This document shows, in pieces, positions 1 to 64,000 of a stretch of DNA of 64,000 nucleotides. The position numbers were made by a program, and so were the translations under genes. The stretch is taken from the NCBI RefSeq assembly GCF_029892045.1, contig NZ_CP120367.1, positions 1,550,001 through 1,614,000 of the forward strand. Direction: 5' to 3'. The stretch is from Sinorhizobium numidicum (GTDB lineage: Bacteria > Pseudomonadota > Alphaproteobacteria > Rhizobiales > Rhizobiaceae). The first letter of the stretch is position 1, and each line of letters starts with the position of its first letter. The notes under the pieces were generated by a model, which worked only from the letters and a program-made list of their open reading frames with translations, did no database searches and was not told the origin of the DNA.

Positions 1-153
1 GGGACGGAGACGTAGCAGAAGGAAACCGGCGGCCGCATCTCCATGTTCGAGCAGTGCAACAACTCGAGCAAGCAAGATACTCAAAAGCAATCCGAGGAAC
101 GGACGGAGTGCTGAGAGGTTATTCCCGATGATCAATGGAGTGGAGGTAATCCA

Positions 154-582
154 ATGCACGTAAAGGATGTCATGTCACGAAGCGTCGAGATAACAGACCC
201 GAACACGACTATTCGGGACGCTGCTCAAAAGATGCGTGCCGGGAACATCGGCGCGTTACCCGTGGGAGAGAACGATCGGCTTGTCGGCATGGTGACCGAT
301 CGCGATATCGCCATGCGGGGTGTCGCTGCCGGACGATCAGGCGGCACTACAGCCGTCCGCGAGGTGATGTCCGAGCACATCTACTATTGCTTCGAGGACG
401 ACGATGTGGATGAGGCCGCAAACGTCATGGCCGAACACCAGGTTCATCGCCTTCCCGTCCTGAACCGGGACAAACGTCTTGTCGGCATCGTCGCTCTGGC
501 CGATCTCGCGCGAAGCGGAACGGATGCCGTCAAAAAAGCGGTCCAGGGAATCTCCGAGCCGTCGGACCAACCGCGCAGCTAA
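154..582 (+). CDS. CBS-domain pair protein
   Basis: A 142-residue cytosolic protein made of two CBS domains (about residues 1-58 and 70-125). Each carries the usual end motif (VGMVTDRDI and VGIVALADL). Tandem CBS pairs bind adenosyl ligands such as AMP, ATP or NADH and usually regulate a partner; no enzymatic domain is attached, so the partner is unknown. A good ribosome site (GGAGG) lies just upstream of the ATG. The gene stands alone. Short stand-alone CBS proteins are often stress- or hypoxia-linked in rhizobia, but that is family knowledge and not visible here. Confidence 0.9.
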   Translation: MHVKDVMSRSVEITDPNTTIRDAAQKMRAGNIGALPVGENDRLVGMVTDRDIAMRGVAAGRSGGTTAVREVMSEHIYYCFEDDDVDEAANVMAEHQVHRLPVLNRDKRLVGIVALADLARSGTDAVKKAVQGISEPSDQPRS

Positions 583-771
583 GCGCGCGTCACCGGATGG
601 AGAAGCGTAGCGGCACAACCGAGGCGCGGCGTGAATGCTACCTGTGCTCTGGCTTTTCGCTGCGCTTGGTTGAAGCGAGGTCGCGCGGTTTCGTTTCATT
701 TATCACACGCCTTTTCAGCCACCCGAGCGCTTCAACAGAACTATCAGAAGAAAACGGAAAACCCTCATGGC

Positions 772-1386
772 TTACCGCCGGAAAAGCTGCTTCAGCACGA
801 GATGGACCGGTAGATAGGCAGCCACGGGCAGCAGCACCATGTAGAGGCCGAGATAGGTGCGCGGAGGCAGCAGCTTCTGCGCCTCCGGCCCGGGGCCGGC
901 TCCGTGCACCCAATTGATGTTCTCCTCCGGGCGGGTGAGCCAGTAACTCGCGAGGAGCACGACCCAGGCGAAGACGGTCTGCGCCTTGAACGCCCGGCGG
1001 TCGTAGCCTTGGCGGATCAGCATGAATATGATGAGCACGGGCACGAAGAGATGGAAGCCGGACAAAACCCGCATATGCGCCGGCTCCTTCGGATCGAACA
1101 TATAGGCGGCGAGCCCGATAAGCCTGCCGCCGGTGAAGAAGTCGACACACCAAGCGAGTTCGAGGGGCAGGACGCCAACCGCCATCATCGAATAGGAGAG
1201 CCGATAGCCGGTCCATAGCGTAATGAGCACGGCAAACAACGCGAGATCGGAGAACCACAGGAAATTGCCGGGGCCGTATCGCAGCCAGTAGAACGGCGTG
1301 AGGACGGCGACGAACAGCGTGTAAGGCAGGGTGATCCAGAGCGGATAGGCAGGGATCTGGTCTTTATTGCGTTGTTTGGCCGTCAT
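772..1386 (-). CDS. six-helix integral membrane protein, unknown function
   Basis: A 204-residue protein with about six hydrophobic segments (near residues 16-36, 43-62, 65-85, 106-124, 135-152 and 175-199) joined by short loops. There is no signal peptide and no large soluble domain. I do not recognise a named family. The sequence has the composition of a real membrane protein, and the overlapping reading frames look like its shadows. It is monocistronic with gaps on both sides. Confidence 0.65.
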   Translation of the reverse strand: MTAKQRNKDQIPAYPLWITLPYTLFVAVLTPFYWLRYGPGNFLWFSDLALFAVLITLWTGYRLSYSMMAVGVLPLELAWCVDFFTGGRLIGLAAYMFDPKEPAHMRVLSGFHLFVPVLIIFMLIRQGYDRRAFKAQTVFAWVVLLASYWLTRPEENINWVHGAGPGPEAQKLLPPRTYLGLYMVLLPVAAYLPVHLVLKQLFRR

Positions 1387-1763
1387 CGCTTGCCTCGGCT
1401 ATCGCGGAGCTGGCGCCGGGCGTGCCGACAGAAGCCTAACCCGGCAGCCACAGGACTGTTCCCCCATTCCCGAAGGCGCTCCGACGTGAGGGATTCTGCG
1501 AATCTCGATCCAGCAGGATCGAGACTCTCGAAATCCAGGAACTTTTGTCGCGGGAATTCCGGATCGTTGTGTCTTTGCAGCCGATGGTCAGTGCTGTGGC
1601 TGGAGAGTTCCTCCTCCGGAACTCCGGCCTGTTTTTCCCGTTACCTTCCTGACCCAGCCCCTAACGGGGAAACAGAGGCGCGTCCGAGCATACGGATCGC
1701 GTTGGCATTAGATCCGAGGAATAGCAACCGGATGACTGTCCGGGAAGATTAGGGACACAATCG
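1387..1763. other. gap without a recognised gene
   Basis: About 380 bp between the membrane protein gene and the gene starting near 1764. Short frames exist, but none resembles a known protein or has a convincing ribosome site. An AGGGA at 1751-1755 lies just ahead of the possible extended start of the next gene. Confidence 0.4.
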
Positions 1764-1838
1764 ATAGCTCAATCCGAAGCCGAGCGCCAGACCGAGGTCC
1801 TCGAAGAGGGCGACATCTTCTTTCTCTATCGGCCCCGG

Positions 1839-2531
1839 GTGGAGGAAGAGCACCCGTCGGGCATCGGGGACGTCCAACGTTTCGAGATGGTGCTCCGCCC
1901 GCACGGCGGCGAAAAGGTGCGGCTCATGGTCGTGGGGCGAAAGAGGTTGCCCGACGCGGAGCGCCATGAACGGCATTGGGGGTTCGTCGAGGCGATCGCC
2001 GACTCGGCGAAGGATTTGGAGAAGGGCCTGCGTGCGCAATCATATGGAACGAGGACCAGAGGCGAGCGCACGCAGCCTGCCGCTCGCCCCGCCGGAGAAG
2101 GCGTCTACGCCGTCACCCTCGAGGACGGGCAGATGCACCTGTCCTTTGCGCTCGAGCTCCCGGCAAAACCGGGAGAGGTGCAGAAGGCGTTCAGGATCGC
2201 GCCAGAGGCGAGTTATGCGCTCTCGATAAAGAACCCGGAGAAAGGAAAACCGGTGAATGCGGGCCTGCGGGAGGAGGACGAGGCCGATTACCCCCGCAGG
2301 CTGCAGGAGGAATTCAGGGGCCGGCGCTTCGCGCGCGAGGACGTCCGCCTCCTCGATTTCGAGGGCGCGGAATTCATTCTGATCGGCGCGCGCTCCAATC
2401 CAGAGGCGGAGTACGGCCTCGATCTCGATACGCACGACGAGGACTATCAGCACGCTGAGGTCATCCGCCGCCTGCGCATGGTTAAGTCCCGGCACCCGAT
2501 AAAGCCGCTGTTCGAAGGACGGTGGGCCTGA
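1839..2531 (+). CDS. conserved-looking hypothetical protein with uncertain start
   Basis: A soluble, charged protein of 230 residues from the first usable start codon, GTG at 1839. No family is recognised. The same frame stays open upstream to a stop at 1722 and reads as natural protein (for example EEGDIFFLYRPRV just before the GTG). The true N-terminus is therefore probably near 1764, where the codon is ATA preceded by AGGGA nine bases away. No ATG, GTG or TTG lies in frame between 1725 and 1838. Either an unusual start codon is used, the original ATG has mutated, or there is a sequence error. The middle (about residues 80-110) aligns with an alternative frame rich in proline and arginine and may be a low-conservation linker. 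Confidence 0.6.
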   Translation: MEEEHPSGIGDVQRFEMVLRPHGGEKVRLMVVGRKRLPDAERHERHWGFVEAIADSAKDLEKGLRAQSYGTRTRGERTQPAARPAGEGVYAVTLEDGQMHLSFALELPAKPGEVQKAFRIAPEASYALSIKNPEKGKPVNAGLREEDEADYPRRLQEEFRGRRFAREDVRLLDFEGAEFILIGARSNPEAEYGLDLDTHDEDYQHAEVIRRLRMVKSRHPIKPLFEGRWA

Positions 2532-2639
2532 AGCGGCTGTTTCAAGATGCATTGGGCGTCGAAAGTGAACGCCCCGGAAGCGGGTCCCAGGGCGTTGATC
2601 GAAGCGATTTGATGTGGTCGGTTTAAATCATCGGAATTT

Positions 2640-2716
<77 letters not shown>

Positions 2717-3061
2717 TCATCAAAACGACAAGCGCGCTTGAGCGCTGGCGTTCAGAATGGAAGAAGCGTTACATGCAATGCCGCAACCCTCTGCAATGTA
2801 TCTGCAACAGTTGCTAAGATGTAAGTATGATTATCCAAGTTTCAAGTGGCACGCATAATGAAAAGATGACGTTTCAAAATGCAAAAAGGCGTTTGAACGG
2901 ACTTTCTCAGGTCCAAATGTAGGAAAATGACATTTGCGTCCAAGTTAAATGCATCGACGGTACCGCATTTCTCCTGCCTTCATTTAGAGTTGGGTCACTC
3001 TGCCCAGAATACAGGTGCGGTAGCAATACTCAGTTTGCCCTCAGATGACGGCGAACGCCGC
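2717..3061. other. AT-richer gap upstream of tRNA-fMet
   Basis: About 345 bp, more AT-rich than the surroundings, with no credible open frame. It should hold the promoter for the minus-strand tRNA-fMet. I see nothing else that I can support. Confidence 0.4.
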
Positions 3062-3175
3062 TGGTGAACGAGGAGGGATTTGAAGCGGTGAACGAGGAGG
3101 GATTTGAAGCTTCGATGCGACGTCCCGCACAGCGGCTTAGCAAGCCATCGCCTTCAGCCGCTCGGCCACTCTTCC
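3062..3175 (-). tRNA. damaged tRNA-Ser (GCT) with a 24-bp duplication in its 3' end
   Basis: The minus strand shows a Ser-type tRNA (GGCCGAG D arm, long variable arm, anticodon loop TTGCTAA giving GCT). A perfect 24-bp tandem duplication (3063-3086 and 3087-3110) repeats the T-arm side and acceptor end, making 114 nt; removing one copy leaves 90 nt, a normal tRNA-Ser length. Even then the T stem has two mismatches, the acceptor stem has one A-G mismatch, and the discriminator base is A instead of the G usual for Ser. It is probably a non-functional relic. Confidence 0.6.
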
Positions 3176-3196
3176 CTTTAACAGCTGTCGATATTT

Positions 3197-3271
3197 TGGA
3201 GGCGCCGGCCGGACTCGAACCGGCATATACGGAGTTGCAGTCCGCTGGATTGCCCGTTCTCCCACGGCGCC
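3197..3271 (-). tRNA. tRNA-Cys (GCA)
   Basis: A 75-nt tRNA with encoded CCA. The acceptor stem GGCGCCG/CGGCGCC pairs fully, the discriminator is U as expected for Cys, the anticodon loop is CTGCAAC (GCA) and the T stem GCCGG/CCGGC is perfect. It sits inside the minus-strand tRNA array. Confidence 0.93.
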
Positions 3272-3337
3272 TTGGCGTCTCGCTGCAGAGGTGCGCCACG
3301 ATTGAAAACCTGCGACCCACCTGGGCGCATGAATTAG

Positions 3338-3422
3338 TGGTGGAGGGGGTAGGATTCGAACCTACGAACTTATGGAGGACAGTTTTACAGACTGCTGCCT
3401 TTAACCACTCGGCCACCCCTCC
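3338..3422 (-). tRNA. tRNA-Tyr (GTA)
   Basis: An 85-nt class II tRNA with encoded CCA. The acceptor stem GGAGGGG/CCCCTCC pairs fully, the discriminator is A, the anticodon loop CTGTAAA gives GTA, and a long variable arm is present. Confidence 0.93.
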
Positions 3423-3447
3423 GATATAACCGGGAGTCAAAAACTGC

Positions 3448-3520
3448 TGGCTCGGGGCAAGGATTCGAACCCCGATCTCCTGAGCCAAAATCAGACGTCC
3501 TGCGGTTGGACGAGCCCCGA
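3448..3520 (-). tRNA. tRNA-Gln (TTG), atypical D arm
   Basis: A 73-nt tRNA with encoded CCA. The acceptor stem TCGGGGC/GCCCCGA pairs fully and the anticodon loop TTTTGGC gives TTG. The D arm is GTCC-AACCGCA-GGAC, so the conserved GG of the D loop is missing. The T stem has two G-T pairs. It may be functional but looks divergent from a normal bacterial tRNA-Gln. Confidence 0.75.
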
Positions 3521-3522
3521 AC

Positions 3523-3614
3523 TGGCGGACAGGGCAGGAGTCGAACCTGCGAGGCGGCCTTCGCCGCCTACCCACTTTCCGGGCGGGCGCCTTCGACCAC
3601 TCGGCCACCCATCC
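3523..3614 (-). tRNA. tRNA-Ser (GGA) with C at position 33
   Basis: A 92-nt class II tRNA with encoded CCA and G discriminator. The anticodon stem CCCGC/GTGGG encloses loop CCGGAAA, giving anticodon GGA but placing C where almost every tRNA has U33. The acceptor stem includes two G-T wobble pairs. The long variable arm GGCGGCGAAGGCCGCC is strong. Confidence 0.82.
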
Positions 3615-3616
3615 AC

Positions 3617-3708
3617 TGGCGGAGGGAGAGGGATTTGAACCCCCGAGACCCTTTCGGGCCTACCCGCTTTCGAGGCGGGCGCGTTCAACCGGACTCCGCC
3701 ACCCCTCC
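3617..3708 (-). tRNA. tRNA-Ser (CGA)
   Basis: A 92-nt class II tRNA with encoded CCA and G discriminator. The anticodon loop CTCGAAA gives CGA and has the normal U33. The T arm GGGGG-TTCAAAT-CCCTC is close to canonical. Only 2 bp separate it from the neighbouring tRNA-Ser(GGA). Confidence 0.93.
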
Positions 3709-3725
3709 ATGATGAATTTCTGTTC

Positions 3726-3806
3726 TGGTGCCGACGACGAGACTCGAACTCGCAATGGGATCGCGTAAGACTTCCGGCGTGGGCAGGTCTGCTGCGGTAT
3801 GTCGGT
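3726..3806 (-). pseudogene. tRNA relic (3' half intact, 5' half degenerate)
   Basis: The minus strand ends in a convincing tRNA 3' half: T stem GCGAG/CTCGT around TTCGAGT, then CGTCGGC, A and CCA. The 5' side offers only a partial acceptor match (CCGAC) and a possible short D stem (GCAG/CTGC). No proper anticodon arm folds, so the identity cannot be assigned. It is the first member (in transcription order) of the array. Confidence 0.45.
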
Positions 3807-4261
3807 GAAGCTCGTATTTTCGTCACTTATCGTCGTGCCGCATGCCGGAGACCCAATCGCTCATGGTCGGACCGGCTGGGGCATGCCCAGTCAGCGCTCA
3901 GCAGACGCACTGTATCGAAAGATCTCGCGGATGAAATCCGGAGCCGCACGACGCCGGGACATGTCCCTCCCCCGTGCGGCGGAGCCGTCTCCGGCTCTTG
4001 TCATCCTATATGGGAACAAAACGAGAATATTCAAGCGTCCTGCACCGGCGCCGCTCCCCCTCGCCCGTACGCTTCACATCAGAAGATTGCAGGCGTGTTC
4101 GGGACTGAGCGACCGCGCCTATTGCTTGGGCTGCTGAAATGCAGGGGGGCCTGCCACGGGTGGCGCTGAGCTCAGCTGTTCTGCAGATTGCGCCAAATCG
4201 CCCATCTTGAGGTGCCGCGCCCTGGCAGAAGACAACACGACTATCGCCCGCATCCGGCCGG
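3807..4261. other. gap without a recognised gene
   Basis: About 455 bp between the tRNA array and the TIGR02588-type gene. Open frames here have no recognisable content. A promoter for the minus-strand tRNA array would be expected in the first 100 bp, but I cannot point to one with confidence. Confidence 0.4.
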
Positions 4262-4702
4262 TCAGGGCTCGCTGTATCCACTCGCAAAAAGACGCAGGTC
4301 GTAAGCCTTGGGATCACTCCGAAAGATCAACGCGCCCTTCCGCTCCGACTCCTGTGGAATATAGTCTAGCGTAGCACGGCTCTCCGCGACGACCTCATCG
4401 CCATCGTGGAGTTCACCTTTGATCTCGACGGCAGCAACTGACTTTCCCGCACGATTTTCGGCGACGAACTCGACCACGTACACGCCGTTGGTGGCCGTGA
4501 CCTCGACCGGCAGCACAACGAGTTGGGCGGTCCCGCTGCGCCCGCTTAAGCCGTCAAGGACAAGATAGCCGAGCACTGTAAGGAGGGCTAAGCAGCTTAT
4601 CCCCGCCACGATCCACTCCGTGATGGAAGTCCCCGGTTTAATTTCTTCGTTGTCGGACTGCTGCTTCCGTTGCCTGTCGCCTTTTGTGGAGTTCTTTGTC
4701 AC
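4262..4702 (-). CDS. TIGR02588-type single-pass membrane protein
   Basis: A 146-residue protein with one hydrophobic helix (about residues 25-47, ITEWIVAGISCLALLTVLGY) and a beta-rich C-terminal domain predicted outside the cytosol. I choose the GTG at 4702 because it overlaps the stop of the upstream gene as GTGA, the usual sign of translational coupling; a longer frame reaches back to 4810 but only through the upstream gene. TIGR02587 and TIGR02588 proteins are commonly encoded as an adjacent pair, as here. Function is unknown. Confidence 0.75.
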   Translation of the reverse strand: MTKNSTKGDRQRKQQSDNEEIKPGTSITEWIVAGISCLALLTVLGYLVLDGLSGRSGTAQLVVLPVEVTATNGVYVVEFVAENRAGKSVAAVEIKGELHDGDEVVAESRATLDYIPQESERKGALIFRSDPKAYDLRLFASGYSEP

Positions 4703-5535
4703 AGGATGAGCCTCGCAACCGCCGCCCCCAGCGCGCCCGGAAACGAGAGAACTACGACTGCACTGAGCGTCTCCGAAAGGCCGGCACCATCGGTTCTGCC
4801 GAAAGTCCAAAGGATGTAGAGGTTCACCAGCATCACTAGGACATAGCCGACGATCGCATAACGAAAGAAGATGCTGAGGAACCCGGCACCTGGCTCTGGA
4901 TTGTGAGTGCCGCGGAATTCGAATTCATAGACGAAGGCGTGCATGAGAGCGAGGGTTACCACCACCAGACCGATTTCCTGCCAGGGGTTCATCTTATAGG
5001 CGATGAGGACGACCTCTTCCGTTGGTGCGATGTTCACTGACAGAAACAGCGCTCCGACCACCATCAGAAACAACTCTCCCGCGTAGGCGGGCTCCGGAAC
5101 CTCTTCCTGTTCCAATGGGCTTGGGCCCAATTGGGCTCGCGCCAACGATGCTCCCAGACTGCCCGGCACAACCTGCACGGCAATTTTCCCGATCACCTCC
5201 CGCAGCGGCATCTCCCCGTTCACGATGCCGAATATCAAGAGAACCGCGGCCGCCGCGACAGCGGCAACTAAAATGGCCACAAATGCATCCGCGATGCGGT
5301 CGCGAAGCACCATTGTCTGGCGAAAGCCTCCATATTTGTGCAGCAACACCAGCATCGGCACGGTGACCGCCAATAAGAGGGCAAGCCGCAACGGGTGGAG
5401 ATGGAAGCCCAGCGCCCAGGCTTCCATCGTCATCAGCACCGGTACGGCGAAGATCAATGCTCCGGCGAAGGCGCGGCCAAGACCAATCCAGAATTCACGC
5501 GGTGTTGGGCCGACGATGATTTCAGTTGCCGCCAC
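4699..5535 (-). CDS. TIGR02587-type integral membrane protein
   Basis: A 278-residue protein with about seven to eight hydrophobic segments spread over its length (for example residues 17-43, 50-65, 86-107, 153-172, 187-203, 223-246 and 254-276). It resembles the uncharacterised membrane family TIGR02587. It is transcribed with, and overlaps by 4 bp, the downstream TIGR02588-type gene, so the two probably form one membrane unit. The ATG at 5535 has a GGGGAG sequence upstream. Confidence 0.78.
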   Translation of the reverse strand: MAATEIIVGPTPREFWIGLGRAFAGALIFAVPVLMTMEAWALGFHLHPLRLALLLAVTVPMLVLLHKYGGFRQTMVLRDRIADAFVAILVAAVAAAAVLLIFGIVNGEMPLREVIGKIAVQVVPGSLGASLARAQLGPSPLEQEEVPEPAYAGELFLMVVGALFLSVNIAPTEEVVLIAYKMNPWQEIGLVVVTLALMHAFVYEFEFRGTHNPEPGAGFLSIFFRYAIVGYVLVMLVNLYILWTFGRTDGAGLSETLSAVVVLSFPGALGAAVARLIL

Positions 5536-6097
5536 GTCGCTCCCCTTTCACGATCTTGCCAGACCTTTCACGTGCTATCGGCACGTGGATCAGGTGGGGA
5601 ACAAATGCTTCCTGCGCGATCTTGTTCCGGAACACTACATGATTCTCCTGGTGTCAGCGCGATCTGCGCGTCGCGCTCAGCCGGGACGTATCCGCGGTGA
5701 TCGACCAGTGTGGCACGCGGTATATTCTCTACGCCGGACGGTACTGGATCGTCGTACCATGCAGCTTTCTGTTGCATGCCTGACGGTGATGCTTCTGCCG
5801 CGACTCGATTGGCGCTGGGCGGCGGTGAGAATGATCGCCATCTGCGCTTGCCCTCGCCGGCGTGAGCATCATGGCAAGCGGCATCGAGTACGTTTCCTCC
5901 CCCGACGCGATGGTCGTGTTCAGCCATTCGGCCGGCTCGTTGGTGGTGGCAGCTGCCCACACCCTGGGCCGACGTTCGAATTCGCGGCCGGACGCCGGAC
6001 GCTCGCTGAAACCACCGCTCTGGACCTAGACCGGGAAACCTTCCAGCGTCGTCCCAAGGCCGACAGCTATGTTACTTATGAAAAGAGTCCTGAGACT
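5536..6097. other. gap with protein-like fragments, probably decayed DNA
   Basis: About 560 bp with no intact gene. Plus-strand frames hold short protein-like stretches broken by stops and frame changes: one around 5670-5770 (VIDQCGTRYILYAGRYWIVV) and one around 5865-5955 (MVVFSHSAGSLVVAAAHTL). I cannot name their source. They suggest relics of genes rather than plain intergenic sequence. Confidence 0.3.
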
Positions 6098-6565
6098 TTA
6101 TTCCAGCAATGTCACGCTGGGATTTCCCGTGGGCTCGTCGATCTTGCCGGGATCCCAGAGGAGATAGACCTTTCCATAAGTCTCGAGGATGCCTTCGAGC
6201 ACCTTTTTTGCCTCCTCCTCCGACAGGTCGGGAAGGGTCGCCGACACCTTTGGAACTTCGGTCCTGTGATAGTGCCACAGCTTCTTTTCGCCATCGTCGA
6301 ACTTGTTGTAAACGTCCGGACCGACGATGACCTCGACGCCGACTAGATGCGCATCCGCGTTGTCACTGTCAAAGAGCAGACACTGGGTCATGCCCGCCAC
6401 CGCCTTGCAGTAATGGTGGGCGATCATGTCCTTGTTGCCGGGGAAGTGAAGTTTTGCATCGACGTGCAGCGAAAATCCCTCGGCGGGCTTCGGGCCAGCG
6501 GCCTGTGCGGGTGCCGCTGCAAGCGTCGATGTGAGAACGACAGTAAGGATTGCCTGCGCGTTCAT
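6098..6565 (-). CDS. DUF1264 (OBAP-like) secreted protein
   Basis: A 155-residue protein beginning with a Sec signal peptide (hydrophobic stretch ILTVVLTSTLAAAPAQA, cleavage near residue 22). The mature part has the DUF1264 features: an early HVDAKLHFP region, MIAHHYCK, a CLLFDSD stretch, GVEVIVGPDVY, and a late KVYLLWDPG. The family includes plant oil-body-associated proteins and many bacterial secreted or periplasmic proteins of unknown role. The start at 6565 is preferred over 6592 because CCTCC on the plus strand gives a GGAGG site directly upstream. Confidence 0.85.
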   Translation of the reverse strand: MNAQAILTVVLTSTLAAAPAQAAGPKPAEGFSLHVDAKLHFPGNKDMIAHHYCKAVAGMTQCLLFDSDNADAHLVGVEVIVGPDVYNKFDDGEKKLWHYHRTEVPKVSATLPDLSEEEAKKVLEGILETYGKVYLLWDPGKIDEPTGNPSVTLLE

Positions 6566-6666
6566 GCATTCCTCCCATATTTCAGCCGTCATTCAATCAA
6601 CGAGCCAATTTTGCCAGTCATGCGCCGGCGACGGACGAGATTAACAGTGACAGGCCGGATAGGCGA

Positions 6667-7029
6667 CTACCCGGAAGGCGTAGGTGTTCGAAGAACTCTT
6701 CGTTGTGGCTCCATGAACCGCCCGAATTTGACAGCGATTCGCTCTGCCCAATCGAGCGCTTCGGGAATACTGCGGCACGGGAACGGATCGAGTTCAGCCG
6801 TAGCGCGAAAATCAGCTATGGAACACGCTGCGATGGCCTGCTCTCCACTCGACAATAGGCACATTCCCGTGCGGGCCAAAGGCGGACACTTCATCAATCC
6901 ATCCCTCACGACAAAATTGACCAGCCGACCCAGCACCGCGATCTCTTTCACTATCTGTTTCCCCTGAAACAGTTCAATCACGCGCGGATCAGCCTTGACT
7001 GTTCCAAGGAGGCCGGCAGCCCTCGCCAA
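6667..7029 (-). CDS. weakly supported hypothetical ORF
   Basis: An open frame that reads into the neighbouring gene at its N-terminal side, so its true start is unclear; the coordinates given are the part outside that gene. The last 40 residues (CRSIPEALDWAERIAVKFG region) have a natural look and faintly recall the end of YCII/DGPF-type proteins, but this is not enough for a call. It may be a relic. Confidence 0.25.
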   Translation of the reverse strand: MARAAGLLGTVKADPRVIELFQGKQIVKEIAVLGRLVNFVVRDGLMKCPPLARTGMCLLSSGEQAIAACSIADFRATAELDPFPCRSIPEALDWAERIAVKFGRFMEPQRRVLRTPTPSG

Positions 7030-7049
7030 ATCCCACTTGGAAGGATGAT

Positions 7050-7496
7050 TCAATAGCCGTAGCGAGCCATCGTGGCGGCAAGGACTGGTATAAGCGTGAA
7101 AACTCCAATTTGCGCCAGGATTAGGCCGCGCACCTTGGTAATTTCCTGGGTCGAGACGGTAAACGCATCTTTGTCCACGGACACTCGCCACTTGCGGAAT
7201 TGCAGTGTCGGACTAATGGAGAGGAGACCAACTGCCACGAAGGCTGCAATCTTTAACCAGAACGCCCAGTTATAAACATAGGCCTCCCATCCCTTGAGAC
7301 CGAAGAGGATGCGACCGCTTCCGACGAGGAGCACGAGGGCGGCAGTCGCACCATAATACGCGTCAATCCGAGAGAGCAGTCTCACGGCTGCCTCAGACAA
7401 TTCGCTCCATACGATTAATGCTTCCGCCGCGATGATCGCCGCTAGCATGAAGACCAGAACGTGGTGGGCACTGGCGAGAACAAGATCCGTAAACAT
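7050..7496 (-). CDS. DUF2214 family membrane protein
   Basis: A 148-residue protein with four hydrophobic segments (about 8-28, 49-68, 79-95 and 124-143), matching the size and layout of DUF2214 proteins. Family features visible are the early HHVLVF stretch, the YYGATAALVLLVGSGRILFG region and a central GWEAYVYN. Function is not known. An IS-like repeat pair begins right at its 5' side. Confidence 0.8.
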   Translation of the reverse strand: MFTDLVLASAHHVLVFMLAAIIAAEALIVWSELSEAAVRLLSRIDAYYGATAALVLLVGSGRILFGLKGWEAYVYNWAFWLKIAAFVAVGLLSISPTLQFRKWRVSVDKDAFTVSTQEITKVRGLILAQIGVFTLIPVLAATMARYGY

Positions 7497-7499
7497 CTG

Positions 7500-7544
7500 G
7501 CATTCCCCGCGACGCTAACAAGTGCATTCTCCGCGACTCTAACA
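7500..7544. repeat. pair of 21-bp direct repeats, possible IS end relic
   Basis: GCATTCCCCGCGACGCTAAC(A) at 7500-7520 and a copy with two mismatches at 7524-7544. Closely spaced short repeats of this kind are found at the ends of IS21-type elements. No transposase is present; the 430 bp that follow contain no intact gene. The IS assignment is inference. Confidence 0.35.
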
Positions 7545-7977
7545 AAAGGTGAGCACTCGAATCGACCCATCAGGCTGCCTGAGCTAACTCGATGTTGCGG
7601 CTGCCCCTGATAGCACTTCTCTTGCCACCGGAGACGGTACAAGCCGACGGATCAACCACAAGCATGTCCTTTCCCAAGCAAGGCCGGGCGAGATCTCCCG
7701 CGGCGGCCGCGGCGGCTTTCGTCGAGCCCTGCTGGCAACGGAGCTTATTCAGGATTTCTGAGAACCTCGGTCCGACAGCACGATTCCACTCAAAGAGCTT
7801 CATCTACAGCGCCAGCCTTATGGCTGTGCTTATCGGCCCTGCATTTGCGCATGCCTATTCCTCACCAATTTCGCGTCGGCCCCATAGCCGTGGCATGACG
7901 GCCCGAAAGCGCCTATACAGAAGGAGCGGCGCCGCTGATCAAAGCGCATCTGACAAGAGTGTTGCAGCAAGCGCCAC
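7545..7977. other. gap, probably decayed mobile-element DNA
   Basis: About 430 bp without a credible gene. It follows a direct-repeat pair reminiscent of an insertion-sequence end. Minus-strand frames are short and do not match a known protein that I can name. Confidence 0.3.
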
Positions 7978-8745
7978 TCACTTCCAATAGTACGGATATC
8001 CATAGTAGTCATGATAGATCGCTTCATAGGCGCGATCGACCACTCGACCTGGGAGGTACTCCGGGGCCCCTCGTATCTGTTTGCGCGTCAGATCGACGTT
8101 TACGGTTTGCATGGCCCAGACCACCTCGGTAATAGCGGTCGGCGAAATCAGTACTTTCTTACCGGGCAACCAGTTCACAGTGTCCACAGCGATATAGCGG
8201 ATTGCCCAAGCATCCGTATCGACCACGAAATCCTCGACGTGGCCGATGTCCCCATCCGTGGCGAGCACGTAGTACCCCGTGACTTCGCTCACCGAGCGCA
8301 AATGCGGGTCGCCTTCCGTTCGAAGTTCAGACCCCGTAGAGAACTCCGGTCCTCCCTGGGTCTCACTAGGCTGCGGAGGGACAACGGGAGCCCTGTCGCC
8401 CGCGGCGAAATAGGTATGCGGGCCCCAATAAGGGTCCCAGCCATAGTGGCTGTAGAGACTGCGCTCGTGTTGACGCGAGACGGGTGCATCGAAATCGAGT
8501 TCGGGACTATCTTTAACCTGCTCTCGCGTCACGTCGACCGCGAGCGACCGTCCAACGGCGTCCGCCGACACGACTGCCGACGGCGGCAAAAGAACCCGAC
8601 GTCCAGTGAAGAACACACCCGTGCCCACGACAAACCACCGGACCATCCAAGTCTCATCATCGAAAAGCAGATCACTGATAGTTCCAATCGAACCGTCGAT
8701 GGCATCGATGCCACAGCGCGTCAGATCGGATGCACTCCATAGCAT
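7978..8745 (-). CDS. PRC-barrel domain protein
   Basis: A 255-residue protein with two PRC-barrel domains, about residues 1-75 (start SASDLTRCGIDAIDGSIGTI) and 150-235 (start RSVSEVTGYYVLATDGDIGH). Each ends with a turn like LLPPSAV or LISPTAI followed by a basic-acidic strand, as usual for the fold. The linker is tyrosine- and proline-rich and the C-terminus is tyrosine-rich. Such two-barrel proteins are common in rhizobia and are often desiccation- or stress-related, though no reaction is known. The ATG at 8745 has GGGAG upstream and gives a better start than 8793. Confidence 0.87.
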   Translation of the reverse strand: MLWSASDLTRCGIDAIDGSIGTISDLLFDDETWMVRWFVVGTGVFFTGRRVLLPPSAVVSADAVGRSLAVDVTREQVKDSPELDFDAPVSRQHERSLYSHYGWDPYWGPHTYFAAGDRAPVVPPQPSETQGGPEFSTGSELRTEGDPHLRSVSEVTGYYVLATDGDIGHVEDFVVDTDAWAIRYIAVDTVNWLPGKKVLISPTAITEVVWAMQTVNVDLTRKQIRGAPEYLPGRVVDRAYEAIYHDYYGYPYYWK

Positions 8746-9136
8746 TTTCTCGCTCCCTTTGGTTCCTTTTCGCGTGGCGCGGGCGCGGATCAAATCCCGC
8801 AGACGTTGCCGCTACGTCTTTCGCTTACGCTCTTTGATGTCTCCGGCATCCGCGACCTATTGTCGGGTATGTTAGCGTCCGCTTCGAGGGACCCGAGCTG
8901 CGCGGTTGTGTGGCCAACCTCAGGGCCTTCTGGCGCTCACGCCTTGTCAAGGTTCGCCTCGCGATTGCGGTGGGTTTGGCGTTATCCGCACCCATAAACG
9001 GTAAGGGGCTAACGAAGTGGATGCGCGATAGTTCCGAGCACCCCGTCGGTATGCCGCCCCATCCGTGGTGGCGTCTTGCCCGCCGTAATTGGGCCGGTGC
9101 TCTCATCGACCCGGACTGCCTCTCGGGCGGGCGGCT
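8746..9136. other. gap without a recognised gene
   Basis: About 390 bp upstream of the PRC-barrel gene. Open frames on both strands lack recognisable content. The promoter of the PRC-barrel gene should lie within it. Confidence 0.35.
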
Positions 9137-9345
9137 TCACCACCATGAGCTGTAGAATGCCGTCAGCCCGGCGGCGAGGGCGTCGCGAGCTTTAGCGGCG
9201 GCGGCTTCGACTAGAAAGTCCGACGGCAAATATCGTCGAGCCCATTCATCGTGATTTTCGAGCAGCTCGACGAAGCTTATCTGTTGAGCAACGCAAGCAG
9301 ATCGGCTGCTGAAGCCTTAACCCTGCCGTCCGAATGAACAGAGTT
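9137..9345 (-). pseudogene. frameshifted C-terminal relic of an unknown gene
   Basis: On the minus strand one frame reads VKASAADLLALLNR and stops near 9280. A second frame continues at once with a natural-looking stretch (FVELLENHDEWARRYLP and onward, ending FYSSWW at 9137). Neither piece has a start codon of its own. The simplest reading is a truncated gene with a frameshift near 9280. I do not recognise the family. Confidence 0.35.
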
Positions 9346-9620
9346 GCGCGAATGCGCGAACTTTGTCGTCTTCCGGGATAGCTTCATCCGAGTTCGGTTC
9401 GACCTGGGCAATGAGGACGTGAGCCAACGGCCAATCCGCTGCCGCCTCGGCACATTGCCGTCTGGGTCGAGGCAGGCATACCGCCCGCGGTTTACATCCG
9501 GGGCTAGCGCCCTAGATTCACTGTCGCATTGATGCCGGCAAAGACCGGCATACCGCCTGGCGCAAAGGGTCTGTAGGGCCTGCGACCGCAATTTTCCTCA
9601 AGCATAAACGAGAGCCAGAT

Positions 9621-10049
9621 ATGACCGAAGTCAATAACGGCGACGTCGTTCGCATTCACTATACGGCCAAGCTGACGGACGGCTCAGTGATCGACTCTAC
9701 TCAAGGCCGGGAGCCGCTTGAATTCCAAGTCGGTGCGGGCCAAATCATTGCCGGGCTCGATCGCCAGATCAGCGGCATGGCGGTCGGAGAAATGAACACG
9801 GTCACCATACCGGCAGAGGAGGCCTATGGCCCTCACGATGACGCCAAAGTGCAGACGCTGTCGCGTTCAGTGGTTCCCGATGGGGTAGAGGTCGGGACCA
9901 GACTTCAGGGAACTGCCTCGGATGGACATCAGATGGCACTCACCGTTACGCGGGTCGATGACGAACAAGTGACGGTAGACGCCAATCATCCGTTTGCCGG
10001 CCAGGATCTGGTCTTGAACGTAACCGTCGTGGAAATCCTTAGTGCGTAG
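9621..10049 (+). CDS. SlyD-type FKBP peptidyl-prolyl cis-trans isomerase
   Basis: A 142-residue cytosolic FKBP. The N-terminal half has the FKBP core (VVRIHYTAKLTDGSVIDST, PLEFQVGAGQIIAGLD, GEMNTVTIPAEEAYG). An inserted chaperone flap of SlyD type follows (about residues 72-118), and then the characteristic VDANHPFAGQDLVLNVTVVEI ending. It catalyses proline isomerisation during folding. It lacks the histidine-rich metal-binding tail of enterobacterial SlyD. It stands alone between two gaps. Confidence 0.92.
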   Translation: MTEVNNGDVVRIHYTAKLTDGSVIDSTQGREPLEFQVGAGQIIAGLDRQISGMAVGEMNTVTIPAEEAYGPHDDAKVQTLSRSVVPDGVEVGTRLQGTASDGHQMALTVTRVDDEQVTVDANHPFAGQDLVLNVTVVEILSA

Positions 10050-10666
10050 AGCGTTGCCACAGCGGCTCATTCGATCGGCTTTGCGTCCGGTGCGGGGCTT
10101 GAGCTCCAATAATTCCGCGGAGGTCAGTTTCAGGTCAATCGACTTGCGCGGTTAGCGGCCGTCGCAGAGGAGGCTGCTCGCCTCGTCGAGCGACTTGTTG
10201 AAGATGGAGCCGACCTGCCACCGAACCGCAGCTAAGCGATTGTCATCTGGCAGTCGGTGGAGACCGGGTTGGCGAGAGCACGAGCCCGATAAGTAGGCGT
10301 CGCTGACGAACCAGAAAACTAGAACGGCGGAACTGGTGACGTAAACGCTGATTTCGCTCACCCAATTCGTCGCACCGCGATACCTTCCCGCGACCGCCCC
10401 ATAGGCGTCGTTGCGGCTTCCTAGGAACGTCACCAAGAAGAGGACGACGGCAAACACTTTGCCAAGCCTTCCTCACCTTGGGGTGTTGCTTTGCATGACA
10501 GCGCAACGGGAGGCTGGTTCAGGCCTCCGCCTGCTTCGCTCCGCCAGCGGCGGAGTCGAAAACGGAATTTGCATTTCGCGTCCTTCCGGACGACACCGCC
10601 ATCCTGCCAGCCTTTGGAGGGTCGCTTGCGTCGGACATGCCTGTTCCTTCCGCGCTGCCCAAGCGA
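10050..10666. other. gap with one weak ORF
   Basis: About 600 bp. A minus-strand frame at 10152-10457 (101 residues) begins with a hydrophobic stretch (MFAVVLFLVTFLG) and holds a second one (VYVTSSAVLVFWFVSDAYL), so a small membrane protein is possible. The remainder of that frame and the ribosome site are unconvincing. Nothing else is seen. Confidence 0.3.
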
Positions 10667-12667
10667 TTAGCCTTCCAGCCAATGCACCTCTTCCGGAGTA
10701 AGCGTGATCTGAATGGCCGAGAGGCTGTCTTCCAGTTCCGCCACGGTCCGCGGACCGATGAGCGGAATGACCGGAAACGATTGGGCGATGACATAGGCAA
10801 GCGCGATGTGGATCGGGCTGCAGCCGCGCTTCTTGGCGAGTTCGATTGCGCGGTCGCGGCGTTCGAAATTGCGGTCGGAATACCAGACCCGAACGATTTC
10901 CTCATTCTCATGCTTGTCGCGCCCTGCCCTGTCAGTGAAAAAGCCCCTCCCCTGGCTCGACCAGGCGAAGTTGGGAATCTGCCGCTTCTTCAGCCAGTCT
11001 TTCCAGCAGTCGTCGGACGCCGCGACGCAGCCGGGCCAGATGGGATCGAGCATCTGCGCCAGCGAGAAGTTGTTGGAAAGAGCGGCCGGGGCCGCCTTGC
11101 CGTTTTTCTCGGCATAGACGATGGCCTCGTCCATGCGTTCGCGCGTCCAGTTGGATCCACCGAAAATACCCCGGATGCGCCCGCGCCGGACCTCGGCATC
11201 CATGGCATCGACGAATTCGCCGACCGGGATGTCCAGATTGTCGCGGTGCATGAAGTAGATATCGACATAATCCGTCTTCAGCCGCTCCAGCGACTGATCC
11301 AATTGTCTGGCAATCACGTCCGGATAGCAGAGCGGCGAATGGGCACCCTTGCCGATCAGGACGATGTCCTCGCGGTTGACCTTGCGGCTTGTATGCCAGT
11401 CGCCGAAAATGCTCTCGGTCTTGCCGGCACTGTAGACGAATGCGGTGTCGAACAGGTTTCCGCCCGCCTCGTAGAACGCGTCGAGCGTCAGCGAAGCGGA
11501 GGCGAAACTCGGGAAGAACTCGAAGCCCAGCGCAACCGTGGAGGCCGGCTTGGCCACGCCGGGGATCTGCCGTTTGGGCACGTTCTTGCCGGCGACCACT
11601 GCCGCGCCCGCGACGTTGGCGGTCCGCCTCGCGGCCCTCTCGATCCCGTATTCGAGACCGACGGATGCGCGCCAGCGGTCGAGAACGCGCAGATTGGCGC
11701 ACGTCTCTTCGGCGGTCATGCCGGGGAAGGTGAACTCGGTGCGGCCGGCACGGATCGCCTCGCCTACCGCACCGATCTCGAATGAGTAGAGGTGGCGCTT
11801 CTCCTCGACCTCGATCGCCTGCCGTCCATCGCCCCTGACGATTTCGATGCGCCCTACCCCACCCTGCTTGCCGGAGGCGAACCAGAAGTCCTTCACCTCG
11901 ATGCGGCCTTTCGAACCGATGATGCGCAGCACGTTGTCCTGCTGCGCCATGATCGAGCAGGACACCTCCGCGACGATGTCGTTGGGGAACTTGAGGACCG
12001 CCGACGCCCACTCGTCGACGCCGGACGGTCCCAGACGGGCGGCGCCAGACACCGTCAGCGGTTCGAGGAAGGGCTTTTTCTCGGCAGCACCCGCGAGCAT
12101 GCGCACCATCGAGACCGGATAGCCGCCGACATCGAGAATGCCGCCACCGGCTAGATCATTGGCAAAGAGGCGGTGCTCAGCGTGACAGCCGCCCATGTCG
12201 AAGCCGAAACTCGAGCGGATGATCCGCACTTCGCCGATCGTCCCGTCCCGCACCAGCTCGACGAGACGGGCCGTCTGCGGATGGAACCTGTACATATAGG
12301 CTTCGCCGGCGAAGACGCCGGCCTTTCTCGCCTCGTGGAAGATCGATTGTGCATCGAAGGCTGAAAGCGCCATCGGCTTTTCGACCAGCACATGCTTGCC
12401 GGCGCGCACCGCCTTTATCGCCCATTCGGCATGGCTCGGATGCGGCGTGGCGATGTAAACCGCGTCGATCTCCGGATCCGCGAGAAGCGTGTCGTAACCC
12501 TTCACGATGCGCGCCCCCGAAAAGCCCTCGCCGAGGCCGGGCTTTTCCGGATTGCGGGTGGCGATGGCCACAAGGCGGCCGGTAGCGGAATGGGCAATTC
12601 CCTCGGCGAATGTCCGCGCGATGGTGCCGGGGCCGATGATACCCCAACGGATCGGTTCTGAGCTCAT
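10667..12667 (-). CDS. bifunctional Gfo/Idh/MocA oxidoreductase - aldo/keto reductase fusion
   Basis: A 666-residue protein of two complete oxidoreductases. Residues 1-330 are a Gfo/Idh/MocA NAD(P)-dependent dehydrogenase with Rossmann motif GIIGPGTIA, VEKP and the central HAEHRLF/GGGILDVGGYP region. Residues about 365-666 are an aldo/keto reductase: DTAFVYSAG supplies the catalytic Asp and Tyr, LIGKG the Lys, YFMHRDN the His, and LIGPRTVAELEDSL the cofactor end. The frame is open throughout the junction, so the fusion is not a sequencing effect. Such pairs could interconvert a sugar through a keto intermediate. It lies beside a decayed sugar-transport ATPase and an AraC regulator, consistent with sugar metabolism; the substrate is unknown. 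Confidence 0.9.
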   Translation of the reverse strand: MSSEPIRWGIIGPGTIARTFAEGIAHSATGRLVAIATRNPEKPGLGEGFSGARIVKGYDTLLADPEIDAVYIATPHPSHAEWAIKAVRAGKHVLVEKPMALSAFDAQSIFHEARKAGVFAGEAYMYRFHPQTARLVELVRDGTIGEVRIIRSSFGFDMGGCHAEHRLFANDLAGGGILDVGGYPVSMVRMLAGAAEKKPFLEPLTVSGAARLGPSGVDEWASAVLKFPNDIVAEVSCSIMAQQDNVLRIIGSKGRIEVKDFWFASGKQGGVGRIEIVRGDGRQAIEVEEKRHLYSFEIGAVGEAIRAGRTEFTFPGMTAEETCANLRVLDRWRASVGLEYGIERAARRTANVAGAAVVAGKNVPKRQIPGVAKPASTVALGFEFFPSFASASLTLDAFYEAGGNLFDTAFVYSAGKTESIFGDWHTSRKVNREDIVLIGKGAHSPLCYPDVIARQLDQSLERLKTDYVDIYFMHRDNLDIPVGEFVDAMDAEVRRGRIRGIFGGSNWTRERMDEAIVYAEKNGKAAPAALSNNFSLAQMLDPIWPGCVAASDDCWKDWLKKRQIPNFAWSSQGRGFFTDRAGRDKHENEEIVRVWYSDRNFERRDRAIELAKKRGCSPIHIALAYVIAQSFPVIPLIGPRTVAELEDSLSAIQITLTPEEVHWLEG

Positions 12668-12710
12668 GGAATATCCTTTTCAGTCAGCCCTGGGAGAGTG
12701 ATGGGATTGA

Positions 12711-12990
12711 TCAGCGCAGCCGCTTGCCTGCGGCATCGAACGGGAAGCAGCGTCTGGCGGAGAGCCCGACGGGGCGCGATGCCGGCCTCCCGATGATCAG
12801 CGGTGCGCCGGCAACGGCGGCATAGAAATAACAGCTGGTGTGACCGAGATGCTCCGCGACAGCCACGCGGACGGAAAGGTCGGCGGCGCCTCCGCCACTG
12901 CCGGCAGGAAGTTCATCTTCGGCGACGCGACAAAGCGTGCGACGAACGGGTTGGCGGGATCGCCGTAGAGATCGAGAGGTGCGCGAATAC
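12711..12990 (-). pseudogene. C-terminal stump of a UgpC/MsmX-type sugar ABC ATPase
   Basis: Reading the minus strand, one frame gives PLDLYGDPANPFVARFVASP then KMNFLPAV, the linker after the nucleotide-binding domain of sugar ABC ATPases. After a frame change near 12870-12905 another frame gives VAVAEHLGHTS and the typical ending FPFDAAGKRLR, with its stop at 12711. The roughly 270 N-terminal residues, including Walker A, signature and Walker B, are absent. It is a truncated, frameshifted pseudogene that suggests the neighbouring oxidoreductase once belonged to a sugar-uptake locus. Confidence 0.75.
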
Positions 12991-13087
12991 TTGAAGCACA
13001 TTGAAAACCTCCCTTCTTCAATTGTAGTTCTTCAGCGAACACGGGCACATTATCGCCGGGCGAAAACCTGTCTCGTACAAAGGGAAT

Positions 13088-13978
13088 GTGGATTTGGCGG
13101 AAAGTAAGATTGTCGAACGAGCGATCTACCAGCCGGGTGCCTGCAGCATCGAGGGCATGCCGACCCGGCTGCATTTCTTCCATGCCCATCCCCCGATCAT
13201 GCTGCGCGCGCATTGGCATGCGCAGATCGAAGTAAACTACGTGATGCGAGGATCGGTGCATTATCGCATGGCCGGCCATGATCTCAGGCTCGGCGCAGGA
13301 CAGATATGTCTGTTCTGGGGCGGACAGCCGCACAGGATGGACGAATCCTCCGACGATTCCATCTATGCCGGCGCTCATCTGCCGCTGGTGCATTTCTTCC
13401 GCATGCGGCTGCCGCCGGCAATCTCGGCAATGCTCATGGGCGGCGGTTCGATGCTGACGTCCGAGGCGGATTGTGCCGACGACCGGAATTTTCCGCGCTG
13501 GCGTAGCTGGGCTAATTCCGGAGACGAGGTCAAGGCCCAACACGCTGTGGAAGAACTGCTGCTGCGCATCGAACGAATGTTTATGGAGCCTTACACGATC
13601 GTTTCGTCCGGCAAAAAATCCAAAGCCGAGAGCGCCTCGGCCTCGCCTTCGCTAGGCGTCGTGCGTATGTGCGATTTCATCGCTGCAAATTTTCTCGAGG
13701 AGATCGATGCGGTGAGTATCGCCGCCGCAGCCGGATTGCATCCGAAATACGCTATGAACCTGTTTCGCAAGTCGACGGGCATGACGCTGATCAAGTACGT
13801 GACCCTGCTGCGTCTTTCGCGGGCGCAAGCCATGCTGATAAATGGCAACGACAGCATTCTGCAGGTGGCGATGGATAGCGGCTTCGGTTCGGTGAGCGCC
13901 TTCAACAAGGCTTTCCGCCAGATCGCCGGCATGCCGCCTTCGGATTTCCGCCGCGACGTTCGCGCCGCGGCTAGGTGA
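13088..13978 (+). CDS. AraC family transcriptional regulator
   Basis: A 296-residue regulator. The N-terminal cupin-type sensing domain (about 25-130) contains ARAHWHAQIEVNYVMRGSVHY and GAGQICLFWGGQPH, as in sugar-responsive AraC proteins. The C-terminal region (about 190-290) carries two helix-turn-helix motifs, with IAAAAGLHPKYAMNLFRKSTG in the first and DSILQVAMDSGFGSVSAFNK in the second, followed by the PSDFRR ending. It is transcribed away from the decayed ATPase and the oxidoreductase fusion, its probable former or present targets. Confidence 0.92.
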   Translation: MDLAESKIVERAIYQPGACSIEGMPTRLHFFHAHPPIMLRAHWHAQIEVNYVMRGSVHYRMAGHDLRLGAGQICLFWGGQPHRMDESSDDSIYAGAHLPLVHFFRMRLPPAISAMLMGGGSMLTSEADCADDRNFPRWRSWANSGDEVKAQHAVEELLLRIERMFMEPYTIVSSGKKSKAESASASPSLGVVRMCDFIAANFLEEIDAVSIAAAAGLHPKYAMNLFRKSTGMTLIKYVTLLRLSRAQAMLINGNDSILQVAMDSGFGSVSAFNKAFRQIAGMPPSDFRRDVRAAAR

Positions 13979-14130
13979 GCGTCAAGAAACGGCCCTGAAA
14001 CCGTACCCGCACGACCTGACGAGGGCCGGGAATGTCTGGCCAGCGCGACATCCTCGCCTTGACGAACACGCTTCCGCAAGCGCATCCAGAAGCTATGCTG
14101 TAACTAGAGATACCAAGCACGAGGCCTTTC

Positions 14131-14400
14131 ATGACGGAGCGACATCAGTGCCACTTCCGGGAGCGCATGACGATCCGTGGCGATCTTGATGCCGCCTCCT
14201 TCGTTCCCTGGATCCGGCGGCATGCCGCCAAGCTCGGGCTCTCGCAGGCCATATCCCATGCCGGTTCCGATCGGGTTGAACTCGAGGTCGCCGGACCGGC
14301 GGAGCTGATCGACATGATGGAGATGGGATGCTTGCTCGGGCCCATCGACGTGTGGGTCGAAACGATACACCGCACACCGATCGACGGCGGAAGCGACTAA
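14131..14400 (+). CDS. acylphosphatase-fold small protein, catalytic residues not evident
   Basis: An 89-residue protein whose order of strands and helices (RMTIRGDLD, helix FVPWIRRHAAKLGL, then DRVELEVAG, helix AELIDMMEMG, LGPIDVWVETI) matches acylphosphatases. The usual active-site loop GxxGxxxR and the catalytic Arg/Asn pair are not visible, so enzymatic activity is doubtful. The gene is followed directly by an inverted repeat that may end transcription. Confidence 0.6.
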   Translation: MTERHQCHFRERMTIRGDLDAASFVPWIRRHAAKLGLSQAISHAGSDRVELEVAGPAELIDMMEMGCLLGPIDVWVETIHRTPIDGGSD

Positions 14401-14434
14401 AGCGCGTCGCATTCAAGTTCACGCAACGCGCTTT
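14399..14434 (+). terminator. inverted repeat after the acylphosphatase-like gene
   Basis: AAAGCGCGT at 14399-14407 pairs with ACGCGCTTT at 14426-14434 and is followed by a T-rich stretch. It begins inside the stop codon. Palindromes of this AAAGCGCG type are common between rhizobial genes. A terminator role is inferred. Confidence 0.5.
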
Positions 14435-14659
14435 ACGTTTTCATTGCCTGTCGTTCCCAAAAACGCAGCGTATTCTTTGGGCGACATGCATGACGCCACG
14501 AACGGCTCTTTTCACCGTTCGGTCATCCACTGCCCTTTATTTGATCAATGTTGCCAATGCGGAATTATTATGCAAACGTGAGGCACTGAGCAGCAAGCCA
14601 TCGGTATCGACTTTGGATTTGCACCAATAAGCCATTGATATTGTTGAGAAAGTTTAATT

Positions 14660-15313
14660 ATGCTGTTCGACACGACGGGCTCTTGGACGCCAGTCGCCCT
14701 TTCCGCGGATTTGCCCGCAGGAACCGTGATGCCGGCACGGACACCCGCCGGGCCGATTGCCCTCTGGCGAAGCCAATCGGGGCGTGCGGCCGCATCGGCG
14801 GACCGTTGCCCACATCGCGGCATGCGCCTGTCTCACGGCTTCGTGCGTGGCGAGGCCCTTTCCTGCATCTATCACGGCTGGAGTTATGCGCGAACCGGAA
14901 ACTGTCTGCGCATCCCGGCCCATCCAGGTCTCACGCCGCCGGAAACGATCCGCGTAGGAACGCATGAGGTCGAAGAGTCCGACGGGGTCATCTGGGTTGC
15001 CGACGGAGAACCCGCGGCTGAGCCCCCGCGGCTTGAAGGCGTCGCTCCACTGCGCTCACTGACGGCACATGCCAGCGTTGCCGTGCTTGAGGCCGCGGCG
15101 GACGCGAAGGCCGGTCCCGAGGGCCTTGTCTGGCAGGCGCAAAATTCTCAGACAATCCGACTGCTGCTTGTCCCGCAGGAGGACGATCAGACGCTGATCC
15201 ATGTTCTACTGGACGATAAAAGCAGTCCATCCCAGCGCATCGCCGCGTCACGTGCCGTCGAGACCTTGCGGCGGAAGGCCGAAGATCTTCATGTGAAAGG
15301 CATCGCGCCATGA
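14660..15313 (+). CDS. stand-alone Rieske [2Fe-2S] ferredoxin-domain protein
   Basis: A 217-residue protein with an N-terminal Rieske domain. The cluster ligands are clear: C50 and H52 in CPHRGMRLSHG, C69 and H72 in CIYHGW. The surrounding sequence is that of oxygenase-type Rieske domains. There is no catalytic iron domain; the last 85 residues are an alpha/beta extension of unknown role. The stop overlaps the start of the next gene by 4 bp (ATGA), and that gene encodes the missing catalytic half. I infer that it passes electrons to the product of the next gene. The reductase is not encoded in the cluster. Confidence 0.88.
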   Translation: MLFDTTGSWTPVALSADLPAGTVMPARTPAGPIALWRSQSGRAAASADRCPHRGMRLSHGFVRGEALSCIYHGWSYARTGNCLRIPAHPGLTPPETIRVGTHEVEESDGVIWVADGEPAAEPPRLEGVAPLRSLTAHASVAVLEAAADAKAGPEGLVWQAQNSQTIRLLLVPQEDDQTLIHVLLDDKSSPSQRIAASRAVETLRRKAEDLHVKGIAP

Positions 15314-16158
15314 CGCAAGATGCGATGATCGACGAGTGGTATCCGGTCGGCCTCTTCAGCCAGCTCGACATGCACGGACGCAAGACCGCTCTGATGGGCG
15401 AGGCAATCGAGGTGGCGCTTGACGCCGGGGGCAACGCCAAGGTGACATGCGGCGATGGGCGGCGCGCCCTCCCCGTTTGCGTGCGCTATGGCCACGTCTG
15501 GTCCTCTCGCGGCAAACCGCGGAAGGATCTTTTCGCCATTCCCGAGGCCGATCAGCCCGGCCGCCGATTTGTCGATGTCGGCGTGGTTCGCGTGCGCTGC
15601 TCCCCGTTGCGCGCGGTGGAGAACTTTCTCGACATCGCGCATTTCCCCTTTGTGCACACCGACATCCTGGGCGCAGAGCCGCACACGGAGGTCCAGAACT
15701 ACAAGGTCGACATCCGGCAGGAGGAGGATGAGGTCTGGGCAACGCAGGTTAAATTCTACCAGCCGCAAGCTGCGAAATCGGCAAGCGGCGGCATCACGAC
15801 CGAATACATGTACCGCGTGCCGGCGCCGACCTGTTCCGTCCTTTACAAGACGTGTCCGCCCCGCCCCGGTGAATGGGACGTCATAACCCTTTTCGTTCAG
15901 CCGCTCGCCGAAGATTTGTGCGACGTTTGGCCGTGGATGGCGCTCTTCGACGATGTCACGCCGATGACCGACCTCATCCACTTTCAACAGACGATCTTCC
16001 TGCAGGACCGGTCGATCCTTGAAAACCAGATCCCCCGGCTCCTGCCACTCGATCCCGGAATGGAAATTCCCACACGAGCCGACCTGACTTCGGTCGCCTA
16101 TCGACGCTGGCTGAAACGCCACAACTACACATATGGCGCACAGTTGGTGGCGCAATGA
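15310..16158 (+). CDS. Rieske-less aromatic-ring oxygenase catalytic subunit (NdmC-like)
   Basis: A 282-residue protein corresponding to the catalytic half of Rieske non-haem iron oxygenases. Ligands to the mononuclear iron are seen as H111 and H116 in ENFLDIAHFPFVHT, with bridging D108, and probably D233 in LQDRSILENQ. The N-terminus (IDEWYPVG) starts as in full oxygenases, but the CxH...CxxH Rieske cluster is absent. In Pseudomonas putida NdmC, a 7-methylxanthine N7-demethylase subunit, is likewise Rieske-less and works with the GST-like NdmE. Here a Rieske protein lies directly upstream and a GST directly downstream, both overlapping by 4 bp, so the same type of complex is inferred. The substrate is not proven. 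Confidence 0.85.
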   Translation: MTQDAMIDEWYPVGLFSQLDMHGRKTALMGEAIEVALDAGGNAKVTCGDGRRALPVCVRYGHVWSSRGKPRKDLFAIPEADQPGRRFVDVGVVRVRCSPLRAVENFLDIAHFPFVHTDILGAEPHTEVQNYKVDIRQEEDEVWATQVKFYQPQAAKSASGGITTEYMYRVPAPTCSVLYKTCPPRPGEWDVITLFVQPLAEDLCDVWPWMALFDDVTPMTDLIHFQQTIFLQDRSILENQIPRLLPLDPGMEIPTRADLTSVAYRRWLKRHNYTYGAQLVAQ

Positions 16159-16814
16159 AGCTCTACAACTATGTTCTCTCGCCCAGCTGCTACAAAGTGC
16201 GTCTGATGGCGGCACTGACCGGCGTGAAGCTGGAAATCAGGGCGGTGGACTTTCATCCCGGCACCGAGCATCGCGGCCCTGAGCTCATGGCGCTCAATCC
16301 GGCGGGCTCCATCCCGATCCTGGAGGATGGTGACCTGATCCTGACCGAATCCGCAGCCATGCTCGTCCACCTTGCCGCACAGGCGGCGCCGGAGTGGCTC
16401 GGCAGCGGCACACCGGAGGAAACGGCGCGCATCCAGCAGTGGCTTTCGTTCTCGCATCGGCTGACCACCAGCCTCGGAGGCGCGCGCCTTCACGAAATGC
16501 TCCCCCGTCCGGGGGACATCGCCGCACTTCAAGCTGAGGGCATCGCAGCGCTTCGCGAGCTGGAAGCGGGCCTGGTCGAGCAGGGCCTGCGCGGCATGCG
16601 GTTCCTCGCGTCGAACCGGCCGACGGTTGCTGATATCGCCTGCTTTCCTTACGTGGCACTCGCGCCCGACGGCGGCATCCCGCTCGACCCCTATCCGGCC
16701 ATCAGGCTCTGGTCCCGCGCAATCCGCGGCCTCGAACACTTCATCGAGATGCCTGGGATTCACCGGCTGCACGAGCTGAAGCCTGAACCTGATGTCGAAC
16801 CGGGGGAGGTTTGA
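16155..16814 (+). CDS. glutathione S-transferase-like protein (NdmE-like by context)
   Basis: A 219-residue GST with the thioredoxin-like N-terminal domain (MKLYNYVLSPSCYKVRL, then NPAGSIPILEDGDLILTESAAMLVHLA) and an all-helical C-terminal domain with the conserved RPTVADIACFPYVA. It could be a catalytic GST. Because its start overlaps the stop of the Rieske-less oxygenase gene, I prefer the role of NdmE, a GST homologue that is a structural partner of NdmC. The stop is followed within 2 bp by the start of the amidohydrolase gene. Confidence 0.85.
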   Translation: MKLYNYVLSPSCYKVRLMAALTGVKLEIRAVDFHPGTEHRGPELMALNPAGSIPILEDGDLILTESAAMLVHLAAQAAPEWLGSGTPEETARIQQWLSFSHRLTTSLGGARLHEMLPRPGDIAALQAEGIAALRELEAGLVEQGLRGMRFLASNRPTVADIACFPYVALAPDGGIPLDPYPAIRLWSRAIRGLEHFIEMPGIHRLHELKPEPDVEPGEV

Positions 16815-16815
16815 C

Positions 16816-18195
16816 GTGCCCGGTTACCTGTTGCGGAACTGCGCGGCGATCATCGCGGACGACGGCAAGGGGCCGACCGCCTACCGCAACGTAGACTTGC
16901 TGACGAATGGTCCTGCGATAGAGGCAATCGGCGAAAACCTTCATAAAGGCCAGCTGCCTGCCGGTACGATCACGCAAGACGCCACCGGCTGGTTCGTATA
17001 TCCGGGCCTCATCAACACGCACCACCACTTCTTCCAGTGCTTCGTGCGCAACCGCGCAGATCTCGATTGGACGAAGCTTTCGGTGATCGAATGGCTCGAC
17101 CGTATCTATCCGATCTTCTCGCGGCTGACCGAGGACTGCTTCTACCATGCCTCGCTCACGGCAATGGCCGAGTTGGTCAAGCACGGCTGCACCACGGCGC
17201 TCGACCACCAGTACTGCTTCCCGCGGCACGCCGGCAAACGGCTGATTGACCGGCAGTTCGAGGCCGCTGACCTTTTGGGCATGCGCTTCCATGCGGGGCG
17301 TGGCGGCAACACGCTGCCGAAATCCGAAGGCTCGACCATTCCGGACGCCATGCTGGAAACGACGGACGAGTTCATCGCCGACTGCGCGCGCCTGATCGAC
17401 ACCTATCATGATGCCGACCCCTTCAGCATGCGGCAGGTCGTCGTCGCGCCGTGCCAACCGGTCAACTGCTACCGTGAGACTTTCGTCGAGTCGGCGGCGC
17501 TGGCGCGCGATCGCGGCGTGCAACTGCACACGCATGTGGGCGAAGGCGAGAGCCCGGTCGTCGAGGCCCGGCACGGCATGCGGACGGTGGATTACTGCGC
17601 GGAGCTCGGATTTGCCGGCCCCGATACCTTCTATGCCCATTGCTGGGAACTGACCCATGACGAACTGCGAACGATGGCCGCGAGTGGAACCGGTGTCGCT
17701 CACTGCCCCGAGCCAGTCTATCTGGTCGGCGCCGAGGTGACGGATATTCCGGCCATGTCGGCCTTCGGTCTCCGGGTGGGTCTCGGCTGTGACGGAGCTG
17801 CCTCGAACGACAATTCAAACCTGATGCACTGCGTGCACTCCGCCTACATGCTGCAGTGCCTGAAAGCGTCGACGCGCGCGCATGCCGTCCCGCCCCCGGT
17901 CGATTTCCTCGACTATGCCACGGCCGGTGGTGCCGCCCTCCTAGGCCGCCGCGACATCGGTCGGCTCGCCCGCGGCATGGCCGCCGACCTATTTGCAATC
18001 GACACACGGCGGATGGACTTTGTCGGTACACGGCATGATCCGCTGAGCCTGATTGCCAAAGTGGGCATCGGCATGCCGACCGACATGACCATGATCAACG
18101 GCCGCATTGTCTGGGCCAAGGGTGAATTCATCGGGCTCGACGAGGCGCGGCTGTTCGCGGAGGCCGAGGCCGCTCTCGCCACAGTGGAACTTTAA
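16816..18195 (+). CDS. amidohydrolase of the 8-oxoguanine/isoxanthopterin deaminase type
   Basis: A 459-residue metal-dependent hydrolase of the deaminase branch of the amidohydrolase superfamily. Metal and catalytic residues are visible: the strand-1 motif INTHHHFF (HxH), the His of THVGEGE with its following Glu, a later His in FYAHC, and the Asp of GLGCDGAASND. Homologues in this branch deaminate 8-oxoguanine, isoxanthopterin or chlorinated triazines. I choose the GTG at 16816 because GGGGGAGG lies six bases before it; an in-frame ATG at 16792 would start inside the GST gene. The gene is followed by a nucleoside-type ABC importer, which favours a purine or pterin substrate. Confidence 0.85.
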   Translation: MPGYLLRNCAAIIADDGKGPTAYRNVDLLTNGPAIEAIGENLHKGQLPAGTITQDATGWFVYPGLINTHHHFFQCFVRNRADLDWTKLSVIEWLDRIYPIFSRLTEDCFYHASLTAMAELVKHGCTTALDHQYCFPRHAGKRLIDRQFEAADLLGMRFHAGRGGNTLPKSEGSTIPDAMLETTDEFIADCARLIDTYHDADPFSMRQVVVAPCQPVNCYRETFVESAALARDRGVQLHTHVGEGESPVVEARHGMRTVDYCAELGFAGPDTFYAHCWELTHDELRTMAASGTGVAHCPEPVYLVGAEVTDIPAMSAFGLRVGLGCDGAASNDNSNLMHCVHSAYMLQCLKASTRAHAVPPPVDFLDYATAGGAALLGRRDIGRLARGMAADLFAIDTRRMDFVGTRHDPLSLIAKVGIGMPTDMTMINGRIVWAKGEFIGLDEARLFAEAEAALATVEL

Positions 18196-18217
18196 TACAC
18201 AAAACAGGGGAACTGAC

Positions 18218-19318
18218 ATGCTGACAAACCTGACCCGAAGAACACTGATGAAGGGCGTTGCCGCCTCCGGCCTCGCCAGCGCGGTCGGCGGCCGGTCCAC
18301 CATGGCCGCCGATGAGCCGCTCGGGATCACTCTCGTGATCCCCTCGCCGGTCGGCGACGTCGGCTGGGGCCATGCGCTCGCCGCCGGCCTCGAGCCGGTC
18401 AAGGCCGCTTACGGCGACAAGGTGAAGGTCACCGTCATCGAGAACATTCAGGAAGGTCCGGACGCCGACCGCATCATGAACAAGACGGTCGCCGACGGGA
18501 ACAACTTCCTGATCGCAGGCTCGTTCGGCTATCAGAACGGCGCTCTGCAGATCGCTCGCCGGAATCCGGCCGTCACCGTGCTGCATGCCTCCGGTTTCCA
18601 GGTGGCTCCGAACTTCTCGCCTTTTGCGGCCAAGTATTTCCAGGGGACCTACCTGCTCGGCATGGCTGCCGCGGCGCTCTCCAAGACCGGCAAGCTGGGC
18701 TCGGTATCCGCCTTCGCCATCCCGGAGCTGATCACGTCCGTCAACGCCTTCACGCTGGGCGCCCAGGCGGTGAACCCTGATATCGAGGTGTCAGTCGTAT
18801 GGGTGAACTCGTGGTTCGACCCGGCCAAAGAGCAGGAAGCGGCAAAGGCTCTGATCGCGCAGAAGTGCGACGTGATCTTCTCAAACGCGCAGGACACGCC
18901 TTCCGTTATCTCTGCCTGCGAGGAGGCTGGCGTCTACGCGTTTAATCTCAACTCGTCGATGAAGAGCTACGCTCCGAAAACCTATCTCGGCTGTGTGGCG
19001 ACGGACTGGTCGCCTTTCTTCAAGGCCTCGGTCGACGCCCATGTCGCCGACACATTCAAAGGTGCCAATGCCTTCCTCGGCGTCGCCGACAAGGTCGTCG
19101 AGGTCGTCGACTGGAATCCGGATATCCCGGCCGATGTCATGACGAACATCAAGGAGATCGAAGCGAAGATCGCCGCCGGCAGCTTCTCGCCTTTCACCGG
19201 GCCGATCACCAGGGCGGACGGCAGCGAAGCGGCCGCCTCCGGTGCAACGCTCACCGATGGCGAGATCGTCGCGATGGACTGGCACGTCAAGGGCATCACC
19301 ACACCTCTGCCGAAGTGA
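18218..19318 (+). CDS. BMP family nucleoside/purine-binding lipoprotein-type substrate-binding protein
   Basis: A 366-residue periplasmic binding protein of the BMP/Med family. The N-terminus has a twin-arginine type signal (TRRTLMKGVAASGLASAVGG), and cleavage near residue 32 gives a mature protein starting around ADEPLGITLVIPSP. BMP proteins feed nucleosides or purine bases to ABC importers such as NupNOPQ of Bacillus. The ATG at 18218 follows an AGGGG site; the frame upstream belongs to the amidohydrolase region. Three transporter genes follow immediately. Confidence 0.9.
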   Translation: MLTNLTRRTLMKGVAASGLASAVGGRSTMAADEPLGITLVIPSPVGDVGWGHALAAGLEPVKAAYGDKVKVTVIENIQEGPDADRIMNKTVADGNNFLIAGSFGYQNGALQIARRNPAVTVLHASGFQVAPNFSPFAAKYFQGTYLLGMAAAALSKTGKLGSVSAFAIPELITSVNAFTLGAQAVNPDIEVSVVWVNSWFDPAKEQEAAKALIAQKCDVIFSNAQDTPSVISACEEAGVYAFNLNSSMKSYAPKTYLGCVATDWSPFFKASVDAHVADTFKGANAFLGVADKVVEVVDWNPDIPADVMTNIKEIEAKIAAGSFSPFTGPITRADGSEAAASGATLTDGEIVAMDWHVKGITTPLPK

Positions 19319-19321
19319 GCC

Positions 19322-20845
19322 ATGACCGCTCCGCTCCTGTCGCTCCGCGCCATTTCCAAAAGCTACGGCCAGATCCATGCCAATCAAGGTATCGATCTGG
19401 ACGTGGCGCCACAGTCTATCCATGCGGTCCTCGGAGAGAACGGGGCGGGCAAATCGACGCTGATGAAGCTGATCTACGGCGTCGAGCAGCCAGACGACGG
19501 AACCGTCGTCTGGGAAGGAGAGCCTTTAAGCCTTGCCTCCCCCGCGGAGGCGAGGCGCAAGGGGATCGGCATGGTGTTCCAGCACTTCTTGCTCTTCGAT
19601 ACCCTGACGGTCGTGGAGAACATTCAACTGGTCGTACCCGGCCGGAAAGCCGATCTCATGGAACGCATCCGGACGTTTGGACGCGACTTCGGCCTCGAAG
19701 TCGATCCGCTCGCCCATGTGCACGCGCTTTCTGTCGGCGAGCGGCAGCGGGTGGAGATCATCCGATGCCTGATGATCAAGCCGAGGCTGCTGATCCTCGA
19801 CGAACCCACCTCCGTCCTGCCGCCGCAATCGGTGGACAAGCTCTTCGATACCCTGCGACGTCTGCGCGACGGCGGTGTTTCCATCCTGTTCATCTCGCAC
19901 AAGCTCGAGGAAATTCGGGCGATCTGCGACAGGGCGACGATCCTGCGCGGCGGGCGCGTCACCGGCCACGTGGACCCGCGCGAACACAATGCGCATGATC
20001 TTGCCCGCATGATGATCGGCCGCGACATGCCGGAGCCGATGCCGGCGCTTCCCCAGTCTGGCGGAGAAAAGCGGCTTGAGATCATCGGCCTGGCCTATCG
20101 GCCGGATGACCCCTTTGCCGTGCCGCTCTCCAACATCAGCCTCACTGTACGTGCTGGCGAAATCCTTGGAATAGCCGGGATTTCGGGTAACGGGCAAAGC
20201 GAGCTGGCCGCGTTGATATCCGGCGAAGCGGTCCTGCCGCGGGAACAGCGCGACCGGATCTACATGATGGGCAAGGATGTCGGCACGCTCGATGCGGCTG
20301 CCCGTCGGCAGCTTGGATTTGCGTTCGTCCCCGAAGACCGGCTCGGACGCGGCGCCGTACCTGAAATGTCGCTCGTTCTCAACAGCCTCCTGACCGCGCA
20401 TCCGCTCGGCCTGCTCAGGCATGGTCTCGTCGACAAGGCGAAGGCGAAGGCGTTCACCAACGAGTGCATCCGTCAATACGATGTCCGCACGCCGGGCCCG
20501 GACGCGGAAGCCGGCGCGCTCTCCGGCGGCAATCTGCAGAAGTTCATCGTCGGCCGCGAGATCATGCTCTCTCCGAAACTGCTGTTCGTGGCGCAGCCGA
20601 CCTGGGGCGTCGACGTCGGTGCCGCATCCGCCGTCCGCAGGCGGCTCGTCACGCTGCGCAATGAGGGCATGGCCATCCTCGTCATTTCCGAGGAACTCGA
20701 GGAGCTTTTCGAACTCTGCGATTCCATCCAGGTGCTGCACCACGGCACGCTGAGCCCGCCACTCGTCACACGGGACACGCGACCCGAGGAGATCGGCCGA
20801 TACATGATCGGCGCTCATCCTTCGCGCGGGAAGGCCCTGGCATGA
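19322..20845 (+). CDS. nucleoside-type ABC importer ATPase (two nucleotide-binding domains)
   Basis: A 507-residue protein with two ABC cassettes. The first has Walker A GENGAGKS, signature LSVGERQRVEI and Walker B LLILDEPTSVL. The second has a changed Walker A (GISGNGQSE), signature LSGGNLQKFIVGRE and a Walker B region LLFVAQPTWGVD, as is usual for sugar and nucleoside importers of the YufO/RbsA type, where only the first site is active. It starts 3 bp after the binding-protein stop and overlaps the first permease gene by 4 bp. Confidence 0.93.
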   Translation: MTAPLLSLRAISKSYGQIHANQGIDLDVAPQSIHAVLGENGAGKSTLMKLIYGVEQPDDGTVVWEGEPLSLASPAEARRKGIGMVFQHFLLFDTLTVVENIQLVVPGRKADLMERIRTFGRDFGLEVDPLAHVHALSVGERQRVEIIRCLMIKPRLLILDEPTSVLPPQSVDKLFDTLRRLRDGGVSILFISHKLEEIRAICDRATILRGGRVTGHVDPREHNAHDLARMMIGRDMPEPMPALPQSGGEKRLEIIGLAYRPDDPFAVPLSNISLTVRAGEILGIAGISGNGQSELAALISGEAVLPREQRDRIYMMGKDVGTLDAAARRQLGFAFVPEDRLGRGAVPEMSLVLNSLLTAHPLGLLRHGLVDKAKAKAFTNECIRQYDVRTPGPDAEAGALSGGNLQKFIVGREIMLSPKLLFVAQPTWGVDVGAASAVRRRLVTLRNEGMAILVISEELEELFELCDSIQVLHHGTLSPPLVTRDTRPEEIGRYMIGAHPSRGKALA

Positions 20846-21942
20846 GCGCTTTTTCTGCAGCCTTCCTTCCCACTCTTGTCCGCCGGGAGCGCGCCTCGCT
20901 TGCCGCGACGCTCCTTGCGCCCCCCGTCGCATTGGCCGTGGCGACCGTTCTCAATCTCGGGCTCTACGTCCTGATGGGCCGCGATCCGCCCGCCGTCCTG
21001 TACGCGATGCTTCTCGAGCCGTTCCTGTCCTGGGCGTCGTTCTCAGAGGTGCTGCTGAAGACGGGTCCCCTCCTCCTTATCGCACAGGGCCTCGCGATCG
21101 GCTTTCGAGCGAAGGTCTTCAACATCGGTGCCGAGGGCCAGTTCATCCTGGGCGCGATATTCGCCTCGTCCATCCCCGTCTGGTTTCCGCAGGCGACAGG
21201 TCAGTGGATCTGGCCGATGATGCTGCTCCTTGGCGCAGTCGGTGGCGCCCTGTGGGCATCGATTACCGCCTTCTGGCGCGTCAGACTCAATGCGAACGAA
21301 ATCCTCGTGTCCCTGATGCTAAGTCTCGTTGCCGCGCAGTTCCTCAACTACCTGCTCCTTGGCCCCTGGAAGGATCCCAACGGCTTCAACTTCCCTCAGT
21401 CCGTCATGTTCCAGTATGACGCGATGGTGCCGGTCCTGATTTCCGGTACCCGTGTAAACGTCTCGCTTCTCCTGACGATCGCCCTGTCGATTGCGGCATG
21501 GATCTTCATGCAGAAGAGCTTTGTCGGCTACAAGCTTCAGGTTGGCGGCCTCGCGCCGCGTGCCGCCGGCTACGCCGGCTTCAACCAAGGGTGGGCGATC
21601 TGGCTTTCCCTTCTGATAGGGGGCTGCGCGGCCGGCCTCGCCGGCGCAGCAGAGGTTGCCGGCCCCCTTGGCCAGCTACAGCGCTCGATTTCGAGCGGTT
21701 ATGGCTATGCGGCCATCATCGTTGCTTATCTCGGCGGCCTGCATCCGATCGGCATCGTTATCTCCGCGCTGTTCATGGCGATTCTCTACATCGGGGGGGA
21801 TAATGCCATGGTATCGGCAAACCTGCCGATCGCCGCGGTCCGCGTCTTCCAGGGCAGCCTCCTTCTCGCCTACCTCATCGCCGTCGCCTTCGTGCGGTAT
21901 CGTCTCGCATGGCGCCGTACCGCCTACCGGAGCCAGCCATGA
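20842..21942 (+). CDS. nucleoside-type ABC importer permease 1 (YufP-like)
   Basis: A 366-residue inner-membrane protein with about ten hydrophobic helices. It carries the family stretch FNIGAEGQFILGAIFA and, near the C-terminus, GYGYAAIIVAYLGGLHPIGI, both typical of BPD_transp_2 permeases that partner BMP proteins. It overlaps the ATPase gene upstream and the second permease gene downstream by 4 bp each, so all are translated as one operon. Confidence 0.92.
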   Translation: MSAFSAAFLPTLVRRERASLAATLLAPPVALAVATVLNLGLYVLMGRDPPAVLYAMLLEPFLSWASFSEVLLKTGPLLLIAQGLAIGFRAKVFNIGAEGQFILGAIFASSIPVWFPQATGQWIWPMMLLLGAVGGALWASITAFWRVRLNANEILVSLMLSLVAAQFLNYLLLGPWKDPNGFNFPQSVMFQYDAMVPVLISGTRVNVSLLLTIALSIAAWIFMQKSFVGYKLQVGGLAPRAAGYAGFNQGWAIWLSLLIGGCAAGLAGAAEVAGPLGQLQRSISSGYGYAAIIVAYLGGLHPIGIVISALFMAILYIGGDNAMVSANLPIAAVRVFQGSLLLAYLIAVAFVRYRLAWRRTAYRSQP

Positions 21943-22850
21943 GCGCCATCGAGTTCATTCTTGCCGGCATGCTCGCGGCTGCGACACCGTATCTCCTCGC
22001 AGCTCTCGGCGAGCTGGTGGTCGAGCGAGCCGGGGTCCTCAACCTGGGCGTGGAGGGCTTGATGGCCCTTGGCGCGGTGCTCGCCTTCATCGTCGTCTAT
22101 CATGGCGGGGGGCACCTTCTGGGATTCGTTGCCGCCGGGCTAGGCAGCGCCGTCCTATCCCTGGTTTTCGCCGTCGTCACGCTCGGATTTCGGGCGAACC
22201 AGGTGGCGGCAGGCCTTGCTATAGGCATCCTCGGCCAAGGTCTCTCGGCGCTTTTCGGCAAGACCTATGAGAGCCTCACGATCAGGGGGCTTCCCAAGCT
22301 TGCCTTTCCATGGCTTTCCGAAATCCCCGTAATCGGCGGTCTTTTCATCCAGGACGTCGTCGTCTGGCTTTCCCTTGCCGCAGCCTTCGCCATTTGGGCG
22401 ATGTTTGCCTATACGAAGGTCGGTCTCGTCATACGGGCCATCGGCGAGAATCCCAAAGCCGCCCACGCCATTGGCTATTCGGTCATCACCGTCCGCTTCG
22501 CCGCCATCGCGTTTGGCGGCGCGATGGCGGGCTTTGCCGGCGCCTATGCGGCGGTGGTTTACACGCCGCTCTGGGCCGACGGGATGATCGCCGGGCGTGG
22601 TTGGATCGCGATCGCACTCGTCGTCTTCGGGACGTGGCTCACGGGCCGGATCTTCTTGGGGGCGTGCCTCTTCGGCGCCGTATCCCTGATGGGCCTCGCG
22701 GCCCAGGCGACCGGACTGGACCTTCCGTCACAACTGCTTGCGAGCCTGCCCTATCTCGTCACGATCATCGTGCTCGGCATCATTTCGGCAGACCGCCGCC
22801 TGCTGAAGCTCAACGGCGTGGCATCGCTCGGCGAACCATTCGAACGCTAG
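21939..22850 (+). CDS. nucleoside-type ABC importer permease 2 (YufQ-like)
   Basis: A 303-residue inner-membrane permease with about nine helices and the family signatures ERAGVLNLGVEGLMALGA and GENPKAAHAIGYSV. The ATG at 21939 overlaps the preceding stop (ATGA); the longer frame from 21909 would begin inside permease 1. It is the last gene of the seven-gene Rieske/deaminase/importer cluster and is followed by a stem-loop. Confidence 0.92.
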   Translation: MSAIEFILAGMLAAATPYLLAALGELVVERAGVLNLGVEGLMALGAVLAFIVVYHGGGHLLGFVAAGLGSAVLSLVFAVVTLGFRANQVAAGLAIGILGQGLSALFGKTYESLTIRGLPKLAFPWLSEIPVIGGLFIQDVVVWLSLAAAFAIWAMFAYTKVGLVIRAIGENPKAAHAIGYSVITVRFAAIAFGGAMAGFAGAYAAVVYTPLWADGMIAGRGWIAIALVVFGTWLTGRIFLGACLFGAVSLMGLAAQATGLDLPSQLLASLPYLVTIIVLGIISADRRLLKLNGVASLGEPFER

Positions 22851-22897
22851 TCTAGCAACAGCGCGAAGCGGGGCTCACAAAAATTTCGTCGCCTCTA

Positions 22898-22923
22898 ACG
22901 GGTCCGAACCATCCTGGACCCGT
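22898..22923 (+). terminator. stem-loop after the purine-importer operon
   Basis: ACGGGTCC at 22898-22905 pairs perfectly with GGACCCGT at 22916-22923 around a 10-nt loop, 48 bp after the last permease stop. There is no strong T tract, so termination strength is uncertain. Confidence 0.5.
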
Positions 22924-23031
22924 GCACTTCATCGGGTTTATCCGATTAACTATTGCTTCTTTCTCCGTACGAAGGCCCGCTTTCGAGCCGTTGCCGTTAT
23001 CAGCCGCAAAGGCTGCTTTGAGCAAAAAAGA

Positions 23032-23658
23032 TCAACTAGCCCGCGTCGCCAAGCGGTATTTTGACGCCAGAAACGCCGCTAGCTCCGCTCGGCAGTCGAC
23101 GAGCGGACCGACATCTTGGCGTGCCTTTGCAATCGCCATGGCACCGGAATAGGCGGCGATTACCAGCGTTGCGAGGCTGCTTGGATTGAGGTCGCGTACG
23201 TGTTTTGATGCCAGGTCCGCCTCAAACTTTGCAGATAGCGCCTCGTGCCAGGCATCGAAGACCCCGCTGAGAACGTCGCGCATTTCCGGGTCATGGCGGG
23301 AGACTTCCATAGCCATGTTGTTGAGCGGGCAGCCGGAGACCGAGCCTTTGCGCGTCAGTTCGCTGATGATGTTTGCAAAGATGAGATCGATTGCCATTGG
23401 CGCGTCCGCACACGCGTCCAGCGGCTCGATCCATGTTTGCCGAACGGCTTCCGCCACCCGATCGTGGATGACCGCCAGTCCGAGTTCGCGCTTTGCTGGG
23501 AAATGATGCGCCATTGCACCGCCGGACACTGACGCCTTTTCGCGCAGCTCCAACATTCCTGTCGCGATGTAACCCTGGCTGACAAAGGCGTCGTATGCCG
23601 CGTCGATGATCCGGCGACGCACGCCCTGGGGGTCATTGGTTCTTCTGTTTCCGGTCAT
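23032..23658 (-). CDS. TetR family transcriptional repressor
   Basis: A 208-residue regulator with the TetR N-terminal helix-turn-helix (RRRIIDAAYDAFVSQGYIAT, then VSGGAMAHHFPAKRELGLAVI, residues about 14-65) and an all-helical ligand domain. It is divergent from the NIPSNAP gene, with a perfect 18-bp-arm inverted repeat between them, so it most likely represses itself and that gene. The ligand is unknown. Confidence 0.92.
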   Translation of the reverse strand: MTGNRRTNDPQGVRRRIIDAAYDAFVSQGYIATGMLELREKASVSGGAMAHHFPAKRELGLAVIHDRVAEAVRQTWIEPLDACADAPMAIDLIFANIISELTRKGSVSGCPLNNMAMEVSRHDPEMRDVLSGVFDAWHEALSAKFEADLASKHVRDLNPSSLATLVIAAYSGAMAIAKARQDVGPLVDCRAELAAFLASKYRLATRAS

Positions 23659-23702
23659 GGAACCCGTACGCGATTTGCATCAACAATAGCATCTTGACAA
23701 AA

Positions 23703-23744
23703 CAGGTCAATCGTCCTGTGATGAAACAGGACGATTGACCTGTC
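23703..23744. promoter_or_regulatory. perfect inverted repeat, probable TetR operator
   Basis: ACAGGTCAATCGTCCTGT (23703-23720) and its exact reverse complement (23727-23744) are separated by GATGAA. A TTGACA at 23695-23700 sits at the edge, so the repeat covers the likely promoter of the NIPSNAP gene. Each arm also contains an internal ACAGG..CCTGT half-symmetry, which would suit two TetR dimers. Confidence 0.8.
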
Positions 23745-23754
23745 AGGAGATACC

Positions 23755-24483
23755 ATGAACCCACACACGGTGTTTGAGCTCCGCCGCTACCGGCTTCTCC
23801 CTGACGGCAGAGAAGCATTGATCAGCCTGTTTGACAGGGAATTCGTAGAACCGCAGGAGGCGCTGGGTATGCGCATAAAAGGTGAGTTTCGCGACCTTGA
23901 CGATCCCGATGCCTTTGTCTGGGTTCGCTCCTTCAAGGATATGGAAGCCCGGACGGAAGCGCTCAAATCCTTTTATTCTGGTCCGGTCTGGAAAGAACAT
24001 GGACCAGCCGCCAACGCGACGATGCTCAACTCGGACAACGTCTTGCTCCTGAGGCCGACGGGGAGCGTGCAACCGTTCGCGCACAATCTGCAAAGGTATC
24101 AGGAGGTGGAGCGGCCCGAGACGGAAGGTCTCATTATCGTGAATATCTGCTCGCTGGCGCCCAGAACCGAAGAGGAGTTTGCGAGCTTCTTCAACGACAA
24201 TGCACTTCCGGCCATGCAAGAAGCCGGCGCGGGTATCGATGCCGTGTTTGTGACGGAGCGAAGCGAAAACGGCTTTCCGAGGCTTCCGGTTCGCGAGGGA
24301 GAGACGGTGCTTGTCTGGTTCGAATGCCACAAGGACGAGGAAAGTGCAGTGCGCTATCGAGAGCGACTGCGTCAGAACGTCAATTGGGTGCACGAGGTCT
24401 ACCCACGAATGGACCGCCAGTGTTGGCGGAAGATTGAGGTGGCACGCTTAACACCGACATCGCGGTCGCTTTGCGCCTGGTGA
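23755..24483 (+). CDS. NIPSNAP family protein
   Basis: A 242-residue protein with two ferredoxin-like alpha+beta repeats of NIPSNAP type. The first starts VFELRRYRLLPDGREALISL and includes AFVWVRSFKDMEARTEALKSFY. The second runs from about residue 122 and includes ETVLVWFECHKDEESAVRY. Bacterial members are small cytosolic proteins of unknown chemistry. The gene begins 10 bp after the TetR operator and is almost certainly controlled by the divergent repressor. Confidence 0.82.
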   Translation: MNPHTVFELRRYRLLPDGREALISLFDREFVEPQEALGMRIKGEFRDLDDPDAFVWVRSFKDMEARTEALKSFYSGPVWKEHGPAANATMLNSDNVLLLRPTGSVQPFAHNLQRYQEVERPETEGLIIVNICSLAPRTEEEFASFFNDNALPAMQEAGAGIDAVFVTERSENGFPRLPVREGETVLVWFECHKDEESAVRYRERLRQNVNWVHEVYPRMDRQCWRKIEVARLTPTSRSLCAW

Positions 24484-24612
24484 CTCGCTTTGCCCGCTCT
24501 TTGGTGAGAAGCATCCTCGACGGCACTTTTGCGCCGAACTTCCGCTCACGGTCCCATTGCAGACCTCTCAGCGTTTTGCGAATTATGACCGACCAAAGGT
24601 GGAGGATGCGTG

Positions 24613-25110
24613 ATGCTGATTGTGTTCGGTGGCTTACCTGGAGCGGGCAAAACGACGATCGCGCGAGCGATAGCAGCGCGGCGATCAGCAACTTACCTGC
24701 GCATCGACGAGATCGAGCAAGCCATACGATCGGCAGGATTTTTGGCAGACGTCGGGCCAACAGGATATGCCGTGGCCAACGCATTGGCGGCATCCAATCT
24801 GAAGAATGGCTGCCTGGTGCTGGCCGATTGCGTCAATCCCGTTCTCGAAAGCCGACAGGGATGGCGCGCGACGGCGGCCGGCGTTCAAAAGCCGCTGCTC
24901 GAGGTCGAGGTCATATGCTCTGATCCCACCGAACATCGCCGTCGGGTCGAAGAGCGCCATTCTGACATTGACGGCCTCACGCCCCCGACGTGGCAAGCGG
25001 TCCTGGCCCATGACTATTCGCCATGGCCCGAGCCTCATCTGGTGATCGACACTGCCGTCCTTGCGCCGCATGAGGCGATCGAAATGGTCGAAAGGCACAT
25101 GAACCTCTGA
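24613..25110 (+). CDS. P-loop kinase-like ATPase (AAA_33 type)
   Basis: A 165-residue protein with a Walker A motif GGLPGAGKTT at residues 6-15 and an acidic ADCVNP stretch that may act as Walker B. A later HRRRVEERHSD region resembles the basic lid of small-molecule kinases. Relatives phosphorylate small metabolites, but the substrate here is unknown. The ATG at 24613 is preferred over the GTG at 24610 because GGAGG is at 24601-24605. Confidence 0.8.
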   Translation: MLIVFGGLPGAGKTTIARAIAARRSATYLRIDEIEQAIRSAGFLADVGPTGYAVANALAASNLKNGCLVLADCVNPVLESRQGWRATAAGVQKPLLEVEVICSDPTEHRRRVEERHSDIDGLTPPTWQAVLAHDYSPWPEPHLVIDTAVLAPHEAIEMVERHMNL

Positions 25111-25478
25111 GACCACTTCCGACTCGTTGAGAGATTCGCATCATCAAACGTCGCGGGAGGTCCACTTGACCAAACCACAGTTCTTGGCCTGAAGCCGAAT
25201 GCATAGAGAGGCAAAAGCTGGAGGGGGATAACCTTTGCCCTCGATCTCGCAACAGTGCTGACATCCGTTCAGCAGTCCACGGTATCCCGACGCAGAACCA
25301 GTGCTGACCTCGTGGAAGACCTCGCTCACCGCGTTCGGAGCAGGAATGCGCGCAGTACTGGTTGAGCTTTATACGGGACTGGCCAACCACTTTTTCCGCT
25401 CCAGAAACAGTTGGTCGCTAAGGAAAAGGCCATCATGGCTGCGAACCGTAGACCCGCGGCGTGCCTTTCCGTCGGCTT
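25111..25478. other. gap without a recognised gene
   Basis: About 370 bp between the kinase-like gene and the end of the LysR gene. No frame has recognisable content, and no clear terminator is seen. Confidence 0.35.
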
Positions 25479-26396
25479 TCATCTGCTTTCCGAAAGCTCC
25501 GCATTCACACCCGCACGGCGGCGGAAGCGTTCGGCCGCGAAATCTACGAAGGCGCGCACCCGAGCCGAGACCATGCGCCCTTCCGCGTGCACGACATGTA
25601 TCGGCACCGGCTCGCGCTCGTAGTCGGAAAGCACGGCCTTAAGCCGGCCGGCCTGTATGTCGGGCGCCACTTGGTAGGACTGGAATCGAGATAATCCCCA
25701 ACCAGCTACAGCGGCGGCGATGGCCGCATCATTGGTATTGCAGATGAGGCGCGCGCTGACTGGAACGCGAATGCTGCTGTCGCGTCCGAAAAGCCATTCC
25801 GAATGGCCGAAAAGGCCCTCGCGTCCGATTATGCGGTGATGAGCAAGGTCCTGCGGGCTCTGGGGCTCGCCAAAGCGGGCGAAATACTCCGGCGAGCCGC
25901 AGAGTACCTGCCTGACCCAACCAACGCGGCGGGCAACGAGGCCGGAGGCGGGGAGTGCTGCGATGCGTACCGCGACATCCAAGCCTTCCTCAACCAGATT
26001 GGTCACGCGGTCGACGAAGACGGTTTTCACCTGCATGGCAGGGTAGAGATTAAGAAAATCGAGAATGACGGGGAGCACATGGATGCGTCCGAAGAGCGCG
26101 GGCGCCGTTACCGTGAGCAACCCCGCCGGATGCGTGAAGCTACCCGCCGCATTGGCTTCCGCCTCGGCAATTTCCGCGAGAATACGCCGGCAATCGGCGA
26201 CATAGCCTTCGCCCGCCGCAGTCAGCTTCAGCGAACGGGTCGTGCGAACCAGGAGGCGCGTACCGATCTGTTCCTCTAGCTTCGCAATGGCCCGGGTCAC
26301 CGATGGCGGGCTCATATGCAGTACTTTGGCGGCAGGCGCAAATCCGCCGCTTTCCACCACATGCACGAAAATCCGCATCGCCTGCCAGCGATCCAT
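25479..26396 (-). CDS. LysR family transcriptional regulator
   Basis: A 305-residue regulator with the LysR winged helix at the N-terminus (MRIFVHVVESGGFAPAAKVL, then SPPSVTRAIAKLEEQIGTRL) and a substrate-binding domain from about residue 90. It is divergent from a GST gene, with a TGCA-type palindrome in between. Regulators of this subgroup often control a neighbouring oxidoreductase or GST. The inducer is unknown. Confidence 0.93.
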   Translation of the reverse strand: MDRWQAMRIFVHVVESGGFAPAAKVLHMSPPSVTRAIAKLEEQIGTRLLVRTTRSLKLTAAGEGYVADCRRILAEIAEAEANAAGSFTHPAGLLTVTAPALFGRIHVLPVILDFLNLYPAMQVKTVFVDRVTNLVEEGLDVAVRIAALPASGLVARRVGWVRQVLCGSPEYFARFGEPQSPQDLAHHRIIGREGLFGHSEWLFGRDSSIRVPVSARLICNTNDAAIAAAVAGWGLSRFQSYQVAPDIQAGRLKAVLSDYEREPVPIHVVHAEGRMVSARVRAFVDFAAERFRRRAGVNAELSESR

Positions 26397-26419
26397 TGAG
26401 TCCCTGCCCCCGCGTCATT

Positions 26420-26436
26420 ATTGCACAGAATGCAAT
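26420..26436. promoter_or_regulatory. LysR-type box (T-N11-A palindrome)
   Basis: ATTGCA-CAGAA-TGCAAT lies 24 bp upstream of the LysR start and 84 bp upstream of the GST gene. It has perfect 6-bp arms and the T-N11-A spacing typical of LysR binding sites. Confidence 0.6.
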
Positions 26437-26519
26437 GGTCTAGTGCTTTCTGGAGTGCTTATCAACTCCGCGTCTAATAATCATCTTACGGTCTTCCTTT
26501 TCTTCCGTAGGAGACAGAC

Positions 26520-27131
26520 ATGAAGCTCTACTATCATCCACTTTCCGGCCATGCGCATCGCGCCCGCCTCTTTCTCTCGCTGCTCGGAATCGAGCATGAA
26601 CTCGTGCTCGTCGATCTTGCCCGGAAGGAGCACAAGGAGCCGAATTTCCTCAATCTCAATCCGTTCGGCCAGGTTCCAGTGCTCGATGACGGCGGCACGA
26701 TCATCTGCGATTCCAACGCCATCCTCGTCTATCTCGCGAAAAAGACGGGACGCACCGACTGGCTACCGGAAGATGCCGAGGGCGCGGCGGCCATTCAGCG
26801 CTGGCTTTCGGTCGCCGCAGGCCAGATTGCCTATGGTCCGGCACAGGCGCGCCTCATCAACGTGTTCCAGGCGCCCTATCGGCCGGAAGAAGTCATTCCT
26901 CGTTCCCATGCGATCCTGACGCTGATCGAGGCCGCCCTCGAGGATAGGGACTGGATTGCCGCCGGCCAGCCGACCGTCGCCGATGTCGCGCTCTACAGCT
27001 ACGTGGCGCGCGCGCCGGAGGGCGACGTCGATCTTCAGCACTATTCGAACATTCGCACCTGGCTCGACCGCATCGAGGCGCTGCCGGGCTTCGTCGACTT
27101 CCAGAAGACCCCGGTGGGTCTGGCGGCCTGA
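26520..27131 (+). CDS. glutathione S-transferase
   Basis: A 203-residue cytosolic GST. The thioredoxin-like domain starts [20 protein letters not shown] and includes the glutathione-binding [27 protein letters not shown]. The C-terminal helical domain has [20 protein letters not shown]. It is divergent from a LysR gene and is followed 12 bp later by a PNPOx-like gene, so the two are probably co-transcribed and LysR-controlled. Confidence 0.93.
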
Positions 27132-27143
27132 GGAGGCATTGTC

Positions 27144-28172
27144 ATGGAGAACCCCTCCTTGCCCCCTTCCCCCTGGCATGAAGGCGAGATTGCCTTGCAG
27201 AGGCGGTTGGGCGTGGACGCACGCATGGACGAGGTCGGGCGCCGGGTCGTGCGCGACCATCTGATCGACCAGCATCGGGAATTCTATCCCCTGCTCCCGA
27301 TGGTCGTGCTGGGGTCGGTGGACCAGGACGGCGACGTCTGGGCAACGCTGAGAGCGGGACGTCCCGGCTTTCTCCATGCACCGGACTCACACAGACTGAC
27401 CGTCGAACTCGCCAGAGAGCTGGCGGATCCTGCCGAGGCGGGCATGGATGATGGCGCCTCGCTCGCCCTCCTCGGCATCGATCTCGGCACGCGCCGCCGC
27501 AACCGGCTGAACGGCACCTTGCGCCGCCATGCGCAGGGTTTCGATCTCATCGCAGATCAGAGCTTTGGTAACTGTCCGAAATATATCCAGCTCCGGCGGG
27601 TCCACTTCGTCCGCGATCCGTCGGAGCCACCGGCGGTGCCTCCCAGACTGAGCTCCGAGCTTGACGACGCCGGGCGCGCTCTTGTGGGGCAAGCGGATAC
27701 CTTTTTTGTCGCCACCTATGCCGACCTCCATGCTGGGCGGCAGTTGGACGTCTCCCATCGCGGCGGCCGCGCGGGCTTCGTGCATGTCGGCGAAGACGAC
27801 TGGCTGACGATCCCGGATTTCGTTGGTAACCGCTTCTTCAACACGCTCGGCAATATCGCGCTCAATCCGCGCGCCGGGCTTGTCATCCCGGACTTCGCGA
27901 CGGGTGGCCTCCTGCAGATGACCGGCGAGGCCGAGCTCTTGTTCGATCAACCCGGTCGCGAGCCTTTCGAAGGGGCCGAACGCTACTGGCGTTTCCGTCC
28001 ACGCCGCATCGTCTGGCGGGCCGACGCACTACCGATCCGCTACGATTTTGCCGAATGGTCACCCTTCGCACTCGCCACCGGCACCTGGTGGCCGGCCGCT
28101 ACGACGAGAGGAGCCACGATCGGCGAAGGTGTCCCGACCAGGTCATCGGCAACGGTCACCGGGTCTGTTTGA
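27144..28172 (+). CDS. pyridoxamine 5'-phosphate oxidase-like flavin-binding protein
   Basis: A 342-residue protein with two regions of the PNPOx split-barrel fold: an early one around FYPLLPMVVLGSVDQDGDVWATLRAG and a later, better one (about 185-290) with DTFFVATY, LDVSHRGGRAGFVHV, LTIPDFVGNRFFNTLGNI and GLLQMTGEAELLF. Such proteins bind FMN or a related flavin and reduce or oxidise small substrates. It lies in an operon with a GST. The last 17 bp overlap the convergent O-antigen ligase-like gene. Confidence 0.85.
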   Translation: MENPSLPPSPWHEGEIALQRRLGVDARMDEVGRRVVRDHLIDQHREFYPLLPMVVLGSVDQDGDVWATLRAGRPGFLHAPDSHRLTVELARELADPAEAGMDDGASLALLGIDLGTRRRNRLNGTLRRHAQGFDLIADQSFGNCPKYIQLRRVHFVRDPSEPPAVPPRLSSELDDAGRALVGQADTFFVATYADLHAGRQLDVSHRGGRAGFVHVGEDDWLTIPDFVGNRFFNTLGNIALNPRAGLVIPDFATGGLLQMTGEAELLFDQPGREPFEGAERYWRFRPRRIVWRADALPIRYDFAEWSPFALATGTWWPAATTRGATIGEGVPTRSSATVTGSV

Positions 28173-29493
28173 CGCCGGTCTCTGCTCCCGTGATCTCCGC
28201 GGTTGGGCTGACGAGGTTCTCTGACCGAAGCCTGAATGCGTAAAGCGCCACGACGAAGATGAACCACAATAGACTGCCGCTGTTGAAGAAAATACTTTCG
28301 AGGCCGGCATTGAAGAGCGCGTAGAGCCATATGCGGACGAAGAGCCGCGTCATGTTTGAATGCATGCCGCTTTCATCGCGGCGGTTGAGGTCGCGCAGCG
28401 GCAGGAAAAGGACCAGGATTAAGGTGAGGATCAAACCAGGAATGCCGGTGTGCAGCAAGATGTCGAGATAGCCATTGTGGCCGTTATAGGCTTGCACCGC
28501 CCATGTCTCAACCGTGCCGCCGCTGTGGACGAGTTCACTGGTCTGCCAGAATCCTTTTAATCCATATCCGGTGATCGGTTTCTCGGAGATCGCGGAAAAA
28601 GCGAAGCGCCAAATGTCGGCTCGGTTGGTGAAGGTGGCGTCTATCCCGAGGCTGGATACGAATTCACCAAGCGGCCTGATGACCGACGGACCGACGGCCA
28701 AAAGATTGTATGTGGCTACTCCTCCGACGGCAATCGGGATGCGCAGGACGCGGAAACGTTCGAACAGCCAGGCGAGGATCAGGACTGCCGGCAGCATGGC
28801 CGAGGCGGATTTCCCGCCAGTATGGATCAGGAAAAAGCAGGAAAGCGCCAAGATCGCCAGCCCGATGCCTCGCGACCAAACCGACATGACGAAGAAGCCA
28901 AAGAACGAGGCAATCACCATCGCCCCGGCGGCGACGTTCTTATGCGGGAAATGCCCCCTCCAGAAGCCGGCATTCATCGGTTCGCGTAGTTCCGATGCCT
29001 GATGGATCGACACCTCCGGCATCAAGATCACGCCGAAGTAGGCTATGCCGAGCATGATCAGCGTGCCGGTCGCCAGTAGCTTGGCGAACTGCCTTTCCGA
29101 TGAAGGCAACAGCAGGAAAATGCTCGCATTGATCTGCACGATGATCGCGAGGATCAGCGCCTTGATACCCAGGAAGGGATGGTTCGAAAGAAGCGCCGTG
29201 AACAGGAACCATCCGAAGATGGCAGCGTGCAGCCAGCGGGGCCGCAGGATGATCGACCGGAGCGAATGCTGGAGGCCGTTGATCAGCATGCCGCCGAAGA
29301 TCAGCAACGTGATGATCTGGTTGAGACGGTTCGAGTTCTCAGCGGAAGGATCGAGTATTGCGGCGCCAGTAAGGTCGACATAAGGATCGATCGTAATTAA
29401 CAAGAACAAGAAGATCGCCATGAACAGTGTGACGCCGAACACGTTTCGGTCCGGTATGACGGGTGCGGTGACTTCTGCTGTCGGGCTTCGCAT
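28156..29493 (-). CDS. O-antigen ligase/polymerase family membrane protein (Wzy/ExoQ-like)
   Basis: A 445-residue inner-membrane protein with about ten to twelve hydrophobic helices and one large periplasmic loop (about residues 285-350) containing TFTNRADIWRFAFSAI, GYGLKGFWQT and YNGHNGYLDILLHTG. The HNGYLD and GHFPHKNV motifs are typical of the O-antigen ligase/polymerase superfamily (compare ExoQ). It should join or polymerise lipid-linked sugars in the periplasm. No glycosyltransferase or export genes are adjacent, so it is an orphan. The ATG at 29493 has GAGAG upstream; a GTG at 29508 is possible. Confidence 0.88.
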   Translation of the reverse strand: MRSPTAEVTAPVIPDRNVFGVTLFMAIFLFLLITIDPYVDLTGAAILDPSAENSNRLNQIITLLIFGGMLINGLQHSLRSIILRPRWLHAAIFGWFLFTALLSNHPFLGIKALILAIIVQINASIFLLLPSSERQFAKLLATGTLIMLGIAYFGVILMPEVSIHQASELREPMNAGFWRGHFPHKNVAAGAMVIASFFGFFVMSVWSRGIGLAILALSCFFLIHTGGKSASAMLPAVLILAWLFERFRVLRIPIAVGGVATYNLLAVGPSVIRPLGEFVSSLGIDATFTNRADIWRFAFSAISEKPITGYGLKGFWQTSELVHSGGTVETWAVQAYNGHNGYLDILLHTGIPGLILTLILVLFLPLRDLNRRDESGMHSNMTRLFVRIWLYALFNAGLESIFFNSGSLLWFIFVVALYAFRLRSENLVSPTAEITGAETGVKQTR

Positions 29494-30010
29494 GGCGCGA
29501 TCTCTCACGCATACCTGTGCGGATGGGCAAGCCGGCGCGCCTCGCCAAATGCGGCTCCGCCCAGGGCCCAGGCGCTAAGAAGAATGAGCATGCGCGGCGG
29601 CCGGCCCTTGGAGCCCCGGGGGACGGCCGGGGAGTTCATGAGAATATTGGTGATTCCAGGCTGTTGGCGCTTGCTGATATGGTGCATAGGGTCGCAGTGG
29701 TGACGATGGCCACAAATCCGATCGAGGGAGTAAACGCCACGAGGCGTGCCGCTGCCGGGGAATTCAACCGATCGTTGGCTTTCAAGCTCTTTCGGCCGGT
29801 CCATTGACTCCTCCGCCCGTGCCGTCTTTGGCGAGCCTCTGCTTCACCGGGCATTCTTGTGCATACCTATGCGAGCGGTGTGAATATCGGGTTAACCAAG
29901 AAAACCGATGGCATCCTGTATAGTTTGCGGCTACTGCGTCGCGCGTTCGTAGACACCGCGATCGATAGTGATGCTGCCAATCAAGCAATTCTTCAGCCCG
30001 CATCAAGTGA
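29494..30010. other. gap without a recognised gene
   Basis: About 500 bp between the O-antigen ligase-like gene and a weak minus-strand ORF. Frames on both strands look like noise. I see no repeat or clear promoter. Confidence 0.35.
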
Positions 30011-30328
30011 TCAGTCCCCACGGGCAACGCACTCGCATCGACACCTGAAGTACACTGAATCAGGATCGCTTCCCCAGATGTCCCACGCGGCAAGTGCTTC
30101 CTGGATTTCGCTGTCCTTGGCTACGTTCTTTCGCACGAGCTCGGGACCCAGAAGACTTCGTTTTGCGTCTGCAACCGTTTCTGCGCGGGCGAGTGCGTCT
30201 GCGCTGTGGTTCACATAGCTTGCGCCAGTCCAAATCGGTGTGAACCCATGCGCTCGAAGGATGGACTCCCGGCGGCGATTCATTCTCAACGGATAATCGC
30301 CGCGTTTGCCGAACTTGACGTTTGGCAC
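30011..30328 (-). CDS. small hypothetical ORF
   Basis: A 105-residue frame starting with GTG, basic at the N-terminus, with no membrane segment and no recognised motif. The stretch RAETVADAKRSLLGPELVRK and the following helix-like region look natural. Support is weak because no clear ribosome site is present. It is divergent from the peptide-type ABC operon. Confidence 0.3.
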   Translation of the reverse strand: MPNVKFGKRGDYPLRMNRRRESILRAHGFTPIWTGASYVNHSADALARAETVADAKRSLLGPELVRKNVAKDSEIQEALAAWDIWGSDPDSVYFRCRCECVARGD

Positions 30329-30346
30329 CGGAGTCTTTTAAGAGGG

Positions 30347-30361
30347 TGTTACTTTATAACA
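30347..30361. promoter_or_regulatory. Zur-like box upstream of the peptide/metallophore ABC operon
   Basis: TGTTACTTTATAACA has perfect 5-bp arms (TGTTA/TAACA) and lies 16 bp before the first ATG of the operon. It resembles the TGTTATA-TATAACA boxes bound by the zinc repressor Zur in alphaproteobacteria. The assignment is by resemblance only. Confidence 0.45.
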
Positions 30362-30377
30362 TATTAGTGGGGCCCCC

Positions 30378-31898
30378 ATGTTCAAGACTCTTCTGATGGC
30401 AACAACGAGCGCGCTCCTGCTCTCCAGTGTATCGCCCACTCTTGCTGCGGACGACGTCGTCGATATCGCCGCTCCCTTCGAAATCACCGGTCTCGATCCA
30501 GCGAGATCTGGCGACATCTTCCTGCGAATGAGCATCGTCGAGACGCTCGTGGAGGCGGATGGTGAAGGCAAGCCGATACCAGCTCTTGCACGTGAATGGA
30601 CCATGTCCGAAGACGGTCTGATCTGGCGTTTTTCCCTTGAGCCTGGTGTGAAATTCCACGACGGCACCGCGCTGGAAGCGGCCGCCGTCGCAAACGTGCT
30701 GAACATTGCGCGCGGTAAGCCGGGCCTCTTGAGCAAAGCGCCGATTGAGGCCATTGCCGCAGATGGGGACGATACCGTTGTCATCACGCTGACTAGACCC
30801 TTCACGCCGCTTGTCGCTTTCCTTGCGGAAAGTCGCGCCCAGATTCTAGCCCCGGCGGCCTATCAGGGCGCCGACGTGAAGTCGATCATTGGAACCGGGC
30901 CTTACAAGCTCACCTCACTCGAGGCACCGCAGAAGCTCGCCGTCGAACGGGTTGCGGACTATTGGGGAGAAGAGCCGGCGATCGAGAAGGCCACCTATCT
31001 TTCGGTCGGACGCGCCGAGACCCGTGCGCTCATGGCTGAAAGCGGCGATGCGGACTATGTCTTCAATCTCGATCCGGCCAGCCGGACGCGCCTTTCCAAG
31101 AGCGGCAAGGTCGAACTCCTGTCGGTATCCATTCCACGCAGCGTGCTTATCAAGGTCAATGCCGGCCATGACTTCCTCAAAGATGTGAAGGCGCGCCAGG
31201 CACTGAGTCTTGCCATAGACCGCGAAGGACTGGCCGCGGCAATCCTGCGCTATCCCGCCTCGGCCACACAGCTCTTCCCGCCGAGCCTCGGTCTGTGGCA
31301 CGACGCGGATCTGGCGCCGCTCGCCTACGGTCCGGAAGTGGCCACGTCGCTCCTCGCTGAACTCGGCTGGAAGCCCGGCGACGACGGCATACTGGAAAGA
31401 GACGGCAAGCGCTTTGCGCTGACGCTCACGACCTATCCCGACCGGCCGGAACTGCCGCTGATCGCCGCCGTGCTGCAGGACCAGTTGAAGGAGATCGGCG
31501 TGGAGCTCGCGATCAACTCGACGAATTCCAGCGAAGTGCCCGCCAAGCATCAGGACGGCAGTCTCGAGCTCGCGCTGATGGCCCGCAACTTCGCCCTCGT
31601 GCCCGACCCGATCGGCACCATGTTGTCCGACTATGGCCCAAAGGGTGGAGACTGGGGTGCGATGAACTGGTCGAATCCCGATTTCGACGAAGCGCTCGAC
31701 GAACTGACCCACATCACTGACCCGTCGGCCGGAGAATCGCTGCGGCAGAGGGCCGTGTCCATCATGCAGACCGAGCTGCCGGTGATCCCGGTCGCCTGGT
31801 ATCAGCAGACCGTCGCCGTTTCGTCCGAACTCGAAGGTGCGACCATCGATCCCTTCGAACGCAGCTTCGGCCTGAAGACCATGCGGTGGGCACAATGA
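30378..31898 (+). CDS. peptide/nickel-type ABC substrate-binding protein (SBP_bac_5)
   Basis: A 506-residue periplasmic binding protein of the oligopeptide/nickel family. It has a Sec signal peptide (LLMATTSALLLSSVSPTLAA), an EITGLDPARSGDIFLRMSIVE start to the mature fold, a LAREWTMSEDGLIWRFSL region with the conserved GVKFHDG, and a later KARQALSLAIDREGLA. Ligands in this family include peptides, nickel chelates and opine-type metallophores. The possible Zur box upstream favours zinc-linked uptake. The stop overlaps the next gene (ATGA). Confidence 0.9.
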   Translation: MFKTLLMATTSALLLSSVSPTLAADDVVDIAAPFEITGLDPARSGDIFLRMSIVETLVEADGEGKPIPALAREWTMSEDGLIWRFSLEPGVKFHDGTALEAAAVANVLNIARGKPGLLSKAPIEAIAADGDDTVVITLTRPFTPLVAFLAESRAQILAPAAYQGADVKSIIGTGPYKLTSLEAPQKLAVERVADYWGEEPAIEKATYLSVGRAETRALMAESGDADYVFNLDPASRTRLSKSGKVELLSVSIPRSVLIKVNAGHDFLKDVKARQALSLAIDREGLAAAILRYPASATQLFPPSLGLWHDADLAPLAYGPEVATSLLAELGWKPGDDGILERDGKRFALTLTTYPDRPELPLIAAVLQDQLKEIGVELAINSTNSSEVPAKHQDGSLELALMARNFALVPDPIGTMLSDYGPKGGDWGAMNWSNPDFDEALDELTHITDPSAGESLRQRAVSIMQTELPVIPVAWYQQTVAVSSELEGATIDPFERSFGLKTMRWAQ

Positions 31899-32827
31899 TC
31901 AAGGCAATCTTCAACCGCCTGCTGCAAGCGGTTCTGGTCGCTCTTTTGGTCGGGCTGCTGACCTTTGTCATGGCGAGATCTCTGCCTGGCGATCTTGCCT
32001 ATCGCATCGCCGCTGGACGCTATGGCTATGATCTGGTCGGCAGCGCCGCCGCGGCCAAGGTGAGTGCGGAACTCGACCTCGGACAGTCCGCGCTTGCTGC
32101 GCTCGGCCGTTGGTTCATGGACCTCGTCCGGCTCGATCTGGGAACATCTCTCGTCACCGGCGCGCCGGTCATCGACGAAATCTCCCATCACCTCGGCCAT
32201 ACGATCAAGTTGTCTGCTGCGGCAATCCTGCTTTCCTTGCTGATCGGTCCTCCACTTGGCATTTTCGCGGGTTTGCGGCCGGGCGGCGTCCTCGACCGAG
32301 GTCTCCTGCTGGTCTCGACGGCCCTGAGAGCCTTGCCTCAGTTCGTCGTCGGCCTGATCCTGATCATCGTCTTCGGCCTGATGCTGCAGCTTCTTCCAAC
32401 GGCCGGTCATGACCGCGGCGGTCACCTGATCCTGCCGGCACTGACGCTAGCGCTCGGCTTGGCTGCGGTATCCAACAGGGTCGCTCGCGACGCCATGCTG
32501 TCGGTCTCGCGCTCGCCCTACTATACATTCGGGCGAACCAAGGGCTTGAGCGGATGGCAGGTCTTCCTTCGACATGGGCTGCGCAACGTCGCCGTTCCCA
32601 TCGTCACCTACCTCGGCATCCAGTTCGTCTATCTGGTCGAAGGCGTTGTGGTGGTCGAAACGCTGTTCGCCTGGCCCGGCATCGGCCACGCACTCGTCCA
32701 TGCGATCTTCGGGCGCGACGTGCCGGTGATCCAAGGAACGGCTTTGGTCATGGGCCTGATGTTCGTGGCGCTGAATGCGCTCGTGGATGCGCTCTGCCAT
32801 CTGACCGACCCGAGGCGCGCGGCATGA
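31895..32827 (+). CDS. peptide/nickel-type ABC permease 1 (DppB/NikB-like)
   Basis: A 310-residue inner-membrane protein with six helices and the long periplasmic loop after helix 1 typical of DppB/NikB. It has the motifs LDLGTSLVTGAPV and the EAA loop around RVARDAMLSVSRSPYY. The ATG at 31895 overlaps the binding-protein stop; the listed longer frame adds three residues only. Confidence 0.92.
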   Translation: MIKAIFNRLLQAVLVALLVGLLTFVMARSLPGDLAYRIAAGRYGYDLVGSAAAAKVSAELDLGQSALAALGRWFMDLVRLDLGTSLVTGAPVIDEISHHLGHTIKLSAAAILLSLLIGPPLGIFAGLRPGGVLDRGLLLVSTALRALPQFVVGLILIIVFGLMLQLLPTAGHDRGGHLILPALTLALGLAAVSNRVARDAMLSVSRSPYYTFGRTKGLSGWQVFLRHGLRNVAVPIVTYLGIQFVYLVEGVVVVETLFAWPGIGHALVHAIFGRDVPVIQGTALVMGLMFVALNALVDALCHLTDPRRAA

Positions 32828-33642
32828 CGGTCCTTGGGTATGTTGCGCCTCGTCCGAAGAAATGGCCGCTGCGCCGGCTTGCCGGTCTGGCCATCCTCGC
32901 TGCCCTTCTCGTCTTCGCCCTGCTGCCTCTCGTCATCGGCGGACCCGACCCGCTGAAGCAGACGCTTCGATTGGCGTTGAAGGGGCCGAGCGCAGCCGAC
33001 TGGTTTGGCTACGATCATCTCGGCCGCTCGATGTATGCGCGGCTGACGGCCGCGTTTCGCCTGTCCCTCGGCCTTGCCGGCGTTGCGGTCGTCACGGCGA
33101 TCGTCCCCGGCGTCCTGCTCGGCGTTCTCGCTGCCTGGCGCGGCGGGGTTATCGATCGGATCGTCTCGACCGTGTCCGAAGCCTTCCTCGCGCTTCCCGG
33201 CCTGTTGCTGGTCCTGATGCTGGCAGCCATAGTCCCAGATCAGCCAATCATGCTGTATGTCGGCATCTCGCTGGTCCTTTGGGTCGAATATTTCCGCATC
33301 ACGAGGGCTCTCGCCCGCCCACTTCTTGCCTCGCCAGCAATCGAAGCGTCCAGGCTCCTCGGCTTCGGGCCGCTCTACATCATCCGCCGCCATCTCTGGC
33401 CCGAGATCGCCCCCATCCTTTTGACCGTCGGTGCCCATGGCGCGGCCACCGCCATCATGGCGGTCGCGGCACTCGGTTTCGTCAGCGTGGGCGTTCGACC
33501 GCCCACTCCGGAACTCGGCGCCATGATGACCGAGCTTCTTCCCTATTACGAAGAAGCACCGCATGCCCTTCTGCAGCCGATCGCGGCGACCTTCCTGATG
33601 GTTCTCGCCCTGCAGCTGATCGCCGGAAAGGACAAGCCATGA
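32824..33642 (+). CDS. peptide/nickel-type ABC permease 2 (DppC/NikC-like)
   Basis: A 272-residue inner-membrane protein with six helices and the DppC/NikC features: the DHLGRSMYARL stretch after helix 1, and the EAA loop EASRLLGFGPLYIIRRHLWP. The ATG at 32824 overlaps the previous gene by 4 bp. The in-frame region upstream of it lies within the first permease gene. Confidence 0.92.
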   Translation: MTVLGYVAPRPKKWPLRRLAGLAILAALLVFALLPLVIGGPDPLKQTLRLALKGPSAADWFGYDHLGRSMYARLTAAFRLSLGLAGVAVVTAIVPGVLLGVLAAWRGGVIDRIVSTVSEAFLALPGLLLVLMLAAIVPDQPIMLYVGISLVLWVEYFRITRALARPLLASPAIEASRLLGFGPLYIIRRHLWPEIAPILLTVGAHGAATAIMAVAALGFVSVGVRPPTPELGAMMTELLPYYEEAPHALLQPIAATFLMVLALQLIAGKDKP

Positions 33643-35096
33643 CCGGGCTTCTCAAGGTCGAAAACGCTGCCGTTGATGCTGCCACGGGGCGGCTCGTTGA
33701 GCTCGTATCGTTTACCCTGACGGCCGGACGGGCCTTCACCATTCTCGGTGAGACCGGCTCGGGCAAAAGCCTGCTTGCGCAAGCAATCATGGGTCTGCTG
33801 CACGAAGGGCTGAGGGCCAGTGGATCGGTCGTCATCGATGGCGACGCCATCGATCTGTCCGAACCGTCCAAACATAGAGCGCTCTGGGGCCGGCGGGTCG
33901 GGATCTTGCCGCAGGAGCCTTGGCTCGCCCTCGATCCGACCATGCATGCAGTCGGGCAAGTTGCCGAGGGCCATCGTTTTGTCCGCGGCTTGTCGGCTGC
34001 CCATGCGAGACAAAAGGCCGAACAGGATCTGGTCGAGCTCGGCTTGGCCGACGCCTTCGGTAAGTTGCCGGGCGAACTCTCCGGCGGGATGGCGCAGCGC
34101 GTCGCCTTCGCGGCCGCCCGGGCGGGCGGCGCGAACATCATCATCGCCGATGAACCGACGAAAGGGCTGGATGTTGCCCGTCGCGACGAGGTGATCGCTC
34201 TTCTGATGCGGGAGGTGGAGGCCGGCGGCGCCGTACTGACCATCACCCACGACCTTGCCCTCGCACGGCAAATGGGCGGCGATCTCGCGGTCATGCTCGA
34301 TGGCCGTATCATCGAGTTTGGCGAGGTAGCCCGTGTTCTCAGTGATCCCACTCACGAGTACACCAGACGTCTCATCGCCGCGGATCCTCAAAATTGGCAG
34401 CCGCGCCACCGCCAGAACCTGGCCGGCAAGGACATCGTGGTCGAGGTGCGCGGCATCGCCAAAATGCGCGGCGGCCGTCAGCTGTTCTCGGACCTATCAT
34501 TCGAGGTCAGAAAGGGAGAAATCCTCGGCATCACCGGACCGAGCGGCTCTGGAAAGAGCTCGCTTGGCGACCTGCTGCTCGGACTGTTGAAACCCGATCG
34601 TGGCAGCGTGCACCGCACGCATGCCGAAAGTCCTGCCCGCTATCAGAAGATTTACCAGGATCCGCCCTCTGCCTTCCCCCAACGGATCACGATCGGCGCG
34701 GCACTCGACGATCTCATTCGCCTTCACAAGCGCGACGCGTCGCGGATCGGCCCGCTGATGGAACGGCTGAGACTGGCAACGGACCTGCTCGGGAGGCTGC
34801 CGGGCGAAGTGTCGGGTGGCGAATTGCAGCGATTCGCCCTACTGCGCGTGCTCCTCCTCGATCCGGTCTTTTTGTTCGCGGACGAACCGACATCAAGGCT
34901 CGATCTTATCACGCAGCAGGAGACGATCGAGCTTCTGATCGAACTCGCCGGTGAGCGGAACTGCGCGATCCTGATCGTCAGCCATGACGCGGCTCTTATC
35001 GACCGCATCAGCCACCGACGAATGGCGGTCGCGGGAGAGCGAGCCCTCACCGATAACGGTCCGCAACCAAGCGCCGAATTTCACCACACCCTGTGA
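33639..35096 (+). CDS. peptide/nickel-type ABC ATPase, DppD-DppF fusion
   Basis: A 485-residue protein with two complete ABC cassettes, equal to DppD and DppF joined. Cassette 1: GETGSGKS, LSGGMAQRV, IIIADEPTKGLD. Cassette 2: GPSGSGKSS, VSGGELQRFA, FLFADEPTSRLD. Both Walker sets look intact, so both sites may be active. The second cassette is short for the family and lacks a conventional C-terminal oligopeptide domain. The ATG at 33639 overlaps the permease stop by 4 bp, completing a four-gene importer operon. Confidence 0.9.
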   Translation: MTGLLKVENAAVDAATGRLVELVSFTLTAGRAFTILGETGSGKSLLAQAIMGLLHEGLRASGSVVIDGDAIDLSEPSKHRALWGRRVGILPQEPWLALDPTMHAVGQVAEGHRFVRGLSAAHARQKAEQDLVELGLADAFGKLPGELSGGMAQRVAFAAARAGGANIIIADEPTKGLDVARRDEVIALLMREVEAGGAVLTITHDLALARQMGGDLAVMLDGRIIEFGEVARVLSDPTHEYTRRLIAADPQNWQPRHRQNLAGKDIVVEVRGIAKMRGGRQLFSDLSFEVRKGEILGITGPSGSGKSSLGDLLLGLLKPDRGSVHRTHAESPARYQKIYQDPPSAFPQRITIGAALDDLIRLHKRDASRIGPLMERLRLATDLLGRLPGEVSGGELQRFALLRVLLLDPVFLFADEPTSRLDLITQQETIELLIELAGERNCAILIVSHDAALIDRISHRRMAVAGERALTDNGPQPSAEFHHTL

Positions 35097-35168
35097 ATCG
35101 CCGAATGTTGGAGATCATCGACGTCCACTGGACTATGATCGACGCATTGTCACGACGGGACGAATATC

Positions 35169-35603
35169 ATGAAAGCACGCATCAAATGGGTTGAAGACCG
35201 GAGCTTCATTGGCGAGTCTGCGAGCGGCCACAAAGTCCTATTTGGGACGGCTTTTGGGCCGGAGGGGCGAACACCGGGTCCAAGCCCCATGGAGTTGGTG
35301 TTGCTCGGCACCGGTGGCTGCTCGGCCTTCGACGTCGTTCACATTCTTGAAAAAGCCCGCGAGGCCATCGAGGACTGCGTCGTCGAGATCGACGCGGAAC
35401 GTGCGGAACAGGACCCAAAAGTCTTTACCCGCATTCATATGCACTTCGTGATCAAGGGGCGGAGCCTGGCAGCGAACAAGGTCGAACGTGCCATCACACT
35501 GTCGCTCGAAAAATACTGCTCGGCGTCGGCAATGCTCGCAAAGACTGCCACGATCACCCATGACTTTGTTGTCGTTGATACTGCTGCGACGAGCACGACT
35601 TAG
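35169..35603 (+). CDS. OsmC/YhfA-type peroxiredoxin-like protein
   Basis: A 144-residue OsmC-family protein. The two redox cysteines are visible, one in the central helix (GTGGCSAFDVVHILEKAR) and one in SLEKYCSASAMLAKT. OsmC proteins reduce organic hydroperoxides; the YhfA subgroup has unclear substrates. It follows the ABC operon after 72 bp and may be co-transcribed. Confidence 0.9.
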   Translation: MKARIKWVEDRSFIGESASGHKVLFGTAFGPEGRTPGPSPMELVLLGTGGCSAFDVVHILEKAREAIEDCVVEIDAERAEQDPKVFTRIHMHFVIKGRSLAANKVERAITLSLEKYCSASAMLAKTATITHDFVVVDTAATSTT

Positions 35604-35643
35604 TGCCGATAACACTGTAGTCACGTCTACAGCGTCGTACGTC

Positions 35644-35661
35644 TGAATCGGTTCCGATTCA
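35644..35661. terminator. palindrome between convergent genes
   Basis: TGAATCGG-TT-CCGATTCA has perfect 8-bp arms and lies between the converging OsmC and GntR genes. Palindromes of this sequence are frequent in rhizobial intergenic DNA. A bidirectional terminator role is plausible but lacks a T tract. Confidence 0.45.
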
Positions 35662-35736
35662 AGAAACAGGCACTAGTGGCGGCGGCTCTGACTCGTGCAG
35701 CAAGCCGGATCTTAGCAAGGGCGCATATCCAGGGCC

Positions 35737-36402
35737 TTAGTCGCCAGCCTCTGCAATGCGAGAGAAGGCTGCAAGGACCGTCCGCTCCGAACGCGCAAGA
35801 TAGGCTTCAAGCGAGGCTGCAGCCTCGACAGTCTTCCCCGCCTCGAGCTGCGCGAGAATGGCAGCGTTCAGGTCGACATAGGGAGCGTGCAGGAACTCAG
35901 GGTCGTCCAGCAGTCCGAAGCTCAAGCGCAGTTCGGCAGCGATTTGACCATAGAAGGCGTTCAGCCGCGCACTGTCCGCGAGGTCGACGATCGCTGCGTG
36001 GAAAGCCATGTTGGCGCTGCCGACACCAACCCAGTCGCTAGCCGCCCGGCATTCGAGAGCCGTCTCGACCGCCCGCCGCATGCGGGGCACCGCCGGATGC
36101 TGCGGATAGGCCTGCTCCAGCGCCCGGCACTCGATCAATCGACGAACGCGGTAAATGTCGATGATAGACGCCATGCTCGGCGTCGACACGAATACGCCCC
36201 TGTTGGGCTCATGCCGCAACAGGCCTTCCTTGGTCAACAGCCGGAATGCTTCTCGCAGTGAATTGCGCGAGACCTCGAGATCTGAACTGAGGCTCGCCTC
36301 GGACAATCGCTGGCCGGGCTTCAATTCTCCTGCGATCAGCTTATTGCGGATCTGCTCCGCCAGTCGCGGCGCCAAAGTAAGTGCTGTATCCTGCTGTGTC
36401 AT
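35737..36402 (-). CDS. GntR family regulator, FCD subgroup
   Basis: A 221-residue regulator with an N-terminal winged helix (AEQIRNKLIAGELKPGQRLS, then LEVSRNSLREAFRLLTKEGLL) and an FCD ligand domain with RRLIECRALEQAY, NMAFHAAIVDLADSARL and late YVDLNAAILAQLEAG. FCD domains bind a metal and an organic acid. It is divergent from the 5-oxoproline operon and is its probable controller. The ATG at 36402 has AGAGGA upstream; a GTG at 36417 is possible. Confidence 0.9.
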   Translation of the reverse strand: MTQQDTALTLAPRLAEQIRNKLIAGELKPGQRLSEASLSSDLEVSRNSLREAFRLLTKEGLLRHEPNRGVFVSTPSMASIIDIYRVRRLIECRALEQAYPQHPAVPRMRRAVETALECRAASDWVGVGSANMAFHAAIVDLADSARLNAFYGQIAAELRLSFGLLDDPEFLHAPYVDLNAAILAQLEAGKTVEAAASLEAYLARSERTVLAAFSRIAEAGD

Positions 36403-36462
36403 AAGTCCTCTCGGCACGCGTAAGCCCGATGCGCCCTGTGCCTGAACGCACCAATATCGCAG

Positions 36463-36478
36463 TTAATACCTGTATTAA
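36463..36478. promoter_or_regulatory. candidate GntR operator
   Basis: TTAATAC-CT-GTATTAA has perfect 7-bp arms and lies about 60 bp upstream of the GntR gene, in the 390-bp region between it and the transporter gene. The TAC..GTA core is in keeping with FCD-GntR sites. Confidence 0.55.
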
Positions 36479-36794
36479 AACCGGCTGCAATCGCCGCAAT
36501 GCCGCCGCCACCGACGCAGGAGCATGTTCCTAAAGCCTTTCGCGAAGCGGGCGGAATATCGTCGAAGGGCGCATTGCTAGCAAGCATTCGCCCCGGCTCG
36601 GTCGCGAGATTTGCCCAGGATGAAGGCATTTTGTGCTCATCTATGCCGCGAACTGCCCAGTATCTGCACATCTTTGTAGAACGATGCAATAAAATCGTTG
36701 AACAATATTGACAGAATTGTGAAACGCGGCGACGCTGCAATGGCGGATCAGCCCAATCGGCTTGGGGTGACGTTCTTGGTCAAGGAGATGTCTC
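36479..36794. other. promoter region of the 5-oxoproline operon
   Basis: About 315 bp upstream of the transporter gene. A TTGACA near 36709, followed by AT-rich DNA, may be the -35 of the operon promoter. No gene is seen; the short plus-strand frame at 36499 has no recognisable content. Confidence 0.35.
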
Positions 36795-38090
36795 ATGGAG
36801 CAGCATTCTTTTTCCTCCAGCAGCGCCGCATCGGCCGTTGCCGAAATGCCGCCGGGTCAGGCGATCGTCTCGCCCCTGGATACCATTAGGTCCCGTCGCG
36901 CCTCTCTGACAGCGGCCATCTTCCTCATGGCGACCTCGGCCATCGGTCCCGGCTTCATCACCCAGACAGCGACCTTCACGACGAAGCTGGGGGCGGCTTT
37001 CGCCTTCGGCATTCTCGCGTCGGTCCTGATCGACTTCGTCGTTCAGCTGAATATCTGGCGTATCGTCACGCTCACCCGAATGCGGGCGTCCGATATTGCC
37101 AACGCAGCAATCCCCGGCACCGGTTATCTTCTCGCAGTGCTCGTGATCATCGGCGGGCTGTTCTTCAACGTCGGCAATATCGGCGGCACGGGCCTTGGCC
37201 TAAATGCCCTGACCGGTCTTGACCCCAAATGGGGCGGAGCGATCAGTGCACTTGTCTCGATCGGCATCTTCCTGTCCAAGCGCGCAGGGGTGGCAATTGA
37301 CCGGTTGATCGTCGTTGCCGGCGTGATGATGATCGCGCTCACCCTCTTCGTCGCCTACGTCTCCTCTCCGCCGCTCGGCGAGGCGCTGCGTCAAACCGTG
37401 CTTCCCGACATCGTCGACTTCGCCACCATCACCACCATCGTCGGCGGCACCGTCGGCGGCTACATCACCTATTCAGGCGCGCACCGTCTGCTCGACAAGG
37501 GAACGGTCGGCATCGAGAACCTGGGCGCGGTCAACCGCGCCGCCCTGACGGGCATCGCCGTTACGGGCGTCATGCGCTATGTGCTCTTCCTCGCCGTTCT
37601 CGGCGTGGTGGCGAGCGGCATCGTCATTGACGTTTCCGGCAAAGGCGCAAACCCCGCCGCCCAGGCCTTTCAGTCCGCTGCCGGTGACCTCGGCCTGCGC
37701 ATCTTCGGCGCCATCCTTTGGGCGGCCGCCATCACGAGTGTGATCGGCGCCGCCTATACTTCGGTGTCGTTCCTGACCGTCTTCAAAAAGAACATTACCG
37801 AGCGCGCCCGCAACCTCGCGACGGTCGTCTTCATCGGTATCTCGCTGTTCTTCTACCTGATTATCACCACGCCGCCCGCGACCATGCTCGTCTTCGTCGG
37901 CGGCCTGAACGGTCTGATTCTGCCGATCGGCCTCTCAATCTTCATCTATGCTGCCTGGGCACGGTCCGACCTGATGGGCGGCTACCGTTATCCCCGCTGG
38001 CTGCTTGTACTCGGCGCACTGGTGTGTGGACTGACGTGGTACATGGGCTACAAGTCGGTCGGCCCAATCTTTGCACTCATCAATCCGTGA
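36795..38090 (+). CDS. NRAMP-like transporter (YcsG type), probable 5-oxoproline-linked
   Basis: A 431-residue inner-membrane protein with about eleven helices. It is related to NRAMP divalent-metal transporters: the first helix has [14 protein letters not shown] in place of the metal-binding DPGN motif. The Asp and Asn metal ligands are replaced, so metal transport is unlikely. Homologues (YcsG) sit beside 5-oxoprolinase genes, as here, and probably carry 5-oxoproline or a related organic acid. A good AAGGAG site precedes the ATG. Confidence 0.82.
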
Positions 38091-38103
38091 AGAGGTAAGG
38101 ACC

Positions 38104-38892
38104 ATGACGACGATCGATCTCAACAGTGACCTCGGCGAAAGCTACGGCGCCTGGCGCATGGGCGACGACGAGGCGATGCTTTCCATCGTCTCCAGCGCCA
38201 ACGTCGCCTGCGGCTTTCACGCCGGCGACCCCGCCGGCATCCTGAAGACTGTGAAGGCGGCGGCGCAACGGGGCGTCTCGGTCGGTGCCCATGTCTCCTA
38301 TCCCGATCGCGTCGGCTTCGGCCGGCGCGACATGGACGTGACGAGCGCCGAGCTCGTCGCAGACGTCATCTACCAGATCGGCGCGCTGCAGGGCATCGCA
38401 GCGGCAGCCGGCACGCGCGTCCGTTATGTTAAGCCGCACGGCGCGCTCTACAACCGCATCGCCACCGATCCTAAGCAAGGTGCCGCCGTGGTGGAGGCGA
38501 TCAAGACCGTCGACCCGTCGCTGGTGCTGATGGGGCTCGCCAACGCTCCGATCCTCGACCTTGCCCGCAGTTCCGGTCTGAACGTGGTCGCCGAGGCCTT
38601 CGCCGACCGTGCCTACACGCGGGAAGGCCACCTCGTCTCCCGCCGCGAGGCGGGTGCCGTGCTGCACGACGCCGCGGCCATCGCCCGCCGCATGTTGCGG
38701 CTGGCGACGGACGGCACGATCGAGGCGATCGACGGGAGCGTGATCCGCATAGACGCGAAATCCATCTGCGTGCACGGCGACAGTCCCGACGCTGTGGCGA
38801 TCGCGCGCGAGATCCGCCGGACCTTCGAGGCCGAGGGCATCGCCGTCGAAGCCTTCCTGCCACAGACGGCCGCGCGAGGGAGGACCGAATGA
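38104..38892 (+). CDS. pxpA: 5-oxoprolinase subunit A (LamB/YcsF family)
   Basis: A 262-residue protein with the PxpA signatures [50 protein letters not shown] and KPHGALYN. PxpABC uses ATP to open 5-oxoproline to glutamate. The ATG at 38104 is preferred; the frame from 38071 starts inside the transporter gene. Overlaps the next gene by 4 bp. Confidence 0.95.
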
Positions 38893-39689
38893 ACGCAAGA
38901 GAAAGTCTTCGCCGCATTGATGCTGCAGCAGCCGGTACCGCTCGCGCCCGCTATCGTGCGGGCGCGATCGAGCCGACATCCGGCGTTGCGCCCGGCTTCA
39001 CCCAGGCGAACATGATCGTGCTGCCGCGCGACTGGGCCTATGACTTCCTGCTCTATGCCCAGCGAAATCCGAAGCCCTGTCCGGTGCTCGACGTCACCGA
39101 CGCGGGTTCTCCGAAGACCATCCTTGCGCCCGGCGCGGACCTGCGCACTGATCTGCCGCTCTACCGTATCTGGCGGAACGGAGAGCTCGTTGAGGAAACG
39201 GCTAACGCCACCACCGCTTGGGCCGAACATCCCGACCTCGTCGCCTTCCTGATCGGCTGCAGCTTCACCTTCGAGACGGCCATGGTAGAGGCCGGCATTG
39301 AAATCCGTCACATTACCGATGGGAGCAACGTTCCTATGTATCTGACCGACCGGCCCTGTCGCCCTGCCGGCAGGCTGCACGGCAACATCGTCGTCTCCAT
39401 GCGGCCGATCCCGGCTTCGCGTGTCGCCGATGCCGCGGCCGGCCGCTTCCCTGCCGTGCACGGTGCGCCGGTGCATGTCGGCGAACCGGCACTGCTCGGT
39501 ATCCGGGATCTGGCGAAGCCGGAGTTCGGCGATCCGGTTCGCGTAGAGCCGGGCGAGATCCCCGTCTTCTGGGCCTGCGGCGTCACGCCCCAGGCGGCGG
39601 TCATGGCCTCGGGCGTGCCCTTCGCCATCACCCACGCGCCGGGGCATATGTTCATCACCGACGTTCCCGACTCCGCCTATCACGCCTGA
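38889..39689 (+). CDS. DUF1445/YcsI family putative hydro-lyase
   Basis: A 266-residue protein of the DUF1445 family, with [21 protein letters not shown], the conserved [10 protein letters not shown], and a closing [19 protein letters not shown]1445 domain also forms part of mammalian D-glutamate cyclase, which converts D-glutamate to 5-oxo-D-proline; together with its position among Pxp genes this suggests a role in forming or converting 5-oxoproline. It is translated with PxpA (ATGA overlap). Confidence 0.88.
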
Positions 39690-39696
39690 GGTCACG

Positions 39697-41319
39697 ATGC
39701 GTTTCCTTCCCGTCAGCCTGACGACGTTTCTCGTGGAGCTTGCCGACCTCGATGAAACGCTGGCGCTCTTCGCCTCGCTTGAAGCCGATCCGCTCTATGG
39801 CGTCGAGGAGATGGTGCCGGCCGCGCGCACGCTGATGATCCGCTTTCGGCCCGAACGCGTAACGGCGGAAGAACTGGCGGGCGCCATTGCCGCCCGCGAT
39901 CTCTCCGCCCGCGCCGCTCCTTCCAAGCGGCTCGTGGAAATTCCTGTGCGCTACAACGGCGAGGACCTGGAAGAGGTTGCCCGGCTGACGGGGCTGAGTG
40001 TCGAGGACGTGATCCGGCGCCACACGCAAAGCGAATTTACGGTTGCCTTCTGCGGCTTTGCCCCGGGCTTCGGCTATCTCGTCGGCGGCGACCCGGCCCT
40101 TCATGTGCCTCGCCGCCAGACACCGCGCACGCGCATTCCGGCGGGCTCCGTCGCGCTCGCCGGGGCCTTCAGCGGCGTCTATCCGCAGGCGAGCCCTGGC
40201 GGTTGGCAGATCATCGGCGTGACACCGCTCAAGATGTGGGATCTGACGCGCGATCCGCCGGCGCTTCTCCAGCCTGGCACCCGTGTCCGTTTTTACGACC
40301 TCTCGAAGCGAGCCATGCCGGCGAAATCCGTGTCCGCGCAAGCCCGGAGAGACGCGGGCAAGGGAACGGGAACTGGGAGCGGAACGCGCTTCACGGTGCT
40401 CGCCGCCCCCATCCCGGCATTATTCCAGGATCTCGGCCGCTTCGGCCTAACGGGCCAGGGCGTCTCAGCCTCCGGCGCGCTCGACCAGGGGGCGCTAAAG
40501 GCGGCCAACCGCACGGTTGGAAACCCGGCCGACTTCGCCTGCCTTGAGATTACACTCGGCGGCTTCTCCTTTGAAAGTTCCGGCCGCGCCGTTATCGCGC
40601 TCGCCGGCGCCTCCTGCCCCATCACGGTGCGGGATCGATCCGGGGATAGCTTCGAAGGCGCGATCTGTCGGCCGATTTCGCTCGAAGCGGGCGACGTGGT
40701 GATGCTCGGCCAGCCGCCGAAAGGCATGCGCTGCTATCTCGCAGCGCGCGGCGGCTTCGAAGTGCGCACGGTTCTCGGCAGCGCCGCGAGCGACACGCTC
40801 GCCGTCGTCGGACCGGAACCGGTGGCGGCGGGCACGGTCCTGCCGATACGGCAGCCAAACGCGCCGATGGAAAGCGTGTCACTTTCGGAAGTGCCTGTCG
40901 AAGACTTGCCGGCCGCCGGCGATACGGTGACGCTTGATGTGGTCATGGGCCCGCGCACGGACTGGTTTACCGAGACCGCCATCGCTCGGTTCAGCGAACA
41001 GTATTGGCTGGTGACGCCACAGTCGAGCCGCGTCGGCATCCGGCTTCGGGGCGAGGTGCCGCTGGAGCGCATCGACAGGGCGGAATTGCCAAGCGAGGGA
41101 ACGGCGACCGGCGCAATCCAGGTGCCTCACAATGGGCAGCCCGTGCTCTTTCTCGCCGATCACCCGCTGACGGGCGGTTACCCCGTCATCGGCACGGTCG
41201 CCGAATACCATCTCGATCTCGCCGGGCAGATTCCGGTCAATGCAAGAATAAGGTTCCGACCCGTCACACGCTTCGCCGAAATCCGGTCTTCGCAGCGTGA
41301 CGCAAGCGGCAGGGAATGA
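39697..41319 (+). CDS. 5-oxoprolinase subunits B and C, fused
   Basis: A 540-residue fusion. Residues 1-210 are PxpB (KipI/AHS1), with [13 protein letters not shown] and the basic-proline turn [11 protein letters not shown]. Residues about 230-530 are PxpC (KipA/AHS2), with [35 protein letters not shown] and a closing [19 protein letters not shown]. The same two domains form the carboxyltransferase part of urea carboxylase. In most bacteria they are separate genes; here they are one chain joined by a Gly/Thr-rich linker near residue 225. Confidence 0.93.
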
Positions 41320-41329
41320 GGAGACATCC

Positions 41330-43060
41330 ATGAAGAAAGTGCTGATCGCCAACCGTGGCGAGATCGCCGTGCGCATCATCCGCGCCTGCCGCGACTATGA
41401 TGTCGCCTCCGTCGCCGTCTATGCGGACCCCGACATGGATGCGCTCTTCGTGCGGCTTGCCGAGGAGGCGTATGGTCTCTCGGGCAACCGCCCGGCCGAG
41501 ACCTATCTCGACATCGCCAAACTCATCGAGATCGCCCGCCGCTCAGGCGCGGATGCCGTGCATCCGGGCTACGGGTTCCTCTCGGAGAGAGCGGAGTTCG
41601 CCCGCGCCGTGATCGAGGCCGGGCTAACTTGGATCGGACCGGATCCGCAGGTGATCGAGGCGCTGGGTGACAAGGTCGAAGCCCGCCGTATCGCCGAGAG
41701 CGTCGGCGCGCCGCTGGTGGCTGGCAGCGACGGCCCCGTCGAAAGTGCGGCGGAAGTCGTTGCGTTCGCCGAAAAGCACGGTTTTCCCGTCGCCATCAAG
41801 GCCGCCCATGGCGGCGGCGGACGGGGCCTGAAGGTTGCGCGGCGCCTGGAGGAGGTCGCCGAACTCTACGCGTCCGCCGTGCGAGAGGCGACGGTGGCAT
41901 TCGGCCGGGGCGAATGTTTCGTCGAACGCTTTCTCGACCGGCCCCGCCACATCGAGGCGCAGGTGCTCGCCGACCGCCATGGCAGCGTGCTGGTGCTCGG
42001 CACCCGAGATTGCTCGCTGCAAAGGCGCAACCAGAAGCTCGTGGAGGAGGCCCCTGCCCCGTTCGTCACGGATGCCCAGCGCAGCGCCATCCACGATGCG
42101 GCCAAGGCGATCTGCGCAGCCGCCGGCTATACCGGCGCCGGAACGGTGGAATTCCTGCTTGGAGCCGACGGCACCATTTCCTTCCTCGAGGTCAATACCC
42201 GCCTTCAGGTCGAGCACCCGGTAACCGAGGAGACGACCGGCATCGACCTCGTCGTCGAGCAATTCCGCATTGCCGATGGCTTGGCACTCCCGATGACCGA
42301 GACGCCCGCGCCGCGCGGCCATTCGATCGAGTTCCGTATCAATGCCGAAGACCCCGGCCGCGGCTTCCTGCCGACGCCGGGGCGGATCACCGCCTTCGAG
42401 CCCCCCTCCGGCCCGGGCGTCCGGCTCGACAGCGGCGTTGTCACGGCATCGGCCGTTCCGGGCGTCTTCGATTCGCTGATGGCGAAGCTGATCGTAACCG
42501 GCGCGACGCGCGAGGAGGCGCTGAAGCGTGCTCGGCGGGCGCTCGCGGAGTTCCGCATAGAAGGCGTGGCGACCGTCCTGCCCTTCCACCGCGCCGCCAT
42601 CGAGGCGGAGGATTTCATTGGGACCAACGGCTTCAGGGTCCATACCCGCTGGATCGAAACCGATTTCGCGGATATGCCGCAGGCCGACGCCCGGCCGGAA
42701 CGCGTGCCTGACCCTTCGCTGGTGCGCACCCACATCGAGATCGACGGCAGGAGGCACGAACTCGCCATTCCCTTCGGTCTCTTCTCAGGCTTCACCGCAT
42801 CTGCGCAAGCGGGGGACAGCGCTGTCGCCGTCGGTGCAACATTTGATCCAGCCGATCTGACGGCCCCGATCGCCGGCACGCTGCAGGCCTGGAAAATCGC
42901 CGACGGAGACAAGGTCCGACAGGGCGACCTCATCGCAGTGATGGAAGCGATGAAGATGGAGACGCAGATCACCGCACCCCGCGACGGCACCTTCCGCGTC
43001 GTCGCTGCGGAGGGCAGCTATCTCCGGGCCGGCGCGGTCCTCGGGCGTTTTGAGCGTTAA
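41330..43060 (+). CDS. biotin carboxylase with C-terminal biotin carrier domain
   Basis: A 576-residue protein. Residues 1-445 are a biotin carboxylase (ATP-grasp) with [13 protein letters not shown] and the carbamate-site [21 protein letters not shown] 60-residue linker follows, and residues about 508-576 form a biotinyl domain with the acceptor Lys in [11 protein letters not shown]. There is no carboxyltransferase domain. Its operon partner PxpB-PxpC has the fold of the urea carboxylase carboxyltransferase, so the two may form one carboxylating machine. The ATG at 41330 has GAGGAG upstream. Confidence 0.92.
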
Positions 43061-43338
43061 GTGTGGGTGACAGAGGGTTCCGGCTTCAGCTCTGGGCAGC
43101 GGTTCTTGCACCGTCAGGGGTTTCGCAGGCTGGGGACATCCGAGTGGATCCGCGCGCCGCTAAGTCATAGGCGTCTGGACTGCCGCTACTGCATGTTTCC
43201 ATAGAAAGCCCCCGCAATAGTCGAGCAGCTAATAGCGATCGAGCACAAATCAGAGTGCAATTTACCACAGCGCCGTGCGTCTTTTCAGACGCGTGGACGC
43301 GGCGAGTAGCGCAACCTTTCACGCCGGAGTAGAGCAGA
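43061..43338. other. gap after the 5-oxoproline operon
   Basis: About 280 bp with no credible gene. It could be the 5' part of a plus-strand transcript that ends at the terminator near 43552. Confidence 0.3.
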
Positions 43339-43479
43339 CTAGTTGTCCGGAACCAATGGCGGTTGGCTTGGTGGCGCCTCAGCGCCTGGATCTATCGCTA
43401 GCAGGCTCATCACGAGAGCAATGAGGATGCAGATAAGCACTATAAAGGCGATGCCAGCTATGTCGGTGCGCCTTGGCAT
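43339..43479 (-). CDS. 46-residue single-helix membrane microprotein
   Basis: A short gene on the minus strand. The product starts MPRRTDIAG, has one hydrophobic helix (about residues 9-29, IAFIVLICILIALVMSLLAI) and ends in a proline-rich tail (PPSQPPLVPDN). The arrangement, two arginines before the helix and an acidic tail after it, suits an N-in inner-membrane protein. An AGGGA sits directly before the ATG. It lies 326 bp downstream of, and on the same strand as, the motor-like operon. Function unknown. Confidence 0.5.
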   Translation of the reverse strand: MPRRTDIAGIAFIVLICILIALVMSLLAIDPGAEAPPSQPPLVPDN

Positions 43480-43804
43480 TCCCTATCTGCGGCTTTGAAT
43501 GTGAGAAATTCGAGGCACCCGCCCCGGCTGTCACCCGGCGTGCGGGTTTTTTGCAGGTCTGGCAAAAAATTCAGTTCCTATGCTTCACGTCCGAGTAGAG
43601 CACCTGATAGCTCGCCAGCCTCATAAGCTGTAGGCCGCAGGTTGGCAAAGCCTTCGAGAGATTTGTGCGGCCGAGGGCATGCCGTCCGGGGAAGACGGCG
43701 ACACCTGGGTGCCCGAGAACAAAGATCAACAAAGAGAGCGCTCGTGCTGAGGTGAAGCGGAAGCTCTGCATGCGAGCTGGCGAGCGCTCTATTGGGGCGG
43801 TAGC
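43480..43804. other. gap downstream of the motor-like operon
   Basis: About 325 bp. A minus-strand frame of 66 residues at 43571-43771 begins with a signal-like stretch (FTSARALSLLIFVLGHPGVAV) but has no ribosome site and no recognised content. A plus-strand terminator lies at 43532-43552. Confidence 0.3.
43532..43552 (+). terminator. plus-strand Rho-independent terminator
   Basis: ACCCG-GCGTG-CGGGT is followed by six T. No plus-strand gene ends nearby; the previous one stops at 43060. The terminator therefore implies a plus-strand transcript crossing 43061-43530, antisense to the 46-residue membrane protein gene. Confidence 0.6.
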
Positions 43805-44827
43805 TTAGGGACCCAGGGAAGCGTTTCGGCCGCGGATGCGGATCTCAATGCGCCGACGAGACTCAACGTTACCGGCCTCTCCCGTGGTCAATCTGTCTCC
43901 CGGCAAAACGAGTTGCGCAGCTGACATCGGCAGGATGGTGGCGCCGTTGAGCTTGTGATCGGCCCTCAACACATTGGCGACCGCCATTGCCCTCGCCAGG
44001 CCAAGTCCAGCATTATCGGCAGCCGTTATTTCGGCAATCGCTTTCTTTCCGCCGAGGATGTCAATGAAGTCCTGATCGAGATCAGATGCAGCACGCGAAA
44101 TCGGCTGCTCGTCCGTGTGGCCGATTACTTCGATGATGTCGACCTCATATTTCCGCAAGCTTTGAGCAATCTTGCTTGCAATGGATCCCCGCAGCTTTTC
44201 CTCGAATGCTCTTGTCAGCTGCGCGCTGCCTGATCGGAAGAAATATCCTTCAGCTTCGCTCAGATTGATGATCGGAGGCCATTCGTGCGGCTTGGCGTCC
44301 GCCTGCTTTCGTTCGACTGCCAAAAGATCCCGTAGCCGCTTTTCCAACGCCGGCGCGTCAGCAGTAGACAATCCACCGTCCTGCAAGACGGCGACAGCTT
44401 TTTCGAGTTCCGCCAGCCGCTCCGGCGACAAGCCTTGGTCGCGGAGCCGTTGCACGGTTCCACGCGCCACGACCAGGTCCCGCCATTCCTTTTCGAATTT
44501 CTTTCTGTCCGCGGGCGATAGGCTGACCGATCTGAGCTGCATTTCCAAGACCGCAATCTTTGTGTTCAGCTCCTTCGTTATCGCCTGCGTACCGATCGCC
44601 TCCTGCCGCAGTTCCGCAATCTGCCTCTGCGCGGCTTGGAGCTTCCTTTGCGCCTGTAGTGCCTTGTTTCGTTCAGCGTTTATGATGGCGGCTGCTACCA
44701 GCAAAAGGCAGAAGACGAGCAGCAGCATGGACTCGGCCATGGTTAGGCCAAGTATCAGTCCCCTGTTGTAGCCCCTATGCTCGAGCTTCGTGGCTGGCTC
44801 CGAAGTTGCTACCATCGCCTGAACCAC
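43805..44827 (-). CDS. MotB/OmpA-type membrane protein of a motor-like operon (ZorB-like)
   Basis: A 340-residue protein with a short cytosolic N-terminus and one membrane helix (about 24-48, GLILGLTMAESMLLLVFCLL). A periplasmic coiled coil (50-150) and a C-terminal OmpA-like peptidoglycan-binding domain (about 195-335) follow; the latter has FFRSGSAQL, VIGHTDEQPI, GLARAMAVANVL and ESRRRIEIRI. E32 inside the helix sits where MotB-type stators carry the proton-binding Asp. It overlaps the MotA-like gene upstream by about 19 bp. Starts at 44827 (GTG) or 44815 (ATG) are both possible. I infer the peptidoglycan-anchored half of an ion-driven stator. Confidence 0.85.
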   Translation of the reverse strand: MVQAMVATSEPATKLEHRGYNRGLILGLTMAESMLLLVFCLLLVAAAIINAERNKALQAQRKLQAAQRQIAELRQEAIGTQAITKELNTKIAVLEMQLRSVSLSPADRKKFEKEWRDLVVARGTVQRLRDQGLSPERLAELEKAVAVLQDGGLSTADAPALEKRLRDLLAVERKQADAKPHEWPPIINLSEAEGYFFRSGSAQLTRAFEEKLRGSIASKIAQSLRKYEVDIIEVIGHTDEQPISRAASDLDQDFIDILGGKKAIAEITAADNAGLGLARAMAVANVLRADHKLNGATILPMSAAQLVLPGDRLTTGEAGNVESRRRIEIRIRGRNASLGP

Positions 44828-46134
44828 CCTCGCCTGGCCTCCGGCTCGGCACTTTCCGTCTCGCCCAATGCTGCGGCATCCGCAGCCCGTCCGGGCGCTT
44901 CATCTTGGCTTCCGGTATCCGTCCGCACGTTCTGAGCAGCAAGACGCGATGACATCAGCTCAATACGGCTTGTCTGAGTGGCCGCGGAAGCGGACGGAGA
45001 GCCATTAGGGTGGTTTTCAGGCGCGGCGGGATGCAATCCCGGCGGCATAAGCCGACCAGAATCAAGCGACGTGATTTTCTTCTGGAGTTCATCCAATGCC
45101 TTGGCGCCGTTTGCCGTGGCATTCGAAGCCCTCTCTAGGTCGTCCGCGACCCTGTCCAATTTCGTCGCTGTCTCGCCCAGGGGCCTAAGCGCCTCCTCCG
45201 TTCTCTCCGCCTGTTCACGATCATGGACGGCAAGGTCTTCCATACGTTTGAACTGAAGGTCGCTGAGTTCCTTGATCGAGGCCAATATTGGCTGCAGCTC
45301 ATGACGAAGGATCTGGTCAGGCAGGCGCATCTCCTCCAGCCTCCTGCCGACAATCTCGACGGCTCTACCGAAGGCATCGATCTTCTCCGATAGCCGGTTC
45401 GTCGCCGCATCAAGTCTCGATGATGCGGTTTCCAGTATATCACCGGTCGCTCGAGCTCGTTCCTCAAGAATCCCGTTGTTCGCCTGCGCTATCTCGGCCA
45501 AATTTTCCGCGGCATCCCGGACAGGCCTAATTGCTTCCTTGGAAAGCGCCTCGATGGCTTGCCGGATGGCTTCGCCATTCCGCTCTGCCTGTCGCGCGAT
45601 CTCTTCAAAGCCTTCGGACAGCATCTGATTGCTTGCCCGGCGGTAGCTGGAGAACTCGCGAGCGGATGAATCGAGCTCCGTCCTAACCCGGCGCGTCATT
45701 TCCGCGAGCTCGTGGCGGACGCTGCGTTCTATGTCGATCGGATCCCGGCGCATCTGATTGAAGAGAATGCGCAATGTGATTCCGACGATCGTCGATGTGA
45801 CCGCTACGCCGAAATTGCGGACTATCTCATCGATGGAACCCTCGCCAGCGAACCGATAGAGGGACACCCCTAGGCTGGAGAGGGTGAACAGAAAGCCCAT
45901 GTAGTAAAGGTTGTCGCCCGCTTGCTCGTTGTGAAGGCGCAGCCCGTTGGAGGCAAACGACAGCGCGAAGTAAACGAGCATCAGGCCGATCGGCACGAAG
46001 GTGACGAGGGTCGTATGCCAATCGAGCAGTTTGGCTGTCCAGATGAAGATCATCCCGCAGAAAGTAAGCAAGGCGAAGATGAACAATGGACCCTTGCTCT
46101 GGACAAACGTCTGCAGCTCCTCGCGCCTAGCCAC
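44809..46134 (-). CDS. MotA/TolQ/ExbB-like membrane protein with long coiled-coil tail (ZorA-like)
   Basis: A 441-residue protein with four predicted helices in residues 1-135: GPLFIFALLTFCGMIFIW, LVTFVPIGLMLVYFALSFA, YYMGFLFTLSSLGVSLY and NFGVAVTSTIVGITLRILF. The last resembles the pore helix of MotA/TolQ proteins. Residues about 150-385 form a long cytosolic coiled coil rich in Ala, Glu and Arg, and the C-terminus is disordered. ZorA of Zorya also joins a MotA-like unit to a long intracellular tail. I choose the GTG at 46134, which overlaps the previous stop as TAGTG after a GGGGG site; the frame from 46194 starts inside that gene. Confidence 0.8.
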   Translation of the reverse strand: MARREELQTFVQSKGPLFIFALLTFCGMIFIWTAKLLDWHTTLVTFVPIGLMLVYFALSFASNGLRLHNEQAGDNLYYMGFLFTLSSLGVSLYRFAGEGSIDEIVRNFGVAVTSTIVGITLRILFNQMRRDPIDIERSVRHELAEMTRRVRTELDSSAREFSSYRRASNQMLSEGFEEIARQAERNGEAIRQAIEALSKEAIRPVRDAAENLAEIAQANNGILEERARATGDILETASSRLDAATNRLSEKIDAFGRAVEIVGRRLEEMRLPDQILRHELQPILASIKELSDLQFKRMEDLAVHDREQAERTEEALRPLGETATKLDRVADDLERASNATANGAKALDELQKKITSLDSGRLMPPGLHPAAPENHPNGSPSASAATQTSRIELMSSRLAAQNVRTDTGSQDEAPGRAADAAALGETESAEPEARRGWFRRW

Positions 46135-46952
46135 TATCGAACCCCCTCTAACCGGGTGAAGCGCTCCATCTGACCGCCATTCGCGCCGATCCACGCAGTC
46201 CAGAATTCGGCCAGCTCCACAGTGTCAAACTTTAGGCCCGGCCGCTGAAACCCAAGAATACGAACCGATATACCAGCGAGTGACGTGCGAAATTGATCGC
46301 GAGCGCCGCTCCTCTCGAATGTCGCGTAGTCGGCGCCGTCTCTGTAGACGGAAAAGGCAGCGGTGTGCTCGAGCATGTCCGAAGCAATGATCAAGCGCTT
46401 GGGAATTTGGCGATACTGCGGTGCACCGAATGCTTCCAGGTTGATTTTCTGAATTCCCGCCATGATCGGCGATTGCTTCGCCTCAGTGCCTTCAGCGATC
46501 CTCTGCGAGATCTCGTTCAACGGCTTTTGAAAGCCCCTCTCCCAGCGATCTTGAGCGAGCCGCGGGTTGCTGGTCCATTCATCAACATTTTCACCATTGC
46601 CGGGATTACATCCGCTGAAAGTTCGGCCAAGCTCGCCCTCCTGCTCGGTGAGAGCATACACCTGAATCAGGCCGCCGACCGACACGGACGAAACGAGCTC
46701 CTGGAACTGGTTTCGCAAGTCGAGAGCTGTCGGTTCTGAAATCGGGTCCGTCACGTCAAGAAGAACGGCCGTGATCTCGTTTGGACCTTCGACGGGGCAG
46801 AGCGTTGCCGCATCCAGTTTCGGATTTGAACTTGCCCTTACTTTTAAGAAGACGAACCCGCCAAGGAGGCCCAGCGACATGACGCCAAGTATCACAGACG
46901 CTAGTATGAGGGCCGCTGATTCACCGGATTTACGCCGCCTGCGCCTGGCCAT
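46134..46952 (-). CDS. single-pass membrane protein with VWA-like domain
   Basis: A 272-residue protein: a basic N-terminus (MARRRRRKSGE), one helix (about 13-36, AALILASVILGVMSLGLLGG) and an extracytoplasmic von Willebrand A-like domain. The metal-site first strand is seen as VLLDVTDPIS (Asp, Thr/Asp), and a later strand gives LIIASDML with the second Asp. The classic DxSxS motif is altered to DxTD. Cysteines at CPVEG and SGCNPG may pair. It overlaps the genes on both sides. VWA domains usually hold protein partners through a metal ion; the partner is unknown. Confidence 0.75.
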   Translation of the reverse strand: MARRRRRKSGESAALILASVILGVMSLGLLGGFVFLKVRASSNPKLDAATLCPVEGPNEITAVLLDVTDPISEPTALDLRNQFQELVSSVSVGGLIQVYALTEQEGELGRTFSGCNPGNGENVDEWTSNPRLAQDRWERGFQKPLNEISQRIAEGTEAKQSPIMAGIQKINLEAFGAPQYRQIPKRLIIASDMLEHTAAFSVYRDGADYATFERSGARDQFRTSLAGISVRILGFQRPGLKFDTVELAEFWTAWIGANGGQMERFTRLEGVR

Positions 46953-48384
46953 TTATACCCTCCGGAAACAGGTTATCGAGTTGATGGTATCGGTCGATCG
47001 CAGTCTCGAATTCAGCGCCAATCCTTTTCACCTGGACCGATAGCTCGGCCTGTGCAGTCTGTATCCTTTGTGCAAGCTCCCTGTCGTTCCACTCCTCGAA
47101 TACATGTTGTGATGGATTCAATCGATCCATCTCGTATGGAGCCGAAAAATACTTGGGTTCGGGCTCCGTTCGAGCCTGGCGGTTCGCCTCCCGGTATATT
47201 GTAAGCAACGAGTTCGCTGCGCGCTCCAGCTGGTTTTGATGCTGGATGAACAGCTCGGCGCCTCGCGAGCGATGCGAGATAATCGCCAGCGCCTCCTGAC
47301 GCCTCATACTGAGGTCGCGAATTATCTGCTCTACTTTTTCATTGTGATCGTCGCGGATATCTCTGAGGTCATCGATAAGGTCCTGCTTGCGATCAATGTA
47401 CCGTTGGCGAGCGATGTGGAGCCGCTTCTGCACGCCAGCAAATCCGGGATAAGGATCGGTTAGCAGGCAGCCGTCCACGAAAGCGATTGCCGAAAACATG
47501 AGGCCGACGCCGAACAACATCCATGAGTTCAGTTCGCTGAGCGTTAGGGGGCTTTCCGATAGCCGCCGCATCACCTCTGTCCCCGCCAGGGATAACGTGG
47601 TTGCCGATGCCTCTCGATAATGAGCCAAGGCCAGATTGATCCCAATTGCGATAGCGCAATAGGCAACAAGGCCCAGGAGGCCAAGGAACTTAGGAAAGAA
47701 GCCTCTGTGAACGAGATACCGGACGCAGAAGAAAGCGAGCAAAACCGCTGAACCGATGTTGAGGAAGGCGAACGTGAACGCCTCGGTTATCCCTCCTACT
47801 AGGCCCTGCTCGCTTCCCCTTGCCAAAAAGTTGCCGTTCAGGGCCGTCTCGAGAAAAAGCAACAGCACCAGAAGCGACACTTTGAAGCCCCAGGCCGCAG
47901 AACTCGTAACCTTTGCGGCCCTGTCGAGCGAGTGCTTCTGCTTAAAACTCGAGAGCTCGTCTTCCGCTATCTTCAAATCCCGCCTCAAGCCATGTAGCTC
48001 GTCGACGCCGCTTGCGACCTCTGCCTTGAAATCGGACAGGCTTGACGCATTAGCCTGCCGGATTAAGCCAAACTGACCCTCAAAATCCAGATTTCGCAAC
48101 CGATCGGAGAATGTGTGGAACTGGTCCTCAAGCAGCTGATACGAGGTCTTCTTTTCTTCTTCGACCTTGGCAACTATCCTCTGTTCCACGTCGTCCAGCG
48201 CGCGCGCCGACTTGACAGGCCGATTGGCGGCGCCGTTTTCGGTTCCCCGCTCATGCAGTTCCAATGATCGGCTTATTTTTTCAACATCGAGGATCGGAAA
48301 GATGTCAGTCGAAGCTCGGAAGTCATGGTTCGACTCCCGAATGGATTCCCACAAGCGATTCAGGGCTTCAAAGCGTGCTGCCAT
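46930..48384 (-). CDS. four-helix membrane protein flanked by coiled coils, first gene of the motor-like operon
   Basis: A 484-residue protein. Residues 1-160 are cytosolic and largely helical, with a heptad-like run ending LRRDLKIAEDELSSFKQKH. Four membrane helices lie between about 168 and 310: FKVSLLVLLLFLETALNG, AFLNIGSAVLLAFFCVRYLV, LLGLVAYCAIAIGINLAL and WMLFGVGLMFSAIAFVDG. Residues 320-484 form another long coiled coil. No enzymatic motif is present and I know no named family. It opens an operon of four overlapping genes, so it probably forms a membrane assembly with the VWA-like, MotA-like and MotB-like proteins. Confidence 0.7.
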   Translation of the reverse strand: MAARFEALNRLWESIRESNHDFRASTDIFPILDVEKISRSLELHERGTENGAANRPVKSARALDDVEQRIVAKVEEEKKTSYQLLEDQFHTFSDRLRNLDFEGQFGLIRQANASSLSDFKAEVASGVDELHGLRRDLKIAEDELSSFKQKHSLDRAAKVTSSAAWGFKVSLLVLLLFLETALNGNFLARGSEQGLVGGITEAFTFAFLNIGSAVLLAFFCVRYLVHRGFFPKFLGLLGLVAYCAIAIGINLALAHYREASATTLSLAGTEVMRRLSESPLTLSELNSWMLFGVGLMFSAIAFVDGCLLTDPYPGFAGVQKRLHIARQRYIDRKQDLIDDLRDIRDDHNEKVEQIIRDLSMRRQEALAIISHRSRGAELFIQHQNQLERAANSLLTIYREANRQARTEPEPKYFSAPYEMDRLNPSQHVFEEWNDRELAQRIQTAQAELSVQVKRIGAEFETAIDRYHQLDNLFPEGINGQAQAA

Positions 48385-48555
48385 CTGTCAATTCATGATG
48401 TGGCGAAGACTATTGACCATATTTTGGTAGCGCATCGCCTGTTTAAGGTCCATCGCTTCGATGACTATCCAGACCTAGAATACCATGAAAGTGACCATGG
48501 CTCGCTCCAGTCTGCGCTACGCGGGGCGCGACTTCGTGCTCTGCGCACCCCGCTC

Positions 48556-49551
48556 CTAACGCCTGACCAAGCCTGTCTCGGTATGGAGCGCCCCATCTGG
48601 CTCAAAGGCGAAAAAGGCGAAGGCAAATGTGACGGTATAGGGCACGTCTTTTCCACGACGCTGGACGACCACATTGCCGACATCCGTGCCGCGCGTGATG
48701 TCTGCCGTATCGAGCGCCGACACCTGTCCTGGCCGCCAACTTATGTGCAGGTCGCCGGCCTTGATGACGCCCTTCTCGCGTACCAGCGGCAACGTCCAAG
48801 CCTGCTTGCCCACGGCCACGACCCGGATCATCGCTGGCACCTTGTCCGGTAGGTCTCCCGTGAACAGGAACGGCCGCGGCGCTTGGTCGTAGCCGACATA
48901 GGGATTGCTCCCGTAAGCCCGAAGACGTGGATTGTTCGGCACCAATACCCGTCCTTCGGGAGCGCGCTCGCGAAAGCTTTTGAAGGACTCAAGGCGCGAC
49001 GGCAGAATCTTAAGCGACCGGCCTGCCAGTTCGCCGACGATGGCCTCGCCCCCATACTGTTGCCACCAGCTTTCGGTCTGACGGTCATACATCACCAGAT
49101 CGGAATGACGCAGCTTGCCGGTCGTGCCAAAATCGAGAGTCCTACCGTCGAGGCGACGATCGAAGACAATGCCGGTGTTGCACAAAGGGCAATAGGTCAC
49201 CGTCACGGGTATCCCCGCCACCACGTCATTGACGATCTCATGCCAGATCATCACACGCAGCGGATAGGCGCGCGCATCCTTGCCGAGGATTACCGAGAGA
49301 ACCGGCTCCTCCGGCGCGAGGCCTCTGATTTTGCCGACAGGCGTGAACTGCGGGTCGTCGATGGACGGGATGCCGTCCTTTGGCGGCCCGCCGGACATGA
49401 TTTCCGCAAGATCGATCGTGGCGCGGGAGAAGTCCGTGCGCGGCCATTCGCGCCGCAACTGCTGCGGAGTATCGGCCATCGCAAATGAAGTCGACACCAC
49501 AAAAATAAGCGCTGTCCCGAAGAGGATGAACGGGTTTCGTGAGATGGTCAT
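48556..49551 (-). CDS. secreted DUF3179 protein
   Basis: A 331-residue protein with a Sec signal peptide (ILFGTALIFVVSTSFAMA, cleavage near residue 26) followed by a DUF3179 domain. Its conserved marks are present: GKDARAYPLRVMIWHEIVND, VTYCPLCNTGIVFDR and FGTTGKLRHSDLVMYDRQT. The CPLC pair suggests a metal or redox site. No reaction is known. It precedes the motor-like operon on the same strand by about 170 bp but is probably separate. Confidence 0.9.
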   Translation of the reverse strand: MTISRNPFILFGTALIFVVSTSFAMADTPQQLRREWPRTDFSRATIDLAEIMSGGPPKDGIPSIDDPQFTPVGKIRGLAPEEPVLSVILGKDARAYPLRVMIWHEIVNDVVAGIPVTVTYCPLCNTGIVFDRRLDGRTLDFGTTGKLRHSDLVMYDRQTESWWQQYGGEAIVGELAGRSLKILPSRLESFKSFRERAPEGRVLVPNNPRLRAYGSNPYVGYDQAPRPFLFTGDLPDKVPAMIRVVAVGKQAWTLPLVREKGVIKAGDLHISWRPGQVSALDTADITRGTDVGNVVVQRRGKDVPYTVTFAFAFFAFEPDGALHTETGLVRR

Positions 49552-49611
49552 GGCGTTGCTCCTAGGCGTTTACATGCGTCCGCCCACCGCCGCTCGTCTC
49601 GTTGTTCAAGA

Positions 49612-49761
49612 ATGAATTCGCCGGAAAGCTACAAATGTTACGGACAGCCGTTCGAAACGTCATCCGGCGGTTGGTTCGCTCCGTTCGACAGCAAGCTCGA
49701 AGGACTGGCGCAGAAGGTGCTGGCCGCGCTGCCGGCGACCCTGCGAGCAGCACTGGCCTAG
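49612..49761 (+). CDS. short 49-residue ORF, uncertain
   Basis: A short frame whose translation looks natural (KCYGQPFETSSGGWFAPFDS, then a helix AQKVLAALPATLRAALA). It may be a small gene or the tail of a lost one. No ribosome site stands out and no family is recognised. The rest of 49552-49935 holds nothing that I can support. Confidence 0.3.
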   Translation: MNSPESYKCYGQPFETSSGGWFAPFDSKLEGLAQKVLAALPATLRAALA

Positions 49762-49935
49762 ATTGACTATGGAGAGAAGGGTCGCAATGCGGGACAAAAC
49801 GCCGGTCGTGATCCAGACCACCACATCGATGCTTCTGCTATCTTCGAATGTGATTGCCGCGAAGTCGCCAAAAGCTGCGAAGCAACGGTCGACCGGCTCG
49901 CAATCCGGAACGTCGTAGCCGTGACCCCGCAGGCT

Positions 49936-50964
49936 TCAGCTGCGCTGGATCCGTCTGTGGTGCCAGGCGCGCCCGAGCAAAGCCCCGAAGACTGCGGCGA
50001 TTAGCACCCCACCGATCACGGCCGTAATCCTGGCACCAAGCTCCGAAACGGCGATTGCATCGGCACCCGCTTCGATCCCGAAAGACCCGTTGGTCCGGTG
50101 CAGCCCCCCGACAGGCGTGAAGAGGTTGTCTCGGCGGTCTGGATTCGCCGGCCGGTCCGTCTGCTGAGCCTCCACCGCCGTTGCTGCTAGAAGCCGGTCC
50201 AGCATCGAGGGCGCAACGATGTTGCCGAGAATGATTAGGGACGTGCGATTCCCGAGCCAGTATTCGCGCTTCGGATGGAGCGCCGCACGAACGATAGCAT
50301 CGGCCGCCACCTCGGGTCGGTAGACCGGTGCCACCGGCCTCGGTTGCGCGTTCATATGCGTGCGTGCCCAATCAAATTGCGGAGTGTCCACCGCAGGCAG
50401 ATGGACAGCGCTCAGCGCGATCTTGCTCCCCTCGTGAATGAGTTCCGCGCGGAGTGAATCTGTGAAGCCGCGTATGGCATGCTTCGCGCCGCAATAGGCA
50501 GCCTGAAGCGGAATGCCGCGATACGCCAGAGAAGAGCCTACCTGGACGATCACTCCCCGATTGCGGGGACGCATGAAGCCGAGGGCAGCCATCGTACCGT
50601 GGACATATCCGAGGTAGGTCACTTCCGTAACCCGCCGGACCTCCTCCGGTGTGATCTCCGCGACCGGCGAGAACACCGTGGCCATTGCGTTGTTGACCCA
50701 CACGTCGATCGGCCCCAGGCGCCGTTCACATTGATCGGCGGCAGCGAAAACTGCGTTGGCATCCGCCACATCTGCGGCAACCGCAATTGCTTCGGCGCCC
50801 TCGGACTCAACTTCGGTCTTGGCATCAAGCAGGCCCTGACTTTCCCGGGCAACAAGGCAGACCTTGGCGCCCCTGCGAGCGAACGCAACAGCGGTTGCCC
50901 GCCCAACTCCAGCGGATGCTCCCGTTACGACAACCGTCCGCTCAGATAGTTCAGAATAGTCCAC
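49936..50964 (-). CDS. SDR family oxidoreductase with C-terminal membrane helix
   Basis: A 342-residue short-chain dehydrogenase. The N-terminal cofactor motif is TGASAGVGRATA (NADP-type Rossmann), followed by NNAMAT, catalytic Ser in VQVGSSLAYRG and the YxxxK pair in AAYCGAKHAIRGFTDSL. After the 260-residue SDR domain comes a linker and a hydrophobic helix (about 305-330, AVIGGVLIAAVFGALLGRAW), so the enzyme is probably tethered to the inner membrane. The start is GTG with a weak ribosome site. The substrate is unknown. Confidence 0.88.
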   Translation of the reverse strand: MDYSELSERTVVVTGASAGVGRATAVAFARRGAKVCLVARESQGLLDAKTEVESEGAEAIAVAADVADANAVFAAADQCERRLGPIDVWVNNAMATVFSPVAEITPEEVRRVTEVTYLGYVHGTMAALGFMRPRNRGVIVQVGSSLAYRGIPLQAAYCGAKHAIRGFTDSLRAELIHEGSKIALSAVHLPAVDTPQFDWARTHMNAQPRPVAPVYRPEVAADAIVRAALHPKREYWLGNRTSLIILGNIVAPSMLDRLLAATAVEAQQTDRPANPDRRDNLFTPVGGLHRTNGSFGIEAGADAIAVSELGARITAVIGGVLIAAVFGALLGRAWHHRRIQRS

Positions 50965-51128
50965 GAGCTAATCCAACGTTGCAGTACGAAGTCTTCGTGA
51001 CGCCAGGCGCGGCTATTCCTCACAACCCTGTACCAAGGATGTGGGTTCCCCCCGCTCTCACCTTTCTTCTCAATCGCAACGAACGCGAGAAGACCTCATA
51101 AAATCCTGGCCCACGCGAAGAGACGCAA

Positions 51129-51164
51129 CCAAAACGTTTAAGCTTGACTCCCAAAACGTTTTGG
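51129..51164. promoter_or_regulatory. two LacI-type operators upstream of the sugar operon
   Basis: A perfect palindrome CCAAAACGTTTTGG at 51151-51164 and a second, partial copy (CCAAAACGTTTAA) at 51129-51141 precede the LacI-family gene. Their centres are 22 bp apart, about two helical turns. AAACGTTT-type palindromes are typical LacI-family operators, so the regulator probably controls its own operon. Confidence 0.75.
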
Positions 51165-51193
51165 AGAATTCTTTTTCAGCCCGGGAGGAAGAT

Positions 51194-52204
51194 TTGGCCA
51201 ATCTGAAGCAACTCGCGCAGTCGCTCGGCCTGTCGATTACCACGGTGTCCCGCGCGCTCGACGGGTATGCGGACGTCTCCGCCGCCACCCGCGACCGGGT
51301 CCGCGAGGCTGCCGAAAAGGCAGGTTACCGGCCGAATGCATCCGCCCGCAGGCTGCGCAAGCAGCGTGCCGAACTGGTCGCTGTCACACTGCCGAGCGAT
51401 CCGGGCCATATCGGTCCTCCCCACTTCCTCGACATGCTCTCCGGCTGCGCCGAATATTTGGCCGCCTCCGGCCTGAATCTCGTCATCGCGCCCGTGCCGC
51501 GCGGCGAAAGCGAACTTGAGATCTGCCGCCGGTTCGTCGACGGCCGCCGCGTCGATGCGATGCTCCTCGTCCGCACGAGGCGGAAGGACGAGCGTGTCGA
51601 ATTCCTGCAGTCACGCGGCATTCCGTTCGTCACCAACGGCCGCACCGAAAGCCCGGTGCCGCACCCATTTATCGACGGCGATGGCTTCGCCGGCTTCCGC
51701 GCCGCGACGCTTCGTTTTCATGCGGCTGGCCATTGTCGCATCGGCCACATCGCTGGACCGCAGGAATATTACTCCGCCCATGTGCGGCGCCGCGGCTGGC
51801 AGGCGGCGATGGAAGAGTGCGGCCTTGCGACCGACCTATGCGCCGAGGGCGCCCCGGTCGAGCAGGGCGGGTATCTCGCAGCCCTTGAACTGCTGCGCCA
51901 GCCATCGCCCCCCACCGCACTCGTCTGTGCCACGGACGAAATGGCAATCGGCGCGCTTCGGGCGCTCCGAGAAGTCGAGGGCGGAGATCAGCTCAGCATC
52001 GTCGGCCACGACGACCTTCCGACTGGAGCCTTCGCCAGCCCGCCGCTCTCGACCATGCGCATGACCGGCGAAAACCTAGGTGCAAGCTTCGCCTCACTGC
52101 TTTTGCGCGCCATCGCCGGAGAGCCGGCCGAGGAACTCCAGGAGCTTCACGCGATCGAGTTCGTTGATCGGGACAGCCACCGCCGCCCACCCAGGGAGGC
52201 ATAA
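51194..52204 (+). CDS. LacI family transcriptional repressor
   Basis: A 336-residue repressor with the LacI helix-turn-helix at the very N-terminus (LKQLAQSLGLSITTVSRALDGYADV, with the hinge helix YRPNASARRLRKQ) and a periplasmic-binding-type sugar domain. The start is TTG at 51194, preceded by GGGAGGA; the frame continues upstream but through the operators. It is the first gene of a sugar ABC operon and likely represses it until the sugar binds. Confidence 0.92.
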   Translation: MANLKQLAQSLGLSITTVSRALDGYADVSAATRDRVREAAEKAGYRPNASARRLRKQRAELVAVTLPSDPGHIGPPHFLDMLSGCAEYLAASGLNLVIAPVPRGESELEICRRFVDGRRVDAMLLVRTRRKDERVEFLQSRGIPFVTNGRTESPVPHPFIDGDGFAGFRAATLRFHAAGHCRIGHIAGPQEYYSAHVRRRGWQAAMEECGLATDLCAEGAPVEQGGYLAALELLRQPSPPTALVCATDEMAIGALRALREVEGGDQLSIVGHDDLPTGAFASPPLSTMRMTGENLGASFASLLLRAIAGEPAEELQELHAIEFVDRDSHRRPPREA

Positions 52205-52245
52205 ACAACAGTGCATCTCAGAGAACAAAAATGAAGGAGGAGAAG

Positions 52246-53520
52246 ATGAAGCGTATTGTGTCATTCGGATTTTTGGCCTCGACGGTGCTGGCATTCACCT
52301 CGCCGGTGCTTGCCCAGACGGTTTTCGTGTCCACGCAGCTCCGCCCGATCGAAGAGGCGACTGTGGTGCGCGAGGAGCTTCTGCAGGATGTCGGCGAGAT
52401 CGACTACGTTGTCGAAGAGCCGCCGCAGTTTGCGGTGCGCATGGAGGCCGAACGCCAGGCCGGCAAACACACCGTGAGCCTGGTCGGCGCGCTGCATGGG
52501 GAGCTTTCGCCGCTCGCCGACAAGGACGCGCTCGAGCCGCTCGATGACCTCGCCAAGAAGCTCGCCGCCGGCGGCATGCCGCAGTCGCTGCTCGATCTCG
52601 GCAGGCTTGGCAAATCCACCCAGCAGTATATCCCGTGGATGCAAGCGACCTACGTCATGGCCGCCAGGAAGGAGGCTCTGCAATACCTGCCGGCCGGCGC
52701 CGACGTGAATGCGTTGAACTACGATCAACTGATCGAGTGGGGCAAGAAGATGCAGGAAGCCACCGGCCAGCCGCAGATTGGCTTTCCGGCGGGTCCCAAG
52801 GGTCTGATGGCGCGCTACTTCCAGGGTTATTTCTACCCGTCTTTCACGGGAGGCGTCGTGCGCACGTTCCAGAGCGCAGATGCGATCGCCGGCTGGGAGA
52901 AGCTCCAGGCGCTCTGGGCTTACGTGACGCCCAATTCCACGAATTACGACTTCATGCAGGAGCCGTTGGCCGCCGGCGAAGTGATGGTTGCGTGGGACCA
53001 CATCGCACGCTTGAAGAATGCCATTTCGGCCTCGCCGGATGATTATGTCGTCTTCCCCGCTCCGGCGGGCCCGAAGGGCCGCGGCTACATGCCCGTCATC
53101 GCCGGCCTTGCGATCCCGAAGGGCGCGCCGGACAAGGCTGGCGCGACCAAGGTCATCGAACATCTCACGACGCCGGACGTGCAGTTGCTCACTGCCTCGC
53201 GCGTCGGCTTCTTCCCGACGCTGAACATCAAGCTGCCGGAAGACCTTGATGCAGGCGTCGCGCTGCTCGCCGGCGCGGTCACGAAGACGCAGGCCTCCAA
53301 GGACGCGGTGATCTCGCTTCTGCCCGTCGGCCTTGGCGAAAAGGGCGGCGAGTTCAACAAGGTCTACATGGACAGCTTCCAGCGCATCGTGCTGCAGAAG
53401 GAGCCGATCGCCGACGTTCTGAAGGCACAGGGCCAGACGATGGCAAAGCTGATGACCGACACCAAGGCTCCCTGCTGGGCTCCGGACGCCAAGAGCGACG
53501 GCCCCTGCCCGGTGCAATAA
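52246..53520 (+). CDS. sugar ABC importer substrate-binding protein
   Basis: A 424-residue periplasmic binding protein with a Sec signal peptide (FGFLASTVLAFTSPVLAQ, cleavage near residue 23). The fold is that of family 1 sugar-binding proteins, with TPNSTNYDFMQEPLAAGEVMVAWDH in the middle. The start at 52246 has GGAGGAG directly before it. It is followed by two permeases, an ATPase and a glycosidase, so the ligand is a glycoside or oligosaccharide that is then hydrolysed. Confidence 0.9.
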   Translation: MKRIVSFGFLASTVLAFTSPVLAQTVFVSTQLRPIEEATVVREELLQDVGEIDYVVEEPPQFAVRMEAERQAGKHTVSLVGALHGELSPLADKDALEPLDDLAKKLAAGGMPQSLLDLGRLGKSTQQYIPWMQATYVMAARKEALQYLPAGADVNALNYDQLIEWGKKMQEATGQPQIGFPAGPKGLMARYFQGYFYPSFTGGVVRTFQSADAIAGWEKLQALWAYVTPNSTNYDFMQEPLAAGEVMVAWDHIARLKNAISASPDDYVVFPAPAGPKGRGYMPVIAGLAIPKGAPDKAGATKVIEHLTTPDVQLLTASRVGFFPTLNIKLPEDLDAGVALLAGAVTKTQASKDAVISLLPVGLGEKGGEFNKVYMDSFQRIVLQKEPIADVLKAQGQTMAKLMTDTKAPCWAPDAKSDGPCPVQ

Positions 53521-53598
53521 AGCCCCAGGCTGAACGGCGTCCGGGCGAAAATGCCCGGGCGCTCTACGTGAAGACTCTGCTTTCCAAGGCGGGAGCCG

Positions 53599-54450
53599 AT
53601 GGCCAACAAGCGATCTTGGATCCCCTATCTGCTGATCCTTCCATCCGTCGCCTTCCTGGCGCTGCTCTTTGTCGTGCCGCTGGTTCAGACGATATGGCTG
53701 GCGGTTTCGGAAAACGGCGCGCCTTCGCTGGCGAATGCTCAACGCATGGCGAGCGACATCAACTTCACGCGCTCGGTCAAAAACACCTTCCTGCTGGCCA
53801 TCGCCGTGGTGCCGGTGCAGATCGCCATCGCACTCGCCATGGGGACGATGGTTTCCAAGGTCGGGCCCGGCCGCGAGACCATCCTGTGGATCTGGACGAT
53901 CCCGCTCGGCATTTCCGACCTTGCCGCCGGCCTGGTCTGGTTGTCGATCCTGCAGAATACGGGCTACCTCAATTCGGTGCTCTTCGGGCTCGGCATCATC
54001 GAGCAACGGACGGGCTGGCTCTCCTACCAGACACCGATCGCTCTCTTCTTTGCCATCGCAGTCGCCGAGATCTGGCGCGGCACGGCGATCGTCATGGTCA
54101 TCATCGTTTCCGGCCTCAACCAGGTGCCGAAGGAATTCAAGGAAGCCGCTGAAATCTTTGGCGCCGGACCGCGGACGCGCTTCCTGCGCATCACCCTGCC
54201 GCTCATCCGCCCTGCCCTGCAATCGGCCCTCATCCTGCGAACCGTGCTCGCCTTCGAGGTTTTCGCGGTCGTCTACGCGCTCGGCGGGCGCAACTTCCCG
54301 GTCCTTGTTGGCGAGGCCTACACCTGGCAGAACCAGAACCAGAATTACGGCGTCGCCGCGGTCTACGCGGTCCTGATCATGATGATCTCGCTCGCCGCCA
54401 CCCTCATCTACCTGAGGGTCATCAAAGTCGATCCGGAGCGCCTGCCATGA
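53599..54450 (+). CDS. sugar ABC importer permease 1 (MalF-type)
   Basis: A 283-residue inner-membrane protein with six helices, starting PYLLILPSVAFLALLFVVPL, and with the conserved EAA loop KEAAEIFGAGPRTRFLRITLP, which docks to the ATPase. It overlaps the second permease gene by 4 bp. Confidence 0.93.
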   Translation: MANKRSWIPYLLILPSVAFLALLFVVPLVQTIWLAVSENGAPSLANAQRMASDINFTRSVKNTFLLAIAVVPVQIAIALAMGTMVSKVGPGRETILWIWTIPLGISDLAAGLVWLSILQNTGYLNSVLFGLGIIEQRTGWLSYQTPIALFFAIAVAEIWRGTAIVMVIIVSGLNQVPKEFKEAAEIFGAGPRTRFLRITLPLIRPALQSALILRTVLAFEVFAVVYALGGRNFPVLVGEAYTWQNQNQNYGVAAVYAVLIMMISLAATLIYLRVIKVDPERLP

Positions 54451-55334
54451 GTACGGAGCCTATGAGTACGGAACCAATGAGTGCCGAAGACATGAGCGCG
54501 ACCGGCAACACCGCAAATACAGCAGGATTCGTATCCTCACGCCGATGGCTTCTCTGGAGCGGCATCGTGGCGCTTTGCGCCTGGGTTCTGGTGCCGATCT
54601 ATCTCGTGGCGCTGGGTGCGCTTGGCGGCCGCCAAGGCGTCTACCAATGGCCGAAGACCGGTCTGCCGACCGGCATTTCACTCGATCCCTTTATCCTGTT
54701 CCTGAAGACGGAAGGCGTTGTCCAGTCGTTCCTAAACTCGCTGGGTGCGGCAGGCATCACGGTGGCGCTTTCGATCCTGCTTGGCGCGCCGGCGGGTTAT
54801 GCCCTTGCCCGCTACGATTTCTGGGGCAAGGACAGCTACAGGCTGCTGGTACTTTTGACCCGGGCCTTCCCGCTGGCGATCCTGGCGCTCCCGCTCACTG
54901 TTTCCTACATCAGGCTCGGCCTCTACGACACGATCATCGGCGTCGGCTTGATCCACACGGTGCTGGCACTGCCGTTTGCGGCGCTCGTCACGCAGGCCAT
55001 CTTCCTCGGGGTGCCGAAGGAGCTCGAAGAAGCCGCGTGGGTGTTCGGTTGCACGCGAGTCCAGGCCTTCCTCAAGATTGTTGCGCCGCTGGCACTCCCC
55101 GGCATCGTCGCCACGGCCGTCTTCGCCTTTGTAATCTCCTGGAACGAGGTGTTTGCCGCCTCGGTGCTCACGGTCCGCAACCGCACGCTAACGGCCTATC
55201 TGTTGACGGTGCTGTCGGAAAGCCCGATGCACTACCGCTTCGCCGGTGGCCTCATGCTCATCCTTCCTTCGGTTGTCTTCATCTTCGCGGTCAGGCGCTA
55301 CCTCTTCGCGATCTGGGGCATTTCCTCCAAGTAA
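54447..55334 (+). CDS. sugar ABC importer permease 2 (MalG-type) with repeated start
   Basis: A 295-residue inner-membrane protein with six helices and the EAA loop EEAAWVFGCTRVQAFLKIVAP. The first codons are odd: a 15-bp unit is present three times (54447, 54462 and 54477), each beginning with ATG, giving MSTEP, MSTEP, MSAED before a fourth ATG at 54492. Any of the four could serve as start. The first one overlaps the previous stop (ATGA). Confidence 0.92.
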   Translation: MSTEPMSTEPMSAEDMSATGNTANTAGFVSSRRWLLWSGIVALCAWVLVPIYLVALGALGGRQGVYQWPKTGLPTGISLDPFILFLKTEGVVQSFLNSLGAAGITVALSILLGAPAGYALARYDFWGKDSYRLLVLLTRAFPLAILALPLTVSYIRLGLYDTIIGVGLIHTVLALPFAALVTQAIFLGVPKELEEAAWVFGCTRVQAFLKIVAPLALPGIVATAVFAFVISWNEVFAASVLTVRNRTLTAYLLTVLSESPMHYRFAGGLMLILPSVVFIFAVRRYLFAIWGISSK

Positions 55335-55347
55335 CGGGATCATATCC

Positions 55348-56430
55348 ATGGCCAGTATTGTCATCGACCGCATCCGCAAAAGTTTTGGAGCCTTCCAGGC
55401 GCTGAAGGAAGTCTCGCTGACGATAAACGACGGCGAGTTCGTCTCCCTGCTCGGGCCGTCCGGCTGCGGCAAGACGACGCTGTTGCGCATCATCGCGGGG
55501 CTCGAAACCGCAACCTCCGGCGATGTTCACATCGGCGACAAGTCGGTGATCGGCCTGCCGCCCAAGGATCGCGGCCTTGCGATGGTCTTCCAGAACTACG
55601 CGGTCTTCCCGCATATGACGGTCTACGAGAACGTCGCCTTCGGGCTCCGCATGCAGAAGGCCGGCGATGCGCGGGTGAAGGCGCAGGTCGAGAAAGCTGC
55701 GGGCCTCCTTCACATAGAGCAATATCTCGATCGCTATCCGAATAAGCTCTCCGGTGGCCAGCGCCAGCGCGTCGCTGTCGCCCGGGCGCTCGCGGTGGAG
55801 CCCAAGGTGCTGCTGATGGACGAGCCGCTTTCCAACCTCGACGCGCTGCTCCGCCTTGAAATGCGCACGGAACTCAAGAGCGTGCTGCAATCGGCCGGCA
55901 CCACGACCATCTACGTCACCCACGACCAGACCGAGGCGATGGGCCTTTCCGACCGCATCGCCGTCATGCACAACGGCGTGGTCGAGCAGGTTGGAAATCC
56001 TGTCGAGATCTACAATCATCCGGCGACGCGTTTCGTCGGTGGGTTCATCGGCAATCCGCCGATGAACTTCATCAAGGTGCCGGTGTCGAACGGTCGGGTA
56101 TCAGCAGGCTCCGAGCAGCTTGCCGCACCGAAGGAAACGGGCAATGAGGTAATCCTGGGCTTGCGTGGCGAGGCCGTCGAACTGGCTCCCTTGCCTCAGG
56201 GCTTGGAAATGAAGGTCCGTGTCGCAGAGCCGATGGGTTCGCATCTGCTGCTCACCGGCTCGATCCACGATCAGCCGGCGCGCGTCATCCTTCCAGCGTC
56301 CGAAACCGTCAAGAGCGGCGATACGATCGGTCTGAAACTCGACCGCGACCGCATAACCTGGCTTTCGGCGGAAAGCGGCAAATCCTATCGGTCCTCACAG
56401 CCTGAGAATCATTTGGAGTACCCAGCATGA
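55348..56430 (+). CDS. sugar ABC importer ATPase (UgpC/MalK type)
   Basis: A 360-residue protein with Walker A GPSGCGKTT, signature LSGGQRQRV, Walker B LLMDEPLSNLD and the switch H in TIYVTHDQTEA. A MalK-type regulatory domain follows (about 235-355; the linker reads NPVEIYNHPATRFVGGFIGNPPMNFI). It drives the two permeases upstream. The ATG at 55348 is preferred over upstream in-frame codons lying in the permease gene. It overlaps the glycosidase gene by 4 bp. Confidence 0.94.
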   Translation: MASIVIDRIRKSFGAFQALKEVSLTINDGEFVSLLGPSGCGKTTLLRIIAGLETATSGDVHIGDKSVIGLPPKDRGLAMVFQNYAVFPHMTVYENVAFGLRMQKAGDARVKAQVEKAAGLLHIEQYLDRYPNKLSGGQRQRVAVARALAVEPKVLLMDEPLSNLDALLRLEMRTELKSVLQSAGTTTIYVTHDQTEAMGLSDRIAVMHNGVVEQVGNPVEIYNHPATRFVGGFIGNPPMNFIKVPVSNGRVSAGSEQLAAPKETGNEVILGLRGEAVELAPLPQGLEMKVRVAEPMGSHLLLTGSIHDQPARVILPASETVKSGDTIGLKLDRDRITWLSAESGKSYRSSQPENHLEYPA

Positions 56431-57683
56431 ACTTGCATATCGATCATGCCAAGCGGATCCTCGTCGCCAATGACCGCGGCGGTTATACCGTGCCGACCGA
56501 CCGGCTTTATCCCTTCCAGTGGAACTGGGATTCCGCCTTCGTCGCCATGGGTTTCGCGCTCTACGATATCGACCGCGCCTATCGCGAGCTAGAACGGCTG
56601 ACTGAGGGCCAGTGGGCCGACGGCATGATCCCGCACATCGTCTTCCACCAGCCTAGCGACACCTACTTTCCCGGGCCGGATGTCTGGCGGACGAAGCATA
56701 CCATCCCCACCTCCGGAATCACCCAGCCGCCGGTCTTCGCAATCGCGCTGCGCAAGGTGCACGAGCGAGCCGGCAAGCATGCTGAAGCCCGCACCCTGCC
56801 GCTCTACGAAGCGGCGCTGAAATGGCACCGCTGGTGGTATTCCGCCCGCGATCCGGAAAGAACCGGGTTGGTTGCGCTGCACCACCCGTGGGAAAGCGGC
56901 AGCGACAATTCTCCCGCCTGGGATGTCGCACTTGCCCGCGTACCGACAACAACCGTCACACCTGTCATGCGCAAGGACACGGGCCATGTGAACGCCGACA
57001 TGCGCCCGCGCGATGAGGACTACAAGCGTTTTATCCATCTGCTCGACACCTATGCCGCCTGCGGCTGGAACCCGGCTAAGCAATGGGAAGAGGCGCCGTT
57101 CAAGATCGCTGAAATCCAGACCACCGCAATTCTGCTCAAGGCCGGCGAGGACTTGGAACATCTCGCACGGCTGTTCGGCAGGACGGAAGACGCAACGGAG
57201 ATCGCCGACTTTAACGACCGCAGCCGCAGGGCGATGCTCGCGCAGTGGCGTCCAGCACTCCGCCGCTTCGTCTCCCGCGACCTTATCTCCGGCGAGGACG
57301 TGCAAGCCGCGACACAGGCGGGCTTCATCCCCCTCCTTTCGCTCGACCTCGACAAGGATATTGCCGACGCGCTCGTGACCGAGATGAAGACCTGGTCCAA
57401 GGGGCTGAAGGTCGCTTTCCCGACGACCAAGCCGGGTGTTGGAAGCTGGGAGCCGAAGCGCTACTGGCGCGGTCCTGCCTGGGCGATCATCAACTGGCTG
57501 CTGATCGACGGCCTGCAGCGCAACGGCCATCCGGACGCAGGGGAAGAACTCCGCATGTCGACGATCGCTGCGATCGAGACGGAAGGGTTCGCCGAATATT
57601 TCGACCCGGTAACCGGCGAAGGCTGCGGCGGCCTCGGCTTCTCCTGGACGGCCGCCGCCTACATATGGCTGATGAGGGTCTGA
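56427..57683 (+). CDS. GH63-type (alpha/alpha)6-barrel glycoside hydrolase
   Basis: A 418-residue protein without signal peptide, so it acts in the cytosol. It has the features of the glycosylglycerate hydrolase/MGH1-like branch of GH63: an early PFQWNWDSAFVAMG, then GMIPHIVF, HPWESGSDNSPAWD (general-acid Asp region), and a late YWRGPAWAIINWLLIDGL and GFSWTAAAYIWL. Members split glucosyl- or mannosyl-glycerate and related alpha-glycosides. As the last gene of the LacI-controlled importer operon, it should hydrolyse the imported sugar. Confidence 0.87.
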   Translation: MNLHIDHAKRILVANDRGGYTVPTDRLYPFQWNWDSAFVAMGFALYDIDRAYRELERLTEGQWADGMIPHIVFHQPSDTYFPGPDVWRTKHTIPTSGITQPPVFAIALRKVHERAGKHAEARTLPLYEAALKWHRWWYSARDPERTGLVALHHPWESGSDNSPAWDVALARVPTTTVTPVMRKDTGHVNADMRPRDEDYKRFIHLLDTYAACGWNPAKQWEEAPFKIAEIQTTAILLKAGEDLEHLARLFGRTEDATEIADFNDRSRRAMLAQWRPALRRFVSRDLISGEDVQAATQAGFIPLLSLDLDKDIADALVTEMKTWSKGLKVAFPTTKPGVGSWEPKRYWRGPAWAIINWLLIDGLQRNGHPDAGEELRMSTIAAIETEGFAEYFDPVTGEGCGGLGFSWTAAAYIWLMRV

Positions 57684-57685
57684 TA

Positions 57686-57787
57686 AAATGACCCGCCGCC
57701 GAGGATCAGCTGAAGCGCATCGACATCCTCGCGCAGCAAAACGGCACCGCCCATGAGCTTACCGTTCACACCGCCGGCGGGTCATTT
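57686..57787. repeat. 12-bp inverted repeat with long spacer after the sugar operon
   Basis: AAATGACCCGCC at 57686-57697 is exactly complementary to GGCGGGTCATTT at 57776-57787, with 78 bp between. It starts 3 bp after the glycosidase stop. The spacer and the following 100 bp translate into protein-like fragments (for example LKRIDILAQQNGTAHELTV) broken by a frame change, so this may be the rest of a lost gene. A terminator is possible but the loop is long. Confidence 0.4.
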
Positions 57788-57975
57788 CCGCGGGAGAAAC
57801 GGTAATGCAGTCGTTCCCGTCAATGACAGCCTCGTCATCGAAGCAAAGAACCAGCCAGCCGATATCGATCAATTGCATACGTTATAGAACGTCGCCAAAT
57901 GCTGAGGCGTCCCTTCCGCCCTCAATCATAAAAGCCATGGCTCCTCCTCGCGCCACGGACAGGTAGTTGCCACAG

Positions 57976-59052
57976 TTAATAGCCGGTCATCTCCAGATAA
58001 CCGATACCGGACGCGGATCCGGATATTCGGACAGGACCCTCCCAATAGGGAAACTGGCTCGTCACCCAAGCCGCATTGTTGAGAGCTGTTACCGTCACGT
58101 CCAGACCCCTGGCCGGGAGCTCGATACGCCAAACGACGGGGATCTCCCTGCCAGCAACCGCGGCGCTTGATCCGGGCGTCACCTTGAGCTCGTTGGGAGA
58201 AAACGGCGTAGGTCTGCCACTCGCGAAGATCCAGGTGCCCGATGTAAAACCTCCGCCCTTGTCGTCACGCAGGCGGAAGCCCATCATCTTTTCTCCGTTG
58301 TCGAAATGCAGGGAGAACCACTCCCAACCGGTCTGATTGGCCGCCAGCGGCTGGCTCGACCACTCCCGATCCAGCCATGCTTTTCCGGCCACAGTGACTT
58401 TCTTGCCGGCGGCCTCAAGTTCGCCAGAAACGGTGAAAAACGGCTGCGAGTAATAGTAACTCGCCTGACCGGCGGCCGATTTTACTGAATAGCCATTGTC
58501 ACCATGGGAAACGATCGGACCTTTCGCTTGCAGATCGAGCCGATAGCGAAAATCCGTTCCGGAGGCCGACATTTCCAAATGCGAAAGCTGATCGTCGTTT
58601 GATGGCGATTGGCTCGCCCTCAGTTGCCACTCGTCAATCCACGCTGAAAAGGGGGCTGCCGAGACACCTGCCTGACCGACACCGCCGCGTGCGAGGCGCT
58701 CCGCGGAGAACTGGCGCTCGGGCGTGGTAAGGGCAGCGTTACCCATCCAGACCTGCGGGCTTGACCAGCCCTCTCCCTCACGCGGCGCCGCGGCCGACCG
58801 GAACAGGGTCCACTGTGCTCCATAGTCCCTGCCGTCGGAGCCTTTGAGGTTGGCGGTCACGTACCACCATTCAATTCGAAACTCGGGATGCGGGCCGTGA
58901 TCTTTTGGAAACTCGAACGGCACACCCGGCTTCGGCAGGGCGAACCCCTCCGCGGCCTGGGTGCCGAGCCCCGCGAAGCCCTGCGCGTGTGCCGACCCAC
59001 CCGCGACAAGGCTCAAGAAAACAGCGAACACTGTAGGCGATCTAACGTTCAT
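57976..59052 (-). CDS. AttH-like lipocalin-type secreted protein
   Basis: A 358-residue protein with a Sec signal peptide (FAVFLSLVAGGSAHAQ, cleavage near residue 23). It has the AttH/CrtC-like double-lipocalin features PHPEFRIEWWYVTANLKG, DYGAQWTLFRS, and in the second half KAWLDREWSSQPL and GWEWFSLHFDNG. It is the last gene of an attEFGH-type ABC operon, overlapping the permease gene by 11 bp. AttH probably works with the transporter in the periplasm; the substrate is unknown. Confidence 0.9.
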   Translation of the reverse strand: MNVRSPTVFAVFLSLVAGGSAHAQGFAGLGTQAAEGFALPKPGVPFEFPKDHGPHPEFRIEWWYVTANLKGSDGRDYGAQWTLFRSAAAPREGEGWSSPQVWMGNAALTTPERQFSAERLARGGVGQAGVSAAPFSAWIDEWQLRASQSPSNDDQLSHLEMSASGTDFRYRLDLQAKGPIVSHGDNGYSVKSAAGQASYYYSQPFFTVSGELEAAGKKVTVAGKAWLDREWSSQPLAANQTGWEWFSLHFDNGEKMMGFRLRDDKGGGFTSGTWIFASGRPTPFSPNELKVTPGSSAAVAGREIPVVWRIELPARGLDVTVTALNNAAWVTSQFPYWEGPVRISGSASGIGYLEMTGY

Positions 59053-61450
59053 TGGCGAAAACCTTGAGAAGCGTCGAGGGCGTCACCTTCGACAGTTGCC
59101 GAAGGGGCACGGCGACGGAAACTACAGCAGCCAGGACCGCAAAGCCGCCGAGGCGAAGCCAGTCGGCCGGAAACAAGCGCAGCGGCAACCGCCAACCGAA
59201 AGCCTCGACATTCACGACCGCCAGAAGAACCCAGGCGAGCGAGATGCCGACCGGCACCGCCAGCGTGAGCGTGATCGTCACCAGCATCATCGTGCGCCAG
59301 AGCTCCAGCTTCACAAGATGCCGTCTGGTCAAACCCATCGCCCAGACCGGGGCAAGCTGCGGCAGTCTCATTCCGGAAAGCGTCGTCATGCTTGCGAAGA
59401 GCGCGACGCCCGCTACTCCAAGGGTCAGCACGTTAAGGGCTGCGGTGATCGAGAAGGTCTGCTCGAATATTTCCATGGAACGGCGCTTAAGGCTCGCCTG
59501 ATCGACAACATTGGCGGACCGCAGCCCGAATTCATCAGTGAGCTCTCGCTTCAACGCCTGCACATTACCAGCTGGGATCCTCACGCCGAACCTTAAACGC
59601 GGGACGTTGGGGTAATGTCGTGTGAGAGCATCAAGGCTGACGAGTGCCTGCCCGATCGGGTTGCCGTAGTCGGAATAGATGCCGACGATCCGCACACTCC
59701 AGCCGCCCGGCAGCACGACCGTATCGCCCAGTGTGAGCCGGTTGCGACGAACCAGCTGCTCGTTCACGAGCGCGGCCTCGCCGCGGCCAATTTGATCCCA
59801 CGCATCGGGCGTTGCTTCGAGGAGCGGCCAGTTATCGCGGTACGTCCTGTGGTCGAGGACTCCATAAACCTGTCCAGGCTGCCCTTCGATCTCACCTTCC
59901 GTGTTCCAGATGGGAAGGACCGCCGTTGCCCGCGGGCCAAGCCATTCTGCCAATCTTGTTGCCTCGTCTTCCGAGCGTGCCGTGACATAGAGCTCCGATG
60001 CGAGCCGCTGATCCAGCCAGCCAGTGAAGGTATATCTGAAGCTCGCGACCATCGTTCCAACCCCGACATTGGCGGAAAGCGCGATCAGCAGCGCCATGAG
60101 CGCCAGCGCCAAGCCAGGGATTTGTTGGCGCGTATCCGCCAAGAACCATGTTGGTACGGGACGTACGACGACGCGGGACGCGAGTCCCAGAAGCAGGTCC
60201 AGCAAACCAGGCAATAGGAGGGCCGCACCCAGCAATAGAAACGCCAGCACGCTGAAGCCCATGATGAGCCCGCTTCCCCAATTCGCCAGCGCCATCGCCA
60301 ATAGAAGGAAAACCAACGCCACCGCCGACTGGGCCACGAGGAACCGCTGCGAGGCTCTTGCCCATGCCCGCGGCTGCGCCGGTGCGAGAAGCGGCATGCG
60401 CGAGATCTGCCAAAGGCTCTGCGCCGCCGAGAGCAAGGTGCCGCCTGCGGCGATTGCCATTCCGCTTGCAACCCAGCCAGTCCTGAAGGCAAGCGCGCCT
60501 TCGACGCTTGCCCCATAGAGGCTACGAAGCGTGGTGGCCACCCCCGGCATGAGGAAAGTGGCGAGAAGATACCCGAGTGCGACCCCGATCAGACCGGAGA
60601 CCACTGCCAATGTCAGGAGCTCAGTGACGAGCAATGCCATAAGAGTTCCTGCCGGGATACCCAGGGACCGCAGCGTCCTGAACGTCGGCCGCCGCTGTTC
60701 GAACGCCAGCCCGATCGTCGAGTAGACGATGAAGAGACCGACGACGAAGGCAAGGAAGCCGAACGCCGTCAAGTTGAGGTGAAAGCTGTCGGTAAGACGG
60801 CCGAGGTCTGCTTGCGTATCCGGCTTCTTAAGCACCAGTTCCGGTGCGACCTCCGTGAGATCGGCTCGTCCCATCGGTTGATCCGGTGAGACGATAAGCC
60901 GAGAGATCGCCATTGGCTTGCCGAGCAGACCCTGTGCAATCCCTATGTCGGCGACGGCAGTACCGGGGAGGAGATCAGGGCTGGCTCTTAGTGGCGGCGT
61001 AGCGGTCACCTTCAGTTCGGCGACCGTCGATGGAGCAGCGTAGACCAACCCGGGCGGGGTGATGAATGCCAGCAGGTCGGCCTCATCTCCCAAGGTTGTG
61101 GCTGTCACTCCCTTAGGCAGGGTGACCGGATCCATACCAATGAGGTGGATGCGTCTGGTTCCGACCCTCCACTCGCCCTCGATGACGGGCGATACCTTCC
61201 AGCCCGCACGCCTCAATCTGACGAAGACCTCCTGGCTGAGCTCCTCTCCTGTCAGCGGAACCAACTGGTCGTAACGGTCCTGTCCCAGCAGGGCGGCGGC
61301 CCGGTCATAGCTCGCACGCGCTTCCGCGTTGATCGCCTGCACGCCCGACCACAGCGCCGTTGCAAGGCAGAGGCCGAGCAGGAGCATAGCCAATTGCAAG
61401 GGACGTCTGCGCCAATGCGACAGCAGCGCGCGGAAGCCGGCTGAGATCAT
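59042..61450 (-). CDS. FtsX-type ABC permease, AttF/AttG-like, 802 residues
   Basis: A large inner-membrane protein with about ten helices: one at the N-terminus (LAMLLLGLCLATALW), a cluster at about 235-470, and three at the C-terminus (from about 665). Large extracytoplasmic domains of MacB-PCD type (about 40-225 and 495-640) lie between them. This duplicated FtsX layout matches AttF/AttG joined in one chain. With the ATPase upstream it forms a MacB/Lol-like transporter that moves substrates at the outer face of the inner membrane rather than an importer. Confidence 0.88.
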   Translation of the reverse strand: MISAGFRALLSHWRRRPLQLAMLLLGLCLATALWSGVQAINAEARASYDRAAALLGQDRYDQLVPLTGEELSQEVFVRLRRAGWKVSPVIEGEWRVGTRRIHLIGMDPVTLPKGVTATTLGDEADLLAFITPPGLVYAAPSTVAELKVTATPPLRASPDLLPGTAVADIGIAQGLLGKPMAISRLIVSPDQPMGRADLTEVAPELVLKKPDTQADLGRLTDSFHLNLTAFGFLAFVVGLFIVYSTIGLAFEQRRPTFRTLRSLGIPAGTLMALLVTELLTLAVVSGLIGVALGYLLATFLMPGVATTLRSLYGASVEGALAFRTGWVASGMAIAAGGTLLSAAQSLWQISRMPLLAPAQPRAWARASQRFLVAQSAVALVFLLLAMALANWGSGLIMGFSVLAFLLLGAALLLPGLLDLLLGLASRVVVRPVPTWFLADTRQQIPGLALALMALLIALSANVGVGTMVASFRYTFTGWLDQRLASELYVTARSEDEATRLAEWLGPRATAVLPIWNTEGEIEGQPGQVYGVLDHRTYRDNWPLLEATPDAWDQIGRGEAALVNEQLVRRNRLTLGDTVVLPGGWSVRIVGIYSDYGNPIGQALVSLDALTRHYPNVPRLRFGVRIPAGNVQALKRELTDEFGLRSANVVDQASLKRRSMEIFEQTFSITAALNVLTLGVAGVALFASMTTLSGMRLPQLAPVWAMGLTRRHLVKLELWRTMMLVTITLTLAVPVGISLAWVLLAVVNVEAFGWRLPLRLFPADWLRLGGFAVLAAVVSVAVPLRQLSKVTPSTLLKVFANER

Positions 61451-62106
61451 GTGACGATCCGCCCTGCTGTCAACTTCACCTGCCGGTCAAGCCGAGCCGC
61501 CAGCCGCGTGGAATGAGTCACCATCAGCAGCGCAGCGCCCGTCTCCGCAATGAGCTCAAGCATCAGCGCCATCACGGCGTCGCCGTTGGTCTCGTCGAGA
61601 TTGCCGGTCGGCTCGTCGGCAAGGATGAGCGATGGTCTCGCCGCCAGCGTTCTTCCGATGGCGACACGCTGCTGCTGCCCGACTGAAAGCTGCTCGGGAT
61701 AGCGATCAAGCAAGGGAGTCAGCCCGAGCCTTTCGGACAGCTGCTTTTCCCAGGCAGGGTTAGAGCGGCCGGCGAGCGCCGCATGGAAGCCGAGGTTTGA
61801 CGCGACGTTAAGCGAGGGGATGAGGTTGAATTGCTGAAAGACGATACCGACGACATCACGGCGCAATGCCGCCCTGCCCCGATCGTCAAGCTCGGAAACA
61901 ACGCGGCCTCCGACCTCAATTCGGCCTTCATCAGGTCTGTCCAGACCCGAGACCAGATGCAGCAACGTACTTTTGCCGCTGCCAGACTCGCCAGTCAGAG
62001 CTAGGCTCTCACCGGTGCCCAGGTCCAGATCGATGTTTCTCAGGACGGTTAGGGGCCCTTCTGCTGTTTCGTAGTATTTGCTTACCGACCTTAGCGACAG
62101 AACCAT
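61447..62106 (-). CDS. AttE-like (LolD/MacB-type) ABC ATPase
   Basis: A 219-residue ATPase with Walker A GESGSGKST, signature LSVGQQQRVAIGR, Walker B LILADEPTGNLD and the switch His in VTHSTRLA, all of the LolD/MacB type. It overlaps the FtsX-type permease gene by 4 bp. It should power the AttF/G-like permease. Confidence 0.93.
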   Translation of the reverse strand: MVLSLRSVSKYYETAEGPLTVLRNIDLDLGTGESLALTGESGSGKSTLLHLVSGLDRPDEGRIEVGGRVVSELDDRGRAALRRDVVGIVFQQFNLIPSLNVASNLGFHAALAGRSNPAWEKQLSERLGLTPLLDRYPEQLSVGQQQRVAIGRTLAARPSLILADEPTGNLDETNGDAVMALMLELIAETGAALLMVTHSTRLAARLDRQVKLTAGRIVT

Positions 62107-62645
62107 CGATCCTCACTTCATTTAGGCATGCGACGAGCCCAAATCCAGCGCCCGTCAGCCGGATAGAATGTTGATGAAAAATCGTATTTGCGGCCAGCTT
62201 AAAACACGCGACGATGATCACACAGCTACCGACGACTGTCTTCGTCCGGGACGTATCGTTCGAAACGAGCACCGTACGCCGTGCTGGTGAACGCTGGCCG
62301 GCGGCCGCCGCACCTCGATGCGCCCAATCCGGTAGCACGCGTCCGTCGTCCGCACGAAGCTCGATGGAGGCAATCGGCTCACTGTTCTGGCGATCGCAGA
62401 GAGCATTGCGGGGCTCGCTCTGGTGCCGATGCGCTCGTTCTTTTGCGGACTCTCGAATACGACGTCGGCTCAGCCTAGAAAGTTAGGTAATGAGGACGAA
62501 TTAATCAAATTGGCGGATGCCCCTAACCCTATGTGAAGCGCACCGCTACGAACTAGCCGTGCTACACTGAGCGGTATGCTTGATGATCATCAGCGCTGCG
62601 CGCGCATGACTTTCGTGCCAGTCGCGGCTGGCCGGAGGATCAGTC
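62107..62645. other. gap with a possible LysR relic
   Basis: About 540 bp. Around 62343-62480 a plus-strand frame reads like the end of a regulator ligand domain (VLAIAESIAGLALVPMRSFF) but has no start and is broken upstream. Nothing else can be supported. A GGAGGA at 62634-62639 belongs to the next gene. Confidence 0.3.
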
Positions 62646-64000
62646 ATGGATCGTAAGTCCGGGCCGACGTGCAACAGCCCTGCATTCCCCTGTAGGGACG
62701 GCCGAACCACGGCAGTTCCGTGGCATCTCACTCGGCAGGGGTCAGCTAGTGCGACCCTCTGCTCCATTCCATTCTGCCTCGTCATGCTGCTTGCATCTCC
62801 CGCAATAAGTCAGTCGGCAACGGACGACAGACTTGCCCCGCAAGACGCCGTCGAAATACGCATTTCGGGATGGTACGCCTTGTTTGGCGGCGTAGCCGAG
62901 GCGGCGCTGCTTCACGACGTTTTTACGATCGGGACAGCTGGGACGCTCGAAATTCCCGAATTCGGGCGCCTGCCAGCGGCAGGTCTACGTGCGGGGGAAC
63001 CGGCGAAGTTGATAGCCGACCGCTTGCAAGCCAGAAGCGGCAGCCAGGAACGTCCGGTCACGACTGTCCAACGAGGAACGCCGGCGCCAGAAGAGCAGTC
63101 ATTGGGCAAGCGTGTCGAGGGGCGCCCGCCAGCGGAGCAACCGCGCATGGTAGAACTTTCGGCGACGGAGCTCTCGCAAGCTCTGGAACGAGAACGGTCC
63201 AGGGTGGAAGCTTTGCTTCGTGACCTGACGGCCGCTCGGATGGAGCTCGAAGCAGCTCGTCGAGAAGTGGGTGCGGCGCGTCAGGCCGCTCAAAACGATG
63301 TTTTGCGGTACAAACAGGGCCTCGCGGCGGAGCATCAACTGAGCGCCACCTTAACGCAGGAACTCAGTGCTGCGTGGGCCGATCTCAAAGCCATGAGCGT
63401 TCAACTCGAGCAGGCAGCGAGTGCGGCGGTGCAAGCGAGGGAGGCTGCGGAAGCCGCGGTCAACGAGGCTGATGAGATGGCCGCGCGCGAACGCGCCAAG
63501 AGCGCCGCACTGGAGCAAAAACTCCTCGCGGCGCGCAAGGACGTCGACGCAACCAAGAGCGATGCGCAAATCCTCGGTGGTGAGCGTGAGGAAATTCTGC
63601 GCCGGGATCTGGCGGCGGCCAGGAGGGAGCTTGATGCGATGCGGCGCGCCGCCGACGACGCTGGCGCGCAGGCGCGAAGAGTTGCCGATACGACGGCTGA
63701 ACAAGAACGAGCCCTGGAAAAGCAGCGCCAAAGAGCCGAAGGACTTGCTCGCGATCTGACGTTGGTTCTGCGCGAGATGGAAGATTTGAAGGCCAAAGCC
63801 GCTGGAGCAATGCGAGCAAAGGCGGCCGCGCTCAGAGAGCGACACGCTGCGGAGGTGTCGCTGGCCGATGCGAAACGAGCGCTTGATGAGGAGCGGCACA
63901 AGCTTGGAGCCTACGACCGCGATCTCGCCGTAGCCCGCCAATCGACCGCTGCCCTGGAGGCGCGCGCCAATCTGGCCGCGGCAGAGCAGGCTGCCGCGGT
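62646..64000 (+). CDS. exported Poly_export-domain protein with very long coiled coil (partial)
   Basis: An open frame of at least 451 codons that runs off the window. It starts ATG at 62646, six bases after GGAGGA. A membrane segment or signal peptide (LCSIPFCLVMLLASPAISQS, about 39-58) is followed by a polysaccharide-export-like domain: LAPQDAVEIRISGWYALFGG, then FTIGTAGTLEIPEFGRLP and a helix ending LIADRLQAR. From about residue 165 onward the chain is a long uninterrupted coiled coil dominated by Ala, Arg, Glu and Leu. Poly_export domains line periplasmic polysaccharide exporters; the long coiled coil is not part of normal exporters. Confidence 0.8.
   Translation, partial: MDRKSGPTCNSPAFPCRDGRTTAVPWHLTRQGSASATLCSIPFCLVMLLASPAISQSATDDRLAPQDAVEIRISGWYALFGGVAEAALLHDVFTIGTAGTLEIPEFGRLPAAGLRAGEPAKLIADRLQARSGSQERPVTTVQRGTPAPEEQSLGKRVEGRPPAEQPRMVELSATELSQALERERSRVEALLRDLTAARMELEAARREVGAARQAAQNDVLRYKQGLAAEHQLSATLTQELSAAWADLKAMSVQLEQAASAAVQAREAAEAAVNEADEMAARERAKSAALEQKLLAARKDVDATKSDAQILGGEREEILRRDLAAARRELDAMRRAADDAGAQARRVADTTAEQERALEKQRQRAEGLARDLTLVLREMEDLKAKAAGAMRAKAAALRERHAAEVSLADAKRALDEERHKLGAYDRDLAVARQSTAALEARANLAAAEQAAA

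Follow-up and report, generated by a model that had tools for sequence, protein, structure and literature searches.

The window, a stretch of 64,000 nucleotides from Sinorhizobium numidicum, holds at 14660..22850 (ORF coordinates) eight plus-strand genes whose ends overlap or nearly touch. The first-pass annotation had counted seven and overlooked a further conserved gene at 14131-14400, while its parts list and the tight packing are borne out by the ORF ends and the Pfam domains. The features are as follows.

14131..14400, plus strand, small acylphosphatase-like protein of 89 aa, sub-cut-off for PF00708, a conserved ninth gene just upstream
14551..14575, plus strand, inverted-repeat-like motif conserved upstream of the operon, candidate operator
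14660..15313, plus strand, Rieske subunit (alpha-prime) with an intact [2Fe-2S] site and a vestigial catalytic domain
15310..16158, plus strand, NdmC-like catalytic subunit (alpha), PF19112, 43% to NdmC
16155..16814, plus strand, NdmE-like glutathione S-transferase (GST) fold protein, GST_N/GST_C, 38.5% to NdmE
16816..18195, plus strand, NdmH-type amidohydrolase, AtzB relative, 13/13 poNdmH residues, 57.6% to AtzB
18218..19318, plus strand, BMP-family periplasmic binding protein, PF02608, AtzT-like pocket
19322..20845, plus strand, ABC importer ATPase, PF00005, its operon position constant in 79/80 loci
20842..21942, plus strand, ABC importer permease 1, PF02653
21939..22850, plus strand, ABC importer permease 2, PF02653

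The amidohydrolase starts with GTG at 16816 in an ORF that opens at 16792. A survey of gene order, which the annotation had suggested, found all eight genes collinear on the same strand in 79 of the 80 rhizobial loci fetched, the exception (L060) being a contig that stops within the deaminase gene. Because order and strand are so kept, the arrangement is more than chance. The GST gene adjoins the catalytic-subunit gene in all 80 loci. Two model strains, Rhizobium johnstonii 3841 and R. etli CFN 42, have the operon as well, and a compact methylated-guanine gene set appears common to many root-nodule bacteria. In the former strain the catalytic subunit, hydrolase and binding protein are RL_RS29075, RL_RS29085 and RL_RS29090. 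Four of the proteins gave no matches in a defence-system library.

The inverted-repeat-like motif TTGCC.ATG-N-ATTATGCAA lies some 110 bp ahead of the Rieske gene. It recurs with at most three substitutions in 79 of 80 upstream regions, and both strands of 3.2 Mb hold six further matches, so that it is a candidate operator. Neither regulator considered is a steady neighbour: for the AraC-like gene at 13088-13978 only weak local matches turned up, in 4 of 80 loci, and a LysR gene is nearby in only 6 of 80. A simple sigma-54 promoter pattern was found in none of 81 upstream regions.

The Rieske protein keeps its cluster ligands C50/H52/C69/H72 and the catalytic subunit has D108/H111/H116, residues as first claimed; the third iron ligand, D233, is kept too. 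The label 'Rieske-only' does not hold, as the protein models as an entire oxygenase alpha-subunit with a stub catalytic domain at about residues 128-217. The catalytic subunit in turn retains a Rieske domain, but one that has lost the cluster site; the model of this subunit is poor (mean pLDDT 59) and the N-terminal strands alone were used. Both proteins have SxtT, GxtA and NdmA as fold matches, and in the models they look like complementary decayed halves of an oxygenase alpha-subunit.

Across the catalytic-subunit alignment, N105/D108/H111/H116/D233 are kept in 149 of 151 rows and the Rieske motif is absent from 150, the exception being an unsplit relative (L163). The subunit matches NdmC (43%, E 1e-77) far better than NdmA (8e-10) or NdmB (3e-4). 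Trees agree: 42 split rows (96/84) stand beside three caffeine NdmC rows (95/90), 15 Rieske-less rows form a single clade (100/100), and the subunit falls apart from NdmA, NdmB and HpxD. The Rieske protein shares 41% over 117 residues with the Rieske part of NdmD, to which it had been likened.

The operon GST is a relative of NdmE (38.5%, E 3e-53), as proposed, while another GST within the window is nearly as NdmE-like (36.8%). The catalytic subunit and the GST are akin to NdmC and NdmE rather than to members of unrelated pathways, a prospect under which the annotation would have given up its reading. The available part of PMC4408171 describes NdmCDE as the N7-demethylase for 7-methylxanthine in the Pseudomonas putida caffeine pathway. 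For the NdmC-type subunit here we infer N7-demethylation of a methylated purine.

A GST occurs in 24/24 split and 10/11 fused loci, and none was found beside the 11 unsplit relatives, a count that omits L186, L187, L188 and L194 (outside the clade in the tree) and includes L178, only 5.8 kb long. Fisher tests on such locus counts ignore the relatedness of the loci. The split of the alpha-subunit looks like one event, with which the GST goes.

The acylphosphatase-like gene accompanies 79 of the 80 rhizobial loci and is found in 22/24 split, 0/11 fused and 0/11 unsplit loci; it marks the standalone-Rieske branch. The window protein scores 21.7 bits on PF00708, under the cut-off of 22.5, and has no match among solved structures, while a homologue (L130) scores 30.2 bits, above it. 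Acylphosphatase catalysis uses an Arg and an Asn residue. The L130 homologue has Leu at the Arg position in an alignment to 4hi1 and does not keep the Asn position, and the Arg position is non-Arg in the printed alignment rows, the window protein included. Judged by these alignments, the protein is probably without the catalytic Arg and Asn.

The deaminase had been assigned to an 8-oxoguanine/isoxanthopterin type. A guanine-type amidohydrolase it is, but that type does not stand: it reaches 379 bits against the 532 cut-off of the 8-oxoguanine deaminase model NF006055, which the L087 deaminase passes (604.7 bits). Guanine deaminase (TIGR02967) is likewise rejected, at 118.8 bits against 375.4. 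Instead, all 13 published poNdmH residues, CQNN and nine further ones, are present with the same numbering. The enzyme is 78.9% identical to Pleomorphomonas oryzae P0248, which sits within the same operon (L125), and 57.6% to AtzB, having CQNN where the AtzB control has SSII. Its relatives bear the public name hydroxyatrazine ethylaminohydrolase. By this signature it is of the N2,N2-dimethylguanine hydrolase (NdmH) type, with turnover of that base predicted.

In the part of PMC13054789 available, published NdmH enzymes turn over N2,N2-dimethylguanine but are poor on guanine, AtzB homologues with CQNN favour N2,N2-dimethylguanine, and the physiological context is said to be still under investigation. 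The words 'Rieske', 'transporter' and 'genome neighborhood' do not occur in the main text of that paper, and the operon is not described there.

The BMP protein, ABC ATPase and two permeases make up a guanine-type importer, consistent with the nucleoside importer noted at first. The best solved match of the BMP protein is AtzT (6pi5, E 2.5e-77, 36.8% identity). Five of the seven AtzT pocket residues (Y45, S97, F98, E165, W194, N218, N220) are identical; Trp replaces Tyr45 and Asp replaces Asn220, close to which one residue is inserted. AtzT bound guanine the tightest among the compounds tested and also binds 2-hydroxyatrazine (PMC6834077). The BMP protein resembles this guanine binder and is predicted to take up methylated guanine.

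Neither a reductase nor a formaldehyde dehydrogenase is encoded in the operon, the former absence as the annotation had it. Searched with an NdmD-like query, the host's own genome gave the Rieske protein of the operon and, beyond it, no more than two partial matches to the reductase. GbcB is the best-scoring model for each of these two, though below its cut-off, and a GbcA-like oxygenase lies beside each, so that neither is taken as a dedicated reductase. Locus L161 does encode a reductase. Two XdhB genes (above cut-off) and two GuaD genes lie elsewhere in the genome; hence unmodified guanine and xanthine can be handled without the operon.

Taken together, the locus is probably a catabolic operon for methylated guanine, with import, ring N-demethylation by the split oxygenase and hydrolysis by NdmH. 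A modified guanine-type purine had been proposed, and this remains the likely class. Since NdmH is poor on guanine, the example given then, plain 7-methylguanine, ranks below a guanine that carries two methyls on N2 and one on the ring. Such a doubly modified guanine is the most likely substrate, 2,2,7-trimethylguanine being the best fit. Eukaryotic small RNAs and nematode messages carry the latter as the base of their trimethylguanosine cap.

In the proposed route, the BMP/ABC importer would take up the methylated base and a reductase encoded elsewhere would reduce alpha-prime. Much as ordinary oxygenase trimers do, alpha-prime would then pass electrons over a subunit interface to the iron held by the NdmC-like alpha, and the ring N-methyl, probably at N7, would be stripped as formaldehyde. 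Alpha and alpha-prime would both derive from a single ancestral alpha-subunit, each decayed where the other is intact, and would be kept in register by the NdmE-like GST, and the acylphosphatase-like protein may assist the standalone Rieske subunit. NdmH would hydrolyse the exocyclic N2-substituted amine to give xanthine and dimethylamine, and the cell's two xanthine dehydrogenase clusters may process the xanthine further. What sequence or model shows is the set of genes, their homologies, which metal sites are kept and which are lost, and the NdmH signature; the demethylation, its N7 position, the step order, the complex, the substrate and the electron donor are inferred from these.

For this reading count the kinship to NdmC, NdmE and NdmD, the NdmH signature with the P. 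oryzae operon, the AtzT-like pocket and the XdhB and GuaD genes elsewhere. So do the formaldehyde dehydrogenase gene adjoining some relatives (L157, L158, L161; also in caffeine clusters L081 and L083), a guanine-type hydrolase in 13/24 and a BMP protein in 14/24 split loci, and the unsplit kin with a BMP protein nearby in 11/11 and a guanine deaminase-like gene in 8/11. Against it count the absence of reductase and formaldehyde dehydrogenase genes from the operon and most split loci (present in 3/24 and 1/24) and that of the hydrolase from 11 and the BMP protein from 10 split stretches. The unsplit kin might act by hydroxylating rings, the second window GST nearly equals the first in likeness to NdmE, the catalytic-subunit model is poor, and the Glu165 with which AtzT contacts guanine is kept, so that the fit to an N2,N2-dimethyl group is questionable.

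The oxygenase and NdmH might instead serve separate substrates from mixed RNA-derived bases, the former 7-methylguanine (or 7-methylxanthine after deamination) and the latter N2,N2-dimethylguanine. Caffeine-pathway NdmC acts on 7-methylxanthine (PMC4408171, available part), 7/24 split loci have a canonical guanine deaminase gene, and a gut anaerobe groups NdmH-type hydrolase, BMP importer and purine-nucleoside phosphorylase genes with no oxygenase on the fetched stretch. We nevertheless think it unlikely, as 79 of 80 loci hold the eight genes as one unit and the window clade replaces guanine deaminase by an enzyme type poor on guanine (PMC13054789, available part). Still less probable is HpxD-like hydroxylation of the purine ring, e.g. 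at C8, without demethylation. Unsplit kin lie beside guanine deaminase genes and, in L189, an adenosine deaminase gene, and 4/24 split loci have 8-oxoguanine deaminase-like genes; yet HpxD falls outside the clade, NdmC, which is the closest relative of known function, removes an N-methyl group, some relatives have formaldehyde dehydrogenase next to them and the host already has its two XdhB genes.

A role for the operon with s-triazines or some other heterocycle outside the purines is very improbable. The likeness to AtzB, the relatives' public name and AtzT as the nearest solved structure speak for it, whereas CQNN replaces the AtzB SSII, CQNN homologues prefer N2,N2-dimethylguanine (PMC13054789, available part), guanine is the tightest AtzT ligand tested (PMC6834077) and the operon is conserved over many rhizobia.

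Within the preferred reading of methylated-guanine catabolism, a fuller version is only tentative and on the whole doubtful. Two decayed alphas, one left with just the iron-sulfur cluster and the other with just the catalytic iron, would act in the degradation of 2,2,7-trimethylguanine, and a GST clamp and a non-catalytic acylphosphatase-fold adaptor would have evolved to join them. Caffeine NdmC/NdmE would have branched off from this guanine system, and NdmH, whose type is supposed to be ancestral to AtzB, would have its native role in it.

Placing the P. oryzae NdmH-signature protein and its window relative in a conserved operon for predicted uptake, demethylation and hydrolysis makes a native pathway testable, and likely gives NdmH and its herbicide-degrading cousin a natural home. 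The apparent single cut of the alpha-subunit into halves offers a structural rationale for the GST need of NdmC-type oxygenases, because the GST is on the split side and was not found beside the unsplit kin. Searches of open papers on Rieske demethylases and 7-methylguanine, on the catabolism of that base, on purine operons of rhizobia and on acylphosphatases together with Rieske and GST proteins turned up no account of this system.

Like NdmCDE, its sister clade, the system has a Rieske-less catalytic subunit, a separate Rieske unit and a GST. In NdmCDE, however, the Rieske domain is fused to the reductase (NdmD), whereas here it is its own gene and the reductase is absent; the acylphosphatase-like neighbour, the guanine-type importer and NdmH also differ. 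SxtT, GxtA and NdmA are ordinary full-length Rieske oxygenases with both metal centres in a single chain. HpxD, a molybdenum-free xanthine hydroxylase and by its record name a purine-acting Rieske oxygenase, is also full length and outside the clade of the window subunit. AtzT is the nearest solved relative of the binding protein by sequence, but Tyr45 and Asn220 are altered here. The hydroxyatrazine ethylaminohydrolase AtzB is likewise close but differs in SSII, while the P. oryzae NdmH shares all 13 residues and the operon itself.

The operon comprises eight plus-strand genes whose ends overlap or almost touch in the window gene calls. Two further conserved features, an acylphosphatase-like gene and an upstream motif, fall outside the span of the first-pass annotation.

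14131-14400: small acylphosphatase-like gene, in 79/80 loci (best 80 of 188)
14660-22850, + strand: Rieske protein, catalytic subunit, GST, amidohydrolase, BMP binding protein, ABC ATPase, permease and permease, in this order (Pfam)

The metal ligands read earlier, C50/H52/C69/H72 in the Rieske protein and D108/H111/H116 in the catalytic subunit, are correct, and D233 is the third iron ligand of the latter. The genome has 6.72 Mb in three contigs, with the window on a 2.32-Mb one.

Scanning species genomes for catalytic-subunit relatives gave 188 stretches, the best 80 of which were used. The gene-order survey proposed earlier finds all eight genes in identical order and strand in 79 of these best 80, the lone exception being L060, where the contig stops within the deaminase gene. 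An inverted-repeat-like motif lies about 110 bp ahead of the Rieske gene in 79/80 loci and has six other matches in 3.2 Mb. Among chosen rows, the Rieske subunit is more variable than the catalytic one (65–87% versus 82–93% identity to the window proteins; window 14660-16158).

The suspected kinship with the caffeine enzymes holds. The catalytic subunit is 43% identical with NdmC of a P. putida caffeine-type cluster (E 1e-77) and matches NdmA (E 8e-10) and NdmB (E 3e-4) far more weakly, where the NdmA–E labels were assigned by gene order and homology, the record having generic products. For the Rieske protein, identity with the N-terminal Rieske part of NdmD is 41% across 117 residues. The operon GST is likewise related to NdmE as anticipated (38.5% identity), but this match alone proves little because a second window GST (26520-27131) is 36.8% identical with NdmE, and 34% with the operon GST.

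In a 71-row tree, the 42 split catalytic rows form one clade (96/84) adjoining three caffeine NdmC rows (95/90), and the nearest named row to the window is an Ensifer. PMC4408171 had pointed out earlier that Sinorhizobium and Mesorhizobium have homologues of ndmCDE, with unknown function, and that their Rieske domain is split off. On pSymA of S. medicae and S. meliloti (L085 and L086), a fused NdmC-NdmD-NdmE-like set adjoins a BMP importer, with two catalytic genes in S. meliloti.

The hydrolase is of the NdmH type. N2,N2-dimethylguanine hydrolases have been reported, and 13 residues of their active site carry numbers for the Pleomorphomonas oryzae enzyme (PMC13054789). With the GTG at 16816 taken as its start codon, the window hydrolase has 13/13 of them at identical numbers, and the AtzB control in the same alignment shows its published SSII where NdmH has CQNN. 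By simple pattern, the CQ..N and GGN motifs occur in 79/80 loci, all except L014.

Protein search identified P0248 as a P. oryzae amidohydrolase, whose exact sequence is in L125, embedded in the same eight-gene order. It is 78.9% identical with the window hydrolase, also has 13/13 published residues and is very probably the enzyme assayed in PMC13054789.

A second copy of the hydrolase on G000 C3:592758-593846 (L094:961-2592) is truncated N-terminally and continues in frame from a transposase-like N-terminus; across residues 105-467 its identity is 99%. A plasmid of Sinorhizobium garamanticum shows a comparable partial match, divided into two pieces. In the AtzB-like protein of Aminobacter sp. 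SR38 (L091:7932-9389), the four positions that set AtzB/NdmH specificity read I/C/G/I, unlike both CQNN and SSII. An NdmH-type hydrolase retaining CQNN occurs in the gut anaerobe Pusillibacter faecalis (L092:2277-9380) together with a BMP importer and a purine-nucleoside phosphorylase, and the annotation of the fetched stretch shows no oxygenase.

Some relatives are full length and have both metal sites, such as L163 with 371 codons stop to stop. In a 39-row tree, rooted by midpoint placement only, 15 Rieske-less subunits form one clade (100/100) within a group also containing 11 unsplit oxygenases (97/94), and HpxD and NdmA/NdmB lie outside this group. The 11 unsplit loci have a BMP protein in 11/11 and a guanine deaminase-like gene in 8/11, the deaminases of L163 and L189 exceeding the GuaD cut-off, and a GST in 0/11.

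Forty regions, hand-picked from 79 listed order-level matches with most close ones omitted, comprise 24 split, 11 fused to reductase and 5 other. A GST is present on 24/24 split and 10/11 fused stretches. Of the 24 split stretches, 22 have the acylphosphatase-like gene: 20 of them no more than 0.9 kb from the Rieske gene and on its strand, L144 and L161 at another place; L142 and L162 lack it. It occurs on 0/11 fused, 0/11 unsplit and 0/4 lone-catalytic-gene stretches. Therefore, the GST accompanies the split (Fisher p 9e-10) and the acylphosphatase-like protein the standalone Rieske gene (3.5e-11), both uncorrected for relatedness.

Acylphosphatases use Arg and Asn as catalytic residues. Both are probably absent from the operon-linked proteins, so a binding or assembly role appears likelier than catalysis. 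On a kombucha Komagataeibacter plasmid (L082:7993-13483), two split sets (catalytic, Rieske, GST) stand in tandem, separated by a VanB-type reductase, and an acylphosphatase-like gene precedes the second Rieske. Searches of open papers turned up no description of the form with a standalone Rieske gene, of its acylphosphatase-like partner, of the vestigial domain or of the operon containing NdmH.

A guanine-type hydrolase is, by best match, on 13/24 split stretches (guanine deaminase 7, 8-oxoguanine deaminase 4, NdmH 3; L136 has two kinds), with cut-offs checked in part (GuaD passed by L130, L146 and L163, 8-oxoguanine deaminase by L087). A BMP protein is on 14/24. One oxygenase family thus combined with several guanine hydrolases points to guanine derivatives as its substrates.

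A glutathione-dependent formaldehyde dehydrogenase adjoins L157, L158 and L161 and also lies in the caffeine clusters L081 and L083, which favours demethylation as the probable oxygenase reaction; the unsplit kin may instead be hydroxylases. The window operon has no such dehydrogenase, and three copies at 59–61% identity are elsewhere in the genome. A reductase is on only 3/24 split stretches, and the genome's two matching reductases both sit in GbcA/GbcB-like pairs. The most complete relative operon, L161, has both reductase and formaldehyde dehydrogenase, its catalytic gene (L161:9799-10473) seeming short at the 5′ end.

Four stretches (L137, L139, L141 and L150) have a lone catalytic gene, without Rieske or GST, next to a different amidohydrolase and a gene resembling molybdenum hydroxylases, and they show that the catalytic-subunit family has further roles. 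In three of these four genomes, another catalytic gene accompanied by Rieske and GST occurs elsewhere, as though two catalytic subunits shared a single Rieske-GST pair.

Since the published AtzB-cluster hydrolases cleave -NH2, -NHR and -NR2 groups, the oxygenase should target a ring methyl, and the NdmC kinship suggests the N7 position. 2,2,7-Trimethylguanine is the base of trimethylguanosine caps. In the predicted order, it would be converted to N2,N2-dimethylguanine and then to xanthine; hydrolysis first, via 7-methylxanthine, is equally possible. The compound is described as a natural product in PMC5793054.

The closest solved relative of the window binding protein is AtzT, whose identity with 3s99 computed here, 54.2%, matches the published 54%. 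According to PMC6834077, AtzT binds guanine (Kd about 110 nM) and also 2-hydroxyatrazine. Its N220 contacts the alkyl groups of hydroxyatrazine. The binding proteins of the S. meliloti pSymA set have a different pocket, with E165 changed to D and N218 to M. The window protein is identical with AtzT at 5/7 pocket residues but differs in Trp replacing Y45, and in Asp replacing N220 plus one inserted residue.
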